Source: Alloascoidea africana (lineage: Eukaryota; Ascomycota; Alloascoideomycetes; Alloascoideales; Alloascoideaceae). From it: a stretch of DNA of 64,000 bases. A program made the translations under genes and the position numbers. The DNA lies in assembly GCA_030581615.1 (NCBI GenBank), contig JAKTTT010000044.1:1-64000 (forward strand). Direction: 5' to 3'. Below, piece by piece: positions 1 through 64,000 of this stretch; within the stretch, counting starts at the first letter, position 1; each line of letters opens with the position of its first letter. The notes under the pieces were generated by a model. That model made no database searches, had not been told where the DNA came from, and worked only from the letters and a program-made list of their open reading frames with translations.

Positions 1-224
1 TTTTCGCTGGTTTTGGCTGTTGCCTTCCCTCTGGGCTTGACAACAGCCTTGTCCCTCGCAGAAGCTGGACCTTTAGTCTCAGTCTTCCGCTCTGAGGAAG
101 AAGGTTCAGCCTGTGGCGCTCCGCCAGTGGCGGGCACTTCCACAGACTGTCCCTTCTTCTTGGGACTCCCACGAGCCTTTTCATCGTCTTCCAAACCGCT
201 GGATGAGTTTACGATAGAACTCAT
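1..224 (-). CDS. N-terminal part of an unknown gene, cut by the window edge
   Basis: An ATG at 224 on the minus strand opens a frame that runs off the left edge without a stop (74 complete codons). The visible part begins MSSIVNSSSGLEDDEK and is rich in Ser, Lys, Pro and Ala (stretches such as SPKKKGQSV and AVVKPRGKATAKTS). It is a disordered, basic N-terminus with no domain in view. The base composition (GC-rich third positions) is that of coding DNA, and the opposite frame over the same bases looks like a shadow. I do not recognise the protein; a basic Ser/Lys tail would suit a chromatin or RNA-binding protein, but that is only a guess. Confidence 0.55.
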   Translation of the reverse strand, partial: MSSIVNSSSGLEDDEKARGSPKKKGQSVEVPATGGAPQAEPSSSERKTETKGPASARDKAVVKPRGKATAKTSE

Positions 225-847
225 TTTTAAATAGGAATAGGAAAGGAATATATGTTTTTTAAACTTATTAGTAAAAAAAACAATGAAGTTTTATAAAAAA
301 TCAATCTAGGTTCGCGCTGGGGCAGACAAAAGCACTCAGGGCTCGTAACCAATTAGATTGTGATGGTGTTATCAATTAGAGAACTAGAACTAGAGACAAT
401 CTAAACGCGCTATTTATGCTTAACAGCCCTCGCTGTTACCCTGCCCTCACGTGCTACTCAGAGGTCACGGGATCAGCTGATCTGGACTGCCATCCAACAA
501 TTTCATGTATCCGCTTGTGATCGGATTTGCAGATATCGGTGGTCCTTGAAAATGATAGCTCAGCATAACTTTCAACGATAATCTTGTCATGTCTAGTTCT
601 CAAGTTATTGCAGATTAAGAGTATTTTATCATTGATTAGTAAACGTCTAGGTATGAAAACTTTAAGGTATAAAATATGATAACCTATGAATTACGAAAAC
701 AGTTTTATATGCGCTTATATAGCATGGTATGTTTAAAATCAAGAGAATTCGTTTGGTCTTGACAATACAAAGGGGATTTTTTTAGTGGTTGATACAATTA
801 CCGTTTGTTTTTTACTGTCCAACATGGGTGGAGGCTTTTCCCATAAA
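225..847. other. Gap between the left-edge gene and chitin synthase
   Basis: No convincing coding sequence. It serves as upstream region of the left-edge gene and downstream region of the chitin synthase gene. A CACGTG core lies at 449-454 (E-box, the site type bound by Cbf1/Pho4-like factors). The rest is AT-rich. Confidence 0.5.
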
Positions 848-3800
848 TTATCTGAATATCGACATGTTCCTTCGCTTCCTCATGAACTTGTACTTACCTT
901 CTATTAATAACCTGATGCCATTTTGCACTAAGTAGCAGGTTGATCCAACAGCCCGGAAAGCGGCAAGACAAGCAACACTCCATAAAATAAACCTCAGGTA
1001 AATGTTTGTACCTGTGTCATAGGGTTTGTATACTTCTGCGATTATCATAACGAGAAGCATATTTGCGACTAGCCAACCAAGAACAACTCTTGTTCTTATG
1101 TCTCGATAGTAATCTTCCGCACCTTTGGTTTCCTTTGCCTTCTCTTCTTGGGAATTTTTATCCTTATTTGCTCTTCTATCTCGCAATGAGCACAATACTT
1201 CTTCGTAGCCACTATCGATATCGAGTTGCTCAGAAGGAATTTCCACCTCAACAATATCTTTGCCCAAATGATTTTTGACAATTGCCGAACCTAAACTAGA
1301 AGTTGGATCATTATCGCCTTTGGTACCCCAAGATACATCATGCGTATTGCAGAACGCATAGATTTGTAGCGTGCAAACATAAAACGGAATCAAGAGAAAA
1401 TACTGAATAGAGCAGGTGAACATATGCCATGGATCAAGGTAGAGAAAAGACATAAAAACGTAGAGCCCATATGTTGACAGTAATGCAATCACAATGTTTG
1501 TAAAGACATTGTTTCCGATTTCTGCGCCGTCGCCTTTATCTTTCAGTGTCGAAATGACAAAGTATAAGCCACAACCAGTCGCATACATGTAAACAATAAT
1601 CAAAATAATCATAGTTGCAAGAAACAGATGTTTTGCACCTTGGGGGCGGTTTCCCATCGATATTATGAAAATGGATGCAATATCACAAAGGCATATGTAC
1701 CGGAATATCGTAAAGAGCCAATACCCTCCTCTGTTGGGAACAAGAGTAGAGTCTTCACCACTGATACTACCAGCCAAGAAGTAGAACGCCAAATAAAAAT
1801 TTGCCAATGAGAAAAAAGAGAATAAAAGCTGTACAAATTGATAGAAAAACTCAATATGCAAGAAAAGCTTTCGAACAATTGAATGATCTGTGTTCCAGAT
1901 TTGTCGAAAGTTTATTAAAGAATAAACAGCAGCGAATAAAGCTCCATTCAACCATCTTCTCCTTTGACTGATAAACTCAGGAATAGAATCGGGGACGTCA
2001 GTTTCGCCTTTTGCATTTCTGACATACTTTAGTACCCACTTTTCGTGCTTTTTTGCAATCAATTCCCAACATAGAATACGATCTTCAGCAAGATACATAT
2101 TTGCTGTAAACACGTTTGTATTGGGACCTTCTAGAGTTTCTCCTTTAAAATAAGAGCATAGAGGTCCAGTGCCATCTTCATGATTCGCAAGAGCCCTATA
2201 CCTATAAGCGGAGAGGGCACCCGGCAGAACACTAATATATCCAAAAACACTTTCCAGTGGTTTATCCAAAATATTAGACATTTTATATTCAAAGTTTTGG
2301 GTAGCAACTAGAGGGTTCAACAAGTAAACCCATCCTTTGCCTTTTATGGCTTTGATCTCTCCACAAGCTCCAGCAACATTTGAATCATTGTCAAATGCCT
2401 TCCACAGGTTATAAATTGCAGTGTGTTCAGGCTTGGTGCCAACATCCAACAAAACACACACATTCGGGTTCAATGGGGGACAGAAACCATTAAACAACCA
2501 TCTATGTGAGTTAATCTTTTTTGCATTTTTCTCCTTTAGGCAAAAAAGGACCTGCACAGGAACCAGCCCCTTTTCAGCTCCTTCAAACTTCAAGTCAGAA
2601 TCTAGGGCAACCTGAGTCGTGTATTCAAAAAGATGGGCTTGGACTTCTTTGGAATTCACGTAACTCTTTGCAATCCCATCTTGATAGACCCCCATTGCAG
2701 CCAATACGTCTAGAACTCCAGGTGCAATCTTGGCACGACCATCAGAAACAATCACAACTTGAACTTTTTTCCAACCGTCTTTCCCCCACACTCTACTCTT
2801 GTTTCTCGAGCACAAATAGGCGACATTTTTCATGACTGCATGCATTGTTCTTGCGAAAGCTTTCTCATCTTCGTTATACATAGTGATGCAAATACAAAGC
2901 TGAATCTCTCTCTCGTATATGGCTGAGCGAAGAGTAAAGCCATTGGCAGTAAAATCATCTGCATCACAAGTAACTGCTGCATACCGCATATACAAAAACT
3001 CATCGTCGTCTCTTCTTGGAAGGAAAGAAGACAACTTAGTAGGAACGGGACAATCTAAAATAAGATTTCCATGAACCAATTTGACCTGTCTTCTTGACAT
3101 TGACTTGTGTCTTCTTGGCTGAGCGTCAATGGGAGCGGAATATAGTTCGGAATCGAGATTTGGATTATGAATGTCTGACCCAAGCTGATCTTCTTCTGTC
3201 ATATCTGCGACTCTCTTCTCATCATAATCACCGTATTCGTCTCCTTCATAATCATTAACTGATTCAGAATCGTCAGTTATACCTCTTGTATTATTGTCGC
3301 TATCATTATAAACAGTAGAAGCACTGGCAACTGTCAGGTGGCTGTTGGTTGAATGCCCTGCCCATGCCTCGCTTTCATGAAAAGCAGAGCTCGAAGCATG
3401 AGCTCCAAAAGTACTGGCCGAAAAGGTAGGCGAAGGTAGTGGAAGAACGTCTTCCAATGGAATTGCCGTTCCGTTGGCTGCTGGTGATCTTCGAGGAGAT
3501 CCTGTGAGAAAATCTGGCTCATTAGGACCTAAAGAAGGGATAGAATTTCCAAAAGTATCGTTGTTTGCTTCGTCGCTATCGCCAACTATAATAGAATCTG
3601 CCCTATCTCGTTTAGGAGACTCCAATCTTGTCCACTCATACCTTGGCGTTGTGTTTATTAAATTCGCACTAAATCTGTTGCTTCGGGAAGGTGAAGAGAA
3701 TACATTTGGCGACCTATTCTTCTGAGGTGAACGAGAACGAGAAGCCCGGCTCTGAAAAGCCACTGCTGGAGATCGTCTTACAGGTGGACTAAACGAGGAA

Positions 3801-4001
3801 TCTATGTCTTGTTTGTTAGCTGAGATGTTGCTATTCTCTCAAAGTATCATAGTAAACAGGCATACCTTCTTCAAACATGTCTATGGAGCGACTGTCTGGT
3901 GAACTACTTGAGGCTGCAGTTTCTGGTTGCGCCAGCATAGGTGGATCACCCAAAAGAGGGTTAGACCCACTAGAAAATGGATCGTTGAACGGGTTTGACA
4001 T
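848..4001 (-). CDS. Chitin synthase, class I/II type
   Basis: Makes chitin from UDP-GlcNAc at the plasma membrane or septum (GT2). Two exons: 4001-3866 and 3801-848, giving 1029 residues. The 64-nt intron (3802-3865) has donor GTATGC, branch GCTAAC and acceptor TAG; joining phase 1 gives DMFEED-SSFSPP. I chose the ATG at 4001 because the MSNPFNDPF start is typical of fungal chitin synthases. The first ~220 residues are a disordered Ser/Pro/Arg-rich tail. The catalytic part shows CITMYNED, the acceptor-site motif EDRIL (about residue 616) and QRRRW (about 656), followed by several C-terminal membrane helices. Length fits Chs1/Chs2-type enzymes (about 960-1130). Motifs alone do not separate class I from class II, so I give no symbol. 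It is divergent from SCO1 across about 400 bp. Confidence 0.95.
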
Positions 4002-4409
4002 TGGCTCTTGAAGAGATGGAGGATGATATGAAACGAAGGAACAAATAGGTCGTTTATAGAAATCCCAAGAAAGTTGTTTTCCTAGTTCCTTTCCTGGGTA
4101 AACGTAGTTGCCAGGGAGACATATCACGTGCAAATCTCAGCTTCGATTTAAATGTGAACCCTTCTTCTCCTTTTCATGGCTTCCTCAAAACTATTTGTAG
4201 TGTCTGCCGAACTTGAATAAAGAGTGCTCTGTAAACGTGTCAAAACCAAGGAAAATTCTAGTCTATAAACCTATATTTCTCAGTTGGCTTAGGTGGGTGA
4301 CAAGGCTCGAGCATACACTCATCTAGCTGACTAATATCGTACATAATCCTAAAAAACACCTCTGGCTCTTCCCTAACTTCTCCAAATCAGCAATATCAGT
4401 GAATCACCT

Positions 4410-5345
4410 ATGGCATCCATAAATCTCTGGAGAGGTGCGCTTAATAAACAGTACTTGAAAGGAATTAGAAGTAATGTCCGATCAGCATCAGTGGTATCCA
4501 GGGGACTAGCAAGATCGTTTACATTGAGTGCAACAAGATATACTAGCGAAATCCAACATGAAAGTGAACCCAAAAAACCGAGGAAGCCATTGAGCAGAGT
4601 TCCTTTGGGGGTGGATCCAAAAGAAGTGTCTAAATTAAAAATCACTTCAGATTCTATGATTGAGATGACAAGTTGGAAGACTGCATTGCTCTTTATCATT
4701 ACAGGGGGTGGGCTAACTTGGTATTTCCTCAACCAAAAGAAGAAGTTGGATGAAAAGAAAGAGCACGAATCAAATCGGGGTTTTGGAAAACCTTTGATTG
4801 GAGGGACATTTAGCCTTACAGACTTTAATGGAAATGAATTCACAGAAAAAAATCTATTGGGCAAGTTTTCTCTGATTTACTTTGGTTTTACAAGATGCCC
4901 AGATATTTGCCCAGATGAACTAGATAAAATGTGTATTATTATCGACAATCTAAAACAGGCTGGAACACCTATACAGCCTATATTTGTAACTTGCGATCCG
5001 GCAAGAGATGATGCAGCGACGCTGAAGGACTATCTTGCAGAATTTCACCCAGATATTCTTGGATTGACTGGTTCATTTGACGACATAAAGAGCATGTGCA
5101 AGAAATACCGAGTTTACTTTTCTACACCACCAGTTGTAAAACCTGGTCAGGATTACCTGGTTGACCACTCGATATACTTCTATCTTATGGACCCCGATGG
5201 AGAATATGTGGACGTTCTGGGTCAGGCAACTGAGGCAGACGCTGGAACTGAAAAGATCCAAAAATTTATGAAGGAATTTGTTCCCAAAGAAATTCGAGAA
5301 AAGAAAGCTTCTTCTTCCTCCTGGTTCAGTAGTCTATCAAAGTGA
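4410..5345 (+). CDS. SCO1: SCO1, mitochondrial copper chaperone for cytochrome c oxidase
   Basis: Delivers copper to the CuA site of Cox2 in the mitochondrial inner membrane. The 311-residue product has an Arg/Ser-rich presequence, one membrane anchor at about residues 90-106 (TALLFIITGGGLTWYFL) and a thioredoxin-like domain facing the intermembrane space. The copper ligands are all visible: CPDIC gives Cys163 and Cys167, and the distal His is in VDHSIYFY at residue 253. Length matches Sco1/Sco2 (about 300). A single uninterrupted exon; the ATG is the first in frame and starts the presequence. It converges with OLA1, with 150 bp between the stop codons. The Sco1/Sco2 split is a recent duplication in S. 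cerevisiae, so SCO1 is used for the family. Confidence 0.95.
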   Translation: MASINLWRGALNKQYLKGIRSNVRSASVVSRGLARSFTLSATRYTSEIQHESEPKKPRKPLSRVPLGVDPKEVSKLKITSDSMIEMTSWKTALLFIITGGGLTWYFLNQKKKLDEKKEHESNRGFGKPLIGGTFSLTDFNGNEFTEKNLLGKFSLIYFGFTRCPDICPDELDKMCIIIDNLKQAGTPIQPIFVTCDPARDDAATLKDYLAEFHPDILGLTGSFDDIKSMCKKYRVYFSTPPVVKPGQDYLVDHSIYFYLMDPDGEYVDVLGQATEADAGTEKIQKFMKEFVPKEIREKKASSSSWFSSLSK

Positions 5346-5495
5346 TATTCTACTTGCTTTTTTAGCTTTAGTCTCACTTGATGATATCACCGACTGTAAA
5401 TAGCGTTTAACTTTTAGTATTCTGGCTCTTCCTTTGCATTACGAATCTACCAACAATTCTAGCAAAGTATATGGGTGCAATTACGTAGTGCGATC

Positions 5496-6929
5496 CTAAT
5501 TTTTACCAGCACCAGCTCTGAAATAGATAATGTCCCCATCTTCAACAACGTAGTCCTTGCCTTTCTGCAAAAGCTTTCCGTGTGCTTTAACTGCTGCTTC
5601 GTCACCATATTCAAGTAAATCGCCATGTTTTGTAACCTGGGCAAGTATAAATGTGTTCATCAAATCGTTATGAATAACACCAGCTGCTTGGGGAGCCTTC
5701 GTTCCATCTCTAATTGTCCACTCTCTCACCTCGTCAGGGCCACAGGTAAAAAAAGAAATGAGATTTAAAGTCTTGCGCATTGTAGTAATAATTTTGGGTA
5801 AAGCACTCTCGACGCCTAAAGTTTTGCACTCTTCTTTTCTTTCTTCTTCAGTCTCGAGATGTGACAATCTCTCCTCCAGGCTTACACTGAATGGAATAAT
5901 AACATCACCAGGTGAGTTTTTATCCACCCATTCCTTAATCTTAAGAAGATGCTTATTCTTCTTTCTCTTGTAGTCCTTCTCAGAAAGATTGATCAAGTAG
6001 ATCGAAGGTTTAGCTGTCAATAAGAACATGGTGTTGATAATTTCAACCTCTTTAAATGTCCAGTTTTGATTGGCAACACGTCCACCGCTTTTTAACACGT
6101 CAATCACCTTGTTGACAGTAATAGCTTCATCTTTCTTTGCTTTAACCTCCAAAGACTGACCACCTCTCTTCACAATCTTTTCAACACCTTCCAAATGCTT
6201 CTCGGCAAACTCGATATCTTTCAGTCTTAACTCCTCGTTGATAATATCCAAGTCTCTAACTGGGTTGACGTCACCCTCAATGTGGATAATGTCCGCATCG
6301 TCGAAGCATCGTACAACTTGGTAGATTGCATCAACGGCTCTAATATTTGATAAAAAGGCATTGCCTAAGCCTTCTCCTTTGGAGGCTCCTTTAGTAAGAC
6401 CAGCAATGTCAAAGACCGTGATATGAGCTGGCACGGTTGAGGCTGGTTTGTACATTTCACAGAGCTTGTCAAATCTAGGGGATGGAACAATAACTCTTGC
6501 TTCCTCTGGCTCAATGGTTGCAAATGGATAGTTTGCGGGCTAGATGGCAACCAAATGATTAGAATATTCGTCTGAATTCTGGTACTGAAAGCTATTCCAA
6601 CTTACATTTCCTAGAGGACATCTAGTAATTGCTTGGAAAAATGTTGATTTGCCAACCTAGGCATACTGGTTAAAGAGTTTTCGTGTGCTTCATTAACGTT
6701 CAATAGCTTACATTTGCTAGGCCAACAATTCCGCTCTGAATATCACTATTTGTCAGTACTCAATTTCAAAACTGCAAAACTGGATGGAAAACAATTGATG
6801 TTCAGAATTATCGAAGATCAACGTTTGAAACTTGAAATTGGGTCGTCGGATCTGATCACTTACCTTCAAGTTATTGCCTGGTCTTCCCAGAAGAACCTTT
6901 TTCTCTTCAACCTTCTTCTTTGGTGGCAT
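5496..6929 (-). CDS. OLA1: OLA1, Obg-like ATPase (YchF family), four exons
   Basis: YchF/Ola1-type P-loop NTPase that hydrolyses ATP rather than GTP and binds ribosomes; cytosolic. Exons: 6929-6864, 6735-6712 (24 nt), 6656-6606 (51 nt) and 6539-5496; introns of 128, 55 and 66 nt, all phase 0. The product is 394 residues, the usual Ola1 length. It begins MPPKKKVEEKK as in other yeasts. The P-loop is assembled from two exons: exon 2 ends GIVGLAN and exon 3 starts VGKSTFF. Then follow DIAGLTKGAS (Walker B region), the coiled-coil insertion and the C-terminal TGS domain ending in YFRAGAGKN. Intron 1 has a TACTGAC branch sequence. All joints reproduce the conserved family sequence, so the model is firm. 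Confidence 0.95.
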
Positions 6930-7633
6930 TATTAAAACTCAACTACTAAATAAGATACTTTCTCCTTTCCTTCACAAGTTCAAGATCTGACGACAGGACT
7001 CTGGCGCTTTTCGTTTACAAAAAAAACCCAGTCTGACATTTACTTGACCATTCGCAAATATACTGAGTTTAATCACATGACTTGAAAAGACCAATGCTTG
7101 TCCGGGTAAATTTCGATCGGAACAGCAAACATTGCCTGTACACAAGGGCTGAAGTTAAGGTTGGACAAGGAGGCAAGAGGCATATTAATTGAATCATTTG
7201 GAACAGGCTCAGTTTTATTTTGTCGTCAAAGTTACTGACATTATTCCCAAGCATTCCGAATAAGTATAACTTGCTGTTTGTCAGCTGGAAGATAAAGTAG
7301 AAGTACACGCCCTTGAAGAGCCAGAAGTGGCAGACCCAGAGTAGAAGTTTGGAGCTGGAATTAGAGGGTGATCAAGCCTTGTAGGTAGCTGATTGATAAT
7401 AAGAACGGTATTTCCACATTCTGTCTTGCTCCAACAAATCAGATCGAAGGTGATTAGTAGCATTGATGAAGTAGTAATCTCCTAGTGATAGAGACTAGGA
7501 CACTATACAAGAAAGAAAAAGCTACTGAGATAGGTAGCAATTCCTGATTGCAGGTGTAGATTTTTCCTTGTAATAGATCGTCACCAGTCATTACAGCTCT
7601 TTTCCTCTCATCAAAATCGGCCTCTTATCTTGA
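6930..7633. other. Gap between OLA1 and CUS2
   Basis: Upstream region of OLA1 and downstream region of CUS2, both on the minus strand. Only short chance frames are present. I see no RNA gene or repeat. Confidence 0.5.
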
Positions 7634-9057
7634 CTATTCTTTTTCTAGCCAATCTCCAAAAGCGTTGGCTCTTTGCGTTGAATCATTAACCCCCTTACTT
7701 TTATGGTGATACTTAGTGCCATCATGAATTTGAGCTCCAAGTTTTCTGCCCCCAAAGAAACGCCCATTCATCCTCTTTTATTATTGTTGAGTTAGTATCA
7801 AAATCAAACAAACTGTAAATGATAGTTTTGAGATAGATACATACCTGAACACAAGTTTCGGCATCTTCTTGAGATTTGAATCTTACACTGACAATTCCCT
7901 GTGGCTCAAGATCAAATAACTTCACATTCACCACTTCTCCTATCTCTCCACAGCCTTCCTGAATGTCCTCTTCGATCTCATTTGCTACAGAAAGATTCGC
8001 CTTTCAAAAGAAATTAATATTGCATATTATCGAATATTTTGGGAACTCAAGATTGTCTTACCTCTAGTTCATCAAGAGTAAACACATATTTTAAAATCAC
8101 CGTCTTCTTCCACCTACTATTATCAACTTCTTTTTGCTCCCGTCGGAGGGCAATGTCATCCTCATCCCAGTCTTCTAGTTTGCTGAACGATATTCTCTCG
8201 GTTAGACTCGATCCTATCTTCAAAGCAAATGTAAATACATACCTGCTTAACTTCTGATAACGCTTTTGAATAGCTTTCTTCTCTTTTAACGGTATAGCGC
8301 TGATCTCCGGCATTTTGTTTCCACTAGACTGATTCTGCGCTTTATGCGAAAAATCAGCTTTTTGGACTTTAATTTTGTGAGTTTCATTTGGTTTCCCTAC
8401 GCGAAAAATGGTATCGTCAAGCATTTCAATTGCTAGATTAACGCTCTCCTCGCGAAAAAATACAACCAGCGCATCTCCTTTAGGCTTTCCAGATTCTTTG
8501 TCAGCATAAAGCCGAATTTTCTTTTCCCCTGACAAGTCTTCGGCAATCACACCAAAACTCGAGAAGGTCTGTTCGAGTTCCTCTTTGGTTGTATCAGTAG
8601 GTAAGTTCGATATATACACAGCAGTATTCTTCCTAGAGTTCTTAGAACTTTCTTGTTTTTGTTTCTTTATGCTGTCAGCTTTTGGGTCTGGATTGGTATC
8701 TCGTTTATTGTTTTTTCTCTTCTTGCCCTGATGCAGCATAACGTTGCTTTCTTCACCATTATCATTGCTGTTTTCATACACGGCACTTCCTTCACCGTCC
8801 AGAGCATAGGCTTTTTGTTGAAGTCTTATTGCATTCTCGTCTGCTACCGGCAGCCATTCTTTTGCAGATTCGTTAAACTCGTATTCCAGGCCGGTAGAGA
8901 TATCCTCCACAAACCACTTGTTGGTTGTCTGATTAAGCGCCACTCGCGGGTCATTTATAAATTCAGATTTATCCGTAGATAACGACGAAAGAAATTTCTG
9001 TTCAGAAATATGCAATTTAGAATTGTTGACTTTTGTGTCCTCGTTAGTGTTACTCAT
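7634..9057 (-). CDS. CUS2: CUS2, TAT-SF1-like U2 snRNP splicing factor, four exons
   Basis: Cus2/TAT-SF1 proteins bind the U2 snRNP (SF3b1/Hsh155) and act in prespliceosome assembly in the nucleus. Exons: 9057-8243, 8182-8062, 8000-7845, 7774-7634; introns of 60, 61 and 70 nt. Product 410 residues. Order of parts: an acidic N-terminus with the family motif NKWFVEDISTGLEYEF (about residues 47-62), a basic linker, RRM1 (TAVYISNLP, about 144 onward), the linker QKLSS-KLEDWDEDD, then a UHM-type second RRM whose end reads RMNGRFFGGRKLGAQIHDGT, and a C-terminal FGDWLEKE. The last intron has a perfect TACTAAC branch point. The first intron is 60 nt, keeps the frame and has no stop, so an unspliced transcript would still be read through. 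Confidence 0.92.
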
Positions 9058-9842
9058 AGCCAGAAGTTGAGCATGTTATGATATGCTTCCCAAGGTAACA
9101 ATTGACATATATAAAAGTACATTACCCGGATCTGACTCAACCGTTGGTATCTTAGAGCATTTTGGTTATTTGACTTGTTTTCGAATCTGCTAGGTTGAAG
9201 TACACAAACTAACAAGAGAAAAGAGTGGTCAATTCTAATTGTGTGTACTAAAAGGATAGCATGTTTTTATCCGCCAGATATGCGAGATATCCACACCAGA
9301 AAGTGAAATGATAGCAACACCTGGCATTATGAGATACGTCTAAATATTGTAAACGATTGACAGTCTAATCCAATTTCTTTTTCTCAATTCTCCCTTAAAA
9401 TACTCCATACCATGTACTAAGATGAAAGCAAGTACTTGCTGTTCTGGTATGCTGAATCAAGGCATGACATGCTGTTAGCACAGTAGACTATAAACCCATT
9501 TACCTAAATGAAATTATCTCTGTCTTATTTGTTAAACACTCGAAACAACAGGAAATTTTGAATCTAAGAATTCTAAAATGTATCAAAAAGGATTGTGTCT
9601 CCATAATTATTTCGATAGATAGAAAGTGCAAACAGCTAAATATTGTTCCATTATCAAGAAATGTGTAAACTCTGATATAGATAGAAGATATAAGTTTGAT
9701 GAAAAAGTTGTAGACATGCTGAAGAGCACTGTTCAGATTTAAATATTAAGAATTGGTGAATTAGATATCCATTACTTTGGTTTGAACTGTTCTTGCATTT
9801 GCACATTTGCTTTAAAAATAATACTGTGTGACAAAATCAAGT
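9058..9842. other. Gap upstream of CUS2
   Basis: AT-rich, no reading frame of note. It holds the CUS2 promoter (right after 9057) and the 3' flank of the small GPI-type gene. Nothing else seen. Confidence 0.5.
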
Positions 9843-10122
9843 TTATAGAAGCAACGCTATCATGCCTACTAGGGCAAAGCCAGCCAAACCGCTAGGTACT
9901 GGTTTAACACTTCCAGATCCGTTCGCTGTGGTTACATTTGAAAGATTCTGTATTCCACTTGTTGTGCCATTTGTTGTGCCCGTAGTATTAGAACTAAGCA
10001 AAGATTGCCATGTTAATTATGTTATCAAATTATTTGACACTGATCGCATACCCATCCAAAGGGATAGCTGCTAATGCCCCAGTAGCTGCTATAAGAGATA
10101 AAGAAATGACCTTAATTCGCAT
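9843..10122 (-). CDS. Tiny secreted GPI-anchor-type protein, two exons
   Basis: Exons 10122-10052 and 9993-9843 with a 58-nt intron (donor GTATGC, branch ATTAAC, acceptor TTAG, phase 2) give a 73-residue product. It starts with a signal peptide (MRIKVISLSLIAATGALA), continues with a Ser/Thr/Asn/Gly-rich stretch containing three N-glycosylation sequons (SNTT, TNGTT, LSNVT region), and ends with a hydrophobic tail (GLAGFALVGMIALLL) and stop. Signal peptide, short Ser/Thr-rich body and hydrophobic C-terminus without a cytoplasmic tail are the hallmarks of a GPI-anchored wall or membrane protein. After removal of both signals only about 30-35 residues would remain. No homologue recognised. The same design recurs at 44143-44355. 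Confidence 0.7.
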
Positions 10123-11056
10123 CTCCAAAGGAAAACTGCAGATAAAAGATTGGAATCTCAGTTACAGCTGAACTTGTTTCTCAAAGTGCTTACACTGTCC
10201 AACGTTTGTAGACACTGATAAAGAACCAAGCCAAAGTCCAAGTGGTATTTATATTTCAACCCTCCAGTAGCTCACTTGCTAATCAATCCATGCTTCTAAA
10301 ACTAACAGGTGAATAGGCACTACAAAACTAAACAACAGTGTCAGCGCTAGTAGCTCATAAAACGGTTATTTGATCATGAAAATTCAGAAAGCGTCTTGCC
10401 TAGTTAGATTAATCAGTACTTCATCAGATCATGAACTCAAAACTCAAAATTTTAAGGTAACTAATAATTGACGACATAATTTGTTGTTCTCAGGGAATCT
10501 AAAGTGGCTTATTGAAGTCTAAGTGGTTTGGCGCAAAATGGTGTAGTCTAGCGTGCGTTCTGTGTGGGTAATGAGAAGATGGTTTTCCTAGGTTCTCAAT
10601 TTGCAAGGTATCATAAAGCAATGTAATCAGTAAAAGATAGTGGATTGGGCCAGATACATTTGATATAGCAGTCTACATTCGAATTCATATCAAAGTTGAT
10701 GCCAAATATAAAACAGTTCACACAGAGAATCTGAGAGTAAGAGTCTAATCAATAGCCTGAATACAGAAGAGGCCCGCCCCTCTCAACCCATCATTTCAAA
10801 ATACCTGTTATACGAGTTGCAGTTCTTATTCATCAATCCAGCCTCGATTTTTCAAGAAAACGTTTTGCAAGATTCAAAACGATAAGAGATTTGCTCGTGG
10901 AAGTCGTGCTAATCTTCTTCCATGCAGCAGTATTCCCTCAAAATATATATCTTGAACTGTCTCCAGGTTGCGACCAAACCTTTGGAAGATTGAATTGTTG
11001 GAATTACTCTCAAAGTTGCTGATAGAGCTATCAAGCAGCTTTCATATGCGTAGACT
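10123..11056. other. Gap between SDE2 and the small GPI-type gene
   Basis: Promoter side of the GPI-type gene and 3' flank of SDE2. A minus-strand frame near 10909-11232 overlaps the SDE2 end in another frame; it lacks domain content and I take it as chance. No RNA gene seen. Confidence 0.45.
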
Positions 11057-11902
11057 TCAAGAATTAGTGTCATGTACCTTGGTTTTCCCTTTTCCAATAA
11101 ACTCTTGCTCCTCATCGCTGCTAGAATCAAGATCCAAGTCTTCCTCCCCAAAGAAATTTCCAAAATTTGGTGCTCTATTCGCTTGAGTGTCAGACACCCC
11201 AGTTTTTGTGGTATCCGATACAGAAGAATCACTTTCTTGAGCTGCCTTAGAAGTGGAAGGCAGCGATTGGTCAGAGTCTATCTCCGAGTCTTCATCATCG
11301 GTCGAGCTATCAGAATCTTTCATAACATGATCAACAGAATTCTTGACCTCTTCTATAAGAGTCTCTGACTCTTCCAAAAACTTTGTATCAGTAAACCTTG
11401 AGCTAGATTTGCTCACTTGTTGGTTAACAATAGCCTTCAGCTTTGCCAGCTTCTTTTCAGTGGCTTGCTTTTGTAGAGTTGGTGCTGTTTCGAGATATTC
11501 AACCAGTTCTTTTGCCTGTCGTATACTCTTCAATCTTCTCCCATCCAAAGATCGATAGCTATCATTCTCATTTGCTTTCTTCTTGCCTCCTTTCTTTCTA
11601 GACATTCGTCCTCCTTGTGCTCTTAGCATAGACCCGAATCCTCCTTTCCCTCCACATAGGCACATGCTATGCCTTATTTCGATCAAATGGCTGCTGGAGG
11701 GAACTAGTGTGGATATTTTCTCATCAGCACTTTCCCATGAGAGTCTTGTTCCATCTTGAAAAGAGAACCGCGACCGTTTCCACGCCGTCTCAGGGGTATA
11801 GCTTCTTAAAACAGAACGAAGCTCTCCAACTGTTCCTTTTTCTGAAAACCTGAAGACATAGTTATCTATGCCTGGTACGCTTTTGACGTAAAACTGGATC
11901 AT
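11057..11902 (-). CDS. SDE2: SDE2, ubiquitin-fold-processed splicing and genome-stability factor
   Basis: Sde2 is made as a precursor with a ubiquitin-like N-terminal domain; deubiquitinases cut after a Gly-Gly, and the Lys-started C-terminal part joins the spliceosome (S. pombe) or acts in replication stress (human). This 281-residue product has the ubiquitin-like fold at about 1-85 and the signature CLCGGKGGFGSML with cleavage expected between Gly85 and Lys86. Then come RMSRKKGGKK, the conserved LDGRRLKSIRQAKELVEYL, a coiled-coil segment (about 130-190) and an acidic Ser/Asp-rich tail. S. pombe Sde2 is about 263 residues, so length fits. S. cerevisiae has no Sde2. I considered an extra 3' exon after GKGKTK, but the possible donor is poor and no branch point follows. 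Divergent from TUF1 over about 185 bp. Confidence 0.9.
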   Translation of the reverse strand: MIQFYVKSVPGIDNYVFRFSEKGTVGELRSVLRSYTPETAWKRSRFSFQDGTRLSWESADEKISTLVPSSSHLIEIRHSMCLCGGKGGFGSMLRAQGGRMSRKKGGKKKANENDSYRSLDGRRLKSIRQAKELVEYLETAPTLQKQATEKKLAKLKAIVNQQVSKSSSRFTDTKFLEESETLIEEVKNSVDHVMKDSDSSTDDEDSEIDSDQSLPSTSKAAQESDSSVSDTTKTGVSDTQANRAPNFGNFFGEEDLDLDSSSDEEQEFIGKGKTKVHDTNS

Positions 11903-12087
11903 TGGTGCTGGTCTTTACAATGCGTGAGACAACGGCAGGACCTGGATACAAAAGCATGCACCAACACCTCTGCAGTTGTGCCCTAATACCGTTTCGCCAG
12001 TGCAGTTATGCTCGGCCTATCTTCGCAGGCGAAAAAAGTCCAACTGATTTTTCACCTTCTAAATCAACCAGCTTAACAGTTGAAGCA

Positions 12088-13591
12088 ATGATTGTCGCGC
12101 CATCCTTAAGGTCAGGCCTGGGTGCTGTAAAGGCTACGTTTAGATCGATTCTTCCAGCTGTTGGTAAGTCTACCTAAAGTTAAAGACTATGCGATTTTTC
12201 TAGGCTTTTTGGCCTCTATGATTGGTTAAGCATCCTTTTGTGTATCTGGATCTAATTCATAACTAAATCTAGCAGGATCATGCTATAGAACTCCTCAGGT
12301 GGGTCCTTTGAGACAAGGTAAGCAATCATCATATTGCAAATTTGAAGCGATCTTTTAACAAGAAAAAAACTAACATAAGAAAATAGTCCTAGCTAGGGGT
12401 GCTGCATTTGAACGTTCAAAGCCACACATGAATATTGGTACCATTGGACATGTTGATCATGGAAAGACCACCTTGACTGCTGCCATTACCAAAGTGTTGG
12501 CAGACCGTGGTGGAGCCAAGTTCTCTGACTACAGCGCCATTGACAAGGCACCTGAAGAGAGAGCTCGAGGTATCACCATCAATACCGCTCATGTTGAGTA
12601 CGAAACTGAAAACCGTCATTATGCCCATGTTGATTGTCCCGGTCACGCTGATTACATCAAAAATATGATTACAGGTGCTGCCCAGATGGATGGTGCCATC
12701 ATTGTCGTTGCTGCTTCTGATGGTCAAATGCCTCAAACCCGTGAACATTTGTTATTGGCTCGTCAAGTTGGTGTTGAACACATTGTCGTTTTTGTTAATA
12801 AGATTGACACTATCGATGACCCTGAGATGCTCGAACTTGTAGAAATGGAAATGCGTGATGTTTTGAGTGAATATGGTTTTGACGGAGAAAACACTCCAGT
12901 CGTCATGGGATCTGCTCTTTGTGCTCTTGAAGGTCGCGAAAAGGAGATTGGCGAGGACAGAGTCGTTAAGTTGTTAGAAGAAGTTGACCGACATATTCCT
13001 ACTCCCCAGCGTGACACCGAGAAACCTTTCTTGATGCCAATTGAAGACGTTTTCACAATTTCTGGCCGTGGTACTGTCGTTACTGGACGTGTTGACAGAG
13101 GTACCTTGAAGAAGGGCGAAGAAGTTGAAATTATTGCTCATGGCGAAACCCTGAAGACCACTGTTACAAGCATTGAAACATTTAAGAAAGAGCTTGACTC
13201 TGCTATGGCCGGTGATAACCCTGGAATTCTGCTCCGTGGAATCAGAAGAGACCAAGTTCACAGAGGTATGGTCGTCTGCAAGCCAGGAACTGTCAAGGCC
13301 CATTCCAAGTTTTTGGCTTCTATGTACGTTCTGACCAAAGATGAGGGTGGTCGTCACTCTGGCTTTGGTGCTCACTACAGACCTCAGATTTTTGTGAGAA
13401 CTGCTGATGTTACAGCTGATCTTACTTTCCCAGAAGGAGCAGATGCTTCACAAATGATCATGCCTGGTGATAATGTTGAGATGGTTGTCTCTCTCTTACA
13501 CCCAATTGCTATTGAGAAGGGACAAAGATTCAACCTTAGAGAAGGTGGTAAGACCGTCGGAACTGGTTTTGTTACTCAGATCCTTGGCTAA
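12088..13591 (+). CDS. TUF1: TUF1, mitochondrial elongation factor Tu, two exons
   Basis: GTPase that brings aminoacyl-tRNA to the mitochondrial ribosome. Exons 12088-12163 and 12393-13591; the 229-nt intron has donor GTAAGT, an ACTAACA branch and acceptor CTAG, phase 1. Product 424 residues. Exon 1 supplies an amphipathic presequence ([19 protein letters not shown]) joined to [20 protein letters not shown] motifs: GHVDHGKT (G1), RGITIN (effector), DCPGHADY (G3), NKID (G4), SAL (G5), then beta-barrel domains 2 and 3 ending GFVTQILG. Conserved Leu positions are encoded by CTG, which shows standard CUG decoding. Earlier in-frame ATGs exist upstream, but the chosen start gives a clean presequence. 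Confidence 0.96.
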
Positions 13592-14221
13592 TTTTCTGAA
13601 GAGAAAAACTGTATATGAATAATTACTATCCATCTTTTTTTGTTGTAAATAGAATAAAATTGAAGAGATTTGGTATGAATTGATAGCTTCTATATACTCA
13701 AGAATACAATTTGAAAAGATCTAGAAGACCTTGGACGAAAGTTAAGATACATTTACTAGCTGTTTAAACTGAAGACCAGACTGACATTTTGAGCATTTGA
13801 CTCTCAACTTCACCGATCTGTACTGAAAAGTACATCCGGTCCAGGTATTACGCAGAGCTTTGTCTTGAGCCAATGAACGAGTCCTCATACAGAAAAGTAG
13901 CTAGAATACGCAAAGGCTAATGAACAAATCTCTAGTTTAATAATTTTCACTGGCTGGATTCTTAAAAATTAAAGTAGTGTCCAAGTAACTTGTAATCGTA
14001 GCGCAGAAAAGTGTTGGTGGTTGTGGACGTAATCGGCAAGTGATTTCCTCTCACTCTAACTGGCTTTCTTCCGCGTAATTCAAAATATCAACTTTCCAAC
14101 TTCTCCAACTACCTGATTTCGCACCAGGATCACCCACAATCCTTTCTTAGTTTGGTATGCGAACTTTTTTTGAATGTTGACTCATTCTCTCTAATAGTCG
14201 ATTCTTAAAGTTTTTTAGAAC
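13592..14221. other. Gap between TUF1 and MIC60
   Basis: Terminator region of TUF1 (AT-rich, TTTTTTTGTTGTAAATAG-like tract at about 13634-13652) and promoter of MIC60. No coding sequence or RNA gene seen. Confidence 0.5.
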
Positions 14222-16094
14222 ATGCTTCGAGTGGCCGGAACCAGATCTGTTCAAGGATGGACGGGAAGAGCAATAACTTTACGTTTGGCAGTACGTTGAA
14301 ATAGCTATTGTTTTGCTTATTCTAGCTTATACACCAAGTTCAGTAAACATTCTGACCAGCTTATGTTCTCTAATATAGTCTACAAAGTCTACGGCCAACC
14401 CCTCGCCCAAGAAGCTTTCATTTCCTCCGCCACCTATTCCTCCGACAATCGCACCGAAACCCGTAATTCCTTTGACTTCTGCGGAGACAACCTCACAAAC
14501 TCGAGGTCAGGAGAAGCAACCCTCGCCGACTAAAACGTCACCCGGGGAAAAAGGATCTGGAGGCAAAAGGAAAAAGGGTAGATTTAGGAAATTCGTTTAT
14601 ACTACCACCATTCTTGGAGGAATTGCTTATGGAACTGGAATTGCTCTTTCATTACAAAACGACTATGCTCGAGACTTGTTTGTCGAGTATTTTCCATTTG
14701 CAGAGCCTTTGGTTTTCTACTTTGAAGATCTCCAGTTTCAATCCAAGTTTCGGACTGTTGATTTGAAAAAGCTGCCTACATCCGTTGAAGACAAAACTGT
14801 CCCTATTTCTTACGGAGGTATCAGCTCGAAAAGCTTAGATCTTCCGCTTGACTCCCAGCATGCCATTGATATAACCAAGCCAGGGCCACACACTTCTTCC
14901 ATTGACGCTAGAGCAACAGAATTGGGTAGTCCTGTTGAGAAAGAAGCACCCGCATCGAAAGTTGTTTCTCCAGCGGGCCCCTCTAGCTTACCGGTAATTC
15001 TGCTTAAAGATTCTGACCCTCTCATCAGATCATCTATCGATTCTCTAAATAAATTGATTGTTGAAGTTAATGAAGCAAAGGTGTCAGACGCAACGGTGAA
15101 CAAAGTTGCCCAGAAAATAAAAGGCCTCTCGGATGAAATTGTAGCTCTTCGTTTAGAGCACGAGAAGAAGGTTAGCAGCAATAAATCTGTGCAACAAGAG
15201 AAGTTTGTAGAGGAGAGCAAGATTCAAGAGGCTCAGCTCATGGAGGAAATAAACAAGCAGCAACAGCAATGGGCGGAGGAGTTCAAAAAGGAACGAGAAT
15301 TACTCGAACAGACTTATCAACAGCGCTTGCTGATAGAAATCGAGGCTACCAAGAAGGCAATTTTTGAGGCATCCGCCAACGCCATTAGTGCTCAGCGTAT
15401 TCAACAAGAAAAGCTATTCGCAAAGCAGGTTTTTGATAGAGTTGAGAATGAGAGAGGAGGAAGATTGGGTAAGCTCGAAGAGTTGGAGAAGTCATTTGAA
15501 GACATTGAATTGCTCTCTGCAAAGGTTGATGATTTGATTCTTCAAGCAACAAAAGCCTCCAGTTTACATTTAGCGGTTAACAAGCTAAAGTCAGCTTTGT
15601 CAGGATCCCATCCGGTTCCTTTGAAATCTACTATCGAGGAAATTAAAGGGTTGGCAGGAGATGCCCAAGGAGAACACGAAAAGCTCCTTCAGCTAGCTGT
15701 TTCCCATATCTCTAAAGAGGTTCTTGAACAAGGCGTATTGACAAATGCCCAACTCGCGACACGATTTCGTTTGTTGATTCCCGACCTTCGTGACGCTTCG
15801 CTCTTACCGCCTAATGCGGGTATTGCAGGACATTTAGGATCAGTAATTTTCAGTAAATTTTTGTTTGCAAAGGCTGGTTCACCAAAAGGCGATGATGTTG
15901 AGAGCATAATTGCAAGAACAACAAATGCATTAGAAGAAGGGCGAATCGCTGATGCCGTTGAGCAGGTCAACTCCTTGAAAGGGTGGCCCAAAAGCTTAGC
16001 TAGCGATTGGATTAAAGAAGGTCGAAAGCGGGTTGAAGTAGAATTCCTTTCTGAGGTCCTAAACGAAGAAGCAAAGTTGTTTGGCCTTAAATAA
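14222..16094 (+). CDS. MIC60: MIC60, mitofilin, core MICOS subunit
   Basis: Shapes cristae junctions in the mitochondrial inner membrane. Exons 14222-14290 and 14379-16094; the 88-nt intron has donor GTACGT, a CTGAC branch and acceptor ATAG, phase 0. Product 594 residues. Exon 1 is an Arg/Thr-rich presequence (MLRVAGTRSVQGWTGRAITLRLA). After a Pro-rich linker and a basic patch comes one membrane helix (about 95-115, TTTILGGIAYGTGIALSL). A long coiled coil with Glu/Lys/Gln-rich heptads covers about 275-420. The C-terminal mitofilin signature domain follows (GIAGHLGSVIFSKFLF, then EGRIADAVEQVNSLKGWPKSLASDWIKEGRKR). Order and length match fungal Mic60/Fcj1 (about 540-680 residues). Confidence 0.95.
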
Positions 16095-16395
16095 ATTGAA
16101 AGCTTAGTTCGATTAAAGGTCTAAAAATTGCATATACTTTATTGATACAAAGCTTGGCCATTGCCAGTGTGAAAATTGCAGACAGTAGTGAATACAAACT
16201 AAAGATAATTCCAACTGGTATTGAGTCCCAAAATAATACTATGTAACTATCAATCTTTCCCCCAAACCCTTAGAAGTATCCTGTCCTCTGTTCAAATTTA
16301 AGAAAATGCCTGCTTCTATGGCTCGAATATAAGTTAAAAAGAGGGAAATCAAGTGGTGTCGGGTACAAACTTACCCACTCTAGGAAATAGGTTTG

Positions 16396-17393
16396 TCAGC
16401 AATTGCAACCAGAGGCAGTATTTGTGCTGGGCCGAGACAAATCAACTCCTTTCAAAGTCTGTCTCTGTCTCGTTACACTTTCTATTGGTAACTTCTTTGC
16501 AATGGACGCAAAAATCTCGGTAACGTTCTCTCCTGTCTTTGCAGAAGTTTCAAAGAATAATAAGCCAGACTCTCTGGCATATGCTTCAGCTACCTAATGA
16601 TAGGAAAAGATGTTAATGATCTTGAGTATGAGAGAGAACCCCTTTTGTTACATACACCAGTTTCAACTTCCCTTGAATCTTGTAGGTCCAGCTTGTTTCC
16701 AGCAAGTGCTATTATAATGTTCTCGTTGGCCTGACGTTGTAACTCTTTCACCCAGGCTTTAGCCCTATCTAGTGAACTCTTTGAGCGGCGATTAGTTGCT
16801 GCTCTAATTGAAAAAGCTTCAGAAATCATGACACATACAGATTGAGTAATATCATAGACAACCACTGCACAATTTGCATTCCTATAGTACATCGGGGCTA
16901 GAGACTTGTATCGCTCTTGACCAGCAGTGTCCCTACACAATGGAATTAGAGTGGTTCAGATAGAGTTTAGATAAGAAATGTATCTTACCAGATTTCAAAT
17001 TTGATAGTTGTATGTTCATCCAGAGAGATGGTTTGTGTAAGAAAGGCGGCTCCAATTGTTGATTCTCTAAACTCATCAAATTGATCCTAAATGAATGGAA
17101 TATTTGTTAGATAAGTTCATGCATGATTCCTTCCACTATGTATATACCTTTACGAATCTGTGAACAATTGAACTCTGTAGAAAAATTTTTATTAATCAAA
17201 ATCCAGAGTTCAAATAATTGTGCTTCTTTTTTATACCTTTCCAACGGCTGATTCGCCTATCATTGAAGTTAACAATTAGGACAGCAAACAAAAATGGTTC
17301 CAAGTTCTGGCATTGCCTCATCCACTTACCAAGTAACACCAGTTTAAACTGGGCAAATCGAGCTGACGATGTAGACGACCGAGAAGCATCCAT
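16396..17393 (-). CDS. VPS21: Rab5-family small GTPase (Vps21/Ypt52-like), seven exons
   Basis: Early endosome Rab. Exons: 17393-17330, 17256-17237 (20 nt), 17174-17148 (27 nt), 17086-16989, 16932-16839, 16778-16656, 16593-16396; introns 73, 62, 61, 56, 60 and 62 nt. Product 207 residues. Motifs: LVLLGESAVGKSS (P-loop, built from three exons), [10 protein letters not shown] (switch I), [18 protein letters not shown] (switch II), [14 protein letters not shown], and a C-terminal CNC for double prenylation. IGAAFLTQ and APMYYRNA place it in Rab5. The wording around VHRFVKDQFDE resembles Ypt52 and other parts resemble Vps21, so the symbol stands for the family rather than one S. cerevisiae paralogue. 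Intron 5 is 60 nt with no in-frame stop. Confidence 0.93.
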
Positions 17394-19976
17394 TGTGCTT
17401 AGTTTTAAGGAACAAAAAAAGGTTCTCGAATGAAAACAAGCGCGCGCAAAAAGGCAAAGAAATAGATGAAGATCGTCTGCCTAAAGGATAGTGATGATGA
17501 GATCACTGAGATCCTACCCCAGGCCGGTCTCAAATATACGCGTTGTTATTCACTTTTACACGAAAGCATATATGACAAGCATCATGATTCTGTTCAATGT
17601 GAATGTCATGAACGCGCTGTCCTGTATTTCCAAAGACAGCAAGTTGTTTAGGAATTTGGTCTTTTTGATTCAATGTCTTTGAAATTATGGAATTTGTCAA
17701 TAATTATGGCTCACCAATATCTTGAAGTCATCTTGGGAGTCTTGACAGTAAAGCTATCTTTTGTTTTCTCTATTACCACTTTTTCATCGTGAAACGTGTT
17801 TTTCTATTGTGAGAATATCTGTTAGGTTCTTAAACATTTAAATTCCCTTAGAAGTCAAGGTTTTGATAAAAGTAAGGAGTAATGGCAGTTTTCTACTATA
17901 AAGTAGACGGCAGTTTGAGAGATTTGAAACCATAAGCAGGATAAGAAGGTTCTCTGTGGATAGACATTCTTAGTGCCAAATTGGTTTTCATTATAGCTAA
18001 ACTACGTGGGAGAATTGTTTTCGCGGATAATGACGCCAGATTTCACATTCTAACTTAGATATCTGAAATAACAACATCAATAACTTTGCAAATCAGTGTT
18101 CACGTCCTTGCTAGTCAACTATTTCAAAAGATTTTTGTCCATGAAAAAGCGGATTTCATTAACTTTTAGAAGAGAGAGCTATGCTGTTGAAATCAACGGA
18201 AAGTAGCGGTCGGTATCAAAAGTAATCCATAACTTTCGGTCATGAAAGCATCCCAAGATTAAGCTAGATATACTCCAACACACTCTTCCTTGATCCAAAT
18301 CGCTATAATATAACTGTTTTGAATAATTTCAGCGCCATTCTATAAAAATCTATGAACAGAGGTTGGTTTGTTGATTGAGAAATGCACCATGGCTCTTACA
18401 GTAGTACATCTGAGCTCTGACTACTTGAGAATTGAGAACGTCTTTAGTCAATGTCAGTACGGCGTTTTTTTCTTTTAAAGTGTGTCTTTCTTCTTTGTTC
18501 GGACGTTACCAGTAGATATTTTTTCGTCTGATACCGCCTTCTGTGCTAACAAAAATAATAGATTTCAGTTAATGGTATCGATTTACAACATCCGTAGAAG
18601 TTATTCCGTCCCAAAGAACTAACTCTTGATCGTTACTCCTGGGCTTCCACTACATTTCCAGAATTTGAGAGCACATTTTCACTATTCACACTCTATAGTC
18701 AAAGCTAATCCACTAGTATTCGTTTGCTTTAGCAGCTTCTTTGAGTACTCCAGGTTCCAGCCTTTTGTTTTCATGGGTTACAAGTGTGGTTTATGTATTC
18801 GTTTCAGTCATGCCCTATCATCCTCCCAAACCGACCAAGCAGTTTTTTTAATTTCTTAAGAACTATTGCCATTATTTTTTCATGTCACGCTTATTTATTC
18901 TGATATGTAGCTAAAATTTCGGTTTCTCAACTTTCAACGATGATGTATTCATCCCCTACTTTTAGAAAATATTCAGATCGCTTGTGCACTTGTATAGCCA
19001 TGCTAATAGATTCTCAATTTCTCGTGAAGCATACGAAATAAAGTCAATTTCTGAATTACTGAATAATGTAGTCATTCCTCTAGCTAAAAAATAGATTAAG
19101 GATAAGAGAACAGGTGTATTGCAGTCATTTTTCTGATAGCTTGAGCAAAAACTACAATCTATTAATCGAGTATGGAGGGACGGAGGAAAAGTTCGACTTC
19201 GCGCGTCACAGTTTCAACTACATCTTAAAGCAAATACACTGGATTTTTAATCCAGCTGTTGATATATATATGTGTGATATGAAAAGGCAATGGTAATGAT
19301 TCTGAAAAGAACAAAATTCGTCAGTTTTATAATTCTAAAAATCTTCGGAATACTATAACTCTTCATAATTTTCGCTGGCTTATATAAAGGTTACAGAAGA
19401 TGCCCGATTTGTCTGAAAAGATCTGAATTTGGTTTAAATGGCACCTAATACGATGTGTGAAAAGATTTCTGTGCTCTGTAGTGCTTCCCGGTCAGAAACA
19501 TCAATTGTACCTTGTTAGCTCTTTGCAAGTCTCTCGTGTTACTGCTGTCACTATACCTTTCACAAGAAACCCTAAAATTAATTGCTAATTTTTCGTTTTT
19601 TCTCTTCTACAAATATCATTAGATTGACCAGCAGAAGAAAGTTTGGTTTTTGATTACTGTCTGATTGAAAAAGAGTTGCAAACGGCAATAGGAAAGATTC
19701 AGTCCGCGTATTAAAATTGACAAAAGAGTTGTTTAAGTTCCAGAAACTGGAAAAAGTAATGTTGCATATTATTAAGTGAAATAGGAGATAAAGAACAGAT
19801 TGATTACTGATTTTGGCCGTTACTTGAAAATGGCATGGCACAACACTTAGGGGATTCTAATAAAGATTAGAAAAACTATCAGCAGCGACCCAAAGCCTTG
19901 TTATAAAAACCAACCCTATTCAAATGCAGGACTGTGTGTATTAGCTTTCTTATTTTGGTTGAGCATCATGGATGAT
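17394..19976. other. First part of the gene-poor tract
   Basis: Promoter of the Rab5 gene at the left end. The rest is AT-rich with only short chance frames. I see no tRNA, repeat family or conserved domain. Isolated CTAAC-like sites (for example near 18053 and 18546, plus strand) hint that spliced transcripts cannot be ruled out. Confidence 0.45.
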
Positions 19977-20688
19977 TCACCCTTGTTTGTCGTCGTACTT
20001 AGTTCCTAGCCCATAAGGACTGCTTGTTAAGCCTAGATCTCCCCTAAAATTTAGTCCCCACTCTTTTAGTGGTACACAATTGGGATCCTTTAAATGAATG
20101 GGTACAAGGTCAGATTTTGACGCAAAATCCACATGAAACCATGTGCAAATGGAAGAGAACACGGGTAATTGGGGTTCATAAACACCAATAATGTTGAAAT
20201 CTACAGAAAATTGTTGTTCGGGTGATTACAACACGGAAAGGACTTTCACAAGATTATCAAGACAAATCTAGCTCTAAAAAGTCTTGTATTCTGGTAGTCG
20301 GCTAATTTAATAGCCCGATTCAACAACCACTACTACTTTTCTTTTGGATCAACGGTTTGGCAATGGGTATCCTAGATATTTCAAATTCTTAGGGTTCTAT
20401 TGACCATTAAGATAACTGTGTTGCACTCTCGTAGTCCACAAAAAAAGTTGTAGATAATAAAATCCTTACTGGGGTTATGGTCACTTGACTTGGAGTTCTG
20501 TATGCTCGCTTTAAGGCGGTCATGTTTAGTTCTATTAAAGATCAGTGATGATGCTGCTTCACCGGGCATCTTCAACGAGTCTGAGGTTGCCAGAAATAAT
20601 TGGAAAACACCCTACAGAAGCTGTTACCTTTTTGCTCGAGGGTACTTTCAATGTGATCTAGATCAGCTACTCTCCATGCTCCAATCAT
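19977..20688 (-). CDS. Tentative three-exon gene of unknown function
   Basis: A possible minus-strand gene: exons 20688-20628, 20580-20470 and 20200-19977, introns of 47 and 269 nt (donors GTAACA and GTAAGG, acceptors CTCAG and TGTAG). All phases agree and give 131 residues. The last exon has an 82-codon open frame with protein-like content (NIIGVYEPQLPVFSSI, then CTWFHVDFASKSDLVPIHL and KEWGLNFRGDLGL). No signal peptide or domain is recognised. Weak points: the first intron is shorter than the others in this window and neither intron has a clean CTAAC branch point. It could be a relic rather than a live gene. Confidence 0.3.
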
Positions 20689-20940
20689 CGTAAATTAACT
20701 GCAGAATACCAAAGGAGTTCCCAAAAGAAGACAACTTCTGCTCTCCAAGGTTTTACAAGAATCCATTGCTCGTATCTTTGAGCTTCTCATGATGTTTATG
20801 ATAATATCTAACAGAGCAGTTCTGCTTGAGGAATAAGATGGAGCGCAAAAAACCGCTATCAAAATATACTTAGTCCATTGTGAAGTAGCTATTGGCCGAT
20901 GCATACACAAATTAAGGCCTTTATTGCATACATGATGCAT

Positions 20941-21130
20941 TTCGACACTTACCATGGACCAAACTTGTGTGAGGATTGCACTTGAACTCTGTCCGATGTA
21001 AATATTCCCAAAAGCGTTTCCAATAGACCCATTGATTCCAACACTGGTACTTATAAGTCTTACTGCAAACTCGCCGACATATATAGCGTTGAGTGCACTG
21101 ACAAATACTTGTCTACGATCGCAAAATCAT
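20941..21130 (-). pseudogene. Transporter-like segment, possibly a relic exon
   Basis: A minus-strand frame between an in-frame stop and a GTAAGT donor-like site reads QVFVSALNAIYVGEFAV, then GINGSIGNAFGNIYIGQ and SSAILTQVW. The run of small residues and the GN...TQ pattern is reminiscent of a late transmembrane segment of siderophore-type MFS permeases. No start, no other transmembrane segments and no partner exons are evident, so if it is a permease it is a remnant. The resemblance is weak and unverified. Confidence 0.2.
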
Positions 21131-21901
21131 CTGTTGGCTTGCCCTTCCTAATCACTTCATTTAGTAGTATTTTAAGCACATTTCCTTAAAAAGCCTTTTT
21201 TTAAAAAAGTGTTAGGTCATAGAAAAAGAACAAACAAAAACATAAAACCAATTGAGTTAATTAATTAGCTTAGAATGAGACTTCTCCTCATGTGGGGTAA
21301 AAGAGATAAATCTTTGAGAGAGTATGTTCAGCGAAAATTTAAACGAAAAACGGCGACGAGAATAATAATAATAAAGAACATAAGTAGCAAATCTGTCACA
21401 GGACAATGAAGCATTTTCTAGTCAAAAAAGATTAATGTACAAGAGTTAAAATACAAGAACTATCGTTAATGGAATCATTGATATGAAATATGAATAGAAA
21501 CTCCCCTGTTGCTATGGCTTACCAGTGCTGGGCCCAAATAATAATGCTAGAATGGTAAAGATAGATCATAAAATGCCTCCAAAATCTGGTAATATGGGTT
21601 GGTACTAGTCGATAAGATGAAAAGCAATTCCCAAGAGCAAGCTAAATGATAAACAAAAGAGAATAAGAACGAACAATACGTCTTTCGTTGATTCGGAAAA
21701 AAAAAATGCTTGAGAATCGATCAAAAAGCAAAACACAACATGTTTTTCAAAGCAAAAGCATTGCTTGAGTGTATGGATATTTTGAAAGCTTTGTTCAAGA
21801 TCGTGTTTGTCAAGATGTTTGCTTGCAAACGAGAAATCCAATTTATACCCTTTTTGTAGCTGAAGTCCATGATTATCAGCTAGGATGTTTTTTAAGTCGT
21901 C
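21131..21901. other. Gap inside the gene-poor tract
   Basis: AT-rich with several A/T runs. No coding sequence, RNA gene or repeat recognised. Confidence 0.4.
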
Positions 21902-22664
21902 TTAGCTTTTAATTTCAGCGAAACGAGCATAAGCCATGAAAAGTATCATCCCTATGATGCCTGACAGAGCTATCCCTAGATATGCTTCCTCGGAAAACAG
22001 CTTTTGGTGCCTCGGACTTACTTGCTGGCTTTACCGAGTCTAAATAGTTTCTTGTGCTTGGTTTTCTACTACCTCTTATGATGTCATCGTCAAATTGAAC
22101 TAGAAAAAAGTCTATTCTCAGAGTTGATCCCTTTTCTATCAGCGCCTGAATCTTGAATTGCTTATGTTGTATGTCTCTTTGATGGTTAAAATATATCTGA
22201 CCTGATGCTCTACCGACAAACTGAGTCACAGAAGATCCAACGCCCTTCATGTAAGGCCCTTTGACTTCAAACTGGAGGTAGAAAAGAGGAAACAGTTAGT
22301 ATTTTTTTTCAATTGGTTATCAACGACTTTTCCAAGTTTAAATAAGCAATGGCGCATAGCTGTGTCTGATGGTGGGACTAATGATAATAACCAATTAATG
22401 CTCAAACAATGACGAGAATCACCTCCACCAATATTAGAATATTACTAGGGGGTCAACAAGAGGAAATGAATGACATAGAGCAAAACATATGAAAGAAGGT
22501 CAAGAATAAAAAGACAAACAAGCTTGTGCGAATGCCCAAAGAATAAGACGGTAAGTACTTACGGTTAACGCCGAGATCCCAAAGTTCGACTTATGAGCAT
22601 CGACTGAGCATTCGCTCGAGTATAAAAAGGTATAAGATTTTGAAGATGAGCTTATTGACGGCAT
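21902..22664 (-). CDS. Probable spliced gene, small protein with C-terminal membrane helix
   Basis: Exon 1 (22664-22563, 34 codons) ends at a GTAAGT donor. A 291-nt intron follows with a perfect TACTAAC branch point (about 22294-22300), a pyrimidine tract and a CCTCCAG acceptor; exon 2 opens at 22271 in phase 0 and reads FEVKGPYMKGVGSSVTQF. The frame stays open to 21915. A 46-nt intron (22021-21976, GTAAGT...CTAG) would instead shift to a frame that encodes IALSGIIGMILFMAYARF and ends at 21902, giving 141 residues with a C-terminal membrane helix. The first junction is convincing; the 3' end is not settled. I do not recognise the family. The nearest plus-strand TATA (22621) may belong to another transcript. 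Confidence 0.45.
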
Positions 22665-25600
22665 TTGCGTTACTTTTCTTGGATAGGATACTGCTGTTTA
22701 TCTGCTTCTCTAAACCTGTACAAGCGGTTCTCAATGGGAAAATCGATTTGAGGGTTTTATCGATTTATAAACAATGATGTAGTACACTTGAGAATGGGAA
22801 GAGCAGGGTTGTGGGGCGAGAGCGTTCAAATTTATAGATTTCTATGAGACCTTTTGACAGAAGCAGATCTGCTTACGATTGAAGATCAAGTGATTTGTGA
22901 CGGACAATAATAAGGCTGCCTGTAAATATTTGGACTTTATTAATATCTGCTTGGTGAAGTTTGTATGTTAGAAAGTTGGATGTACTGAAAATAATGGTGC
23001 AAGCAGCCTGAAGCTGTACTGAAGGATCTAAATCAACAGCCACAACCTAAAAGAAAAGGTCCTTTTTGTGTAAGATTATTGTTCTTGATACTGACTCCAA
23101 AGCCTTTAGGCGACTGGGAAAGCAGTAGGTATATGTCTCTGTCGACAGTGCAATAAAAGCTAGAGTTGAGAAAGGATCACCTACTGTTATGCTGCTTCTA
23201 TGATTGCTGGGATAGGAACTGGAGGTTAACGCCAGTAAGAGAAATTTTCCGATAGGAGAAAACTGTAGAAGAACCAAAACTCTTGCAAAAGAAAGGAGCA
23301 GAGAGAAAAGAGCGATCTGATGATGCTTTATATGAATATTTAATCTACCATAAACTTGGCCATGTTGGCCATAGTTGTTGCTCATATGTAAGCTTGCCTC
23401 CTTTCCTGTTTTCCTCTTCATCGGCACTTTGTCCCAGGTTCTTGCATGCCTTAGCTGATAATATTGAAGGACGCACTAATCATCATTTGGCAACTGTATG
23501 GAGCTTTGCTTCCAACTCCATTGTTCAAGTTATACCGCTCTGTTTGAAGATCTGAAAAACCGAGAGGGATCGGCTTCATCCGTGGCATCGAGAAGAAGAT
23601 AATTCGACTTAAAGTGGAAGAGCGTTAAGAAGATGAGCAGATCAAAAGCTTCATGCCCCTACTCTCAAAACCCTATGATCTTATTAAAGCAATCACATGC
23701 TCATACTAAATATACGATCGCTCTTGCCCAGGGAGGTTTCCTACGGGGTCAGACAACCTATTATATCTGAGCAGACGAGGACTTGTCTGATTTTTCTCTC
23801 TCTTAGCAACTGATGTAATGCAGCATAGAAGCTTCGAATTCTTAGAGAGAACAATTGCAAAGGAGCAGCTTGATTTCAAACAAGAAAGTTAGGATCATCG
23901 TCTAGTCCACCATTTCTTTGGTAGTTAGCCATCTTTGTTTCTGCTTGACAATCGTGTTCAATGACGTTGGGATTGCTATAAAAACTGTTTAAATTAATAG
24001 CTAGAATCAAGCCACAGTTTCCAGGTGAACTGTGAGTAATGAAGTTCACGATATGTTTGATGTGCAGTTCAGCCAAGGTTTAGATGACATTCGACTAAGG
24101 TTAGAAAATTTTAATGGCAAAGCCGACAGCAAAAAAGAACTTGGAAGAAAACAAATTGTTCGAAAGGTAAAAATTGATTCCAGGAAAGCATGCTACCGCC
24201 AGTTAGATCTTTTCATTTTGTAGGCTAACAAAAATTGCAAATTCTTAACCCCTGAGACGGCAGACCCTACTTTCCATTTCTTGAAGTTGCTCAATATCTG
24301 CGAAGGGCATCCATTGAGCGAATTACTAATAACTTTAGTACTAAAATGGTACTCTGATAATTATAGGACTTCTTCAAAGTACTCAAGTTGACAAATTTTT
24401 GCAAAGTGAAGCAAAAACAAAAATAAAAACTTTTGATGCATGCTTTGGAACTGGATCTTGAGTATAGCAACAAACGCCACTATTTAAAAGTGCAGTCCAG
24501 GAAAATCTGAAATTAGGAGAGATAAAAAGGTTCTATTCACATTCTCTGCAAGACACTTTTGTTCCACTTGACTTCTCTTGCATGGGGAATTACATTTTCC
24601 GCGTCTTCTGGAAGTTGCAACATGTTTTTGATACGACATCTTTCATGAACTGGTGCTGTGTAAGGATTCGCGCGCCGATCGCAAAATACTTTATACACTA
24701 TTGCTTTTCATTCGGTTCTTCACCATATATCATGTATCGAATATCCTTTAGTACCAAATATTCTAGTAGAAATAGTCTCTGTGAAAAATGCTTCCTAAAG
24801 AATGGCAGCTCTCCGACATGGAGCAATCATAAAACGCCCAGCACTTAAAGATGAGATGCTTAGATAGTCATTGCAATATGAGAATGCATATCAGCGTTGA
24901 TGCTTAAGATGATATCTAGGGTATATCTCTGGGGAAAAATGATGTAGAGGTAGGTATTGTCAATGCATTCCAGGGGTAAAAGAGCTAGGGCTTGAATTTA
25001 TGCTGTTTTTCTGAATAATTTCTAAGAGATTCCTAGACTTTTTAAACAATTGTCTAGGAATGTTTAAATGTTTATAAAGGAGAGTGCTGTGTTATCAAGC
25101 CTTGGTCTGCCGATAAGCTAGGAGGTTATAACAGATTACTCGGTTGCTCTGTAAATATCCTACCAACAGACATAGCTTGAATACTATTTGATGGATAGGA
25201 CGCACCTAATTCTAGATTAGGAAAACTTTTCAGTTGTTATTCTCGCAAATCTGAAAAGATCCTAAAACTGTATAAATCTTTAGACATTTTAAAACTCAAC
25301 AGTTTTTTGATTTCTAATACCATACCGCTACCTTTAATAGCAGTTTGCAAGTGCCTCTTTGTTAATAAGCCTTATTTTCTTTTGGAAAATGTCATAGTAC
25401 AGTGCATTAGAGCCCTATAGGGTAGAAAAGTGAGCTTGGAATAATCCTAATATTTCAGGACTCAAAATAGTAATGATCAAGATGGAGTCATTCATCAGCC
25501 ATAGTATCTCAAGTCAAGGTGTATATACCATATCAGCGATAAGCAGCACCGAGTACAGTACATGATCTCTGTTTACTGGTCAATACATCTCATTTACTTC

Positions 25601-28600
25601 CGATCCTAGAGTTTTAAACTGAATTCAAGATGTTTTTGAAACATCCGGGGAATGAAATTAGGGCTATATGTCAATACAAGCCAGTCTAGCTTCCTATTAA
25701 CAGATGCCAATCTCCTAAAATGTCCCAAGCATGGAATGGAACTTCTGTCAAGCATATACAATAATTCAGCCTTTCGAATCGCTCAAGTTGGATTTGGGTC
25801 TCAAGAACGTGCCAATTAAATAAGAGTTTCAGGTAAGTGGAATGCCAGTGCCTGAACCACGAAAGGTGTCAGTACATGTACTAGTACGAGCACAATATAG
25901 CTACATGAAAGATGGATTTCCTGGTATTTACCACTTGAAAGTACTATAATGATCATTATTTCATGTCAACTGCAATTTTTTGATTTTTCTTCTAGTTACC
26001 AATTAAAAAACGTACTAAAACAGTGTCCCGTTGAATTCTTTCTAATGTATATTGAAAATAACGAATTTGTTTCTGAGACGTTTTATTTCCCGTAGGTTTG
26101 ATGCGCTGACATGCATATCAATTAGGAGTAGATGTTTCTCCAATAAAAAAAAACCTCAACTTATCTGCAAACGAGTTAGACTCGGGTTATATCTATTCAA
26201 CAGATCTTGAGAAAACTATTGTACAGTAGTACGATCTTTTGGAAAGCACCAAAATTTTCGAGCCACGAGAATAGTACTCAAATGTATGCTGGGAATTAGT
26301 TTGCATTTACAATGTTTGATTAGGCAAAATATCAGAACTAGACCAAGATGGTCTGTAGGTTGACAGAAAAAGCATTTCTACTTGCCCTTTATACAAACTA
26401 ATTTAAGGTCTCAAGCGTTAAGTCTGCAAGAATGCAGAATGCGTATTGTTATTTTTTTCTATCAATGAGTAATCGAGAAAATCAAATCTTCTTGGTAAAG
26501 AGTTTATCTTGAAAGAAAAACGAGAGAATGAAATTCTTTTTTGTTCATTATTTGAGGAAAGCTTGGTGACCCAACAAATTCAAATGACAAAAATGTCTTT
26601 TTAAACTTTTTCTTGTTTTCATTTCTATGTATATCAAAACTGCAAGATTCAGTCCATTTCACAAACATCTGCATCAAACCTTGGTTCTTGTATAATACAC
26701 TTACTAAGTCAACTTCAATTATGGCATGCTTTGGAATTACTGTTCATAATTAATCCGAAAGAGATGAGAATAAGCGCGAGGAAAGTCGATAATCCCCGTT
26801 GGATCAAATAAATGCAAAATTCTCAGTGAGTAGTATGGCTTTCTCTTGTTAGAAAATGTTTCAAAAAACATTCCTCCTTCAACATTTTCTATCAAACTAA
26901 AAATTGTTTTGCAAAAGCGCAAGAAGGGTGCAAGCTTGTAAGTTGTCTGTATGTCGCAGTTCACCTTCCAGTTTATGTATCGAGTTGTAAAATGGTTTTA
27001 TAAACAGCTCGTTCTATGCATTTTATGGTTCTAGATATTGTGATGCAGAAAGACATTCTAGCAATTGAAAAATAGTGCCAAGAATTCTTAAAGCCATTTT
27101 CAACGTTTGGGAAGTGTATTGCCTAAGAAATGCTTTTACTCTTTCGCTGGTGACCAATCAGAGTTTTAACTTGCACTTCATTGTGAAAGATACTTTCCTG
27201 GAAAGTGAACACTTTCCTTTACATCAAGCACTCCTCTCCACTTTCCAGATTATACAAAATCAAGAGTGAATTTTGAAAGCAAGAATTAGATGCTCGACTA
27301 TTTTTCCTCTTTTGACTAGTCATTATTTTTCATCAATCTTTTGTGGTCGGGTGGCGATCATTGATTGCATCTGGAGATTTTCATTGTTGATCGTTTAATG
27401 TATGTGTAGCTTGCGTTATGATTTCACCTAATTTCTGTTACCTTTTCCCGTGCTGAATAGGACACTATGCAACCAATACGTCCAAAAAGCAAATAGAAAA
27501 TTGAATTTGAGCATATAACTCCAAGCGTACACATCACAGTACTTCTTTTTGTTAACCATATCACAATAGGCTAAGCAAATTACTGTTGCTTTCTATGGTT
27601 TTTGCACACTCAGTAGCCAAATATGTCTTTTTTTTTCTCAAGAATATTCCGTTCAATCAAGGCGCAAGATACACTTAAGTGAACTTTTTCCCTTTGAAGA
27701 TTGCTTACATTTCGCTTTGGTGAAATCATTTGGGGCAACAAAGTGCTCAAATTTTAAGCAGTTCTGATTGGAATTTGAAATCTTTCTTTGAGACAAAAGT
27801 CACTGCAATGCTCTCAAGAATCTTTTCGAATATTAGGGGTGGATACCTTGTTCTTAAGAATATTTCTCGGCATTCTTTGTTCACTATAGTCAAATGTTTC
27901 AAAAGCAAATCAATTACAATTAAGTTATGTGAGAACGCTCAAAAAGAGAAGCTGCGACTTCCTCATTGTTGATGAAAGTTACATGAACGGTAGTTAGAAA
28001 GGAGGAACAGTAATTATTAGTAGAAGTTGCAAGATGTCGTCGGAGCGTGAAGTTTATTCACATCTCTCTATTGTAACAGACGGCTCTTCACACAAAGGAG
28101 AGAATGTATTATTGTAGCGTCAAACATACCCCACGAGTTGTCAAATTTTTGTATATTTTTGAAAGAACTAAAATTGTCTCTGCCTCTCAGAAGTTCAGGA
28201 CAGGAGTCTGTCATTCTCTGTTAGGATACGTTTACTGGCCTCTCACAATTACTCTAAATGTGACTGCAATAGTTGAGGAAGTGGTACCTTAAATTTTAAA
28301 TATCTGCCGACTCTTTCTATTGTTAAATTTGTAAGTCCTACAAAAGAAATATTTAAGGATAATTTGGAAACAAGTCTTTCAAACGCTTCAATATGTGAAA
28401 TGATGGCGACTTTTAGTGGCTCAGCTTATTACATGATGGGGAAAAGTGAAACATTAATAGAGATTTTTGGTACCACTTTAAAAATTTACTTTTATAATTC
28501 AATCAGTGAAATCCACGATCAGTTAAGGAATCAGGCTTCAGGTTGAGTACTCCTTGACACTAAAAAATAGATTCAATTGAATAGGGTTTCCGGCATAGCG

Positions 28601-28773
28601 AACCAATTTAAATAGAAACTTTAATTAAGAATGTTTAGGAGAAGTTCTTAAAGAGGGAATCCGCAGTAATGAATAAAGGTATCGTGATACTTACAGGTGT
28701 AAAACAAAAGTCAACTTCTCTAGTTGTCAAAGCTATAGTAATTTTAACAACCAAAATTTTCTTTCAATAAAAA
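22665..28773. other. Second part of the gene-poor tract, no gene seen
   Basis: About 6.1 kb of AT-rich DNA with no reading frame longer than 126 codons and none with a recognisable domain. Poly-A/T runs are frequent. A perfect 10-bp inverted repeat (ATTCCTAGAC / GTCTAGGAAT) at 25029-25038 and 25052-25061 could form a hairpin. No tRNA-like or repeat-array structure was found until the tRNA-Asp gene at the right end. Confidence 0.5.
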
Positions 28774-28845
28774 TCGGTAATAGTTTAGTGGCTAGAATTT
28801 CCGCCTGTCACGCGGGGGACCGGGGTTCAATTCCCCGTTACCGAG
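28774..28845 (+). tRNA. tRNA-Asp (anticodon GUC)
   Basis: Cloverleaf of 72 nt: acceptor stem TCGGTAA pairs with TTACCGA, discriminator G. The D arm has the A-box TAGTTTAGTGGCTAGAA, the anticodon loop is CTGTCAC with GTC at its centre, and the T arm reads CCGGGGTTCAATTCCCC (B-box GGTTCAATTCC). No intron. CCA is not encoded, as usual in eukaryotes. It stands alone at the end of the gene-poor tract. Confidence 0.97.
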
Positions 28846-28846
28846 C

Positions 28847-28851
28847 TTTTT
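28847..28851 (+). terminator. RNA polymerase III terminator of tRNA-Asp
   Basis: A run of five T residues begins one base after the discriminator position, the standard Pol III stop signal. Confidence 0.85.
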
Positions 28852-29674
28852 GTCCAATATTTAAATTTTTTGATTTAGGCAGATTCTTCGCGTGGACAGA
28901 AATGAATGCCTACCTAATTCACAGGAATATTTTTAATCCGGAGACGACATCATCTTGGCCGGCAATGTGGCGTTGAAGGGTAAAGGGAACAAAACCTATT
29001 GGACCATGAGGACTCCGAGCATTCGCTCCACGAAGCTAAACCTTCAAGTATGTAAATGCTTGACAGCGAAAACAAAGAATCGCGTAATGAACCATGGCAA
29101 AATTAAAGAAATACATATTTCTACATAGAAAATCAGGCTCTTAGTGACATTCATGGAGCATCATCGCAAAAGATGATGTAGCACATCAAGTACTCGAGTG
29201 ATCAAAACTATGAAAGGAACGCGCTCCCCCAAAACTCAGAGAAGTTCTGAAGAAAATAGAAACATGCTATATGAATAGCATTTTGGCACCTTGCAGAAAA
29301 GGGGTTCTTCCCCGCATTTCGGGTGAGAACTAATCGGAAGATAAAGACTCGAGAAGGCCAAACTACGCTGAAAAGATCAGGTTCCAAAAGGCTTCGTGGG
29401 GCCGAAAGGCGGCCTAGATGTGCTCTGCTCCTGCCCCAGGCCGCATTTTGAGGAAGAGGAAAATTCCCCCAGACTTTTTTTTCGTGTTTACTAGGAACGA
29501 AATTGAAAGCCGAGAAGCTGGCCGAGAGACATTTGTTGGGATATTACCCGGATGTCCAACAGTTGAAGCTAACCTTAAAAAGCAATCCTGGTTTATCAAG
29601 ATCGAACACATATCCGTAGCCTTTGTGTTGCTTCTCTAATTCTCTTAGCTGGTCTTTTGTCTCAGTTGTTACGG
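28852..29674. other. Gap between tRNA-Asp and the acyltransferase gene
   Basis: Upstream region of the acyltransferase gene. Overlapping short frames on both strands around 29414-29639 look like chance. No domain or RNA gene seen. Confidence 0.45.
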
Positions 29675-32332
29675 ATGTCTCTCGAAAAAGATACGGATAA
29701 GATAAACTTGTTGGAAAATGCATTTTCTAGTCCATCAATACAGCTGAATTTGAATCATACCTATTTTCAAAACTCTAAGAATGAGCTACTGGAGCAAGAG
29801 TTGGAAGCCGAGCACTTGGAGGAGCTGCCATTGCCTTTGCGAGTGCCGCTTTCAAAGGACAGCAGCAAAGATGATGTGAAACTTCGGGCTGAAATTGAAG
29901 TCAAGTTTGTGCAGAGTTTTGTCAACTCAGTCAATACTTTTCTATCTGGTAGGAAAAACTCAATGAAAAAGTCACTTGAACAGCTTAACGCCAGCTTGAG
30001 TCCTGCAAAGAGGAAAGGCTCCTTTACATCTAGTGTGCTGCAATGGAGCAGATGCTACAAGACTAATGTGGGACCTGTTCCAATATTTAACTCAGAGTTC
30101 TATAAAACGATGAAAGATGATACCTTGTCGCATGAAAAGGTGTCTGCCAAGATCAGGGAACTGACAGAAACGGTTGTGGAGAACGAAATAAGAGATGGGT
30201 TGCTGGATCCGAAATGCAAGTTCGAACGGCTGGAACAAGTATCTGAATGGCTAAACAGACAATCTAGCCTAGTTGCAGATAAGATGATTTGCCGATTTAA
30301 CCATATCTCGTTGTTAAGGATAGCTTATGGGACCATCGTTCTTGCTTTGAGGAAAACATATAATAGCGGCATCAACGTTTCGCGTAAGGAGGTAGAAAAA
30401 CTCCTAGAGCTTGCGATATATGCTACGAAACAGAAAAAGTCTTTGGTGTTTCTTCCCTGTCACAAGTCACATGTGGATTATATTGTTATGCATTTGCTAT
30501 GCCTTAGGATGGGAATTCTTCTGCCCACGGTCGTTGCAGGGGAAAATTTAAATGTCGATGTGTTTGGCCCAATTTTGCAAAATATTGGAGCCATGTTTAT
30601 TAAACGTGGATCCGGTAAGAAAGCAGGTGATAAGACGAGTGAAGAAAAACTTTACGAAACAATAATGGCGACTTACATCCACCAGCTCTTGGCAAAAGGC
30701 ATGAATTTTGAAGTTTTTGTCGAGGGAACACGATCGAGAATTGGAAAACTTTTGCCGCCAAAACTTGGGGTGGTAAAGATTCTGGTTGATGCGCTTCTTT
30801 CTGGAGACGTTGAAGATTGTCATGTGGTCCCTATTTCTATCCAGTACGACAAAGTTATAGAATCAAATGATTACACCAGTCAGCTTCTAGGGAAAGAAAA
30901 ACAAAGTGAAAGCTTTATGAGCATTTTTCAAACTGGTATTGAAGCATTTGGCGGAAAATGGAATTTGGGGAAGGTCGATGTTCGTATTAGCCATGGCTGG
31001 AGCCTGAAAGAGATTATCTATGAAGAGCTTGGATCCGAATTACAGTCTCAGGCACTAAACTCATCTATCATCTCAAAGAGCAATCGGAAATATTCTCAAA
31101 TTATTAGTGCAGTTGGATACAAAGTGTTAAATGAGATTAACCGAATAAGCGTTATTACGCCAACTGCTATTGTAGGTACCATTCTCTTGTCGCATTTGAC
31201 TTCTAACGGCCTTGTGGGAGGTCAGGGTGATCGTGGTATCGGGTATTATGATCTCTTGACTTCTGTCAGGTGGCTGGTTTTGCGAGTTAAAGAAGCAGGA
31301 GGAGAAATTGATGTTTTCGAATTGGTATACCCCCAGTTACTAAGTGAAAAAGATGTTTTTTCACTGGTACAGTTCCGTTTGATTGTGGCAGAAGCGCTTA
31401 ATGTTCTTGGACCAGAAATTATAAGAGCTGTTGTGCCAAAGGGATATGATACCTACTTTGGCAATAATTCAAAGACGAAGAGCGGCAAGGAGGAGAATAA
31501 GGCTTGGGAGAAGCGTATCACGGAGTATACAATAGATTTGAGCTCTTCCACACAGGACAGGGATGAATTTGAGCTGATCTACGAGCCAATTTATTGCGTG
31601 ATGGACTCATTTCAGCTCAGTTACTATCGAAATATGTTAATCCATTTATTTATTAACGAGTCAATTGTCTGTGTCTCGATAAATTGCTTGCGACAAAAGG
31701 AAAACCTTTCAAAGATCAATTACCAAGACCTTTCTGACAAGGCCCAATTTTTATCGAGATTGCTATCGAAAGAATTCGTCTTTGGGACACAAGGCCTTAA
31801 AGTTAATCTTGACGCTACTCTGAAGGTATTGGAGTCACAACACATTCTCAAGATTGAGAATGATAGTAATCATGAGAAATTAAGGGATGCTGTAATTAGT
31901 ATAACAAACCAATCTGTGTCGCATAAACAGTTTCTCTTTTATTGCTCTCTGGTATGGCCGTTTGTGGAAGGATATTGGCTTGTTATTCTTGCCATTTCGA
32001 CAATTTTGGCAAGAGCAGAGGACGTGGAAGCCGATCAAGAGATTAACGGTATTGAAATGCGACAGTTTATTGATTTCACACAATTGCTCGGGAAAACCCT
32101 TTATCATGAGGGTAAAATTGAGTACTATGAAGCGATAAACAAAGAACTGATCAGAAATGCTCTGAATTATTACATCTCAATAGGAGTTGTTTCGTCAGTT
32201 CCTAATGGTAAAGACCACGTTGTCGCTGTTAGTACGAGTAAAACTGAAATACATGTGTTGCGAAAGAAAATAGCCTGGTTGAAAAGCATGAACAAATATC
32301 AGGATAGGTACAGGCTTAAAGCCTTGCTATAA
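29675..32332 (+). CDS. PlsB/DHAPAT-type glycerol-3-phosphate acyltransferase
   Basis: Transfers an acyl chain to glycerol-3-phosphate or dihydroxyacetone-phosphate, the first step of glycerolipid synthesis. Product 885 residues from the ATG at 29675; a few in-frame codons lie upstream but no earlier ATG. Catalytic block I is HKSHVDYIV (about residue 262; HX4D type), then GENLNVDVFGPILQNIGAMFIKRG, and block III FVEGTRSRIGKLLPPKLG (about 347-364), then VVPISIQYD. These match the PlsB, mitochondrial GPAT and GNPAT group, not the Sct1/Gpt2 enzymes of S. cerevisiae. Length lies near PlsB (807) and GPAM (828). No clear membrane helix near the N-terminus and no SKL-type peroxisomal ending (ends RLKALL), so location is open. 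Single exon. Confidence 0.9.
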   Translation: MSLEKDTDKINLLENAFSSPSIQLNLNHTYFQNSKNELLEQELEAEHLEELPLPLRVPLSKDSSKDDVKLRAEIEVKFVQSFVNSVNTFLSGRKNSMKKSLEQLNASLSPAKRKGSFTSSVLQWSRCYKTNVGPVPIFNSEFYKTMKDDTLSHEKVSAKIRELTETVVENEIRDGLLDPKCKFERLEQVSEWLNRQSSLVADKMICRFNHISLLRIAYGTIVLALRKTYNSGINVSRKEVEKLLELAIYATKQKKSLVFLPCHKSHVDYIVMHLLCLRMGILLPTVVAGENLNVDVFGPILQNIGAMFIKRGSGKKAGDKTSEEKLYETIMATYIHQLLAKGMNFEVFVEGTRSRIGKLLPPKLGVVKILVDALLSGDVEDCHVVPISIQYDKVIESNDYTSQLLGKEKQSESFMSIFQTGIEAFGGKWNLGKVDVRISHGWSLKEIIYEELGSELQSQALNSSIISKSNRKYSQIISAVGYKVLNEINRISVITPTAIVGTILLSHLTSNGLVGGQGDRGIGYYDLLTSVRWLVLRVKEAGGEIDVFELVYPQLLSEKDVFSLVQFRLIVAEALNVLGPEIIRAVVPKGYDTYFGNNSKTKSGKEENKAWEKRITEYTIDLSSSTQDRDEFELIYEPIYCVMDSFQLSYYRNMLIHLFINESIVCVSINCLRQKENLSKINYQDLSDKAQFLSRLLSKEFVFGTQGLKVNLDATLKVLESQHILKIENDSNHEKLRDAVISITNQSVSHKQFLFYCSLVWPFVEGYWLVILAISTILARAEDVEADQEINGIEMRQFIDFTQLLGKTLYHEGKIEYYEAINKELIRNALNYYISIGVVSSVPNGKDHVVAVSTSKTEIHVLRKKIAWLKSMNKYQDRYRLKALL

Positions 32333-33559
32333 TTCACTGAGAACAGTCAGCATCTATTCAATTGTTTTTTTTTTTTTCACTTCTCGCTTTTAAATACAGC
32401 ACTATAAAAAGACTTTTTGTGTTCTTCTGTAAAATAACAGAAAATTCTCAACAGAAAGAATTTGGCTGACAAGACCAAGAAACTTCTTTTACAAGCGGTT
32501 TTACTAAACGGCTAATTTGAAGTGCACGTTTCCGGTTTCTAGCTCAAACGGCTAATGTATCTTCTAATCTTAGATTTCAGATCCAGTGCTTTAGTTAGCG
32601 CCTAACTTAGGATCATGTTTCTTTAGCTTCACCGTTAACCAAACAGCAAACACCATCTTAAAATCTTCTGCCACACTTCTTGGAATTATTTTAATTTCAT
32701 GACTGCAGGTTGCCCGTTTATTTGGACCCTTAATTACTACATTTGTAATTATTTTTTCACCCTGTTGCAGTTTTTAGCTATTGATTTTTCACAGTTCCGA
32801 CCAGATATGGGTTTGATGGGAAAAGTGTCAATGCTATCATCTTCATTCAAATAATACCCCTCGCTATTGTTTTTATAGTTGTGGATTGAGATGCGATAAA
32901 GAACGATGGAGTGCCTGTATAGTTTCAGAATTGTTAAAAGCATAGCGGGAGAAATTTTGCAACGGGTTTCCAAAGTGTAGACCACTGATATTCACTACTC
33001 GAGTTAAATGCGTCATTGGTTTCAATTCCAATCAGCAGAATATGGTCTCCGTACCATTGTGAAGAAGAATTCTTATGAGTAAGTGAATATTCACTCAAGA
33101 ATTATCTTCACACAACTTAAACTTTTAAAGTAGTATAGACTAGATAATCGATATCACAGATATATGGTTCAAGTAGTCGGGTAGCCAAGCCGACCAAGCT
33201 AAAATTTATCTGGGGTCGGCAGCCGGTGTTTGGGTGTCTTCTGTTAGGGGAAAAAATGAGGAATGCATCTTCAAACTCGTAACTGCACCTTTTTGCCCTC
33301 ATCACTTGGACGCCTCTCTTTTTCTAGCCTTGAAATGGACAGTTTTTGAGTGTCATTCTTTTCCACCAAGTTATCCTCAAACACTCGCTCACTCTGTTTT
33401 TTACTTCTAATCAGTCACTCATTTCCAAAAAAAAATTGTTACACACTCTCTTTCGAAAATCAGATCTATCTTTTTGTATCAAAGCTCGCCCTTGACTTTG
33501 GGCGTTACTGGTTTTATTGCAACTCGTCGAGGAGAGAAGAAAAAACAAAAATAAAAGAA
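32333..33559. other. Gap between acyltransferase and GT32 genes
   Basis: 3' flank with a T13 run near 32366-32378, then AT-rich DNA and the promoter of the GT32 gene. The frame of the GT32 gene is open for about 70 codons upstream of its ATG, but without an ATG, and the stretch is T-rich leader. No other gene seen. Confidence 0.45.
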
Positions 33560-34729
33560 ATGAAACGAGAAGTCTCCTACATAATAGGCATACACATTGC
33601 CGTGATATTGTTTGGCATATACCAGGTCTCCGACCTTTTAGTCCTTCTGATCTACAACGGATGCTTTAAAGATTCTCTGATCAATTCCGATTTAAACCCG
33701 CTCCCGAACCAGCCATCAAGGCCTATGATTGTCCCCAAGATCATTCACCAAACATACAAAAATACCACAATTCCAGACATGTGGAGAGAGGGACAGGAAT
33801 CATGTATCAATCTACATCCAGATTACGAGTATATCCTTTGGACTGATGAAATGGCAAGGGAGTTTATAGCGGATAAATATCCCTGGTTCCTGAAAACATT
33901 TGACGACTATTCTTACAACATTATGAGGGCTGACGCAATTCGATATTTTGTTCTCAGTTACTATGGAGGAGTCTATATTGACTTGGATGATGGGTGTCGG
34001 AGAAGGCTGGATCCTCTACTCACACTACCCGCCGTTTTAAGAAAGACGAATCCAACGGGCATTTCCAATGATGTTATGGTTTCTGTTCCAAGACATCCTT
34101 TCTTCTTGAGAGTACTGGAAAGCCTGGAGAAGTATAGTCGAAATTGGCTAATCCCTTACGTTACGATAATGTTTTCCACCGGACCTCTTTTTTTATCGGT
34201 GATCTGGAGTAAATATAATATCCAGGCGTCCATGGTTGCAAACTCTGGATTAACAGGTTGGCTCTCTCTGTTTGGTTACAGTAATAGCCAGAGCAGTGGC
34301 ATTCCTAGTGGAGGAGAAGTTCGAATATTGCAATTGGATGATTATAACCAGAGCGAAGATTCGTTCTTCCGAATCATGCAAGGCTCAACGTGGCATTTGG
34401 GAGATGCAAAAGTTATCAAAAAGATGGGAGAGTATTGGTACATTGTTACAATTGCTGGATTCTGTCTTTTTGGAGTTATAGTGGGGCTTGAGTATTTGTT
34501 TTACAAAGCTTTAATCAGCCGGAGGTGTAGACAATGGCGAGGAAGATTCTGGCGTTTTTGGTTCGACAAGGGATATTTTTTATTCCATTGGGCAGCAGCA
34601 TGTACGAATTGGAACCAGAGGAATCATTATCAGTCGCTTAGTGAAGATGATCAAGCCATTATCCTGGTAGGTTTTGGCAGTGATGACGAGTTTGATTCTA
34701 GATCCGAAATTGATGACAATATGGTCTAG
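33560..34729 (+). CDS. SUR1: GT32 inositol-phosphoceramide mannosyltransferase (SUR1/CSH1 type)
   Basis: Catalytic subunit that adds mannose from GDP-mannose to inositol phosphoceramide in the Golgi, together with Csg2. Product 389 residues (Sur1 382, Csh1 376). Parts: N-terminal membrane anchor (about 5-32), the GT32 opening VPKIIHQTYKNTTIP, YEYILWTD, MRADAIRYFVLSYYGGVYIDLDD with the DXD motif at about residue 143, HPFF, and a C-terminal membrane helix (IVTIAGFCLFGVIVGLEYLF) followed by a basic then acidic tail. Och1-type enzymes share the fold but lack the C-terminal helix, which argues for Sur1/Csh1. The ATG at 33560 follows an A-rich leader. SUR1 versus CSH1 cannot be told apart here. Confidence 0.88.
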   Translation: MKREVSYIIGIHIAVILFGIYQVSDLLVLLIYNGCFKDSLINSDLNPLPNQPSRPMIVPKIIHQTYKNTTIPDMWREGQESCINLHPDYEYILWTDEMAREFIADKYPWFLKTFDDYSYNIMRADAIRYFVLSYYGGVYIDLDDGCRRRLDPLLTLPAVLRKTNPTGISNDVMVSVPRHPFFLRVLESLEKYSRNWLIPYVTIMFSTGPLFLSVIWSKYNIQASMVANSGLTGWLSLFGYSNSQSSGIPSGGEVRILQLDDYNQSEDSFFRIMQGSTWHLGDAKVIKKMGEYWYIVTIAGFCLFGVIVGLEYLFYKALISRRCRQWRGRFWRFWFDKGYFLFHWAAACTNWNQRNHYQSLSEDDQAIILVGFGSDDEFDSRSEIDDNMV

Positions 34730-35767
34730 AATCACATTGAATGCATAAAATACCCGTACTCTCTAATATCTTTTTCTCTATTTCCCCTTTTTTTCTATTA
34801 AGAGATTACATTTATCTAATCATAGCATTTGTCTTGTCTTTCGATCTTTCGCTAAAGCGGTATAATGAGTTCTGGTATATAATAAAATTAATAATAAAAC
34901 AAAAAAAAAAACATTGATTTAGCCTTTCAAAATGTATAGTCTACATGAAGATGTCCTTGTTCAAGTTATGGAGGCTTTTATGACGCATAAAAATTCCATC
35001 GCTCCTGGAGAATCCACATCTTTGAAGTAGCAAGACAGGTTTAACACCAGGCCTCCTTTTGAAAAAATTCTCATGTATATAAAAGTTTATTCTTGATCTT
35101 GGAACATGAAAGGAGCTTGTAACAGAAAAGGAATTATTCCGCAGGGTGAAACACTAGGTGATAGGAGAGAGAGAGGTGCCACAAGAACAGAGAGTGCAGT
35201 GGTTAACACTCATTGCCTATGTGCCACATAAAAGGTTAAAAGTATCAAAGGCATTGCCATGAGATCCAAGGCGTGATCTTCACATTAATAAATACGTTTT
35301 TGGTTCCAATATTGTCCAAGAGAAGAAATGTAGAACACAAACAAGAGAATGTATTTCATCCAGGTCTTTGCGTTCAAGTGTTTCTCGTAGATATCCTACT
35401 TTTCTTTTTAAATTTATTTAAAAGTTTATGAAACAAAGATCCAATTTGTTTGTGAACAACTACAGAAAAGAGGATTTAAACCTATAAGTCCGTCTTTCCC
35501 CCCCCCTAGGTTTTGCTTATATCCAGTTAAGCATGTGTGTGTGTGTGTGTGTGTGGCATTAGTACAAGTACGAGAACGGCTCTTGTTTTGCCATACTTTT
35601 AGGGTTTGCTAAGCCTTCGAAAGAGAGAAAACTCAAAAAAAATGGGATACAGAAGAAGAGAGAAATGGGGGACGTGAAGGTACTCAAAAATGGAGGTGGA
35701 TGAGTTCAGACAATACGGAAACTGATTTAAAATCAATCAACTGCCTGGGGTAACCTAACCCTTTCAG
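34730..35767. other. Gap between GT32 and aspartyl protease genes
   Basis: Holds the 3' end of the GT32 gene and the promoter of the protease gene. A (TG)11 run lies at 35534-35555 and a short C9 run near 35501-35509. No coding sequence seen. Confidence 0.5.
35534..35555 (+). repeat. (TG)11 microsatellite
   Basis: Perfect dinucleotide run in the promoter region of the aspartyl protease gene, about 210 bp before its ATG. Confidence 0.9.
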
Positions 35768-36943
35768 ATGAGATATCTTTTCTTCATCCAGCTTCTGAGC
35801 TTGGCTCTCAGTGGTTTTGGTGCTTCCACACAACCAAAAATCGTACAATTGGACTTTAGTCACAATAAGAAGTTATCAAATTGGACCAGTCCACTTGGCA
35901 AAAGATTGAGTCCAGGCTCGATTCCCCCGGCCATTCCTATTCAGTACGATGGGCTGTTTTATCATGTTGATCTTAAAATCGGAACGCCACCCCAATTGTC
36001 CCGAGTCTTACTAGATACTGGTTCTTCAGACCTGTGGGTTTTCAGTTCTGAAACAGGAGCATCTTTAAGCTATGATAGTTCAAAGTCTTCCACCTATCAC
36101 TATAACAATTCGGAATTTTTAGCTTTTTATTTATCGGGAACCGCTGCTGGAGATTGGGCTACAGAGACCGTTAGTCTTGGAGACATTACAATTAAGAATC
36201 AAAGCTTTGGTATCAACAGTATTCAACCCGATAAAACAGATCTTGGCATTTTGGGCATTGGCAAATCTTCACAAGAATCTTCAAAGACGAAGTATTTGAA
36301 TTTCCCGGAAAGTTTGGTTAGTCAGGGCTATACTCAACGTAATGTTTACTCGTTATCTCTGTACGATCCGGAATTGAAACACGGTTCAATTCTGTTTGGA
36401 GGAGTGGATACCAATAGATATCAAGGTTCTCTTTATACAATTCCTCTTGCGAATGGGACTGTGTTAGCAGCTGGTGTTGACTCTGTATTTGTAAATGGCA
36501 AGAAGCTGAGCAATGCTTCAATCAAAGAAGCGGTTTTGGACTGTGGCACCTTGGGCACGTTTCTACCTCCCGCCATCATTGATAGTATTGGAAAAGCACT
36601 TGGAGGCACGAAAAAACGGTACCAATTCGAATTTGACAAAGTTCCAACCGGTGGAAATGTAACTTTTTCGTTTTCTGGAGCCACTGTTTCCCTACCCACA
36701 GAAGCGATTGTGATTCCTAATGGTAGCAAACCTGGATACTATCTTGCATTGAGCTCTAACAGAGCTTCAAATGGGATAACACTTTTGGGTGATACTTTTC
36801 TACGATACGCATACGTTGTGTATGATCTTGACAACGATGAGATTTCGCTGGCCCAGGCAAAACACGGCGTCGAAGGATCAAGTGTAGTGGAAGTTACTAG
36901 TAGAACTGTGCCTGGTGCGAAACAAGCGCCCAAACTTGAATAA
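35768..36943 (+). CDS. Secreted aspartyl protease (pepsin/candidapepsin family)
   Basis: Product 391 residues. A signal peptide (about 1-20, FFIQLLSLALSGFGAS) is followed by a propeptide ending in a Kex2-type KR (SPLGKR, about residue 46). The mature enzyme has the first catalytic motif LLDTGSSDLWVF (Asp about 82), the flap region, and the second catalytic motif at about 257, VLDCGTLGTFLP, where the usual Ser/Thr after Asp is Cys. The Asn-X-Ser/Thr sequons suggest glycosylation. The tail (AKHGVEGSSVVEV to KLE) lacks a hydrophobic end, so it is not GPI-anchored like a yapsin and is more likely released or held in the wall. The gene converges with TOS1. Confidence 0.92.
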   Translation: MRYLFFIQLLSLALSGFGASTQPKIVQLDFSHNKKLSNWTSPLGKRLSPGSIPPAIPIQYDGLFYHVDLKIGTPPQLSRVLLDTGSSDLWVFSSETGASLSYDSSKSSTYHYNNSEFLAFYLSGTAAGDWATETVSLGDITIKNQSFGINSIQPDKTDLGILGIGKSSQESSKTKYLNFPESLVSQGYTQRNVYSLSLYDPELKHGSILFGGVDTNRYQGSLYTIPLANGTVLAAGVDSVFVNGKKLSNASIKEAVLDCGTLGTFLPPAIIDSIGKALGGTKKRYQFEFDKVPTGGNVTFSFSGATVSLPTEAIVIPNGSKPGYYLALSSNRASNGITLLGDTFLRYAYVVYDLDNDEISLAQAKHGVEGSSVVEVTSRTVPGAKQAPKLE

Positions 36944-37617
36944 ATAATTAGCTTATGTTTTTGTATTGTTGTGCTTAATAGAACCAAAAGAAAGCAAGAA
37001 AGCGCCTACATTGGTCTTTGTTTACAAACACAGCAAGGGGTAGTGTGCGAGTAGGAGTACCAAAAATTCCAAGTCTGCCTCAACATCGGAAAAACCAAAC
37101 AAACACAAAAACTCAATTAAAAAGGGGGGTGCTGAAACGCTTAAAGAGCGTCATTGTTAAAAAGTTTCTAAATTGTGGGTAAAAAAGGCTAGTAGTAGAA
37201 GCAAGTTATCAAAACAGGCAACGACAAAAAAAGATAAAGACAACCACTATAAAAACAAACATAAATCAACAAAACAATAATATTGATACAGCACAAACTC
37301 AATCTGTTTTCTTTCTTTCTTTTTTTGCTTTCAAAAAAACCTCTAGTGTAATGTAGAAGACCCAGAACAATTTCTTTGTTCCAATGATTGTAAACCACCG
37401 AAACAGATACCGTATCTCCCTTCTTTCATTTTACAAGTACAATCAATTACACACTTGAGGAACATGCTCAATCGTGTAACACAAAACGTCTATGGGCGAA
37501 AACAAAAGAGGTCCTTTTTCTTTTTTATTTCTTTTTTTTCCCCTCCTCATTCGTGGTAATGGCAATGCTTTCATATTATTATTACCATTCTTGTATCTCT
37601 TTTGGTTTTCTGATGGT
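36944..37617. other. Gap between convergent protease and TOS1 genes
   Basis: Two 3' flanks facing each other. A-rich and T-rich runs, no reading frame with domain content. Confidence 0.5.
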
Positions 37618-38949
37618 TTAACCAATAATGGCCTTGGAAGCGGGTTGGGCCAACAAAGATTGGACGGAATTCAAATCAATGGAAGATCCGAAATCAAAAG
37701 AGCTATCCAATTCCAAAATTCGGATATTGCTTGTAGAACCATCAAAGATGACAGCAGCTTTTAGAGAACCAGAGGTGGGTCTTGAGAAGTAGTCCTGGCT
37801 ACCACCACCGGAACCTCCTTGCTTGTTATGGAGATGAGAAATCAACTTGTCTGAACCGGGGCTCAAAATTTCAAAAAGATCGAGTTCACCACATCCAGAG
37901 TTCCAGCATGAGCAAGATCCATACTGGGTGGTTCTGGGGATTTGGGCATTCAAGAGCCATACTGCAGGCATATCACCGTTGAGCCCACCAGCGCCAAAGT
38001 CACTTGGCATTTCAAACTCAAACAAAAACAGTTTGGAGGCACCTCCAAAGCCGTGGTAGGCTGGGATTCCCTTTCTGTAGTAACCGCAACCACTGTTACC
38101 ATCGTCACAGGATGCGCCGCTGAAAATCATAAATTCAACGTTGGAAGGAACAGTGATATCTGCAAGTAGTTCCTCGGATGGAGCGCTGTCCTCAGCGTTA
38201 CTGCCGCAATAGGAAAGGGAGTTTCCGAAACAGGGAGACCAGACACCTGAGCCGTTCTTGCCGCCCAGAGTGTTGAGGAAAACGACATTTTCTCCGGTTC
38301 CTGGGGTATAGTAGGAAGATCTGGTCCAGCCAGATCCAGAGTCGGAAGCCGAGGAGGAAGAAGAAGAAGAAGAGGAAGAAGCGGCTTTGGAGGATGATTC
38401 TGAAGAGGAGGAGGAGGAGGAGGAGGAGGAGGAGTAGGAAGGGACGTATTCTGCAGAAGTGATAACAGTAGGAACTGCGCTTTCGATACTGCTGCTTGGA
38501 GCTTCAGGCACAGCAGAAGTTTTGGTAAGGCCATCCTCGACGTAAACAGTTTGAGTAATCTGGATGACTTGGGTTACAACAGGGTCTCGTTTGTGCATGT
38601 TGTGGTAATGAGCGCGTTCTTGCTTTTCAACATCTCTTTTCTTATTTGAAGAAGAGGAAGGGTAGTATACAGCAAACTGGTTAAGTCTGATGGGACCTCT
38701 AAAATGAACAGAGAGTTCTTGATCGAAGGGAGAATTTGAACCACTAAAGTAGGCTTGGGAAGTGGAACATCCACAAGAAGTTTCATCCATTTCCGTAACC
38801 TGTTCATAGGACCCACTAAAACCAATTTGCTCATAGGCAATTGCCTTGGCCTGACTACAGTAGAAATTACCAGCGACAAAATCACATCCAGCAGATACCA
38901 GTCCGAGGTAAGGAATGATGGCCGCAATAGCGCTAATCGAGAAAAACAT
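37618..38949 (-). CDS. TOS1: TOS1-like cell wall glucan-associated protein
   Basis: Tos1 is a covalently bound yeast wall protein with a C-terminal domain (DUF2401) that resembles glucan-active enzymes, and an N-terminal DUF2403 domain. Product 443 residues: signal peptide (1-20, ending LGLVSAG), N-terminal Cys-containing domain (CDFVAGNFYCSQAKAI; GFSGSYEQV), a Kex2-like KRD near 103 and 121, a Ser-rich linker with long Ser runs (about 171-207), then the C-terminal domain with GNSLSYCGS, SGASCDDGNSGCGYYR, MPAVWLLNAQIPRT, SCWNSGCGELDLFEIL and AAVIFDGS. The GELDLFE acidic pair is where a catalytic pair would sit. No GPI signal; ends SKAIIG. Length fits Tos1 (455). Confidence 0.88.
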   Translation of the reverse strand: MFFSISAIAAIIPYLGLVSAGCDFVAGNFYCSQAKAIAYEQIGFSGSYEQVTEMDETSCGCSTSQAYFSGSNSPFDQELSVHFRGPIRLNQFAVYYPSSSSNKKRDVEKQERAHYHNMHKRDPVVTQVIQITQTVYVEDGLTKTSAVPEAPSSSIESAVPTVITSAEYVPSYSSSSSSSSSSSESSSKAASSSSSSSSSSASDSGSGWTRSSYYTPGTGENVVFLNTLGGKNGSGVWSPCFGNSLSYCGSNAEDSAPSEELLADITVPSNVEFMIFSGASCDDGNSGCGYYRKGIPAYHGFGGASKLFLFEFEMPSDFGAGGLNGDMPAVWLLNAQIPRTTQYGSCSCWNSGCGELDLFEILSPGSDKLISHLHNKQGGSGGGSQDYFSRPTSGSLKAAVIFDGSTSNIRILELDSSFDFGSSIDLNSVQSLLAQPASKAIIG

Positions 38950-40002
38950 GTTTGTTGAGAAGACTAGGCTTTTTTTGTTTTTTTTTAAAGTTTCGAGGTT
39001 TAGTTCAAGGTCGAGCGAGTCGTGTCAAGAAATATATCGCGTATACGATTTTTGGGGGGAAAAAAGACAAAAACAGACGATCTGGAAGAGGCCTTAAAGA
39101 GAGTGAAGTGCGTCTTCGTCGATCCGTAGCGGAGGGAAAGGTGAGGTGGTGGGTTTCACAAAAGGAGTGGACTAGTGTAAAAGGCAAGAGAAAGGAGAAA
39201 AGAGAATTGCAATGGGGAATGGGAATGTGGCCTATATATTTATACCGCATCCACGAGATATATACGCCTCCAGCGGAAGCGCCCCTTTTTGCCGTTTTTC
39301 CTTCTCGTATGCGCACGCAGACGCGCCACGAGATACGACGACGCACCCACACGCACACACCTGCCCCCGTTGCCATGGCACTCGATCCAACCGTGTGCGT
39401 CACGTGAGTTCCACACGGTGAAGAAGCTAAGCGCCGAGCATTCTATCTCTCTGTTTTGAGATTTTATGGAGTTGTGGGATGGACAATGAGAGTACTTGAG
39501 AACTGTTTACTTTTACTACTTTTCTTTTGTTTATTTGTTTGGCCGGTAGGCTGAGGATTGCGATTGCTATGGGGGCGCTACTACGGAAGCTCAAACTCAA
39601 AATCAACAAAACGGACGGGTTTTAAAACAGCCGAGAGTCTACACTTTTTTGGTTTGTTGTTAGGTATTGATTGTGCCAAGAAGTCCCAAGCCCACTGCCC
39701 CAAGCACCACAGTCCAAAGTGATTGGTATTGGTATTGGTATTCGTGGTTGGGTGCTGTTGGAGAAGGGGCAGCCAGCGTTAAAAAAGGTAACCGTACCCG
39801 TAAACGTGGGAGCATCCATGCTGTTAGCGAGAATGGAAGGAGGCATCTCATCAGACCAGATCGGATCTCATCAGCGAGATCTCAGATCGCAATAGATTAC
39901 AAGCATCAACCAAATTTTTTTATATATAGTTATCCATTTTGTTTGTATGGTTCATATTAATAAATAAGCAAACGTTCAAAATACCAAGTTTTTTTTTTTC
40001 TT
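38950..40002. other. TOS1 promoter region
   Basis: About 1 kb upstream of TOS1 and downstream of SKY1. Contains AT-rich TATATATTTATA at 39232-39243, a strong E-box palindrome (listed separately), and a short run of GGTATT hexamers (39725-39741). No gene seen. Confidence 0.5.
39390..39419. promoter_or_regulatory. E-box nested in an inverted repeat, TOS1 promoter
   Basis: TCACGTGA (39400-39407) is the optimal Cbf1/Pho4-type palindrome. It is flanked by a perfect 8-bp inverted repeat, ACCGTGTG (39390-39397) and CACACGGT (39412-39419). It lies about 450 bp upstream of the TOS1 start. The nested symmetry suggests paired factors, which is inference. Confidence 0.5.
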
Positions 40003-41796
40003 TCACCAACCTTGGTGTTGAGCTTCTTTAGCCCAACCTCGAATATCCATACCGGAATCCCCGATTTTCCTATCCTCAATAAATACATTTTCGAACCCTT
40101 TTGCATTTGCAAGCCATGAATGATTTGCCATTCCACCTGCATCTGCTCTTTCCTCTGGTAAAAGTCTTAACATTGGTTCCAAAAACCGATTAATTTCATC
40201 AGCAACAGATGTTTCAAGTCTATATTTTTCCACCAAAATGTCCTTTAATAACCATGTTTTCAACTTTTCTATATGGATTAATTGACCTGTGGAAACGTCA
40301 AAATGATCTCTTGTAAATGAACCCGAACGTAGATATTTGGTCGGGAATGAAACGCCCAAAGTCTCGATGATTTGTGCCAAATGGTCATCTTCTTTCGAAT
40401 AGGTTTCTCCATCTATAGGATCAAATAAAAGATCACCGGTTATCAGTTCGAATATGATACATGCAAAGCTCCAGATGTCGGTACTTGCACCCCATGGACA
40501 TCCCAAGATGATTTCGGGAGATCGATACGGTCTCGTTTGGATATCATCGCTCAAATGTTGGTCGACCCAACATCCATTCCCCAAATCTGCAATTTTCACA
40601 GAAATGTCAATGTCAAATGCCATTGGGGTGCGGGATTTCGCAATTGATTCGAGAGTTGACATGAGTACAGGATGGTCAATCACGTTGCTCCCCTTTGGGC
40701 GTGAAGAAGAGGAAGAGGAAGACCGTCGTCTAGCAGGGGTGTGTAGACCCAAGGGAGAGATTACCTTTGAGTCCGGAACCTGAGGAACCTGAGGAACCTG
40801 ATGATGTTGTGAGGGTGGATGAAGAGCCGTCATCCCTAGGAATGGTGAAAGCTGAGGAGATCTTGCCTTTGCGTGTAAAGGAGTATACAACGGTCTTGAT
40901 TTTCTCGACACTTTACGAGTTAGTTTGGCAAGGCTTGAGACGGAGGCCGAACCGGAACTGGATGTAGAAGCAGCCATGCTTTGAATTGAATTTGAATTTG
41001 AATTTGAATTTAAATGTGAAACCGCAAGTCCCTTTTTAATTGTCCGTTGTACGGTTTCCATCTCTTGTAATTGATCCAGTATTCTCTCCACATCATCAAC
41101 AACCACCAGCAAATTATCCGGTTTTAGATCAGTATGTATGATTCCACAAAATCTGTGTAAATAATCAAGTGCCATTAAAACCTGTTTTGCAACCTGTTTT
41201 GCAATCACAAACCCAACTTTTGAACCCGATTCCAAACATCGTTTCAGCAAAACCCCGAGACTTTCACCCAAAACTTCCATAACTATACAAACATGCTTGC
41301 CATTTGGACCAACATGTTCAAAATAGTCATAAAATGAACAAATGTATTTTTTACCTGGATGGTCCGCGGGTGAGGCTGAGCCTGGGGCTGAGGCTGAATC
41401 TGCATTTTGGATATGGGAAAGAATACGGATTTCATCATAGGCGGGTTCTGCGTATTCTTCGGAACCTCTAACGATTTTAAGAGCAACGTGACGGTTTGCT
41501 TGGGTATCATGGGCAAGCCAAACGGTTGAAAAACTTCCCCAACCCAATTTTCTCTCAACAATGTATCTTCCTTGTTTGAAAGATTCGCCGATTTGAACGG
41601 GATGATAGCCACCGTATTCGTAAGCGTTGGGATCTTCTTCAGATTCACAATCGGAATCGGAACCCGAAACGAGGTTGAAATCTTGGGTTGCGAGGATATC
41701 TGCGAGATGGGATGGTACAGGTGACACATCCAGGTCTTGACCTAGGGCGGTCAGATTCAGATTAAGCCTAGAGCTTCTTGAGGAAGAAAACGGCAT
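40003..41796 (-). CDS. SKY1: SKY1, SR-protein kinase
   Basis: Phosphorylates RS-domain proteins such as Npl3 and controls their nuclear import and mRNA export. Product 597 residues (Sky1 742). Kinase features: YHPVQIGESFKQGRYIVERKLGWGSFSTVW (Gly-rich loop), HVALKIVRG (ATP-binding Lys), IIHTDLKPDN (catalytic loop), then a 150-residue low-complexity spacer in place of the SRPK spacer, KIADLGNGCW (DLGN, hallmark of SRPKs instead of DFG), TRPYRSPEIILG and SFACIIFELITGDLLFDP. The C-terminus has RGWAKEAQ. A TTGAAT hexamer run within the spacer encodes Asn-Ser repeats (about 40981-41010). Single exon; head-to-head with RPN12. Confidence 0.95.
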   Translation of the reverse strand: MPFSSSRSSRLNLNLTALGQDLDVSPVPSHLADILATQDFNLVSGSDSDCESEEDPNAYEYGGYHPVQIGESFKQGRYIVERKLGWGSFSTVWLAHDTQANRHVALKIVRGSEEYAEPAYDEIRILSHIQNADSASAPGSASPADHPGKKYICSFYDYFEHVGPNGKHVCIVMEVLGESLGVLLKRCLESGSKVGFVIAKQVAKQVLMALDYLHRFCGIIHTDLKPDNLLVVVDDVERILDQLQEMETVQRTIKKGLAVSHLNSNSNSNSIQSMAASTSSSGSASVSSLAKLTRKVSRKSRPLYTPLHAKARSPQLSPFLGMTALHPPSQHHQVPQVPQVPDSKVISPLGLHTPARRRSSSSSSSRPKGSNVIDHPVLMSTLESIAKSRTPMAFDIDISVKIADLGNGCWVDQHLSDDIQTRPYRSPEIILGCPWGASTDIWSFACIIFELITGDLLFDPIDGETYSKEDDHLAQIIETLGVSFPTKYLRSGSFTRDHFDVSTGQLIHIEKLKTWLLKDILVEKYRLETSVADEINRFLEPMLRLLPEERADAGGMANHSWLANAKGFENVFIEDRKIGDSGMDIRGWAKEAQHQGW

Positions 41797-41813
41797 GGCT
41801 TGAGCCAGCGTAA

Positions 41814-41880
41814 GAAGATGAAGATGAAGATGAAGATGAAGATGAAGATGAAGATGAATATAAAGATGAAGTTGAAGTTG
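41814..41880 (-). repeat. (CATCTT)n hexamer array in the SKY1 leader
   Basis: About eight tandem GAAGAT units on the plus strand, imperfect at the far end. On the SKY1 transcript they read CATCTT, 20-85 nt before its ATG. Confidence 0.9.
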
Positions 41881-42075
41881 AAAATGAATGAGGGAAGATA
41901 CTGGATTGATTTCTTCAAGCCATCATCATCATCGTCATCATCGTCACCATCTCGCGATGACGAAGAATCGGGTTGCGTCGGGATCCGGGTAACACAGACC
42001 AGAGAGTGAGAGAGTGTGTGTGTGTATTCACCCATTCACCCATCTCAAGAGAGAGTGGTCTAGGTTTGAAGAAAC

Positions 42076-42083
42076 TTGCCACC
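42076..42083 (-). promoter_or_regulatory. Proteasome-associated control element (Rpn4-type box)
   Basis: TTGCCACC on the plus strand is GGTGGCAA on the minus strand, eight of the nine bases of the yeast PACE site GGTGGCAAA. It lies 25 bp before the ATG of RPN12, a proteasome gene, and orientation does not matter for PACE. The position is closer to the ATG than usual. Confidence 0.6.
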
Positions 42084-42107
42084 CTATAGGATATATAGTA
42101 TTTCGAA

Positions 42108-43046
42108 ATGACACAGGGCAATTTGGAGAAGCTTGCACAGGAATTAGCAGGGGCATTTTCATGTAAGGATTATGAGCGATGTTCGAAACTGTTGACACCT
42201 ATCAAGGCGGCACTTGCACAACACAATCTTTTGGTACCTACTGGTGGTGGTAAGAAAAGCAGTGGCGGTGGTGGAAGTAATAATCATACATCTGATTTGA
42301 TTGTTGCACGGGATATTTTGGAAGTTGGGGCGCTTTCATCGATCAATTTGAACGATGATGTTGGGTTTTCACGATATATTTCACTTTTAAAGCCGTATTA
42401 TTACAAGGAAGGGGAGAAGCAAGTTGCGGTTTCAGGGAATAAGAACAAGTTACTTGCACTGTATTTGTTGTTATTACTTTCGAATAATCAGATTGCGGAG
42501 TTTCATACGGAATTGGAGACACTTGAAGGGGTTGAACAGGATGTTTATTTGAGTTATCCGGTTAAATTGGAACGGTGGTTAATGGAAGGGTCATATGATA
42601 GGGTGTGGAGGGCGTTGACACAGACCAGTCAGGTTCCGTCACCTGAGTTTTTGCTATTTTCAGATACGTTGGTGAATACGATACGTGGAGAGATTGCGAA
42701 GTGCTTTGAGCAGAGTTATGAATCGTTACCGATTACGAATGCACGGGTTTTGATGTTTTTGAAGTCTGACGAGGAGACGGTGGAGTTTATTCAGCAGGAG
42801 TTGCCGCATTGGAAGTTGGAGCAAGGGAGGATTTACTTTGGCAGTGCCAATTCCAGTGCCGATTCCAGTGGCATTGCCTATGGCAATGGCAATGGCAATG
42901 GCAGTGGTAATGGTAATGGTGCTGGTGCTGAGGAGGAGGCCAAAGAGGACGACGAGATGACAGATCCGTACGCTGGAGTGAGTGCGGCGGAACAGCTAAT
43001 TGCGCACACTCTGGGATACGCCAAGGAGATGGAGTCGATTGTGTAG
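42108..43046 (+). CDS. RPN12: RPN12, 26S proteasome lid subunit
   Basis: PCI-domain subunit (PSMD8 family) that locks the proteasome lid on the base. Product 312 residues (Rpn12 274). Visible: N-terminal helical repeats (CSKLLTPIKAAL, ARDILEVGALSSI, NLNDDVGFSRYISLLKPYY, LYLLLLLSNNQIAEFHTELE), VYLSYPVKLERWLMEGSYDRVW, and the PCI end (EIAKCFEQSYESLPITNARVLMF, HWKLEQGRIYF). Two insertions explain the extra length: a GGGKKSSGGGGSNN loop (residues about 47-60) and, in the C-terminal tail, a GNGNGNGSGNGNG run encoded by a GGCAAT-type hexamer repeat (42880-42925). The C-terminus ends YAKEMESIV. Confidence 0.93.
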   Translation: MTQGNLEKLAQELAGAFSCKDYERCSKLLTPIKAALAQHNLLVPTGGGKKSSGGGGSNNHTSDLIVARDILEVGALSSINLNDDVGFSRYISLLKPYYYKEGEKQVAVSGNKNKLLALYLLLLLSNNQIAEFHTELETLEGVEQDVYLSYPVKLERWLMEGSYDRVWRALTQTSQVPSPEFLLFSDTLVNTIRGEIAKCFEQSYESLPITNARVLMFLKSDEETVEFIQQELPHWKLEQGRIYFGSANSSADSSGIAYGNGNGNGSGNGNGAGAEEEAKEDDEMTDPYAGVSAAEQLIAHTLGYAKEMESIV

Positions 43047-43172
43047 CCAGCGAATATAAAAGATTGATTGATTGATAATTGATTGTAGCACCGGAGACCC
43101 GGCAGTGGACATTTTTATTCATTTGTCAGCAGCACAAGTTCAGTATCCGGGAGATATATATAAAGGAGAGTC

Positions 43173-43219
43173 CACATCTACATCTACATCTACATTTACA
43201 TTTACATCTACATCTACAT
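43173..43219 (+). repeat. (CATCTA)n hexamer array in the cupin gene leader
   Basis: Seven to eight CATCTA/CATTTA units run right up to the ATG of the cupin gene; the ATG itself grows out of the last unit. Confidence 0.85.
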
Positions 43220-43844
43220 GACAGTGCACGAGACAAAGAGCAAGAGCCCGGAGACTGAGCAGGCGAACCAGGCCCAGATCGAGAGTCTGCTTCGACAGCG
43301 ACCGCTCCCGCAATCGCGCCCGCAATCGCAATTGCAATCGCAATCGCCAATTGAAACCGATCGGCTTGTGGAGCAGCTGGAGCTGGTTGCACACCCCGAG
43401 GGAGGCTACTACCGCCAGACGGACAAGAGCCCGTTCACGATGGAGTCGCCGTACGAGGCCAGTGTTTCGCGCACTCGCAGCTTCTCCACGCTGATCTACT
43501 ACCTGCTGACCGCGGCTCGTCCCGCTGGGCGCTTCCACCGCAACCGGTCGCGGATCATCCACGTTTTGCAGCGAGGGTCCGGCACCTACGTGCTGGTGCA
43601 CCCACAGGGCCAGGTCGAGAGCTTCCGGGTCGGCTTCGACACGGCGAACGGCGAGCGGTCGCAATGGGTCGTGCCTGGAGGAGTGTGGAAGGCCAGCTTT
43701 CTGGCGGCCGAGGACTCGCGGCTGCTGATCAGCGAGGTCGTGGTGCCCGGGTTCGAGTTCGAGGACCATGTTTTCCTGGACGAGGCCCAGCTGGCGCGGC
43801 TGGTCGGCGCCGAGGCAGCGCGACGGCTGGCGTGGCTGCTATAA
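43218..43844 (+). CDS. YML079W: YML079W-like cupin protein (DUF985)
   Basis: Small cupin (beta-barrel) protein of unknown substrate; the S. cerevisiae Yml079w crystal structure shows a cupin dimer with a buried ligand pocket. Product 208 residues (Yml079w 201). Family features: LVEQLELVAHPEGGYYRQT, STLIYYLLTAARPAGRFHRNRSRIIHVLQRGSGTYVLVHPQG, VVPGGVWKASFL and VVVPGFEFEDHVFLD. The N-terminal tail is Gln/Ser/Pro-rich and partly repetitive. Codon use is strongly GC-ending, unlike RPN12 next door, but the same shift covers the following gene and the start of the SFP1-like gene, so it looks regional and not a sign of transfer. Confidence 0.87.
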   Translation: MTVHETKSKSPETEQANQAQIESLLRQRPLPQSRPQSQLQSQSPIETDRLVEQLELVAHPEGGYYRQTDKSPFTMESPYEASVSRTRSFSTLIYYLLTAARPAGRFHRNRSRIIHVLQRGSGTYVLVHPQGQVESFRVGFDTANGERSQWVVPGGVWKASFLAAEDSRLLISEVVVPGFEFEDHVFLDEAQLARLVGAEAARRLAWLL

Positions 43845-44051
43845 GCTGAGCAGCTGTGAAGCTGAACAGCTGTGAACTCGAGGTGTTGGTGCTGGTGTTG
43901 GTGCTGATGCTGGTGCTGGTGATGCTCCTCGTATAAAGAACAGATTACATTTCCCTTTCCCTTTCCATTTGCTCGAACGGCTGGTCTTTGTCCAGCGCAG
44001 ATCGTCCCGCCGGGCCTGGATATAAAAAGCATCCTGTTTCTCTTCTCTTCT

Positions 44052-44139
44052 CATCTCCATCTCCATCTCCATCTCCATCTCCATCCACTTCTTCTCTCTC
44101 ACTCGCACTCGCACTCGCACTCGCACTTTCACTCGCACT
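44052..44139 (+). repeat. (CATCTC)n and (CTCGCA)n arrays in the GPI-type gene leader
   Basis: About six CATCTC units (44052-44087) followed by about six CTCGCA units (44100-44139), ending four bases before the ATG at 44143. Confidence 0.88.
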
Positions 44140-44142
44140 CCA

Positions 44143-44355
44143 ATGCTCTTCAAGTCCACCCTCGTCGCCCTCGCCCTCGCCGCCACAGCCCAGGCCGCCA
44201 TCGTCACCTCGACCGAAACCGTCTCGGGCACAGGCTCCTCGGACTCCAGCGCCTCGTCCAGCTCGTCCAACCTCGCCCCTGCCGTCGCCAACTCCCACGC
44301 GGGCGTCGGAGCAGGGCTCGCGGGCATCGCCGTCGTCGCAGCCATGCTGGTTTGA
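44143..44355 (+). CDS. Tiny secreted GPI-anchor-type protein
   Basis: 70-residue product without intron. Signal peptide MLFKSTLVALALAATAQA, a short Thr/Ser-rich body (TSTETVSGTG, SDSSASSSSSN), then an Ala/Gly linker and a hydrophobic C-terminal tail (VGAGLAGIAVVAAMLV) with no cytosolic residues. This is the same plan as the 73-residue protein at 9843-10122. If GPI-processed, fewer than 40 residues would stay on the surface, so it may act as a small wall O-mannoprotein or spacer. Coding DNA is GC-rich. A minus-strand frame across this region is a shadow. Confidence 0.75.
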   Translation: MLFKSTLVALALAATAQAAIVTSTETVSGTGSSDSSASSSSSNLAPAVANSHAGVGAGLAGIAVVAAMLV

Positions 44356-44695
44356 GTGCAAGCCCGGCGAGACTCTGCTCTGCTCTGCTCTCCGTTACGA
44401 CTCTCGAGATGACCCCACATAGAATGTCTATACGCAGATGAATGATCATATTCATAATCATAATCATAATCATAATTACACACCAATCTATTCTGTGCAC
44501 TGTAGAAGAAGTAGAAGAAAAGTAGAAGCAAAAGAAGTAGTCAGCGCTGAGTAACGCATCGCCATCCCTTTTCCACTCCTCCATCTCTTCTCTTCTCCAT
44601 CTCTTCTCTTCTCTTCTCTTCTCCATCCCTTTCCTCCTACTCTGCTCTGCTCAGCTCCGCTCCGCTCTGCTCTGCTCTGCTCTGCTCTGCCCCGA
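44356..44695. other. Leader and promoter of the SFP1-like gene
   Basis: 3' flank of the GPI-type gene with a CATAAT run (44451-44478), then a nearly continuous pyrimidine tract of TCTTC, CATCTC and CTCTG units (44562-44692) up to the ATG. No gene seen. Confidence 0.7.
44562..44692 (+). repeat. Pyrimidine repeat tract before the SFP1-like gene
   Basis: Mixed CATCTCTTCTCTT, TCTTC and GCTCTG/GCTCCG repeats on the coding strand ending three bases before the ATG at 44696. Confidence 0.85.
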
Positions 44696-47236
44696 ATGTT
44701 CTCCAGCGCCCGCGGGCTGCCGTCACAGCGCCGCCAGCCGCCGTCGCCGTCACCGCACAGCAACTCTCGCCAGCGCCCTCCGTCGCCAGCTAGCCGCAAT
44801 TCGACTCGCTCCCACCCGTCCTCCCAGGCCCCAGCACCCTCGTCCTCTTCTCCTTCTCCTTCTCCTTCCTCTCGCTCTCGCTCTCGCTCTCCCACCAGCA
44901 AAGCTGCCAGCAAAGCAAGCAAAGCCAGCAAATCCGCCCCGGACCCGTCCCGTCCGCATCTCTTCCACCACCAAGTCTCAAACACACCGAGCATCGCAAT
45001 CCTCCAGAACCAGTCCCCCATCCTCCAAATCCCAACCTTGCCACAATACTCTAGCTCCTCCTCCTCCACAGCCCTGGCCCCGGCCTTCGACCCCCTATCC
45101 ATGTTCTCCTTCACCGACAATGGCAGCGCAAAGTTCCGTAGAGACTCCATCGCCCATTCCCAGGGAATCGGCGGCGTCAGCTGGGGAAGAATCAGCATAG
45201 GAAGCTGGATAAGAGATGAGTATGTGTCCTCCTATTTCCTCTCTCTCTCTCTCTCTCTCTCGAATTTGCTAACCCTTTCTTGTCGTAGAATCATTCTAAG
45301 AACTACTCTTCCCCCAGATCAATCCCAGATAGACTTCAACCTGGCAAATGACGACGATTTGCATCTAAATCTGAGCAACTATACTCTAACCTCAACAACA
45401 AATTCTGCCTCCGCCGCCCAAAACCATCAAAATCAATCAAATCAGCAATCTCATACTTTCCGCTCAAGTATTGGCACTCGATCCTCCCGCTCAAAATCAA
45501 GAACCGTCTCAATAGCCCCTGATTGTGTCCCCTCCATCCCAAAACTCGCCTCAAACAACAACCATCTTAGTCCAACTGCTCAAGATTATACCACTATAGA
45601 CGAAACTGACATCCCCAATCTCGAAACAGGTTTCCACAAACAGGACTATAGCTATCTGAACTCAATCGGCGATTTCATAAACGAATATCAACACCACCAT
45701 AATCAATCCCAACCTCAATCAAACCAACAACAACAACAACAACAACACTCTGCACCACCCCTGCCCGCTCTTCCCCTAGGTCTATCCCTCCCTCCAAATC
45801 CAAATCCAAATGTAAATGTAAATGTTTCAAACCTCCCCCTCGATATAAACCCATCCCAAACAACTACCAACAACAATCTAAACACAAACACAAACACAAA
45901 TACGACATTTGATGCTTCCAAACGCGTAAATGGACTTGATACAATAATAGGTCATGCTACGCAAGATCCAACAACTATGCTGGCCCACCCTCCACAGCCA
46001 TCCAATAAACAACGCCAGCAACGCCAGCAACGCCAGCAAGGACAAAATGGAACGGGCGTTAACATGGACACAAGACTAGCCTCGAAACCCATGGAACCCG
46101 TGGAACCCGTGGAACCCCTGGCTGGTGCTACCAAGAACTCACTGCCTCCAAATATGAATTCGACAAGTACCCATCTGACAGGAGACGTGTCCATGCCTTC
46201 CGCCAACAGGGATCGCTTACAAAATCGATACGATGGTGGATATCGCCCACAATTGCAAAACGAGCCTCGAGCGCTATCCCTTGGAGATATGGATATGGAC
46301 ATGGACATGGACATGGACCTCGATATGGATATGGATGTAAATCTGGGGATCCCACCTCATAACAACAATCCTATGGAAATGTTGGGAATGGATATGAATA
46401 TGAATATGAATATGAACATGCCCATGGGTATGGGTATGGGTATGGGTATGAACATGCCCATGAACGAAATTTCAATGGTCTTTGGCAACCCTTTCGACGC
46501 TGCCACTCGTCCCGGGCCCACGGCTCCAGCACCTGCCAATTTTTCAAATACGAGCCCAGACCCAAATCCAACTACAAATTCGAACTCGAACGAGCCCTCG
46601 AACGAGACCTCGTTTCTGAGTCCAGGAAGCCTATCTGATACAAGTACAAACGTTACAACGCCATCTTTACACCAGAGCCTTCTTCACAGCCCCCATCATA
46701 TTCCACCTCAGCGGCAACATCAACTTCACGATGACCCTCTTTCCCAAAGTCCACGAGTCCAAAACATCCAACAGAGTCCACATACCCCTATACAGTATCC
46801 TCTACAACCCTACCAACAATCTCAATCTCAATCTCAATCTCAATCTCATCAACTTCAACAACACCAGACCTATTCTCTAGATCAAGCCACTATGGAACCA
46901 ACCAATGATAAACATTATCAACCTCCTCATCATATGTACATGTTGAGTCCGGACTCTGTCACGCGGCCTTATAAATGTACAGTTCGAAGTTGTTATAAAT
47001 CTTATAAAAATTCAAATGGATTGAAATATCATTTAAAACATGGTCATCGAGGTCAGAATCTACAATTGAATCCAGATGGTTCATATAGTATTCTCGGTGA
47101 TGATGGTGAAATGCAAACTGAAGAGGAAACAAGAAAACAATTGGAAAATGCAAAACCTCATCAATGTAGAATCTGTGGAAGAAGATACAAAAATTTAAAT
47201 GGTTTAAAATATCACAAAGCCCACAGTTTCCATTGA
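44696..47236 (+). CDS. SFP1: SFP1-like C2H2 zinc-finger transcription factor
   Basis: Sfp1 drives ribosome-biogenesis genes under TOR control. Exons 44696-45219 and 45289-47236; the 69-nt intron has donor GTATGT, a (CT)n stretch, branch GCTAAC and acceptor GTAG, phase 2. Product 823 residues. The only folded part is the C-terminus: PYKCTVRSCYKSYKNSNGLKYHLKHGH and PHQCRICGRRYKNLNGLKYHKAHSFH, with a 50-residue spacer, the split finger pair of Sfp1. The rest is disordered: Ser/Pro/Arg-rich start, Gln and Asn runs, and repeats such as (MDMD)n and (MNMN)n/(MGMG)n at 46288-46455. The intron is a multiple of three without a stop. Confidence 0.85.
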   Translation: MFSSARGLPSQRRQPPSPSPHSNSRQRPPSPASRNSTRSHPSSQAPAPSSSSPSPSPSSRSRSRSPTSKAASKASKASKSAPDPSRPHLFHHQVSNTPSIAILQNQSPILQIPTLPQYSSSSSSTALAPAFDPLSMFSFTDNGSAKFRRDSIAHSQGIGGVSWGRISIGSWIRDEYVSSYFLSLSLSLSNLLTLSCRRIILRTTLPPDQSQIDFNLANDDDLHLNLSNYTLTSTTNSASAAQNHQNQSNQQSHTFRSSIGTRSSRSKSRTVSIAPDCVPSIPKLASNNNHLSPTAQDYTTIDETDIPNLETGFHKQDYSYLNSIGDFINEYQHHHNQSQPQSNQQQQQQQHSAPPLPALPLGLSLPPNPNPNVNVNVSNLPLDINPSQTTTNNNLNTNTNTNTTFDASKRVNGLDTIIGHATQDPTTMLAHPPQPSNKQRQQRQQRQQGQNGTGVNMDTRLASKPMEPVEPVEPLAGATKNSLPPNMNSTSTHLTGDVSMPSANRDRLQNRYDGGYRPQLQNEPRALSLGDMDMDMDMDMDLDMDMDVNLGIPPHNNNPMEMLGMDMNMNMNMNMPMGMGMGMGMNMPMNEISMVFGNPFDAATRPGPTAPAPANFSNTSPDPNPTTNSNSNEPSNETSFLSPGSLSDTSTNVTTPSLHQSLLHSPHHIPPQRQHQLHDDPLSQSPRVQNIQQSPHTPIQYPLQPYQQSQSQSQSQSHQLQQHQTYSLDQATMEPTNDKHYQPPHHMYMLSPDSVTRPYKCTVRSCYKSYKNSNGLKYHLKHGHRGQNLQLNPDGSYSILGDDGEMQTEEETRKQLENAKPHQCRICGRRYKNLNGLKYHKAHSFH
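45237..45261 (+). repeat. (CT)n run inside the SFP1-like intron
   Basis: About 12 CT units directly upstream of the branch point; may serve as pyrimidine tract and makes intron length mutable. Confidence 0.85.
46288..46455 (+). repeat. Coding hexamer repeats in the SFP1-like gene
   Basis: ATGGAC-type units (Met-Asp repeats) followed by ATGAAT and ATGGGT units (Met-Asn and Met-Gly repeats). All are 6-bp units, so length changes keep the frame. Confidence 0.9.
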
Positions 47237-47710
47237 CAATACATATATAGATTTATACCATTTTTAAAGATTGTTTGTATGTTATGCCATTAAAGAATGG
47301 TTCCAAAATGTTGGAAAATGAATGATGAAACTAATGATAGGTTTTATGGGTTTGCGTTTTTGGTTACTATATTCGCTGGATTTTGCCTTCTGTCTTTCTT
47401 TCAATCATTGTTCTATAGACGTCAAAAAGAAATTTAAAGGAAAGAGTAGAATGCTCTGGTTTGTAGTTATAATAATAATCATAATAAATAAAGTTAAATT
47501 TGCTTTTCTCCTTGGCTGGCATGTCATGTGGAATTAAATCTAATAATTCCATCGCTTGTCCCGATTCGGCAAGAGGTAAACAACACACTCTCGCGTTTTA
47601 ATCTTTTTCTACCTTCCTCTTTCCTCTTTCCTCTTTCCCCCCTTCTTTTCTTCTTCTTCACCAGTAGTGTAGTTTATCTTTTATCCTAACGCATCCCGCA
47701 TCGCTTTCCA
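47237..47710. other. Gap between SFP1-like and HOF1 genes
   Basis: 3' flank of SFP1-like and promoter of HOF1, with a pyrimidine-rich leader (TTCCTCTTTCC units, 47610-47660) before the HOF1 ATG. Nothing else seen. Confidence 0.5.
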
Positions 47711-50503
47711 ATGGCATCAGCAACAGCGCTCGAAATGGGCCTGGGCCTGGGCCTGGGCCCCGGTACTGATAACCCCTTTGCCTTTGCGAATCACTTTTGG
47801 GTATGTCATCCATCCCATCCCATCCCACTGGTTAATGGATCGGTTTAGAAATTAACAATGTTTATTGGGGCATTATAGGGAAAAGATGACCAGGGCGTTC
47901 AAAACTTGATGATGCGAATGCATTATGCTAAAGAAACCTGTGATGACCTAAAGTCATTTTACAAAGAACGGTAAGTCCCTAAGAGCTTGTATACACTATC
48001 TCGCTTTTTATAATGGGTGACCTAACTCTATTTTAGAATTGCAATCGAGGAAGAATATTCCAAAAAAATGTTAAACCTATCTCAACGCCCTTTAGGTGCA
48101 AATGAAACGGGAACTTTGAAAAAAACTTTGGATTTATTACGTTTTGAAACACAAAAAATGGCGAAAAGTCATAGTGATTCCTCAATCCAATTAAAACAAG
48201 AGGTTGTTGATAAAAATTTGGATCAATTCGTATCCCAATTACGAAATCAAGAAAAATATACAAGTTCAAAAGTTGAAAAATTGTTGAGGTTGAAACAATC
48301 CCAAACTTCAAACATGACCAAAAATCAACAAAAATTCGAAAGTGAATGTAAACAATTGAATGGTTGCTATACCCAACAGAGTTTACTATTGGGTAAAGAA
48401 CTTGAAAGAAACAATTTGAAAATTGAAAAATTAAGATTGTCAATCCCGGTGTCAATGAGAGAATATCAAGAATGTCTTCGAGTTCTTGCGGAAACTATAG
48501 ATCGATGGAACGTTGAATGGAGAAGTGCCTGTGATAGATTTCAAGATTTGGAAGAAGAACGTATCAATTTCTTACGTACCAACATTTGGGCATATCTAAA
48601 CGTTGTCTCTGCTGCTTGTGTTGCAGATGATGCCTCTTGTGAAACAGTTCGTCTAAGTTTGGAAAAATGTGATATAAATAAAAATATCGAGGAATTCGTT
48701 CGTTTCGCTGGAACAGGACCCGAAATTTATTCTCCTCCTAGATTCATCGATTATTTACAAGGTGATGCTGATGATGATGGGAAACGGACTTTTACAATGG
48801 CCAAATTTTATAGACCAAATTGTTCCAAAAAAATGGGTGATGAACCAAATCTCATGACCCGATCCATCAACAACAACTACTCCACATTACAACAAGATGA
48901 AATTATGACAAAAGTGAAAACCCACCAAGAATCTGTCGTTAATTTGACAGAAACTGTTCCGTTGGACCCTAAAGAACCTATATGTCCGGCCCCATCTTCT
49001 CCTGGTGCCCGCAGCATGGCCAGTACAACTTGCTCTTCGACTTCTCCGGCCCCCTTGAGCTCCGTTTCCTCAATTTCCAGTACAAGCAGTGCAGGAGTAG
49101 ATGTTCATCGTACTAAACCACAATCTCCAGAAAAATCTAAAGAAGAACCCAAATCAAAACATTCTTGGAAATCACCTTTCAGAAAGAGAAGCTTTAGAAG
49201 TAAACATGGTTGGAGTAGTAGTGTTTCTTCTTCGGTTTCCGGTTCCCTATCTAGCAATTCTTCCCATGGCAGTTCTAGATCCAAAAGTTCAAGTGTTTCA
49301 ACAACCGCTACAACCGCTCAAGATATTCAAATTCAAAACCAAAACCAAAACCAGGCAACGGATTATGTTAAACCTGCGCTAAAACATCTCCTTTCCCAAA
49401 GTCCACAAAACTCACAAAGGCCTCGAGAATCTGTTACCAATTCATCATATACACCGTTCAAATCCTCCAGTTTTGTACAAACTGCAAAGTTGGATGCTTC
49501 TGATCCCCTGGTTGCAGCACTGGAAGATTTGAGAATATCTCCCGGTTCTTCTTCTCCAATGGCGAAATCCAGAGATGTGTCCACCTCAACTATTACACAA
49601 AGAAGACCTCCATCTTCAGCATCGCCAGAAAGACCTATGAGTAGAGGTTCCCATGTTCAAGAACCAGTGGTTGACAATTCCAGCTCAATGTCCAGAGACC
49701 AAGATTTCCATTCCAGGAATCCCAATCCGAGACAAATGCAACGTCCAAGGTCACAAGGAGACATCCCAGCAGACTCTAACCGCATGTCAGTGATGGGGAG
49801 AAGTCAGGGGCAACAACAGCAGTATCAATCCGCACAAAATGGACTGGATCCTTATCCACAACAGGCACGACCACCGGCACAGAGAACAGTTAGAAGACCT
49901 CGCTCGTTTTATGATCTTTCAAGACAGGATAGTAATGGTATGGACCAAATCAAGAATGAAAATCAGGAGCAAATGGGACAACAGAGAGCTCAATATCAAC
50001 AGTACCAATTACAACGTTCCCAATATCAAGAACGCCCAAGACCAAAATCTGCTATTGGGAATCCTAGATCGGATTTCTCCTCCTCTTCATTTCACACACA
50101 ACCAGTTCAACAGCCAGCTCAACAACAACAAGAACAACAAGAACCGCAACGTCCTCGATCCCGTCATCATCTTCGCCACCACTCTAGGAACAAATCTATA
50201 GATTTTTCGGCCTCAACCCAGTCTTCCGCATCCCATACTAATGAGGATCCAGATGCACACAGAGCAAGCCATTACCCTGCTACACCTTTATCTCTGCCCA
50301 TGTTTTCGAGAGATGGACGTACAGTTATAAGGCATGCCAAAGCACGATACGACTATAGAGCGAGCATCCCTGAGGAAGTCAGTTTTAGGAAAAGAGACGT
50401 GATGTTGGTTCTGCGATGTCAAGAGGACGGATGGTGGGAAGTCGAGGTTTTGGGACGTGGATCCGTTGGATTGGCGCCCAGTAATTACCTTGTTCCCATT
50501 TGA
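47711..50503 (+). CDS. HOF1: HOF1, F-BAR/SH3 cytokinesis protein, three exons
   Basis: Hof1/Cyk2/Cdc15-type protein linking membrane, septins and the actomyosin ring at the bud neck. Exons 47711-47800, 47879-47970, 48037-50503; introns of 78 and 66 nt with TTAAC and CTAAC branches. Product 882 residues. N-terminus: FANHFW, then QNLMMRMHYAKETCDDLKSFYKERIAIEEEYSKKMLNLSQ, the classic F-BAR/FCH start, and coiled F-BAR helices to about residue 300. A long Ser/Pro/Gln-rich middle contains likely phosphosites. The SH3 domain fills the end (ARYDYRASIPEEVSFRKRD, WWEVEV, GLAPSNYLVPI). Hof1 is 669 residues, Cdc15 927, so length is within the family. A Gly-Leu repeat (GLGLGLG) follows the start. Confidence 0.92.
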
Positions 50504-51192
50504 ATACAGACTCTCCTTGTCTCCTTCTTTTTTCGCGGTTGTATGAGTATATGGCAAACCTCTTTTTTCTTATGTTCTCCGTTTGTATGTTTGACCATTT
50601 CAAATTAAATTGTTTTTGTTGTTGTCATTTTGGATTTAATTTTTCTTCTTCGCCCAACTCAAAGTTGTTTTGTCATATGTTATTCCATGTCTTTGCAATA
50701 CTGAATGTTTGTTTTCTGGAATTTGAAGTTGCTTCTACTACTCGTGTTCTCATTTCCTTGTTGTTGTTGTTGTTGTTTGTTAGACCTATTATCATCACTA
50801 CGCTGGCATGGGAGGTAAAATGTATATGACCTCTTGGTGGTTATTCTATTTTTGTTGTTCTTTTCTGTTTACTTGAACAGTCTATGTTTTAAATATGAGC
50901 TTTTTGCTAATATTTGTAAATTAGCACACACACATTTGAATATAAATATCCCTGAAAAACCGTGAGATTCTTCTCCATTTATGGTATAAATGATGGCACA
51001 ATCAGTGTGTATCTAAAACAAAAAAGCACATTAAAAAAGCACTAAAAATACAGACAAATACTTTGGGTTGGGTTTTATAAAGACATCAAAAAAAAAACCT
51101 CAACTCTTCACAAAAATACACACTATGGCTCTTTCTCTCCGATACATTAACAAAGAGCCAAAAGGCAAACCCCCCAACATTTCATAACGCAT
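50504..51192. other. Gap between convergent HOF1 and CSE4
   Basis: Two facing 3' flanks. T-rich, a TTGTTG run near 50760, no coding sequence recognised. Confidence 0.5.
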
Positions 51193-51791
51193 TTATCCCA
51201 ATCCTCCCCATGCTCCACGTATCCGTCTGGCCAATTGAATATCCTTTGCCATGATAGTGACGCGTTTGGCATGTAGGGCAAGCAAGTTTGTATCCTCGAG
51301 TAAACCCACGAGAAAGGCTTCTGCTGCTTCTTGTAAAGCGAGAAGTGCAACAGATTGCCATCTTACGCCATACGTGCTATCAGCATTCATAAAATCATCC
51401 GCAACTTCACGGCAAAGTCGTGCAAATGGTAACTTTTGCATCAGTAAATCCGTCGTCTTTTGATACTTGCGGATCTCTCGAAGTGCAACTGTCCCTGGAC
51501 GATACCTTCTTTTATGTTCTGGTGTTGGATCTCCTGCTACATTCATCAATGTTAGGTCAACTTTTTCCTTCCAAATGCTTGTAATATATTAATTGCTTGT
51601 TTTTTAAAAAACATACGCCGGTTTCGAAGAATGTTGTTGTTAAGACTCCTCCTGATTTGTTTCCCTCCTGTACTCTTCCTGGCGGCAATCTTCCGGGGCT
51701 CCCGTCCAGATGAACTTCCCTGGTTAACTCTACTCGGAACCTGCTTACCAGATTTACGGCCCGGCTTCGGCGTTTTCGATAGACGTGCCAT
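51193..51791 (-). CDS. CSE4: CSE4, centromeric histone H3 (CENP-A), two exons
   Basis: Replaces H3 in centromeric nucleosomes and seeds the kinetochore. Exons 51791-51617 and 51536-51193; the 80-nt intron has donor GTATGT, branch CCTAAC and acceptor GTAG, phase 1. Product 172 residues. The fold domain starts [22 protein letters not shown] and continues [14 protein letters not shown]; loop 1 is [10 protein letters not shown], two or more residues longer than in H3, and the C-terminus reads [11 protein letters not shown] instead of the H3 ending GERA. These mark CENP-A rather than H3. The 65-residue tail is basic and unusual in carrying [16 protein letters not shown], like the H3 lysine 9-14 segment. 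Divergent from the oxidoreductase gene by 136 bp. Confidence 0.94.
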
Positions 51792-51927
51792 GCTTTCCCC
51801 GTATTCAAATGTTTAGTAGTTTAGCCCGAATAACAAAAGCGAGAGAGGGTCACAACACACCCGTACATCTCCAAAACGGATATTATGCCAATTATCTTCT
51901 TTTTAAAAGAAATTTACAAGTATATAA

Positions 51928-53043
51928 ATGACGGTGCTTCGTTGGGGAATTGTGGGCGCTGGGAACATTGCAAGCCAGTTTGTAAATGACCTGGTGAACG
52001 CTTATTTGCTCAGGAAGAGCAATAATCAACAGTTACCGATCCACATTGTCACAGCAGTGGCTGCTCGAGATTGCAACAGAGCACAAAATTTTATCGATGA
52101 AAAGATCTATGCAAAAATTGGGAAAAGTGTTGATGTTCCCGAGACTTTGGCCTATGGATCGTATAACGACCTTTATAAAGATCCAAATGTAGATGTTGTC
52201 TACATTGCACTCCCACATGCGCTTCATAGAGATCAGGTTCTTGCTGCTGCTTCAAATGGGAAGCACATTCTTTGCGAAAAGCCCTTTTCTATCAATGCAA
52301 AGGAGACTAAGGGAATGATATTCGCGGCGAAACAGAGCGGTGTTTATCTTATGGAGGCCGTGTGGACAAGATTTTTGCCTATTGTGCTGGAACTCCAAGA
52401 TCTGGTTCACAACCAACAAGTTTTGGGGAAAGTACATCGCCTGTTTGCGGATTTCTCATATGATATCGATCCAGATACTCTTACCAAGGAATCCCGAGTG
52501 GTCAGCAATTCTCTTGGTGCTGGTATGCTACTGGACGTGGGCGTTTATTGTCTGACCTATGCGAGGCTACTACTCCATACTCCATCAGATTTGGGAAAAG
52601 ACGATAACTACTCAATTGTCGCTTCACAAACTATCAAGGACGGCGTGGACTATATAACAAGCATGATATACAAGACCGAGTGTGGTAAGCAGGGGATTTT
52701 AACCACTAGCATATATACCGATACTCCAAAAGAGTTCCTTAGACTTGAAGGATCCCTTGGAACATTAACAGTCTCGGGGGTCCATTCTGCAAGGCCCAGC
52801 GAATACCGGATTGAGTTTAAAGACAAGACAAAAGCGCCAATCTCAAAGACAATACCTCAGGTGAACAGTGCTGGTGATGAGTTCGTTGGGTTTATATATG
52901 AAGCAGATCAGGTTGTAATTGATATTGAGAATGGCAAGAAGGAGAATGAGAATGCAATTCCCTTGGCTGAAACGGTTGTGTTGATGGAAATTATGGATAA
53001 AGTACGGAAACAGTGTGGACTTGTCTATCCTCAGGATGTGTAG
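51928..53043 (+). CDS. Gfo/Idh/MocA oxidoreductase, dihydrodiol/D-xylose dehydrogenase type
   Basis: NADP-dependent dehydrogenase of the group containing dimeric dihydrodiol dehydrogenase and fungal D-xylose 1-dehydrogenase. Product 371 residues. The Rossmann start is WGIVGAGNIASQF (Gly-rich loop, residues about 6-18), followed by VVYIALPHALHRDQVLAA and the catalytic-Lys motif CEKPF (Lys 118). MEAVWTRFLPI and SLGAGMLLDVGVYCL are typical for this subgroup. No targeting signal, so probably cytosolic. Single exon; the leader is AT-rich. The substrate cannot be told from sequence. Confidence 0.85.
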   Translation: MTVLRWGIVGAGNIASQFVNDLVNAYLLRKSNNQQLPIHIVTAVAARDCNRAQNFIDEKIYAKIGKSVDVPETLAYGSYNDLYKDPNVDVVYIALPHALHRDQVLAAASNGKHILCEKPFSINAKETKGMIFAAKQSGVYLMEAVWTRFLPIVLELQDLVHNQQVLGKVHRLFADFSYDIDPDTLTKESRVVSNSLGAGMLLDVGVYCLTYARLLLHTPSDLGKDDNYSIVASQTIKDGVDYITSMIYKTECGKQGILTTSIYTDTPKEFLRLEGSLGTLTVSGVHSARPSEYRIEFKDKTKAPISKTIPQVNSAGDEFVGFIYEADQVVIDIENGKKENENAIPLAETVVLMEIMDKVRKQCGLVYPQDV

Positions 53044-54820
53044 CTTTATTGTCTATTATTTATTTTTTTTGTCCCATGTATAGTGCCTTTTTGCTGTTGA
53101 CAAAACAAACTCATCCACCGCAATTGAAATAGGTTTTCCCCAAGTTTTTTTGATTTAGGATAATGCCATTTTTAATGCAATGCTCCAGAGTTTATTGTTT
53201 ATGCCTCTTGCATTCGCACATAAACCTCGGTAATGGGTGATGCATCTCTTGTTTTTTTTTCGTCTCTGGTTTGGCTTTAGCCATTGGGCTTGCTCAGTGC
53301 GGAATCTTAACAAAGAATTTATACCTGGGAATCATACTCTATATAAAATGTCCATTATGATCTCAAAAAAAGTTGATGCTTTGAGGACTATTCTCATACT
53401 GTAGATCTCCTAGATATTAAGCGGTTTCCTGCTAGTAGAAGTCAAAAAAAAAAAAAAAGAGGAAATGTACTATGTGCTTCGCTCGACTTGAGCATGAGCT
53501 GCACCTGCCTACGCATTTCAACAATCAAAAAATAATTATCATCCAATTTTCCATTATGTTACGGTAGAGTCATCAAAGCAGGATGGAAAAAGGTTGTTAT
53601 TATATAATCTTTCAAACAAACAAGGCTGGTGGGCATACCCAATTGCTTCTTTGCCTTACTGTTTTCCCTCCACGTTGGAAAGGGAGACTTGTGAAATTGA
53701 ATTTGTTTGTAACAAATTCAACGATCTGCTAAGAGCCCGTTAAAGGAATAGTAAAGCCGCGCCTGTGCGACGTAGAGTCCTTGGTTATTGCCATTGCGAA
53801 TGACGATGCTGCTCTACTTGTTTGGATGCTTTGGTCCCAAAGAGTAGTCTGCTAACAATTGTAAACGAATATACGCGTCGCATGGTGGGAAACAGGAAAA
53901 GAACGGTTGGGAATTATTATTCATGAGGCGGGCAGAAAGAGTACAAAAGTGGAACATCTCGAAGAAGAAGAGGAGGAGAAAAAGGAAACATAGCAAATCC
54001 CATGCAGGCCAAAATGAAAACAAGCAGAAGTTGTCCAGCCGCTGGCAGTACCAGAGCCGATCCATCACCTTGCCATCAGGGCACCTCTCCGGCAGCGCGA
54101 GCACAGCTGAAAGGGATGAAGATGAAATCGGCAAATGACTGTTTTGTCCCCCTCCAATCGTGTTTGATGGGAGACCAAATAGATGAAGACCCAAGTATTT
54201 TGTCCAGCACTTACCAGAAATTCCCGGTTTGGGCCAAACGCAGGCTTGTATTTTCATACCGGCACATCGCTTCCAGATCAGGCAGCAAAACAACAAGCAA
54301 ACAGGCCCCCTCTTCTCTGATTCTCTTCGCTTTTTTATTTTGTTCGCGTGTCTGGGGCCGCTTTCGTGTAGCGGGCCCGGGCTGGGAGCTCGCTCTCCGG
54401 GGTGTGTCGACTGCGACTTCCCAGGCCCATTGGGCTGCGTGTCGACGAGATATGGTTTGAACCATAACCTAGCCGCCCAAGGCTAACCCAGAATGGGCTA
54501 GCCGCCAGCCAACAGGCTAGCCATCAGGCCCGACAGAGAGAAAGAAAGCGATGATTCCACTTCTCTGCGCTGCTCTTTTTCTTCCATCTCTGCCAGTATT
54601 AAATAATGTGCTTTTCGAGGAGAATGTCTCATTGGTCCGAATCCGGGTAAAGCACATATTTTCGTGCGGACAGAAGAGCCAACCTCTCGATTCTCCTCCT
54701 CGACGCCCACTACTTGATAGCCCCAATCCCCAGTTTTCCTCCCCCAAGTTCTTCTTCTGGACACTGTGCTAACGTTAGAAACAAGTCGATCTACGCTCAC
54801 GTGGAGTTAAATGTTCACAT
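53044..54820. other. Gap upstream of the Gag-like gene
   Basis: 1.8 kb with several chance frames on both strands at 53814-54486 that overlap one another and lack domains. GC rises at 54330-54540, where two GGCTAGCC palindromes sit 11 bp apart (54496-54503, 54515-54522). A CACGTG E-box lies at 54798-54803, about 20 bp before the next ATG. No long terminal repeat was recognised. Confidence 0.45.
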
Positions 54821-57397
54821 ATGGATCCCGGCAAGCCCTCACTAGTAGTCGAACAGTATATCAACGATGGGTTCTCGGATAAGAAACTGCTCAGCTTCCT
54901 CGTCTGGGATCAGGCTGTCGTGAAAATGGGAGGCATCACTGTTCGGGAACTTCTCAAGGAATACGCAACCTCGTACCAGATAGTAGCGCCGGAAGAAATG
55001 AAAAACGAGATAGAAGTATACTCCCGCTGGCTCTTCAACTGTTTTGGCTTCCCTCATGGCTCTGCTGCAGAGAGGCTGCTACTTTGTACTTCTCAAAAAA
55101 AAGACGTGCGCAGTTTTCACGGTTATCATTCAATGGTTCTGGAATGCTTTAGGGAAATAAACCTTTACTCAATGGACGCAATCGACGCGCGGTTGCTGTT
55201 AAAGAATGCGAGACAGAGAAACCTTTCCTTTCGACAGTATTGGCAGCGGTTTTTAAATGACCTCAAGTCCGCAACTACTCTGTTTGTTGACGTGAGTCCT
55301 CCAGATCTGGCCCGCTGGTTTCACGAGGGGCTTAATGAAGATCTAAAGCCGTATCTGCGCGCAGAGCTGATAGACGAGGAGATATCGTCAACCGCAGAGT
55401 TGAAAGATACAATTGTTGAGAAAATGAGGATATTCAAAAAGATAAAATTACGGTCAAAAACATCAAAATCCAATGCTAGATCCCGTTCACCGTCTCCTGT
55501 TAGGCGCGGACGTGTGGAAACGTCCACGCCTAGAGCCTCCAACCCCCATTGTTCTCCAGTTCCGCTCCCATCTCCAACTTTATCCCCAACTCCTCTTTCT
55601 CCTAGTTCACGCAGGAGACGACCTCGACCTCGAAATTCTCCAAGAGATAAGCAACCGTGGAAGGCTTGGAACTTGACGAAGGAAGATTTTTTTAGATACA
55701 AAAGAGAAGAACGGTGTTTTAAATGTGGAGCACTCGATCACACATCTTCTGATTGTTCTGGGGAAAAGAACGGAGAAAGCACTACAGGAGTGGACGATGA
55801 GGAAGAGGAAGAGGCTGCTCGGTCTAAGTTTAATATGAGCAGCAGTTTGATCGAAAATGTTAATGAAAGCATAATGAGAGGCTTTAACGAGACAAAGTAC
55901 TATGATTGTGAGAATGAAAATGAAAATGAAAATGAAGCTGAAGCTGAAGCTGAAGACAAGGAACATGGCCTAGAACTAGATAATTATGATGGGACAAAAG
56001 AAACGGAGAAGCCGGTATTGGAAAAAGAAGAAAAACAAACCAATGAAGTTGATGAAAATGACAAATCGATCGATCCACTTAGCTTAAGTTTTATGAGCGA
56101 TGCTATTAACAAGTCCTCCAGAGAAGGAACGCCAAAGCTGGCTAAGCAAGCAATTCCTAAACTCCATTATAGTACCTCTGAAAGGCTTTCATTATCAGGG
56201 AGATCAGATACAACCACAAAGTCACGTCCCCAAACGCCTACTCCAGCTCCTAGACATTCTGAGACCCAAACCTCTCCCAGTACTCTGTCCTCGTTCAAGG
56301 TGTCAAGTCGCGGTACCCCAGGTTCGGAAACAAGGGTTGGATCGAGAGTCGCACAAATATCTGCCAAGTTTGAAAATAATCTCTCATCCTCTGTACGAAG
56401 TTCTAATAGCGTGTCTTTCATGAGCAACAGCTTTTCTTCCCCTTCTAATACGAACCCAAGCAATATCTTGAGGGCCAGCATCAGTTCTAGCAGCGACAAA
56501 GGCGTTCTGGATGAAGGAACCTCCAAGCTTTCAGGTATGCTGAGCCATTTGACGCTATCTGATGAGGAGAATATGTCATGCTCTTCACCTTCTGCGTCCT
56601 CGTCCATTAATACCAGATGCACAAGCTCCAGCAGCGCCTTAAGCATAAGCACAAGCACGAACAGTGTAGTCAACATTGTCAGTGTGCCACCAGCTAACAA
56701 AGCTGGATCTGGTGAGAAGGCGAGCGATGAGAAGGAATCAAAGTGTGATGACGAGAAAAAAGATTTCACAAGCGTTTACTCAAGCTTGAATGAAGATGTG
56801 TATCCCCAGTCTCTCGATTTGCCGCTGCAGTTCTCGATCCAGTCCTCCACGCTTCGGGACTTTTTGGAATCCTTTGTTGAGAAAACATTCTTTTTACCCT
56901 ATGATTCTATTTTGTTCTTTTACTACATGAAATCATTTGCAAAGTCCGAAAGTGATAATGATTGGCTGAACAACAACAAACAGATCTTCAGTTCAGTTAC
57001 GACTGCAAGAGAACTGGCGGATGCTATTTTGGCCACACAAGAGTCGCCTTATGATAAGCTGTCCTCATTCCGGGAAGAAATGATGACATTAATTCACATG
57101 AGGTGTGAGACTGACTATGAAGCAAGGAGAATTATTTTCAAGATACAGACATTTCGTTACATGCTCAAAGAACTTTCGGTTGACTCTGTTTTGTCTCTAC
57201 TTCAAGCGTTTCCTTTCTTATTCCATCCCCAATTGGTGAACAAGATTCGTGATTTGAGGGAAGAAGCAAAAACAATTAAGACAGAGGATTTTTCAAGTCT
57301 GGTGCCTCAGTTGCTTGAGGCTATTTCTAGTTGTCCTTCCTTGCCCAAACACATAAATGAAAAAAAGGCACTTGAAAATCAAAAACGCTCAGAATGA
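54821..57397 (+). CDS. Gag-like zinc-knuckle protein, apparently domesticated from an LTR retrotransposon
   Basis: Product 858 residues, one open frame that looks whole. Residues about 60-210 resemble the Ty3/gypsy-type Gag capsid region: LLLKNARQRNLSFRQYWQRF, DLARWFHEGLNEDLKPYL, then STAELKDTIVEKMR. A basic RS/SP-rich linker follows (SKSNARSRSPSPVRRGR), then a retroviral-type knuckle CFKCGALDHTSSDC (CX2CX4HX4C, residues 299-312). The middle (about 320-680) is disordered, acidic then Ser-rich, with an ENENEN run. The last 180 residues are again helical and their pattern (SFREEMMTLIHMR, YEARRIIFKIQTFRYML, LLQAFPFLFHPQLVNKIRDL) looks like a second capsid-type half. No protease, reverse transcriptase, integrase or flanking repeats are seen, so I read it as a host gene of retroelement origin. 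Function unknown. Confidence 0.7.
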   Translation: MDPGKPSLVVEQYINDGFSDKKLLSFLVWDQAVVKMGGITVRELLKEYATSYQIVAPEEMKNEIEVYSRWLFNCFGFPHGSAAERLLLCTSQKKDVRSFHGYHSMVLECFREINLYSMDAIDARLLLKNARQRNLSFRQYWQRFLNDLKSATTLFVDVSPPDLARWFHEGLNEDLKPYLRAELIDEEISSTAELKDTIVEKMRIFKKIKLRSKTSKSNARSRSPSPVRRGRVETSTPRASNPHCSPVPLPSPTLSPTPLSPSSRRRRPRPRNSPRDKQPWKAWNLTKEDFFRYKREERCFKCGALDHTSSDCSGEKNGESTTGVDDEEEEEAARSKFNMSSSLIENVNESIMRGFNETKYYDCENENENENEAEAEAEDKEHGLELDNYDGTKETEKPVLEKEEKQTNEVDENDKSIDPLSLSFMSDAINKSSREGTPKLAKQAIPKLHYSTSERLSLSGRSDTTTKSRPQTPTPAPRHSETQTSPSTLSSFKVSSRGTPGSETRVGSRVAQISAKFENNLSSSVRSSNSVSFMSNSFSSPSNTNPSNILRASISSSSDKGVLDEGTSKLSGMLSHLTLSDEENMSCSSPSASSSINTRCTSSSSALSISTSTNSVVNIVSVPPANKAGSGEKASDEKESKCDDEKKDFTSVYSSLNEDVYPQSLDLPLQFSIQSSTLRDFLESFVEKTFFLPYDSILFFYYMKSFAKSESDNDWLNNNKQIFSSVTTARELADAILATQESPYDKLSSFREEMMTLIHMRCETDYEARRIIFKIQTFRYMLKELSVDSVLSLLQAFPFLFHPQLVNKIRDLREEAKTIKTEDFSSLVPQLLEAISSCPSLPKHINEKKALENQKRSE

Positions 57398-58330
57398 GCC
57401 TAGGGAAGTGGCGCAATGGTGCTATTAACTAGTTACCCAAGTTTATCGCAAGATCAAGCTTTTTTAAAAAATCCTCTTTGTATCCTTGGACCCTTGGTTT
57501 GTTTGACCTGTCAGTAAAATGTTGATGTTGACTTTTCTGCTAGTTTATTTGACAATTTGTTATTTCCTCTTTACGTTTTGATTATTGCCACTTGCCGTTG
57601 CTGTTGGTAGTGGTGAAATGAATTCATTTTTTTGCATTTTCATATTCATTCTGTCTTTTGCCTTTATCCTTTTTCATGTTTTGTTTTTTTGTTTGCAATT
57701 TTACTTATTTTCATATGACTAAGTTGACCATATATTTATTGAAAGAATGGAAAATAAAAGTTTGGTTGTTTTTTTTCGATTTTACAGTACGTGTCGTTTT
57801 CCTTTTCCATTCTTCAATTTGCAAACCACAACACACAAGAAAACAACTAGCCTCCTCAACGTTCTTTACATTACACTAAAAGCTCTATTCGGATCATACT
57901 TGACTTGCACTTGATTGGTTATTAAAAAAGATCAAGCTGTCTCGCTTTGCTTTAATCACTACGTTTTTCATTTACCAACCTGGTCTGATTTCACTTATCA
58001 TTATTTAGGAGTTTTCAAAATACAAATCTTTAAAATTAAAACCAAGACAGAGACTAATCTTATGTTTATGTTTGACTCAGGTTGATTGTACAGCTCTAAT
58101 TTAATCATAATCCATCAATATTTGATAGCCAGTTCTTTTATTCAGATAGAACAAGACTTAATGCTAGTAAAAAGACAAACCCTAACAAACCTGTTAGTTA
58201 AAGAGCAACTACCTGAAAATAAAAGTAATGAAAGGAAATGAAACAAAAATGCTCATGTCATGCGACAAAGACAATAATTATATACTGCGAAACCAGAAGA
58301 TGAACCAAATTAATGAAAAAGGATCACTTT
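57398..58330. other. Gap between convergent Gag-like and GT62 genes
   Basis: Two facing 3' flanks, T-rich. Only short chance frames. No retroelement remains recognised next to the Gag-like gene. Confidence 0.45.
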
Positions 58331-59668
58331 TCAAACATGCTTGACTTTCCAACTTCCTCCAAGGCCAAAACAGCCGTATCCAAGCGCACGCGCAACATAA
58401 CACATAGATTCTGTTTCTATGCCATCGTATCCTTCTTCCATGTTCCACTGGGTACCAACAAGATAAATAGGGCTAAAGTTGATGCCGAAACGAACCAACT
58501 CTGCTTTTATATACAAAATCGTACCGCCAACGCTGTCAAGGATGAAAATGTCGTCATCAGAAGCGTACTGTTGAACAAACTGCTCGTAATGTTCTGCCTC
58601 CTCGTCTCGGGGAGTAAAGACAAAGTCGGGATTGTCTTGCGGGTTTTCCAACTTTGCAAGATCTTCTTGCGATGGGCGTACCCGAGTTCCTCGCCATGTG
58701 TTTTTGTCGTAATCTATTTCCCAGCCATTTCCTTCACGTATCTGGCACCGAGCTGTGAGAATTCCTGGTTGTAATTTGTTGCGTCCTTCGTCATGTTGGT
58801 TGAAGACTACATCTTTTCCCGTGCCACCTTCGAGTTCTGAGCTGGCCTCCGATATCGAAAGCATCCGTTGTATGAGCCCTTTGTCAACATGCCATACATC
58901 AGCATCCAGCCATAGTACGTGGCGCTCTGTCGTCATAGTGGCCAACATGAGGTAATTCCTCATCTGTGCGATCTGTCTCCTTCGTTCTTTCTGGAGTTGC
59001 AGTTCATGTCTATTTTCGCGAGTTATTTCGACTTTGAAGTTCCCAGGGTTGTAAATTAAGTGGATCTTGTGGAATACTTTGAGATAGTTAATACTCTCAT
59101 CATCAGTGTTTCGGTCAGGGTGCATTAGGTCATTCTGATATTGAAGAAAGCTTTCTTCAGATGATGTTAAGACGCCTATAGTTGCGCTCTGTGCTGTGCC
59201 ATCCTCAACCATAGATTTATAAAGGAGTTCTAAATGGTCGTTAAAAGATCTGTCAATTCCGTCCATTGAGCCCCAGGAGCCTCTGTCGTACGTTGCTGTC
59301 AGCACTAAGAGATCAGAGTGCTGAACAGGACCTGATGCCGTGTATACCCAATGGTGCACCGATCCATCTGTAATGTACTCTTTCAACACCGAAGAGTCTA
59401 TTGTCGTGTATTCCAACATTCCAGAGACAGAATCTGTAGAGAGCGAGTCGGTAGAGCTAATGCTAGTAGTGTTTTCTGAAACGCTTTCCCCTTCCTGGTA
59501 GGTCTCTTGGTCGTTGGTACTATCTGCCGCCATGTCGAATTTCAAAGAGTTGATATACAGGACGCTAGTAGTGATCAGAACAAATACTAGTGCACCAGAA
59601 AAACGAAAATGACGAAGAAAGCTTCTTCTGTACCCATATTTGGGAACGGAAGCTGTTTGTTTGAGCAT
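58331..59668 (-). CDS. GT62 alpha-1,6-mannosyltransferase (Mnn9/Van1/Anp1 family)
   Basis: Golgi type II membrane protein of the mannan polymerase complexes that extend the N-glycan outer chain. Product 445 residues. Short cytosolic tail with KYGYRRSFLRHFR, membrane anchor at about 24-42 (SGALVFVLITTSVLYINSL), Ser/Thr-rich stem, then the GT62 domain: DLLVLTATYDRGSWGSM is replaced in relatives by ILILTPL-type starts, RRRQIAQMRNYLML, HVLWLDADVWHVD (DXD-like), GNGWEIDYDKNTWRG, VGGTILYIKAELVRFGINFSP and EEGYDGIETESMCYVARALGYGCFGL. The family has three branches in yeast; the Ser/Thr-rich stem and length suggest Van1 or Anp1 rather than Mnn9 (395), but I leave it open. Confidence 0.9.
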   Translation of the reverse strand: MLKQTASVPKYGYRRSFLRHFRFSGALVFVLITTSVLYINSLKFDMAADSTNDQETYQEGESVSENTTSISSTDSLSTDSVSGMLEYTTIDSSVLKEYITDGSVHHWVYTASGPVQHSDLLVLTATYDRGSWGSMDGIDRSFNDHLELLYKSMVEDGTAQSATIGVLTSSEESFLQYQNDLMHPDRNTDDESINYLKVFHKIHLIYNPGNFKVEITRENRHELQLQKERRRQIAQMRNYLMLATMTTERHVLWLDADVWHVDKGLIQRMLSISEASSELEGGTGKDVVFNQHDEGRNKLQPGILTARCQIREGNGWEIDYDKNTWRGTRVRPSQEDLAKLENPQDNPDFVFTPRDEEAEHYEQFVQQYASDDDIFILDSVGGTILYIKAELVRFGINFSPIYLVGTQWNMEEGYDGIETESMCYVARALGYGCFGLGGSWKVKHV

Positions 59669-61585
59669 GAGAAGAGCTGGCTGTGCTAGGGATTATTAGT
59701 AGTTGCTTTATGCTCAGAATCAACGGCCAGGCCACGACCACTGTAAGAAAATTAAAGGCTAAATAATGATTAACGAGTGGATAGAGATAAAGGAAAAGAG
59801 AGAGAAGAAAATAGCAGCTAGGATGTGATATATAAAGATTATGGGAAGATTAAATTTCAGTATTACCATGCTCAGAGACAATCTCAATCTGCAACTGACT
59901 AATCTTAAAAAAAAATAAAAAACTTTAAATTATGCTGAATATGGAAACGTTCAGTTCTTGCTGTGCTAATAAAAAAAAATAAAAATTGGTATGTCATTGA
60001 ATTGGGCTATATCTTGTGAGAAAAAGTCCAAGGTCATTAAATGTATACACAGGTCCCTGCTTCTAACAAGGTAGAAAAGAGAAGTTGGCAGTCTTCGAAC
60101 ATGTCTACCCTCGCTTTCTCGATCCAAAGCATTCAACAAGGATTGAAAGCTTTATTCAACTAAACTATTGCAGATCCAGCTTTTTCAACCACGAGACCCT
60201 CTGGCATGCAAAAGGAGAGTAGCGAGGTAGGACCTAGCCAGATAAGCGTGGTCTTGTTCGGTACCTCTCGTTTCTGTCCTCAGGTTTGCGAGATATATTA
60301 ACGCCCGGGAGTGGCCTAAACTAACCACATGGCTCAAATCCTTTCTTGTCACTGGCAGTCAAAGCCGACTGGGCAAGTTAATTAAGACACATTCTCAGGA
60401 GCATGAACGTGTTTGGCCAAGCTCAATCCAACACTCTATAAAAAAGTCTAAGACCAGCAGATCTCTATAATCTCCAGCGGATTTATTGTTGTTTTGTACT
60501 TTTTTGCTTTTTCTCTGTCGTCCACTCCAAGTTATCTCACCTGTGCGAATAGGTACTTAAACTCTGATTTCAACATACCAACTTGTTTTGCTCCTGAAGA
60601 GAGTTCCCAGGCCAAAACGTTTTCCTTGGTAGATTTTCGATGATACAGGCCTTTCGCAAAATCAGTGCCACTTTAGACATTCCTGTACCTCGTAAGTGGG
60701 CCTGCTATTCGTGTCTACATTCGCAACAAGCCGCGGAGCCATTGTTAAGACTTAAGCTATACGTTTGCTCCTTCTGTCAAGCTTTATCTCCTCAGTTGCG
60801 GTCCCGACAAGCTTATCGCAAAACTCCGCTCCAGGAATCACAGTGAAACCAGAAGCAAAACAACAATCTCTCTTCAAACCGCCCTGTGCGTGAGAAAGAG
60901 AATCCCTGTTCCACTGAAAAACACACAAGAATTCACTCCCCTGTTCTTTTCCACCCACAAGCGCAAGCTCACAGTGTCAAACCTTACTACTCCCCGCCAA
61001 CCGATGCCAACGCTTAAATCTGAGATCCGATCTAGGTTCCGTCCAATGGCACACTGCGCCTTCGTGCTGTGTGCAGTGTTCAAGACAATGGCTTGGTTGT
61101 TGCGGGATCCACTGCCAGAGGGCATACACATTTTGAGTTGGCAGATCTCCACAGGTATGAGCTGTTTGAACTTGGGATCGTCTGCTAGTAGAGCGTTTCT
61201 AGTGCTTTGTAAATTCCAACGAGCGCATCCTTGGAATACCCACACGAGTGACTTCCAGTAAGGGAGGGGAAAGCGACTTTGTGAAACGGCATGTCCAAAG
61301 CCATTGTTTTAGAATTGAATTTGGGTCACAATCAGCCCGCTGTATGCTCTCTCAGATCACTGCTTAAAGGTTTAAGCAAGCTGAACTCAAGATTCTCCCA
61401 CAAGCTTAAAATTGAGCTTCTATGCCAAGGTGATTTGTCCAAGTGGAAATGGTGGGCCTGTTTATTATTACTATAAAATACTCTAGCGCTTGTATTGTAT
61501 GATGAAGATATATACTCAGCAAGAAAAACTACAACCATAAATAGACAGTAAATACAAGAGAGACTTGGCAATTCATGAAGTCATG
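59669..61585. other. Gap between GT62 and small heat-shock genes
   Basis: 1.9 kb. The left part is the GT62 promoter. A TATAAAAAAG box at 60437-60446, an ATG at 60640 with a GTAAGT donor (60692) and a CTCCTCAG acceptor (60795) could make a 49-residue product ending at 60893, but no homologue is known and no good branch point is visible. Overlapping frames at 60874-61261 on both strands look like chance. Confidence 0.4.
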
Positions 61586-62320
61586 CTAAGTCGAAAACTC
61601 CTCGTCCTCAACAGCTTCGATAGACGGTTGCCTACTCAGACTCCCGGGGTTAGGGCTCTTTCCAGGGCTCAAAGGGTCCTTGTGTTGGGTCTCATTATCC
61701 TCTTCCCCAGAGCTGGCGTCTTCCGCTTTCTTATCTGATAGGCTGTTCAGCTTTGATGACTCGATAGCAATCCGCCTTTTTGCAGGACCGGCGTGCCGCT
61801 TCTGTTTAGGTAGGCAGATCTCGAGTATTCCATTATTCAAATTAGCCGTAATTGCAGAGTCATCCACTCTAGTCGTACCATTTGGATCATTCGGCAATTG
61901 TATCTGCTGACTGAATTCCCCTTGACGAATCTGTGAATGCACAACTCTGTGTTTTGTTTCTGAGTTCAGTTTCGACCTCTTGATGCTAATGATCCCCTGG
62001 ACGTAGAGAGTCTGTTTCTTGGCCTCAAAATCCAATGTAATGTCTGACTGGTTGGCGCCAGGCAACGCAATTAACACCAAATACTCGTCTTCTCCCTCGT
62101 GCAGATCAAAAGGGACCTCGGCGTGATGCTTTTCTAAAAGAAGGGGGCTCGGGGTCCCAATAGCTTTTTTCAGAGCAGGAGTAGAGCGCTTGACAGGTTT
62201 CCTGCCATAACGGGTCAGGGCCGGTCGAGGTCGGTGTGCTGTCGGGGTCCAAAATGAGTAAAAGGCTGACTCAGGGTCAATTGGGAGCCCAGTCTTTGTG
62301 AAAGTAGAAGTTGGAACCAT
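61586..62320 (-). CDS. Small heat-shock protein (Hsp20/alpha-crystallin)
   Basis: ATP-independent chaperone that holds unfolding proteins. From the ATG at 62320 the product is 244 residues, starting MVPTSTFTKTGLPIDPESAF. The alpha-crystallin domain covers about 65-190: VPFDLHEGEDEYLVLIALPGANQ (strands 2-3), DITLDFEAKKQTLYVQG, RQGEFSQQIQLPND (the G-x-F-x-x-x-x-LP element) and ITANLNNGILEICLPK (A-x-L-x-x-G-I-L-x-I-x-x-PK). A C-terminal acidic Ser-rich tail follows (ASSGEEDNE; EAVEDEEFST). An upstream in-frame ATG at 62473 would add 51 residues; I prefer the inner one because a heat-shock-like element lies between them. The length is between Hsp26 (214) and Hsp42 (375). Confidence 0.85.
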   Translation of the reverse strand: MVPTSTFTKTGLPIDPESAFYSFWTPTAHRPRPALTRYGRKPVKRSTPALKKAIGTPSPLLLEKHHAEVPFDLHEGEDEYLVLIALPGANQSDITLDFEAKKQTLYVQGIISIKRSKLNSETKHRVVHSQIRQGEFSQQIQLPNDPNGTTRVDDSAITANLNNGILEICLPKQKRHAGPAKRRIAIESSKLNSLSDKKAEDASSGEEDNETQHKDPLSPGKSPNPGSLSRQPSIEAVEDEEFST

Positions 62321-62424
62321 TGTTAATTTGCAAGTATTGAACTCCCGAGCAGCAGATAAAGCCCATTCTTTTATGGTCGCTGGCCATCGCGATGGTGAAG
62401 TTCTGGCGCGGTGTAGAAAGTACG

Positions 62425-62439
62425 AGAAGCTCCTCGAAA
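62425..62439. promoter_or_regulatory. Possible heat-shock element
   Basis: AGAAG-CTCCT-CGAAA has the nGAAn-nTTCn-nGAAn layout with one mismatch in the middle unit (TCC for TTC). It is about 105 bp before the preferred ATG of the small heat-shock gene. If the upstream ATG were used, the site would be inside the coding region. Confidence 0.4.
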
Positions 62440-63840
62440 TCCTGCATTCCCAAAAAGGAAGGTCATCTTGCATGCGGGCACGGGGAATCGGGTTCGTCGT
62501 TTTCGAGTAAAAAACACACGCCAGTTTGACCCGAAATGAATCTTCCTGCTTCTGTGTCTACATCCCTCAACTTCTCCTGAATGGCCATGATTCCAAAATC
62601 GCTCTTCTTACACGCGTGAGAAACTCTATTCAAAATAAAGGGAAAATTTGCACATGATGACAGATACCGGTCTAATCAGGACGCCGCAGCCTGGGTGCAG
62701 AACAATTGAGACTTGACGGGACAGGACAGGACATGAAGATGGAAAAATTCTGTCTACGAGGTGTGTGGATTCTGCTCTGGCCGTTTGGAGTTAACCGTGC
62801 TTTGGGCAAAAAAAAAAGACAAGGAAGGCCGGATATGGAAAGTTTGCTTTGATTTGGCTGTTAGGCTAAGCGTGGGGTGCGAAGTGCGGACATGGCAGCT
62901 GCAAACTGTTGGGTTTGGCTAAATAGCGCACTGCCTTCATGTCCAGCTTTGTCTTTATCTTAGAGTCTGTCATTATCAAAGCCATCTCATGTCTCAGATG
63001 CTTACAGCCTATACGCTCTCGCTCACTTGTTCGCTGGTGTGGACGGAGCCTGGATCCGCCTTCGCTGGCCTTGCTATAGGCTTGTCAGAAACTCTATTAC
63101 TCCTCCACTACACTAACACGATCCTGCATTGCAGAAAAAAAAAACTGAAAAATGACAGGCAAGGCCAGACGAGGCCAGTCAAGAGTCGCTGCTGGTCAAT
63201 TGCAGGCATCGTTGTGTCCTGGTCTGGCAGCACGAAAGGGACACCGGACACAAAGATGCACATCACTCCAGGGTCCGGTGTCCGTGTTTGTTCCACCGCC
63301 AACCAACACGAACAGAATGGTCACACAAGGGCAATGAAAACCGGATCGGACTAAGGATGAGGGCCAAGTCTGCAGTTTGAGTTTTTCTAGAACAAAATTG
63401 GATTTGAGGAACCAAAACAAACCTAAACGGCACCTGGGTGTCGGTCCCGGCCGGGTAAACTCCACACCCCGGACAGAAGAGAAACTCCAGGAATATACCT
63501 TATGTCCCACAAAAAAAACCTTAATAGCAGTTTCTCTCCGTTGCGCTATAACTCGAGTCCTCTTTCTCTTTCCTCTTTGGCTCTTCTGGTGCGTGCTTGT
63601 TTGTGATTGTGCTCTCTCTCTTCTTCTCCATCCGTTCCTTGATGAGTTTTTTGCTGAGCCAGAAACACAAGCAAGCTCCAAACTTCCTCTACTTGTACTC
63701 GTTCAAATCCACAATCTTTGTCAAGCGCCACCACATCCCATAGCAGTCCAGCAATCGAGTCAGTCCAGGCACAGACCCATCATCATCACGTCTACCCTTT
63801 TCCCACCCGAGCCATCTACTCATTCCTTTTCCTCCTCTCT

Positions 63841-63866
63841 TCATCTTCATCTTCACCTTCATCTCC
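63841..63866 (+). repeat. CATCTT/CATCTC leader repeats of the right-edge gene
   Basis: Four imperfect CATCTT/CACCTT/CATCTC units on the coding strand, about 26 bp before the ATG at 63892. Confidence 0.75.
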
Positions 63867-63891
63867 GCTTTCAATTCCCTCCCATCCGAAG

Positions 63892-64000
63892 ATGACAGAA
63901 CAGGAAAACATGGAAATTTTCCAATGGTACTGTTGCTATTGTTTCCAGCCACACGGACTGGTTTCTGTGGATGGCAAAGGAGATAAGAAGGCAAAACAGT
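63892..64000 (+). CDS. N-terminus of an unknown gene, cut by the window edge
   Basis: An ATG at 63892 opens a frame to the window end (36 codons): MTEQENMEIFQWYCCYCFQPHG, then LVSVDGKGDKKAK. The closely spaced cysteines (CCYC) could be the first half of a zinc-binding site, but a second half is not in view. A CT-rich leader with CATCTN units, as in the genes at 41-44 kb, supports it as a real start. Function unknown. Confidence 0.45.
   Translation, partial: MTEQENMEIFQWYCCYCFQPHGLVSVDGKGDKKAKQ

What the first reader, a model, noticed from the sequence alone, without database searches (positions are those of the whole stretch)
54821..57397. Intact Gag-like host gene with zinc knuckle and a possible second capsid-like domain
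One long open frame joins a Ty3/gypsy-type Gag capsid region (SFRQYWQRF, ARWFHEGL, AELKDTI), an RS-rich linker and a perfect CX2CX4HX4C knuckle to 360 residues of disordered sequence and a helical C-terminal block. That block repeats the spacing of the capsid C-terminal half (aromatic-rich helix, LLQAF-type helix, final amphipathic helix ending SLVPQLLEAI). No pol parts or terminal repeats are seen. Domesticated Gag proteins in animals (Arc, PEG10) form capsids and carry RNA; a two-ended Gag protein in a yeast would be new to me. The first domain is read with fair confidence, the second is inference.
Basis: partly seen in the sequence, partly recalled or inferred. Interest (0 to 1): 0.82.

Follow-up and report, generated by a model that had tools for sequence, protein, structure and literature searches.

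The report
Orphan yeast gene, possibly Gag-derived
A yeast carries one intact, single-copy gene whose first third looks like a faint, old descendant of a retrotransposon shell-and-RNA-binding protein; the claim that its other end is a second shell domain found no support.

Summary
The open frame is real: 54821-57397 (+), 858 codons, no stop, single copy in a 23.2-Mb genome, with unique flanks and no long terminal repeat or polymerase gene beside it. A perfect CX2CX4HX4C zinc knuckle sits at residues 299-312. The 19 residues before it resemble those of Ty3/gypsy Gag proteins more than 26 of 26 other knuckle contexts read from this genome do, yet less than real Gags do. Upstream, a helical stretch fits a Ty3-type capsid in order and spacing, but sequence support is weak: Pfam Retrotrans_gag matches residues 116-173 at E 0.054, below cut-off, and my own profile tests range from chance to about 1 in 100. 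Best reading: an old, diverged Gag-derived host gene acting as an RNA-binding, self-associating scaffold (about 0.5). Main rival: an orphan host zinc-knuckle protein with accidental capsid resemblance. The second capsid-like domain is not supported: its capsid tests are at or near chance, and its best genome match is a non-Gag protein (E 0.125, not significant). No relatives were found, so conservation and selection could not be tested; the protein collection holds few such Gags.

The parts
54821..57397 (+). whole ORF, 858 codons plus stop; single-copy orphan gene
   Evidence: only itself found at E<=0.001 in the genome
54992..55216 (+). residues 58-132: four predicted helices in the place of a Ty3-type capsid N-terminal lobe (inference)
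   Evidence: AlphaFold2 helices 58-75, 82-91, 99-112, 123-132 at low confidence (mean pLDDT 41); four-helix N-lobe of Ty3 from passages of PMC6525542
55217..55447 (+). residues 133-209: capsid C-lobe-like stretch (SFRQYWQRF, ARWFHEGL, AELKDTI)
   Evidence: Pfam Retrotrans_gag 116-173, profile 42-97/97, E 0.054, 14.2 bits, below the 24.1-bit cut-off, front part given alone; helices 137-151, 160-170, 176-187, 192-209; first two blocks in Gag order with spacing 24 against 19-22 in Gags, but total score not above shuffles
55448..55654 (+). residues 210-278: basic S/R/P-rich linker
   Evidence: read directly from the translation
55658..55714 (+). residues 280-298: pre-knuckle segment WKAWNLTKEDFFRYKREER, Gag-like
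   Evidence: hhalign to resident Gag profile A1: E 5.1e-5, probability 67, over residues 283-316; PSSM score 2.2, above 26 of 26 other contexts (best -7.8), below Gag leave-one-out scores of 19.3-39.2
55715..55756 (+). residues 299-312: CX2CX4HX4C zinc knuckle
   Evidence: PF00098 23.6 bits in the genome search, over the 20.8 cut-off; 18.3 bits, below it, in the full-length scan
55757..56782 (+). residues 313-654: low-complexity S/T/E/N-rich middle, taken to be disordered
   Evidence: read directly; tandem repeat at 55915-55954 coding an E/N/A run
56783..57364 (+). residues 655-848: helical C-terminal domain of unknown kind
   Evidence: AlphaFold2 single sequence, mean pLDDT 54.6, ten helices; no significant capsid match

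Best explanation
A solo, single-copy host gene whose first ~315 residues descend from an old Ty3/gypsy-type Gag (capsid-like helical part, basic linker, one zinc knuckle), followed by a long low-complexity tail and a helical domain of unknown kind. Shown: the intact frame, the exact knuckle, no LTR or pol found nearby, single copy. Inferred: Gag origin. Proposed working, inferred: the knuckle and basic linker bind RNA, the capsid-like part self-associates, and the C-terminal helical domain recruits a partner, so the protein acts as an RNA-protein scaffold. Because it shares little detectable sequence with the resident Gags outside the knuckle region, poisoning their particle assembly, as DRT2 and p22 do for Ty1 elements, is less likely.
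For: Retrotrans_gag is matched in the right place and register, before the knuckle (residues 116-173, profile 42-97); as a single directed test E 0.054 over 24,736 models is P about 2e-6. The pre-knuckle/knuckle segment aligns to the resident Gag profile at E 5.1e-5 and ranks above 26 of 26 other contexts read; 75 of 100,000 shuffles of the same 19 residues reach its score. With a 16-sequence Gag profile, 41 of 2000 (C-lobe) and 18 of 2000 (whole capsid) shuffles of residues 110-212 reach the score; with residues 1-212 it is 66 and 26 of 2000; among 196 pieces of the window's long frames, its own pieces included, one of its pieces is first for the C-lobe and second for the whole capsid. From residue 58 on, predicted helices fall as 4+4, as in the core of the Ty3 capsid (passages); two earlier predicted helices are left out of that count. 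Flanks unique, no LTR or pol.
Confidence: 0.5

Rival explanations
1. A fast-evolving host RNA-binding protein with one zinc knuckle and no link to retroelements; the capsid resemblance of the helical front half is accidental.
For: Several whole-domain tests against Gags are near chance; Pfam's best match to residues 1-220 is a PAS profile, not Gag; many other knuckle-bearing frames exist in this genome (49 matches).
Against: Pre-knuckle signature nearer to Gags than in 26 of 26 other contexts read, although one of those (L071), on a contig with Gag matches, scores only -18.3, so the signature is not universal among Gags; capsid-then-knuckle order and register; E 5.1e-5 to the resident Gag profile over the knuckle region.
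Confidence: 0.36
2. One reading: capsid domains at both ends, so the protein could form or cross-link capsid lattices.
Confidence: 0.04
3. A relic or unusual Gag ORF of a retrotransposon that still moves or moved recently, not a host gene.
For: The genome holds Ty3/gypsy elements and at least one Gag-only element with near-identical repeats; the first 212 codons have high GC3 (0.528) and codon choice unlike the host set, as in element L034.
Against: No repeats around it, no second copy of gene or flanks, no pol match near, 858 codons intact; another resident element, L038, has host-like codon choice.
Confidence: 0.1

Closest known systems
Ty3/gypsy (metavirus) Gag: resident copies (L034, L037, L038, L041) and Ty3 capsid (PDB 6r22)
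   Same: order of helical capsid-like part, basic linker and single CCHC knuckle preceded by a segment like L-S/T-x-E-x3-R
   Different: no significant capsid sequence match; 858 aa against about 300 for the resident Gag-only frames; no pol, no LTR; extra middle and C-terminal domain
DRT2, Ty1' GAG-derived restriction factor of Saccharomyces cerevisiae (PMC10951436, passages read)
   Same: solo Gag-derived host gene in a budding yeast (if Gag origin holds here)
   Different: DRT2 spans the capsid C-domain of a known element and is bordered by solo LTRs; here resident Gags are not detectably similar outside the knuckle region and no LTR is seen
Arc, PEG10 and other animal Gag-derived genes (largely recalled; search listings and passages of PMC6525542)
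   Same: proposed use of a capsid-like domain by the host
   Different: those have known folds and relatives; here neither could be established
Host-TE fusions of fungi, e.g. the Bel-Pao Gag-PEX14 fusion mentioned in PMC10799480 (outline and passages read)
   Same: a Gag piece joined to other protein sequence in a fungus
   Different: there the partner is a known gene; here the partner domain is unknown

Membership tests
Ty3/gypsy Gag-derived gene | Retrotrans_gag or Ty3_capsid profile above its curated cut-off | tested here: not met
   Retrotrans_gag 14.2 bits against cut-off 24.1; Ty3_capsid not listed. So it is not filed as a member; Gag origin is an inference
Ty3/gypsy Gag-derived gene | two-lobed capsid (double-SCAN) fold | tested here: inconclusive
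   single-sequence models, mean pLDDT 41.0 and 54.6, give no significant match
Ty3/gypsy Gag-derived gene | CCHC zinc knuckle C-terminal to the capsid part | tested here: met
   residues 299-312 exact; PF00098 23.6 bits in the genome search, 18.3 bits, below the 20.8 cut-off, in the full-length scan
domesticated (host) gene | single locus without LTR, pol or repeated flanks | tested here: met
domesticated (host) gene | orthologues at the same locus under purifying selection | not testable with these tools
   no relatives of this genome are held; no protein relatives found, and the collection gave only 9 proteins for the resident Gag profile at E<=0.001
second C-terminal capsid domain | sequence similarity to a capsid domain beyond shuffles | tested here: not met
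second C-terminal capsid domain | capsid fold | tested here: inconclusive
   model too poor

The most novel reading that the evidence does not exclude
A yeast protein with capsid-type domains at both ends joined by a long flexible, RNA-binding middle, able to bridge or cage RNA-protein assemblies.
Probability: 0.04. Interest if true: 0.8.

Novelty: new member of a known kind. Interest (0 to 1): 0.36.

Why it matters
If the front half is confirmed as a capsid fold, this would add to the few Gag-derived host genes that I saw reported for yeasts, of a different type from DRT2 (distant from resident elements, knuckle kept, large new tail). It would give a tractable organism in which to ask what a host does with an old Gag. 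If not, it is one more orphan zinc-knuckle protein.

Tried and rejected
Searches for relatives. Protein collection with the whole protein (7985 candidates scored, none at E<=0.01) and with residues 1-330 (6442 candidates, none at E<=1); the last of the three searches went to the resident Gag alignment, so the C-terminal domain was never searched in the protein collection with its own words. IMG/VR scan: 17 pattern matches, none a relative. Own genome: only itself at E<=0.001; at E<=10 the C-terminal part has one other match and residues 1-320 four, all overlapping the S/R/P-rich linker, none of them a Gag place. PDB sequences: three knuckle proteins at E 1.7 or worse for the whole protein, one unrelated chain at E 1.1 for residues 1-220, none at E<=10 for the C-terminal part.

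Rejected. CTG read as serine: the three CTG codons of an EF-Tu-like gene in the window fall where leucine fits (judged from recall). Relation to the LINE at C87: its first ORF showed no CX2CX4HX4C knuckle in the parts printed, and it was not a match. PAS_3 and DUF5752 matches are below cut-off and taken as chance.

The C-terminal resemblance to the 572-codon frame at L043 (raw score 85 against a shuffle mean of 39, 0 of 2000 shuffles) was picked as the best of a genome, where its E is 0.125, so it is a lead only. That the matched stretch is TPR-like and the protein a DnaJ type is read from its sequence by recall; no profile was run on it.

Bacterial-type promoter and terminator scan, Rfam and tRNA scans (one tRNA at 28774, far from the gene) and an LTR-like pattern gave nothing that bears on the gene.

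Full report

How it may work. Knuckle plus basic linker suggest RNA binding; a capsid-like part suggests self-association; a long low-complexity region and a separate helical domain suggest a scaffold. All of this is inference from families. Interference with resident elements in the manner of DRT2 (PMC10951436, passages) is less likely because resident Gags are not detectably similar outside the knuckle region.

What is known. I made three paper searches for Gag-derived genes in yeasts or fungi (20 of 78 papers listed; 20 of 26; 11 of 11), one for a Pex14-Gag fusion (1 of 1) and one for fungal domesticated Gags (12 of 758). In these listings and the passages read I saw DRT2 and a mention of a Gag-PEX14 fusion, and no report of a yeast protein with capsid domains at both ends. 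The fungal co-option screen (PMC10799480, outline and passages) reports many host-TE fusions, with a higher proportion of genes in Saccharomycotina, so the general kind is known. Passages of PMC10085805 on fission yeast elements added nothing on Gag-derived host genes. The library lacks most subscription journals.

Limits. No orthologue is available; the protein collection returned only 9 proteins at E<=0.001 for the resident Gag profile, so absence of hits says little. The C-terminal domain was not searched there with its own words.

Noticed in passing
L050:4121-6482 (G000:C3:446620-448981): A short LTR-flanked element that appears to encode only Gag: 221-nt direct repeats with 2 mismatches, one 305-codon Gag frame with knuckle, a perfect 301-nt inverted repeat inside, no other frame of 150 codons or more between the repeats. 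The repeat has 24 matches in the genome, those two included. No target-site duplication was evident at the repeat ends as called. Resembles plant TR-GAG elements (recalled; listings).
   Followed up: partly
L051:4327-5022 (G000:C38): A solitary Gag frame of 232 codons with a basic tail and no knuckle, no repeats of 25 nt or more in the 4.5 kb around it and no reverse-transcriptase match listed on its contig; another candidate host or relic Gag, much closer to known Gags (Ty3_capsid 82.8 bits) than the window gene.
   Followed up: partly
window 51193-51549 (-): Histone-fold ORF (PF00125, E 6.9e-38) that reads like the centromeric histone H3 variant CENP-A/Cse4 (label from recall).
   Followed up: no
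window 29657-32332 (+): Glycerol-3-phosphate acyltransferase with a GPAT_C domain (PF19277, E 3.2e-60), a type I recall as unusual for yeasts.
   Followed up: no
L049 and L005 (G000:C87): A LINE-like element: a first ORF of 433 codons and a 1103-codon frame with reverse transcriptase and, by eye, an endonuclease, next to a pyruvate-decarboxylase-like gene on the other strand (label from recall).
   Followed up: no
G000:C29:261839-263174, C14:122654-123212 and L041 (C41 end): Gag frames in opposite orientation close together, two of the three places near contig ends; inverted copies or assembly edges.
   Followed up: no
window 56258-56275: SETQTS in the low-complexity middle resembles a dynein light chain (LC8) binding motif (recalled, untested).
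   Followed up: no
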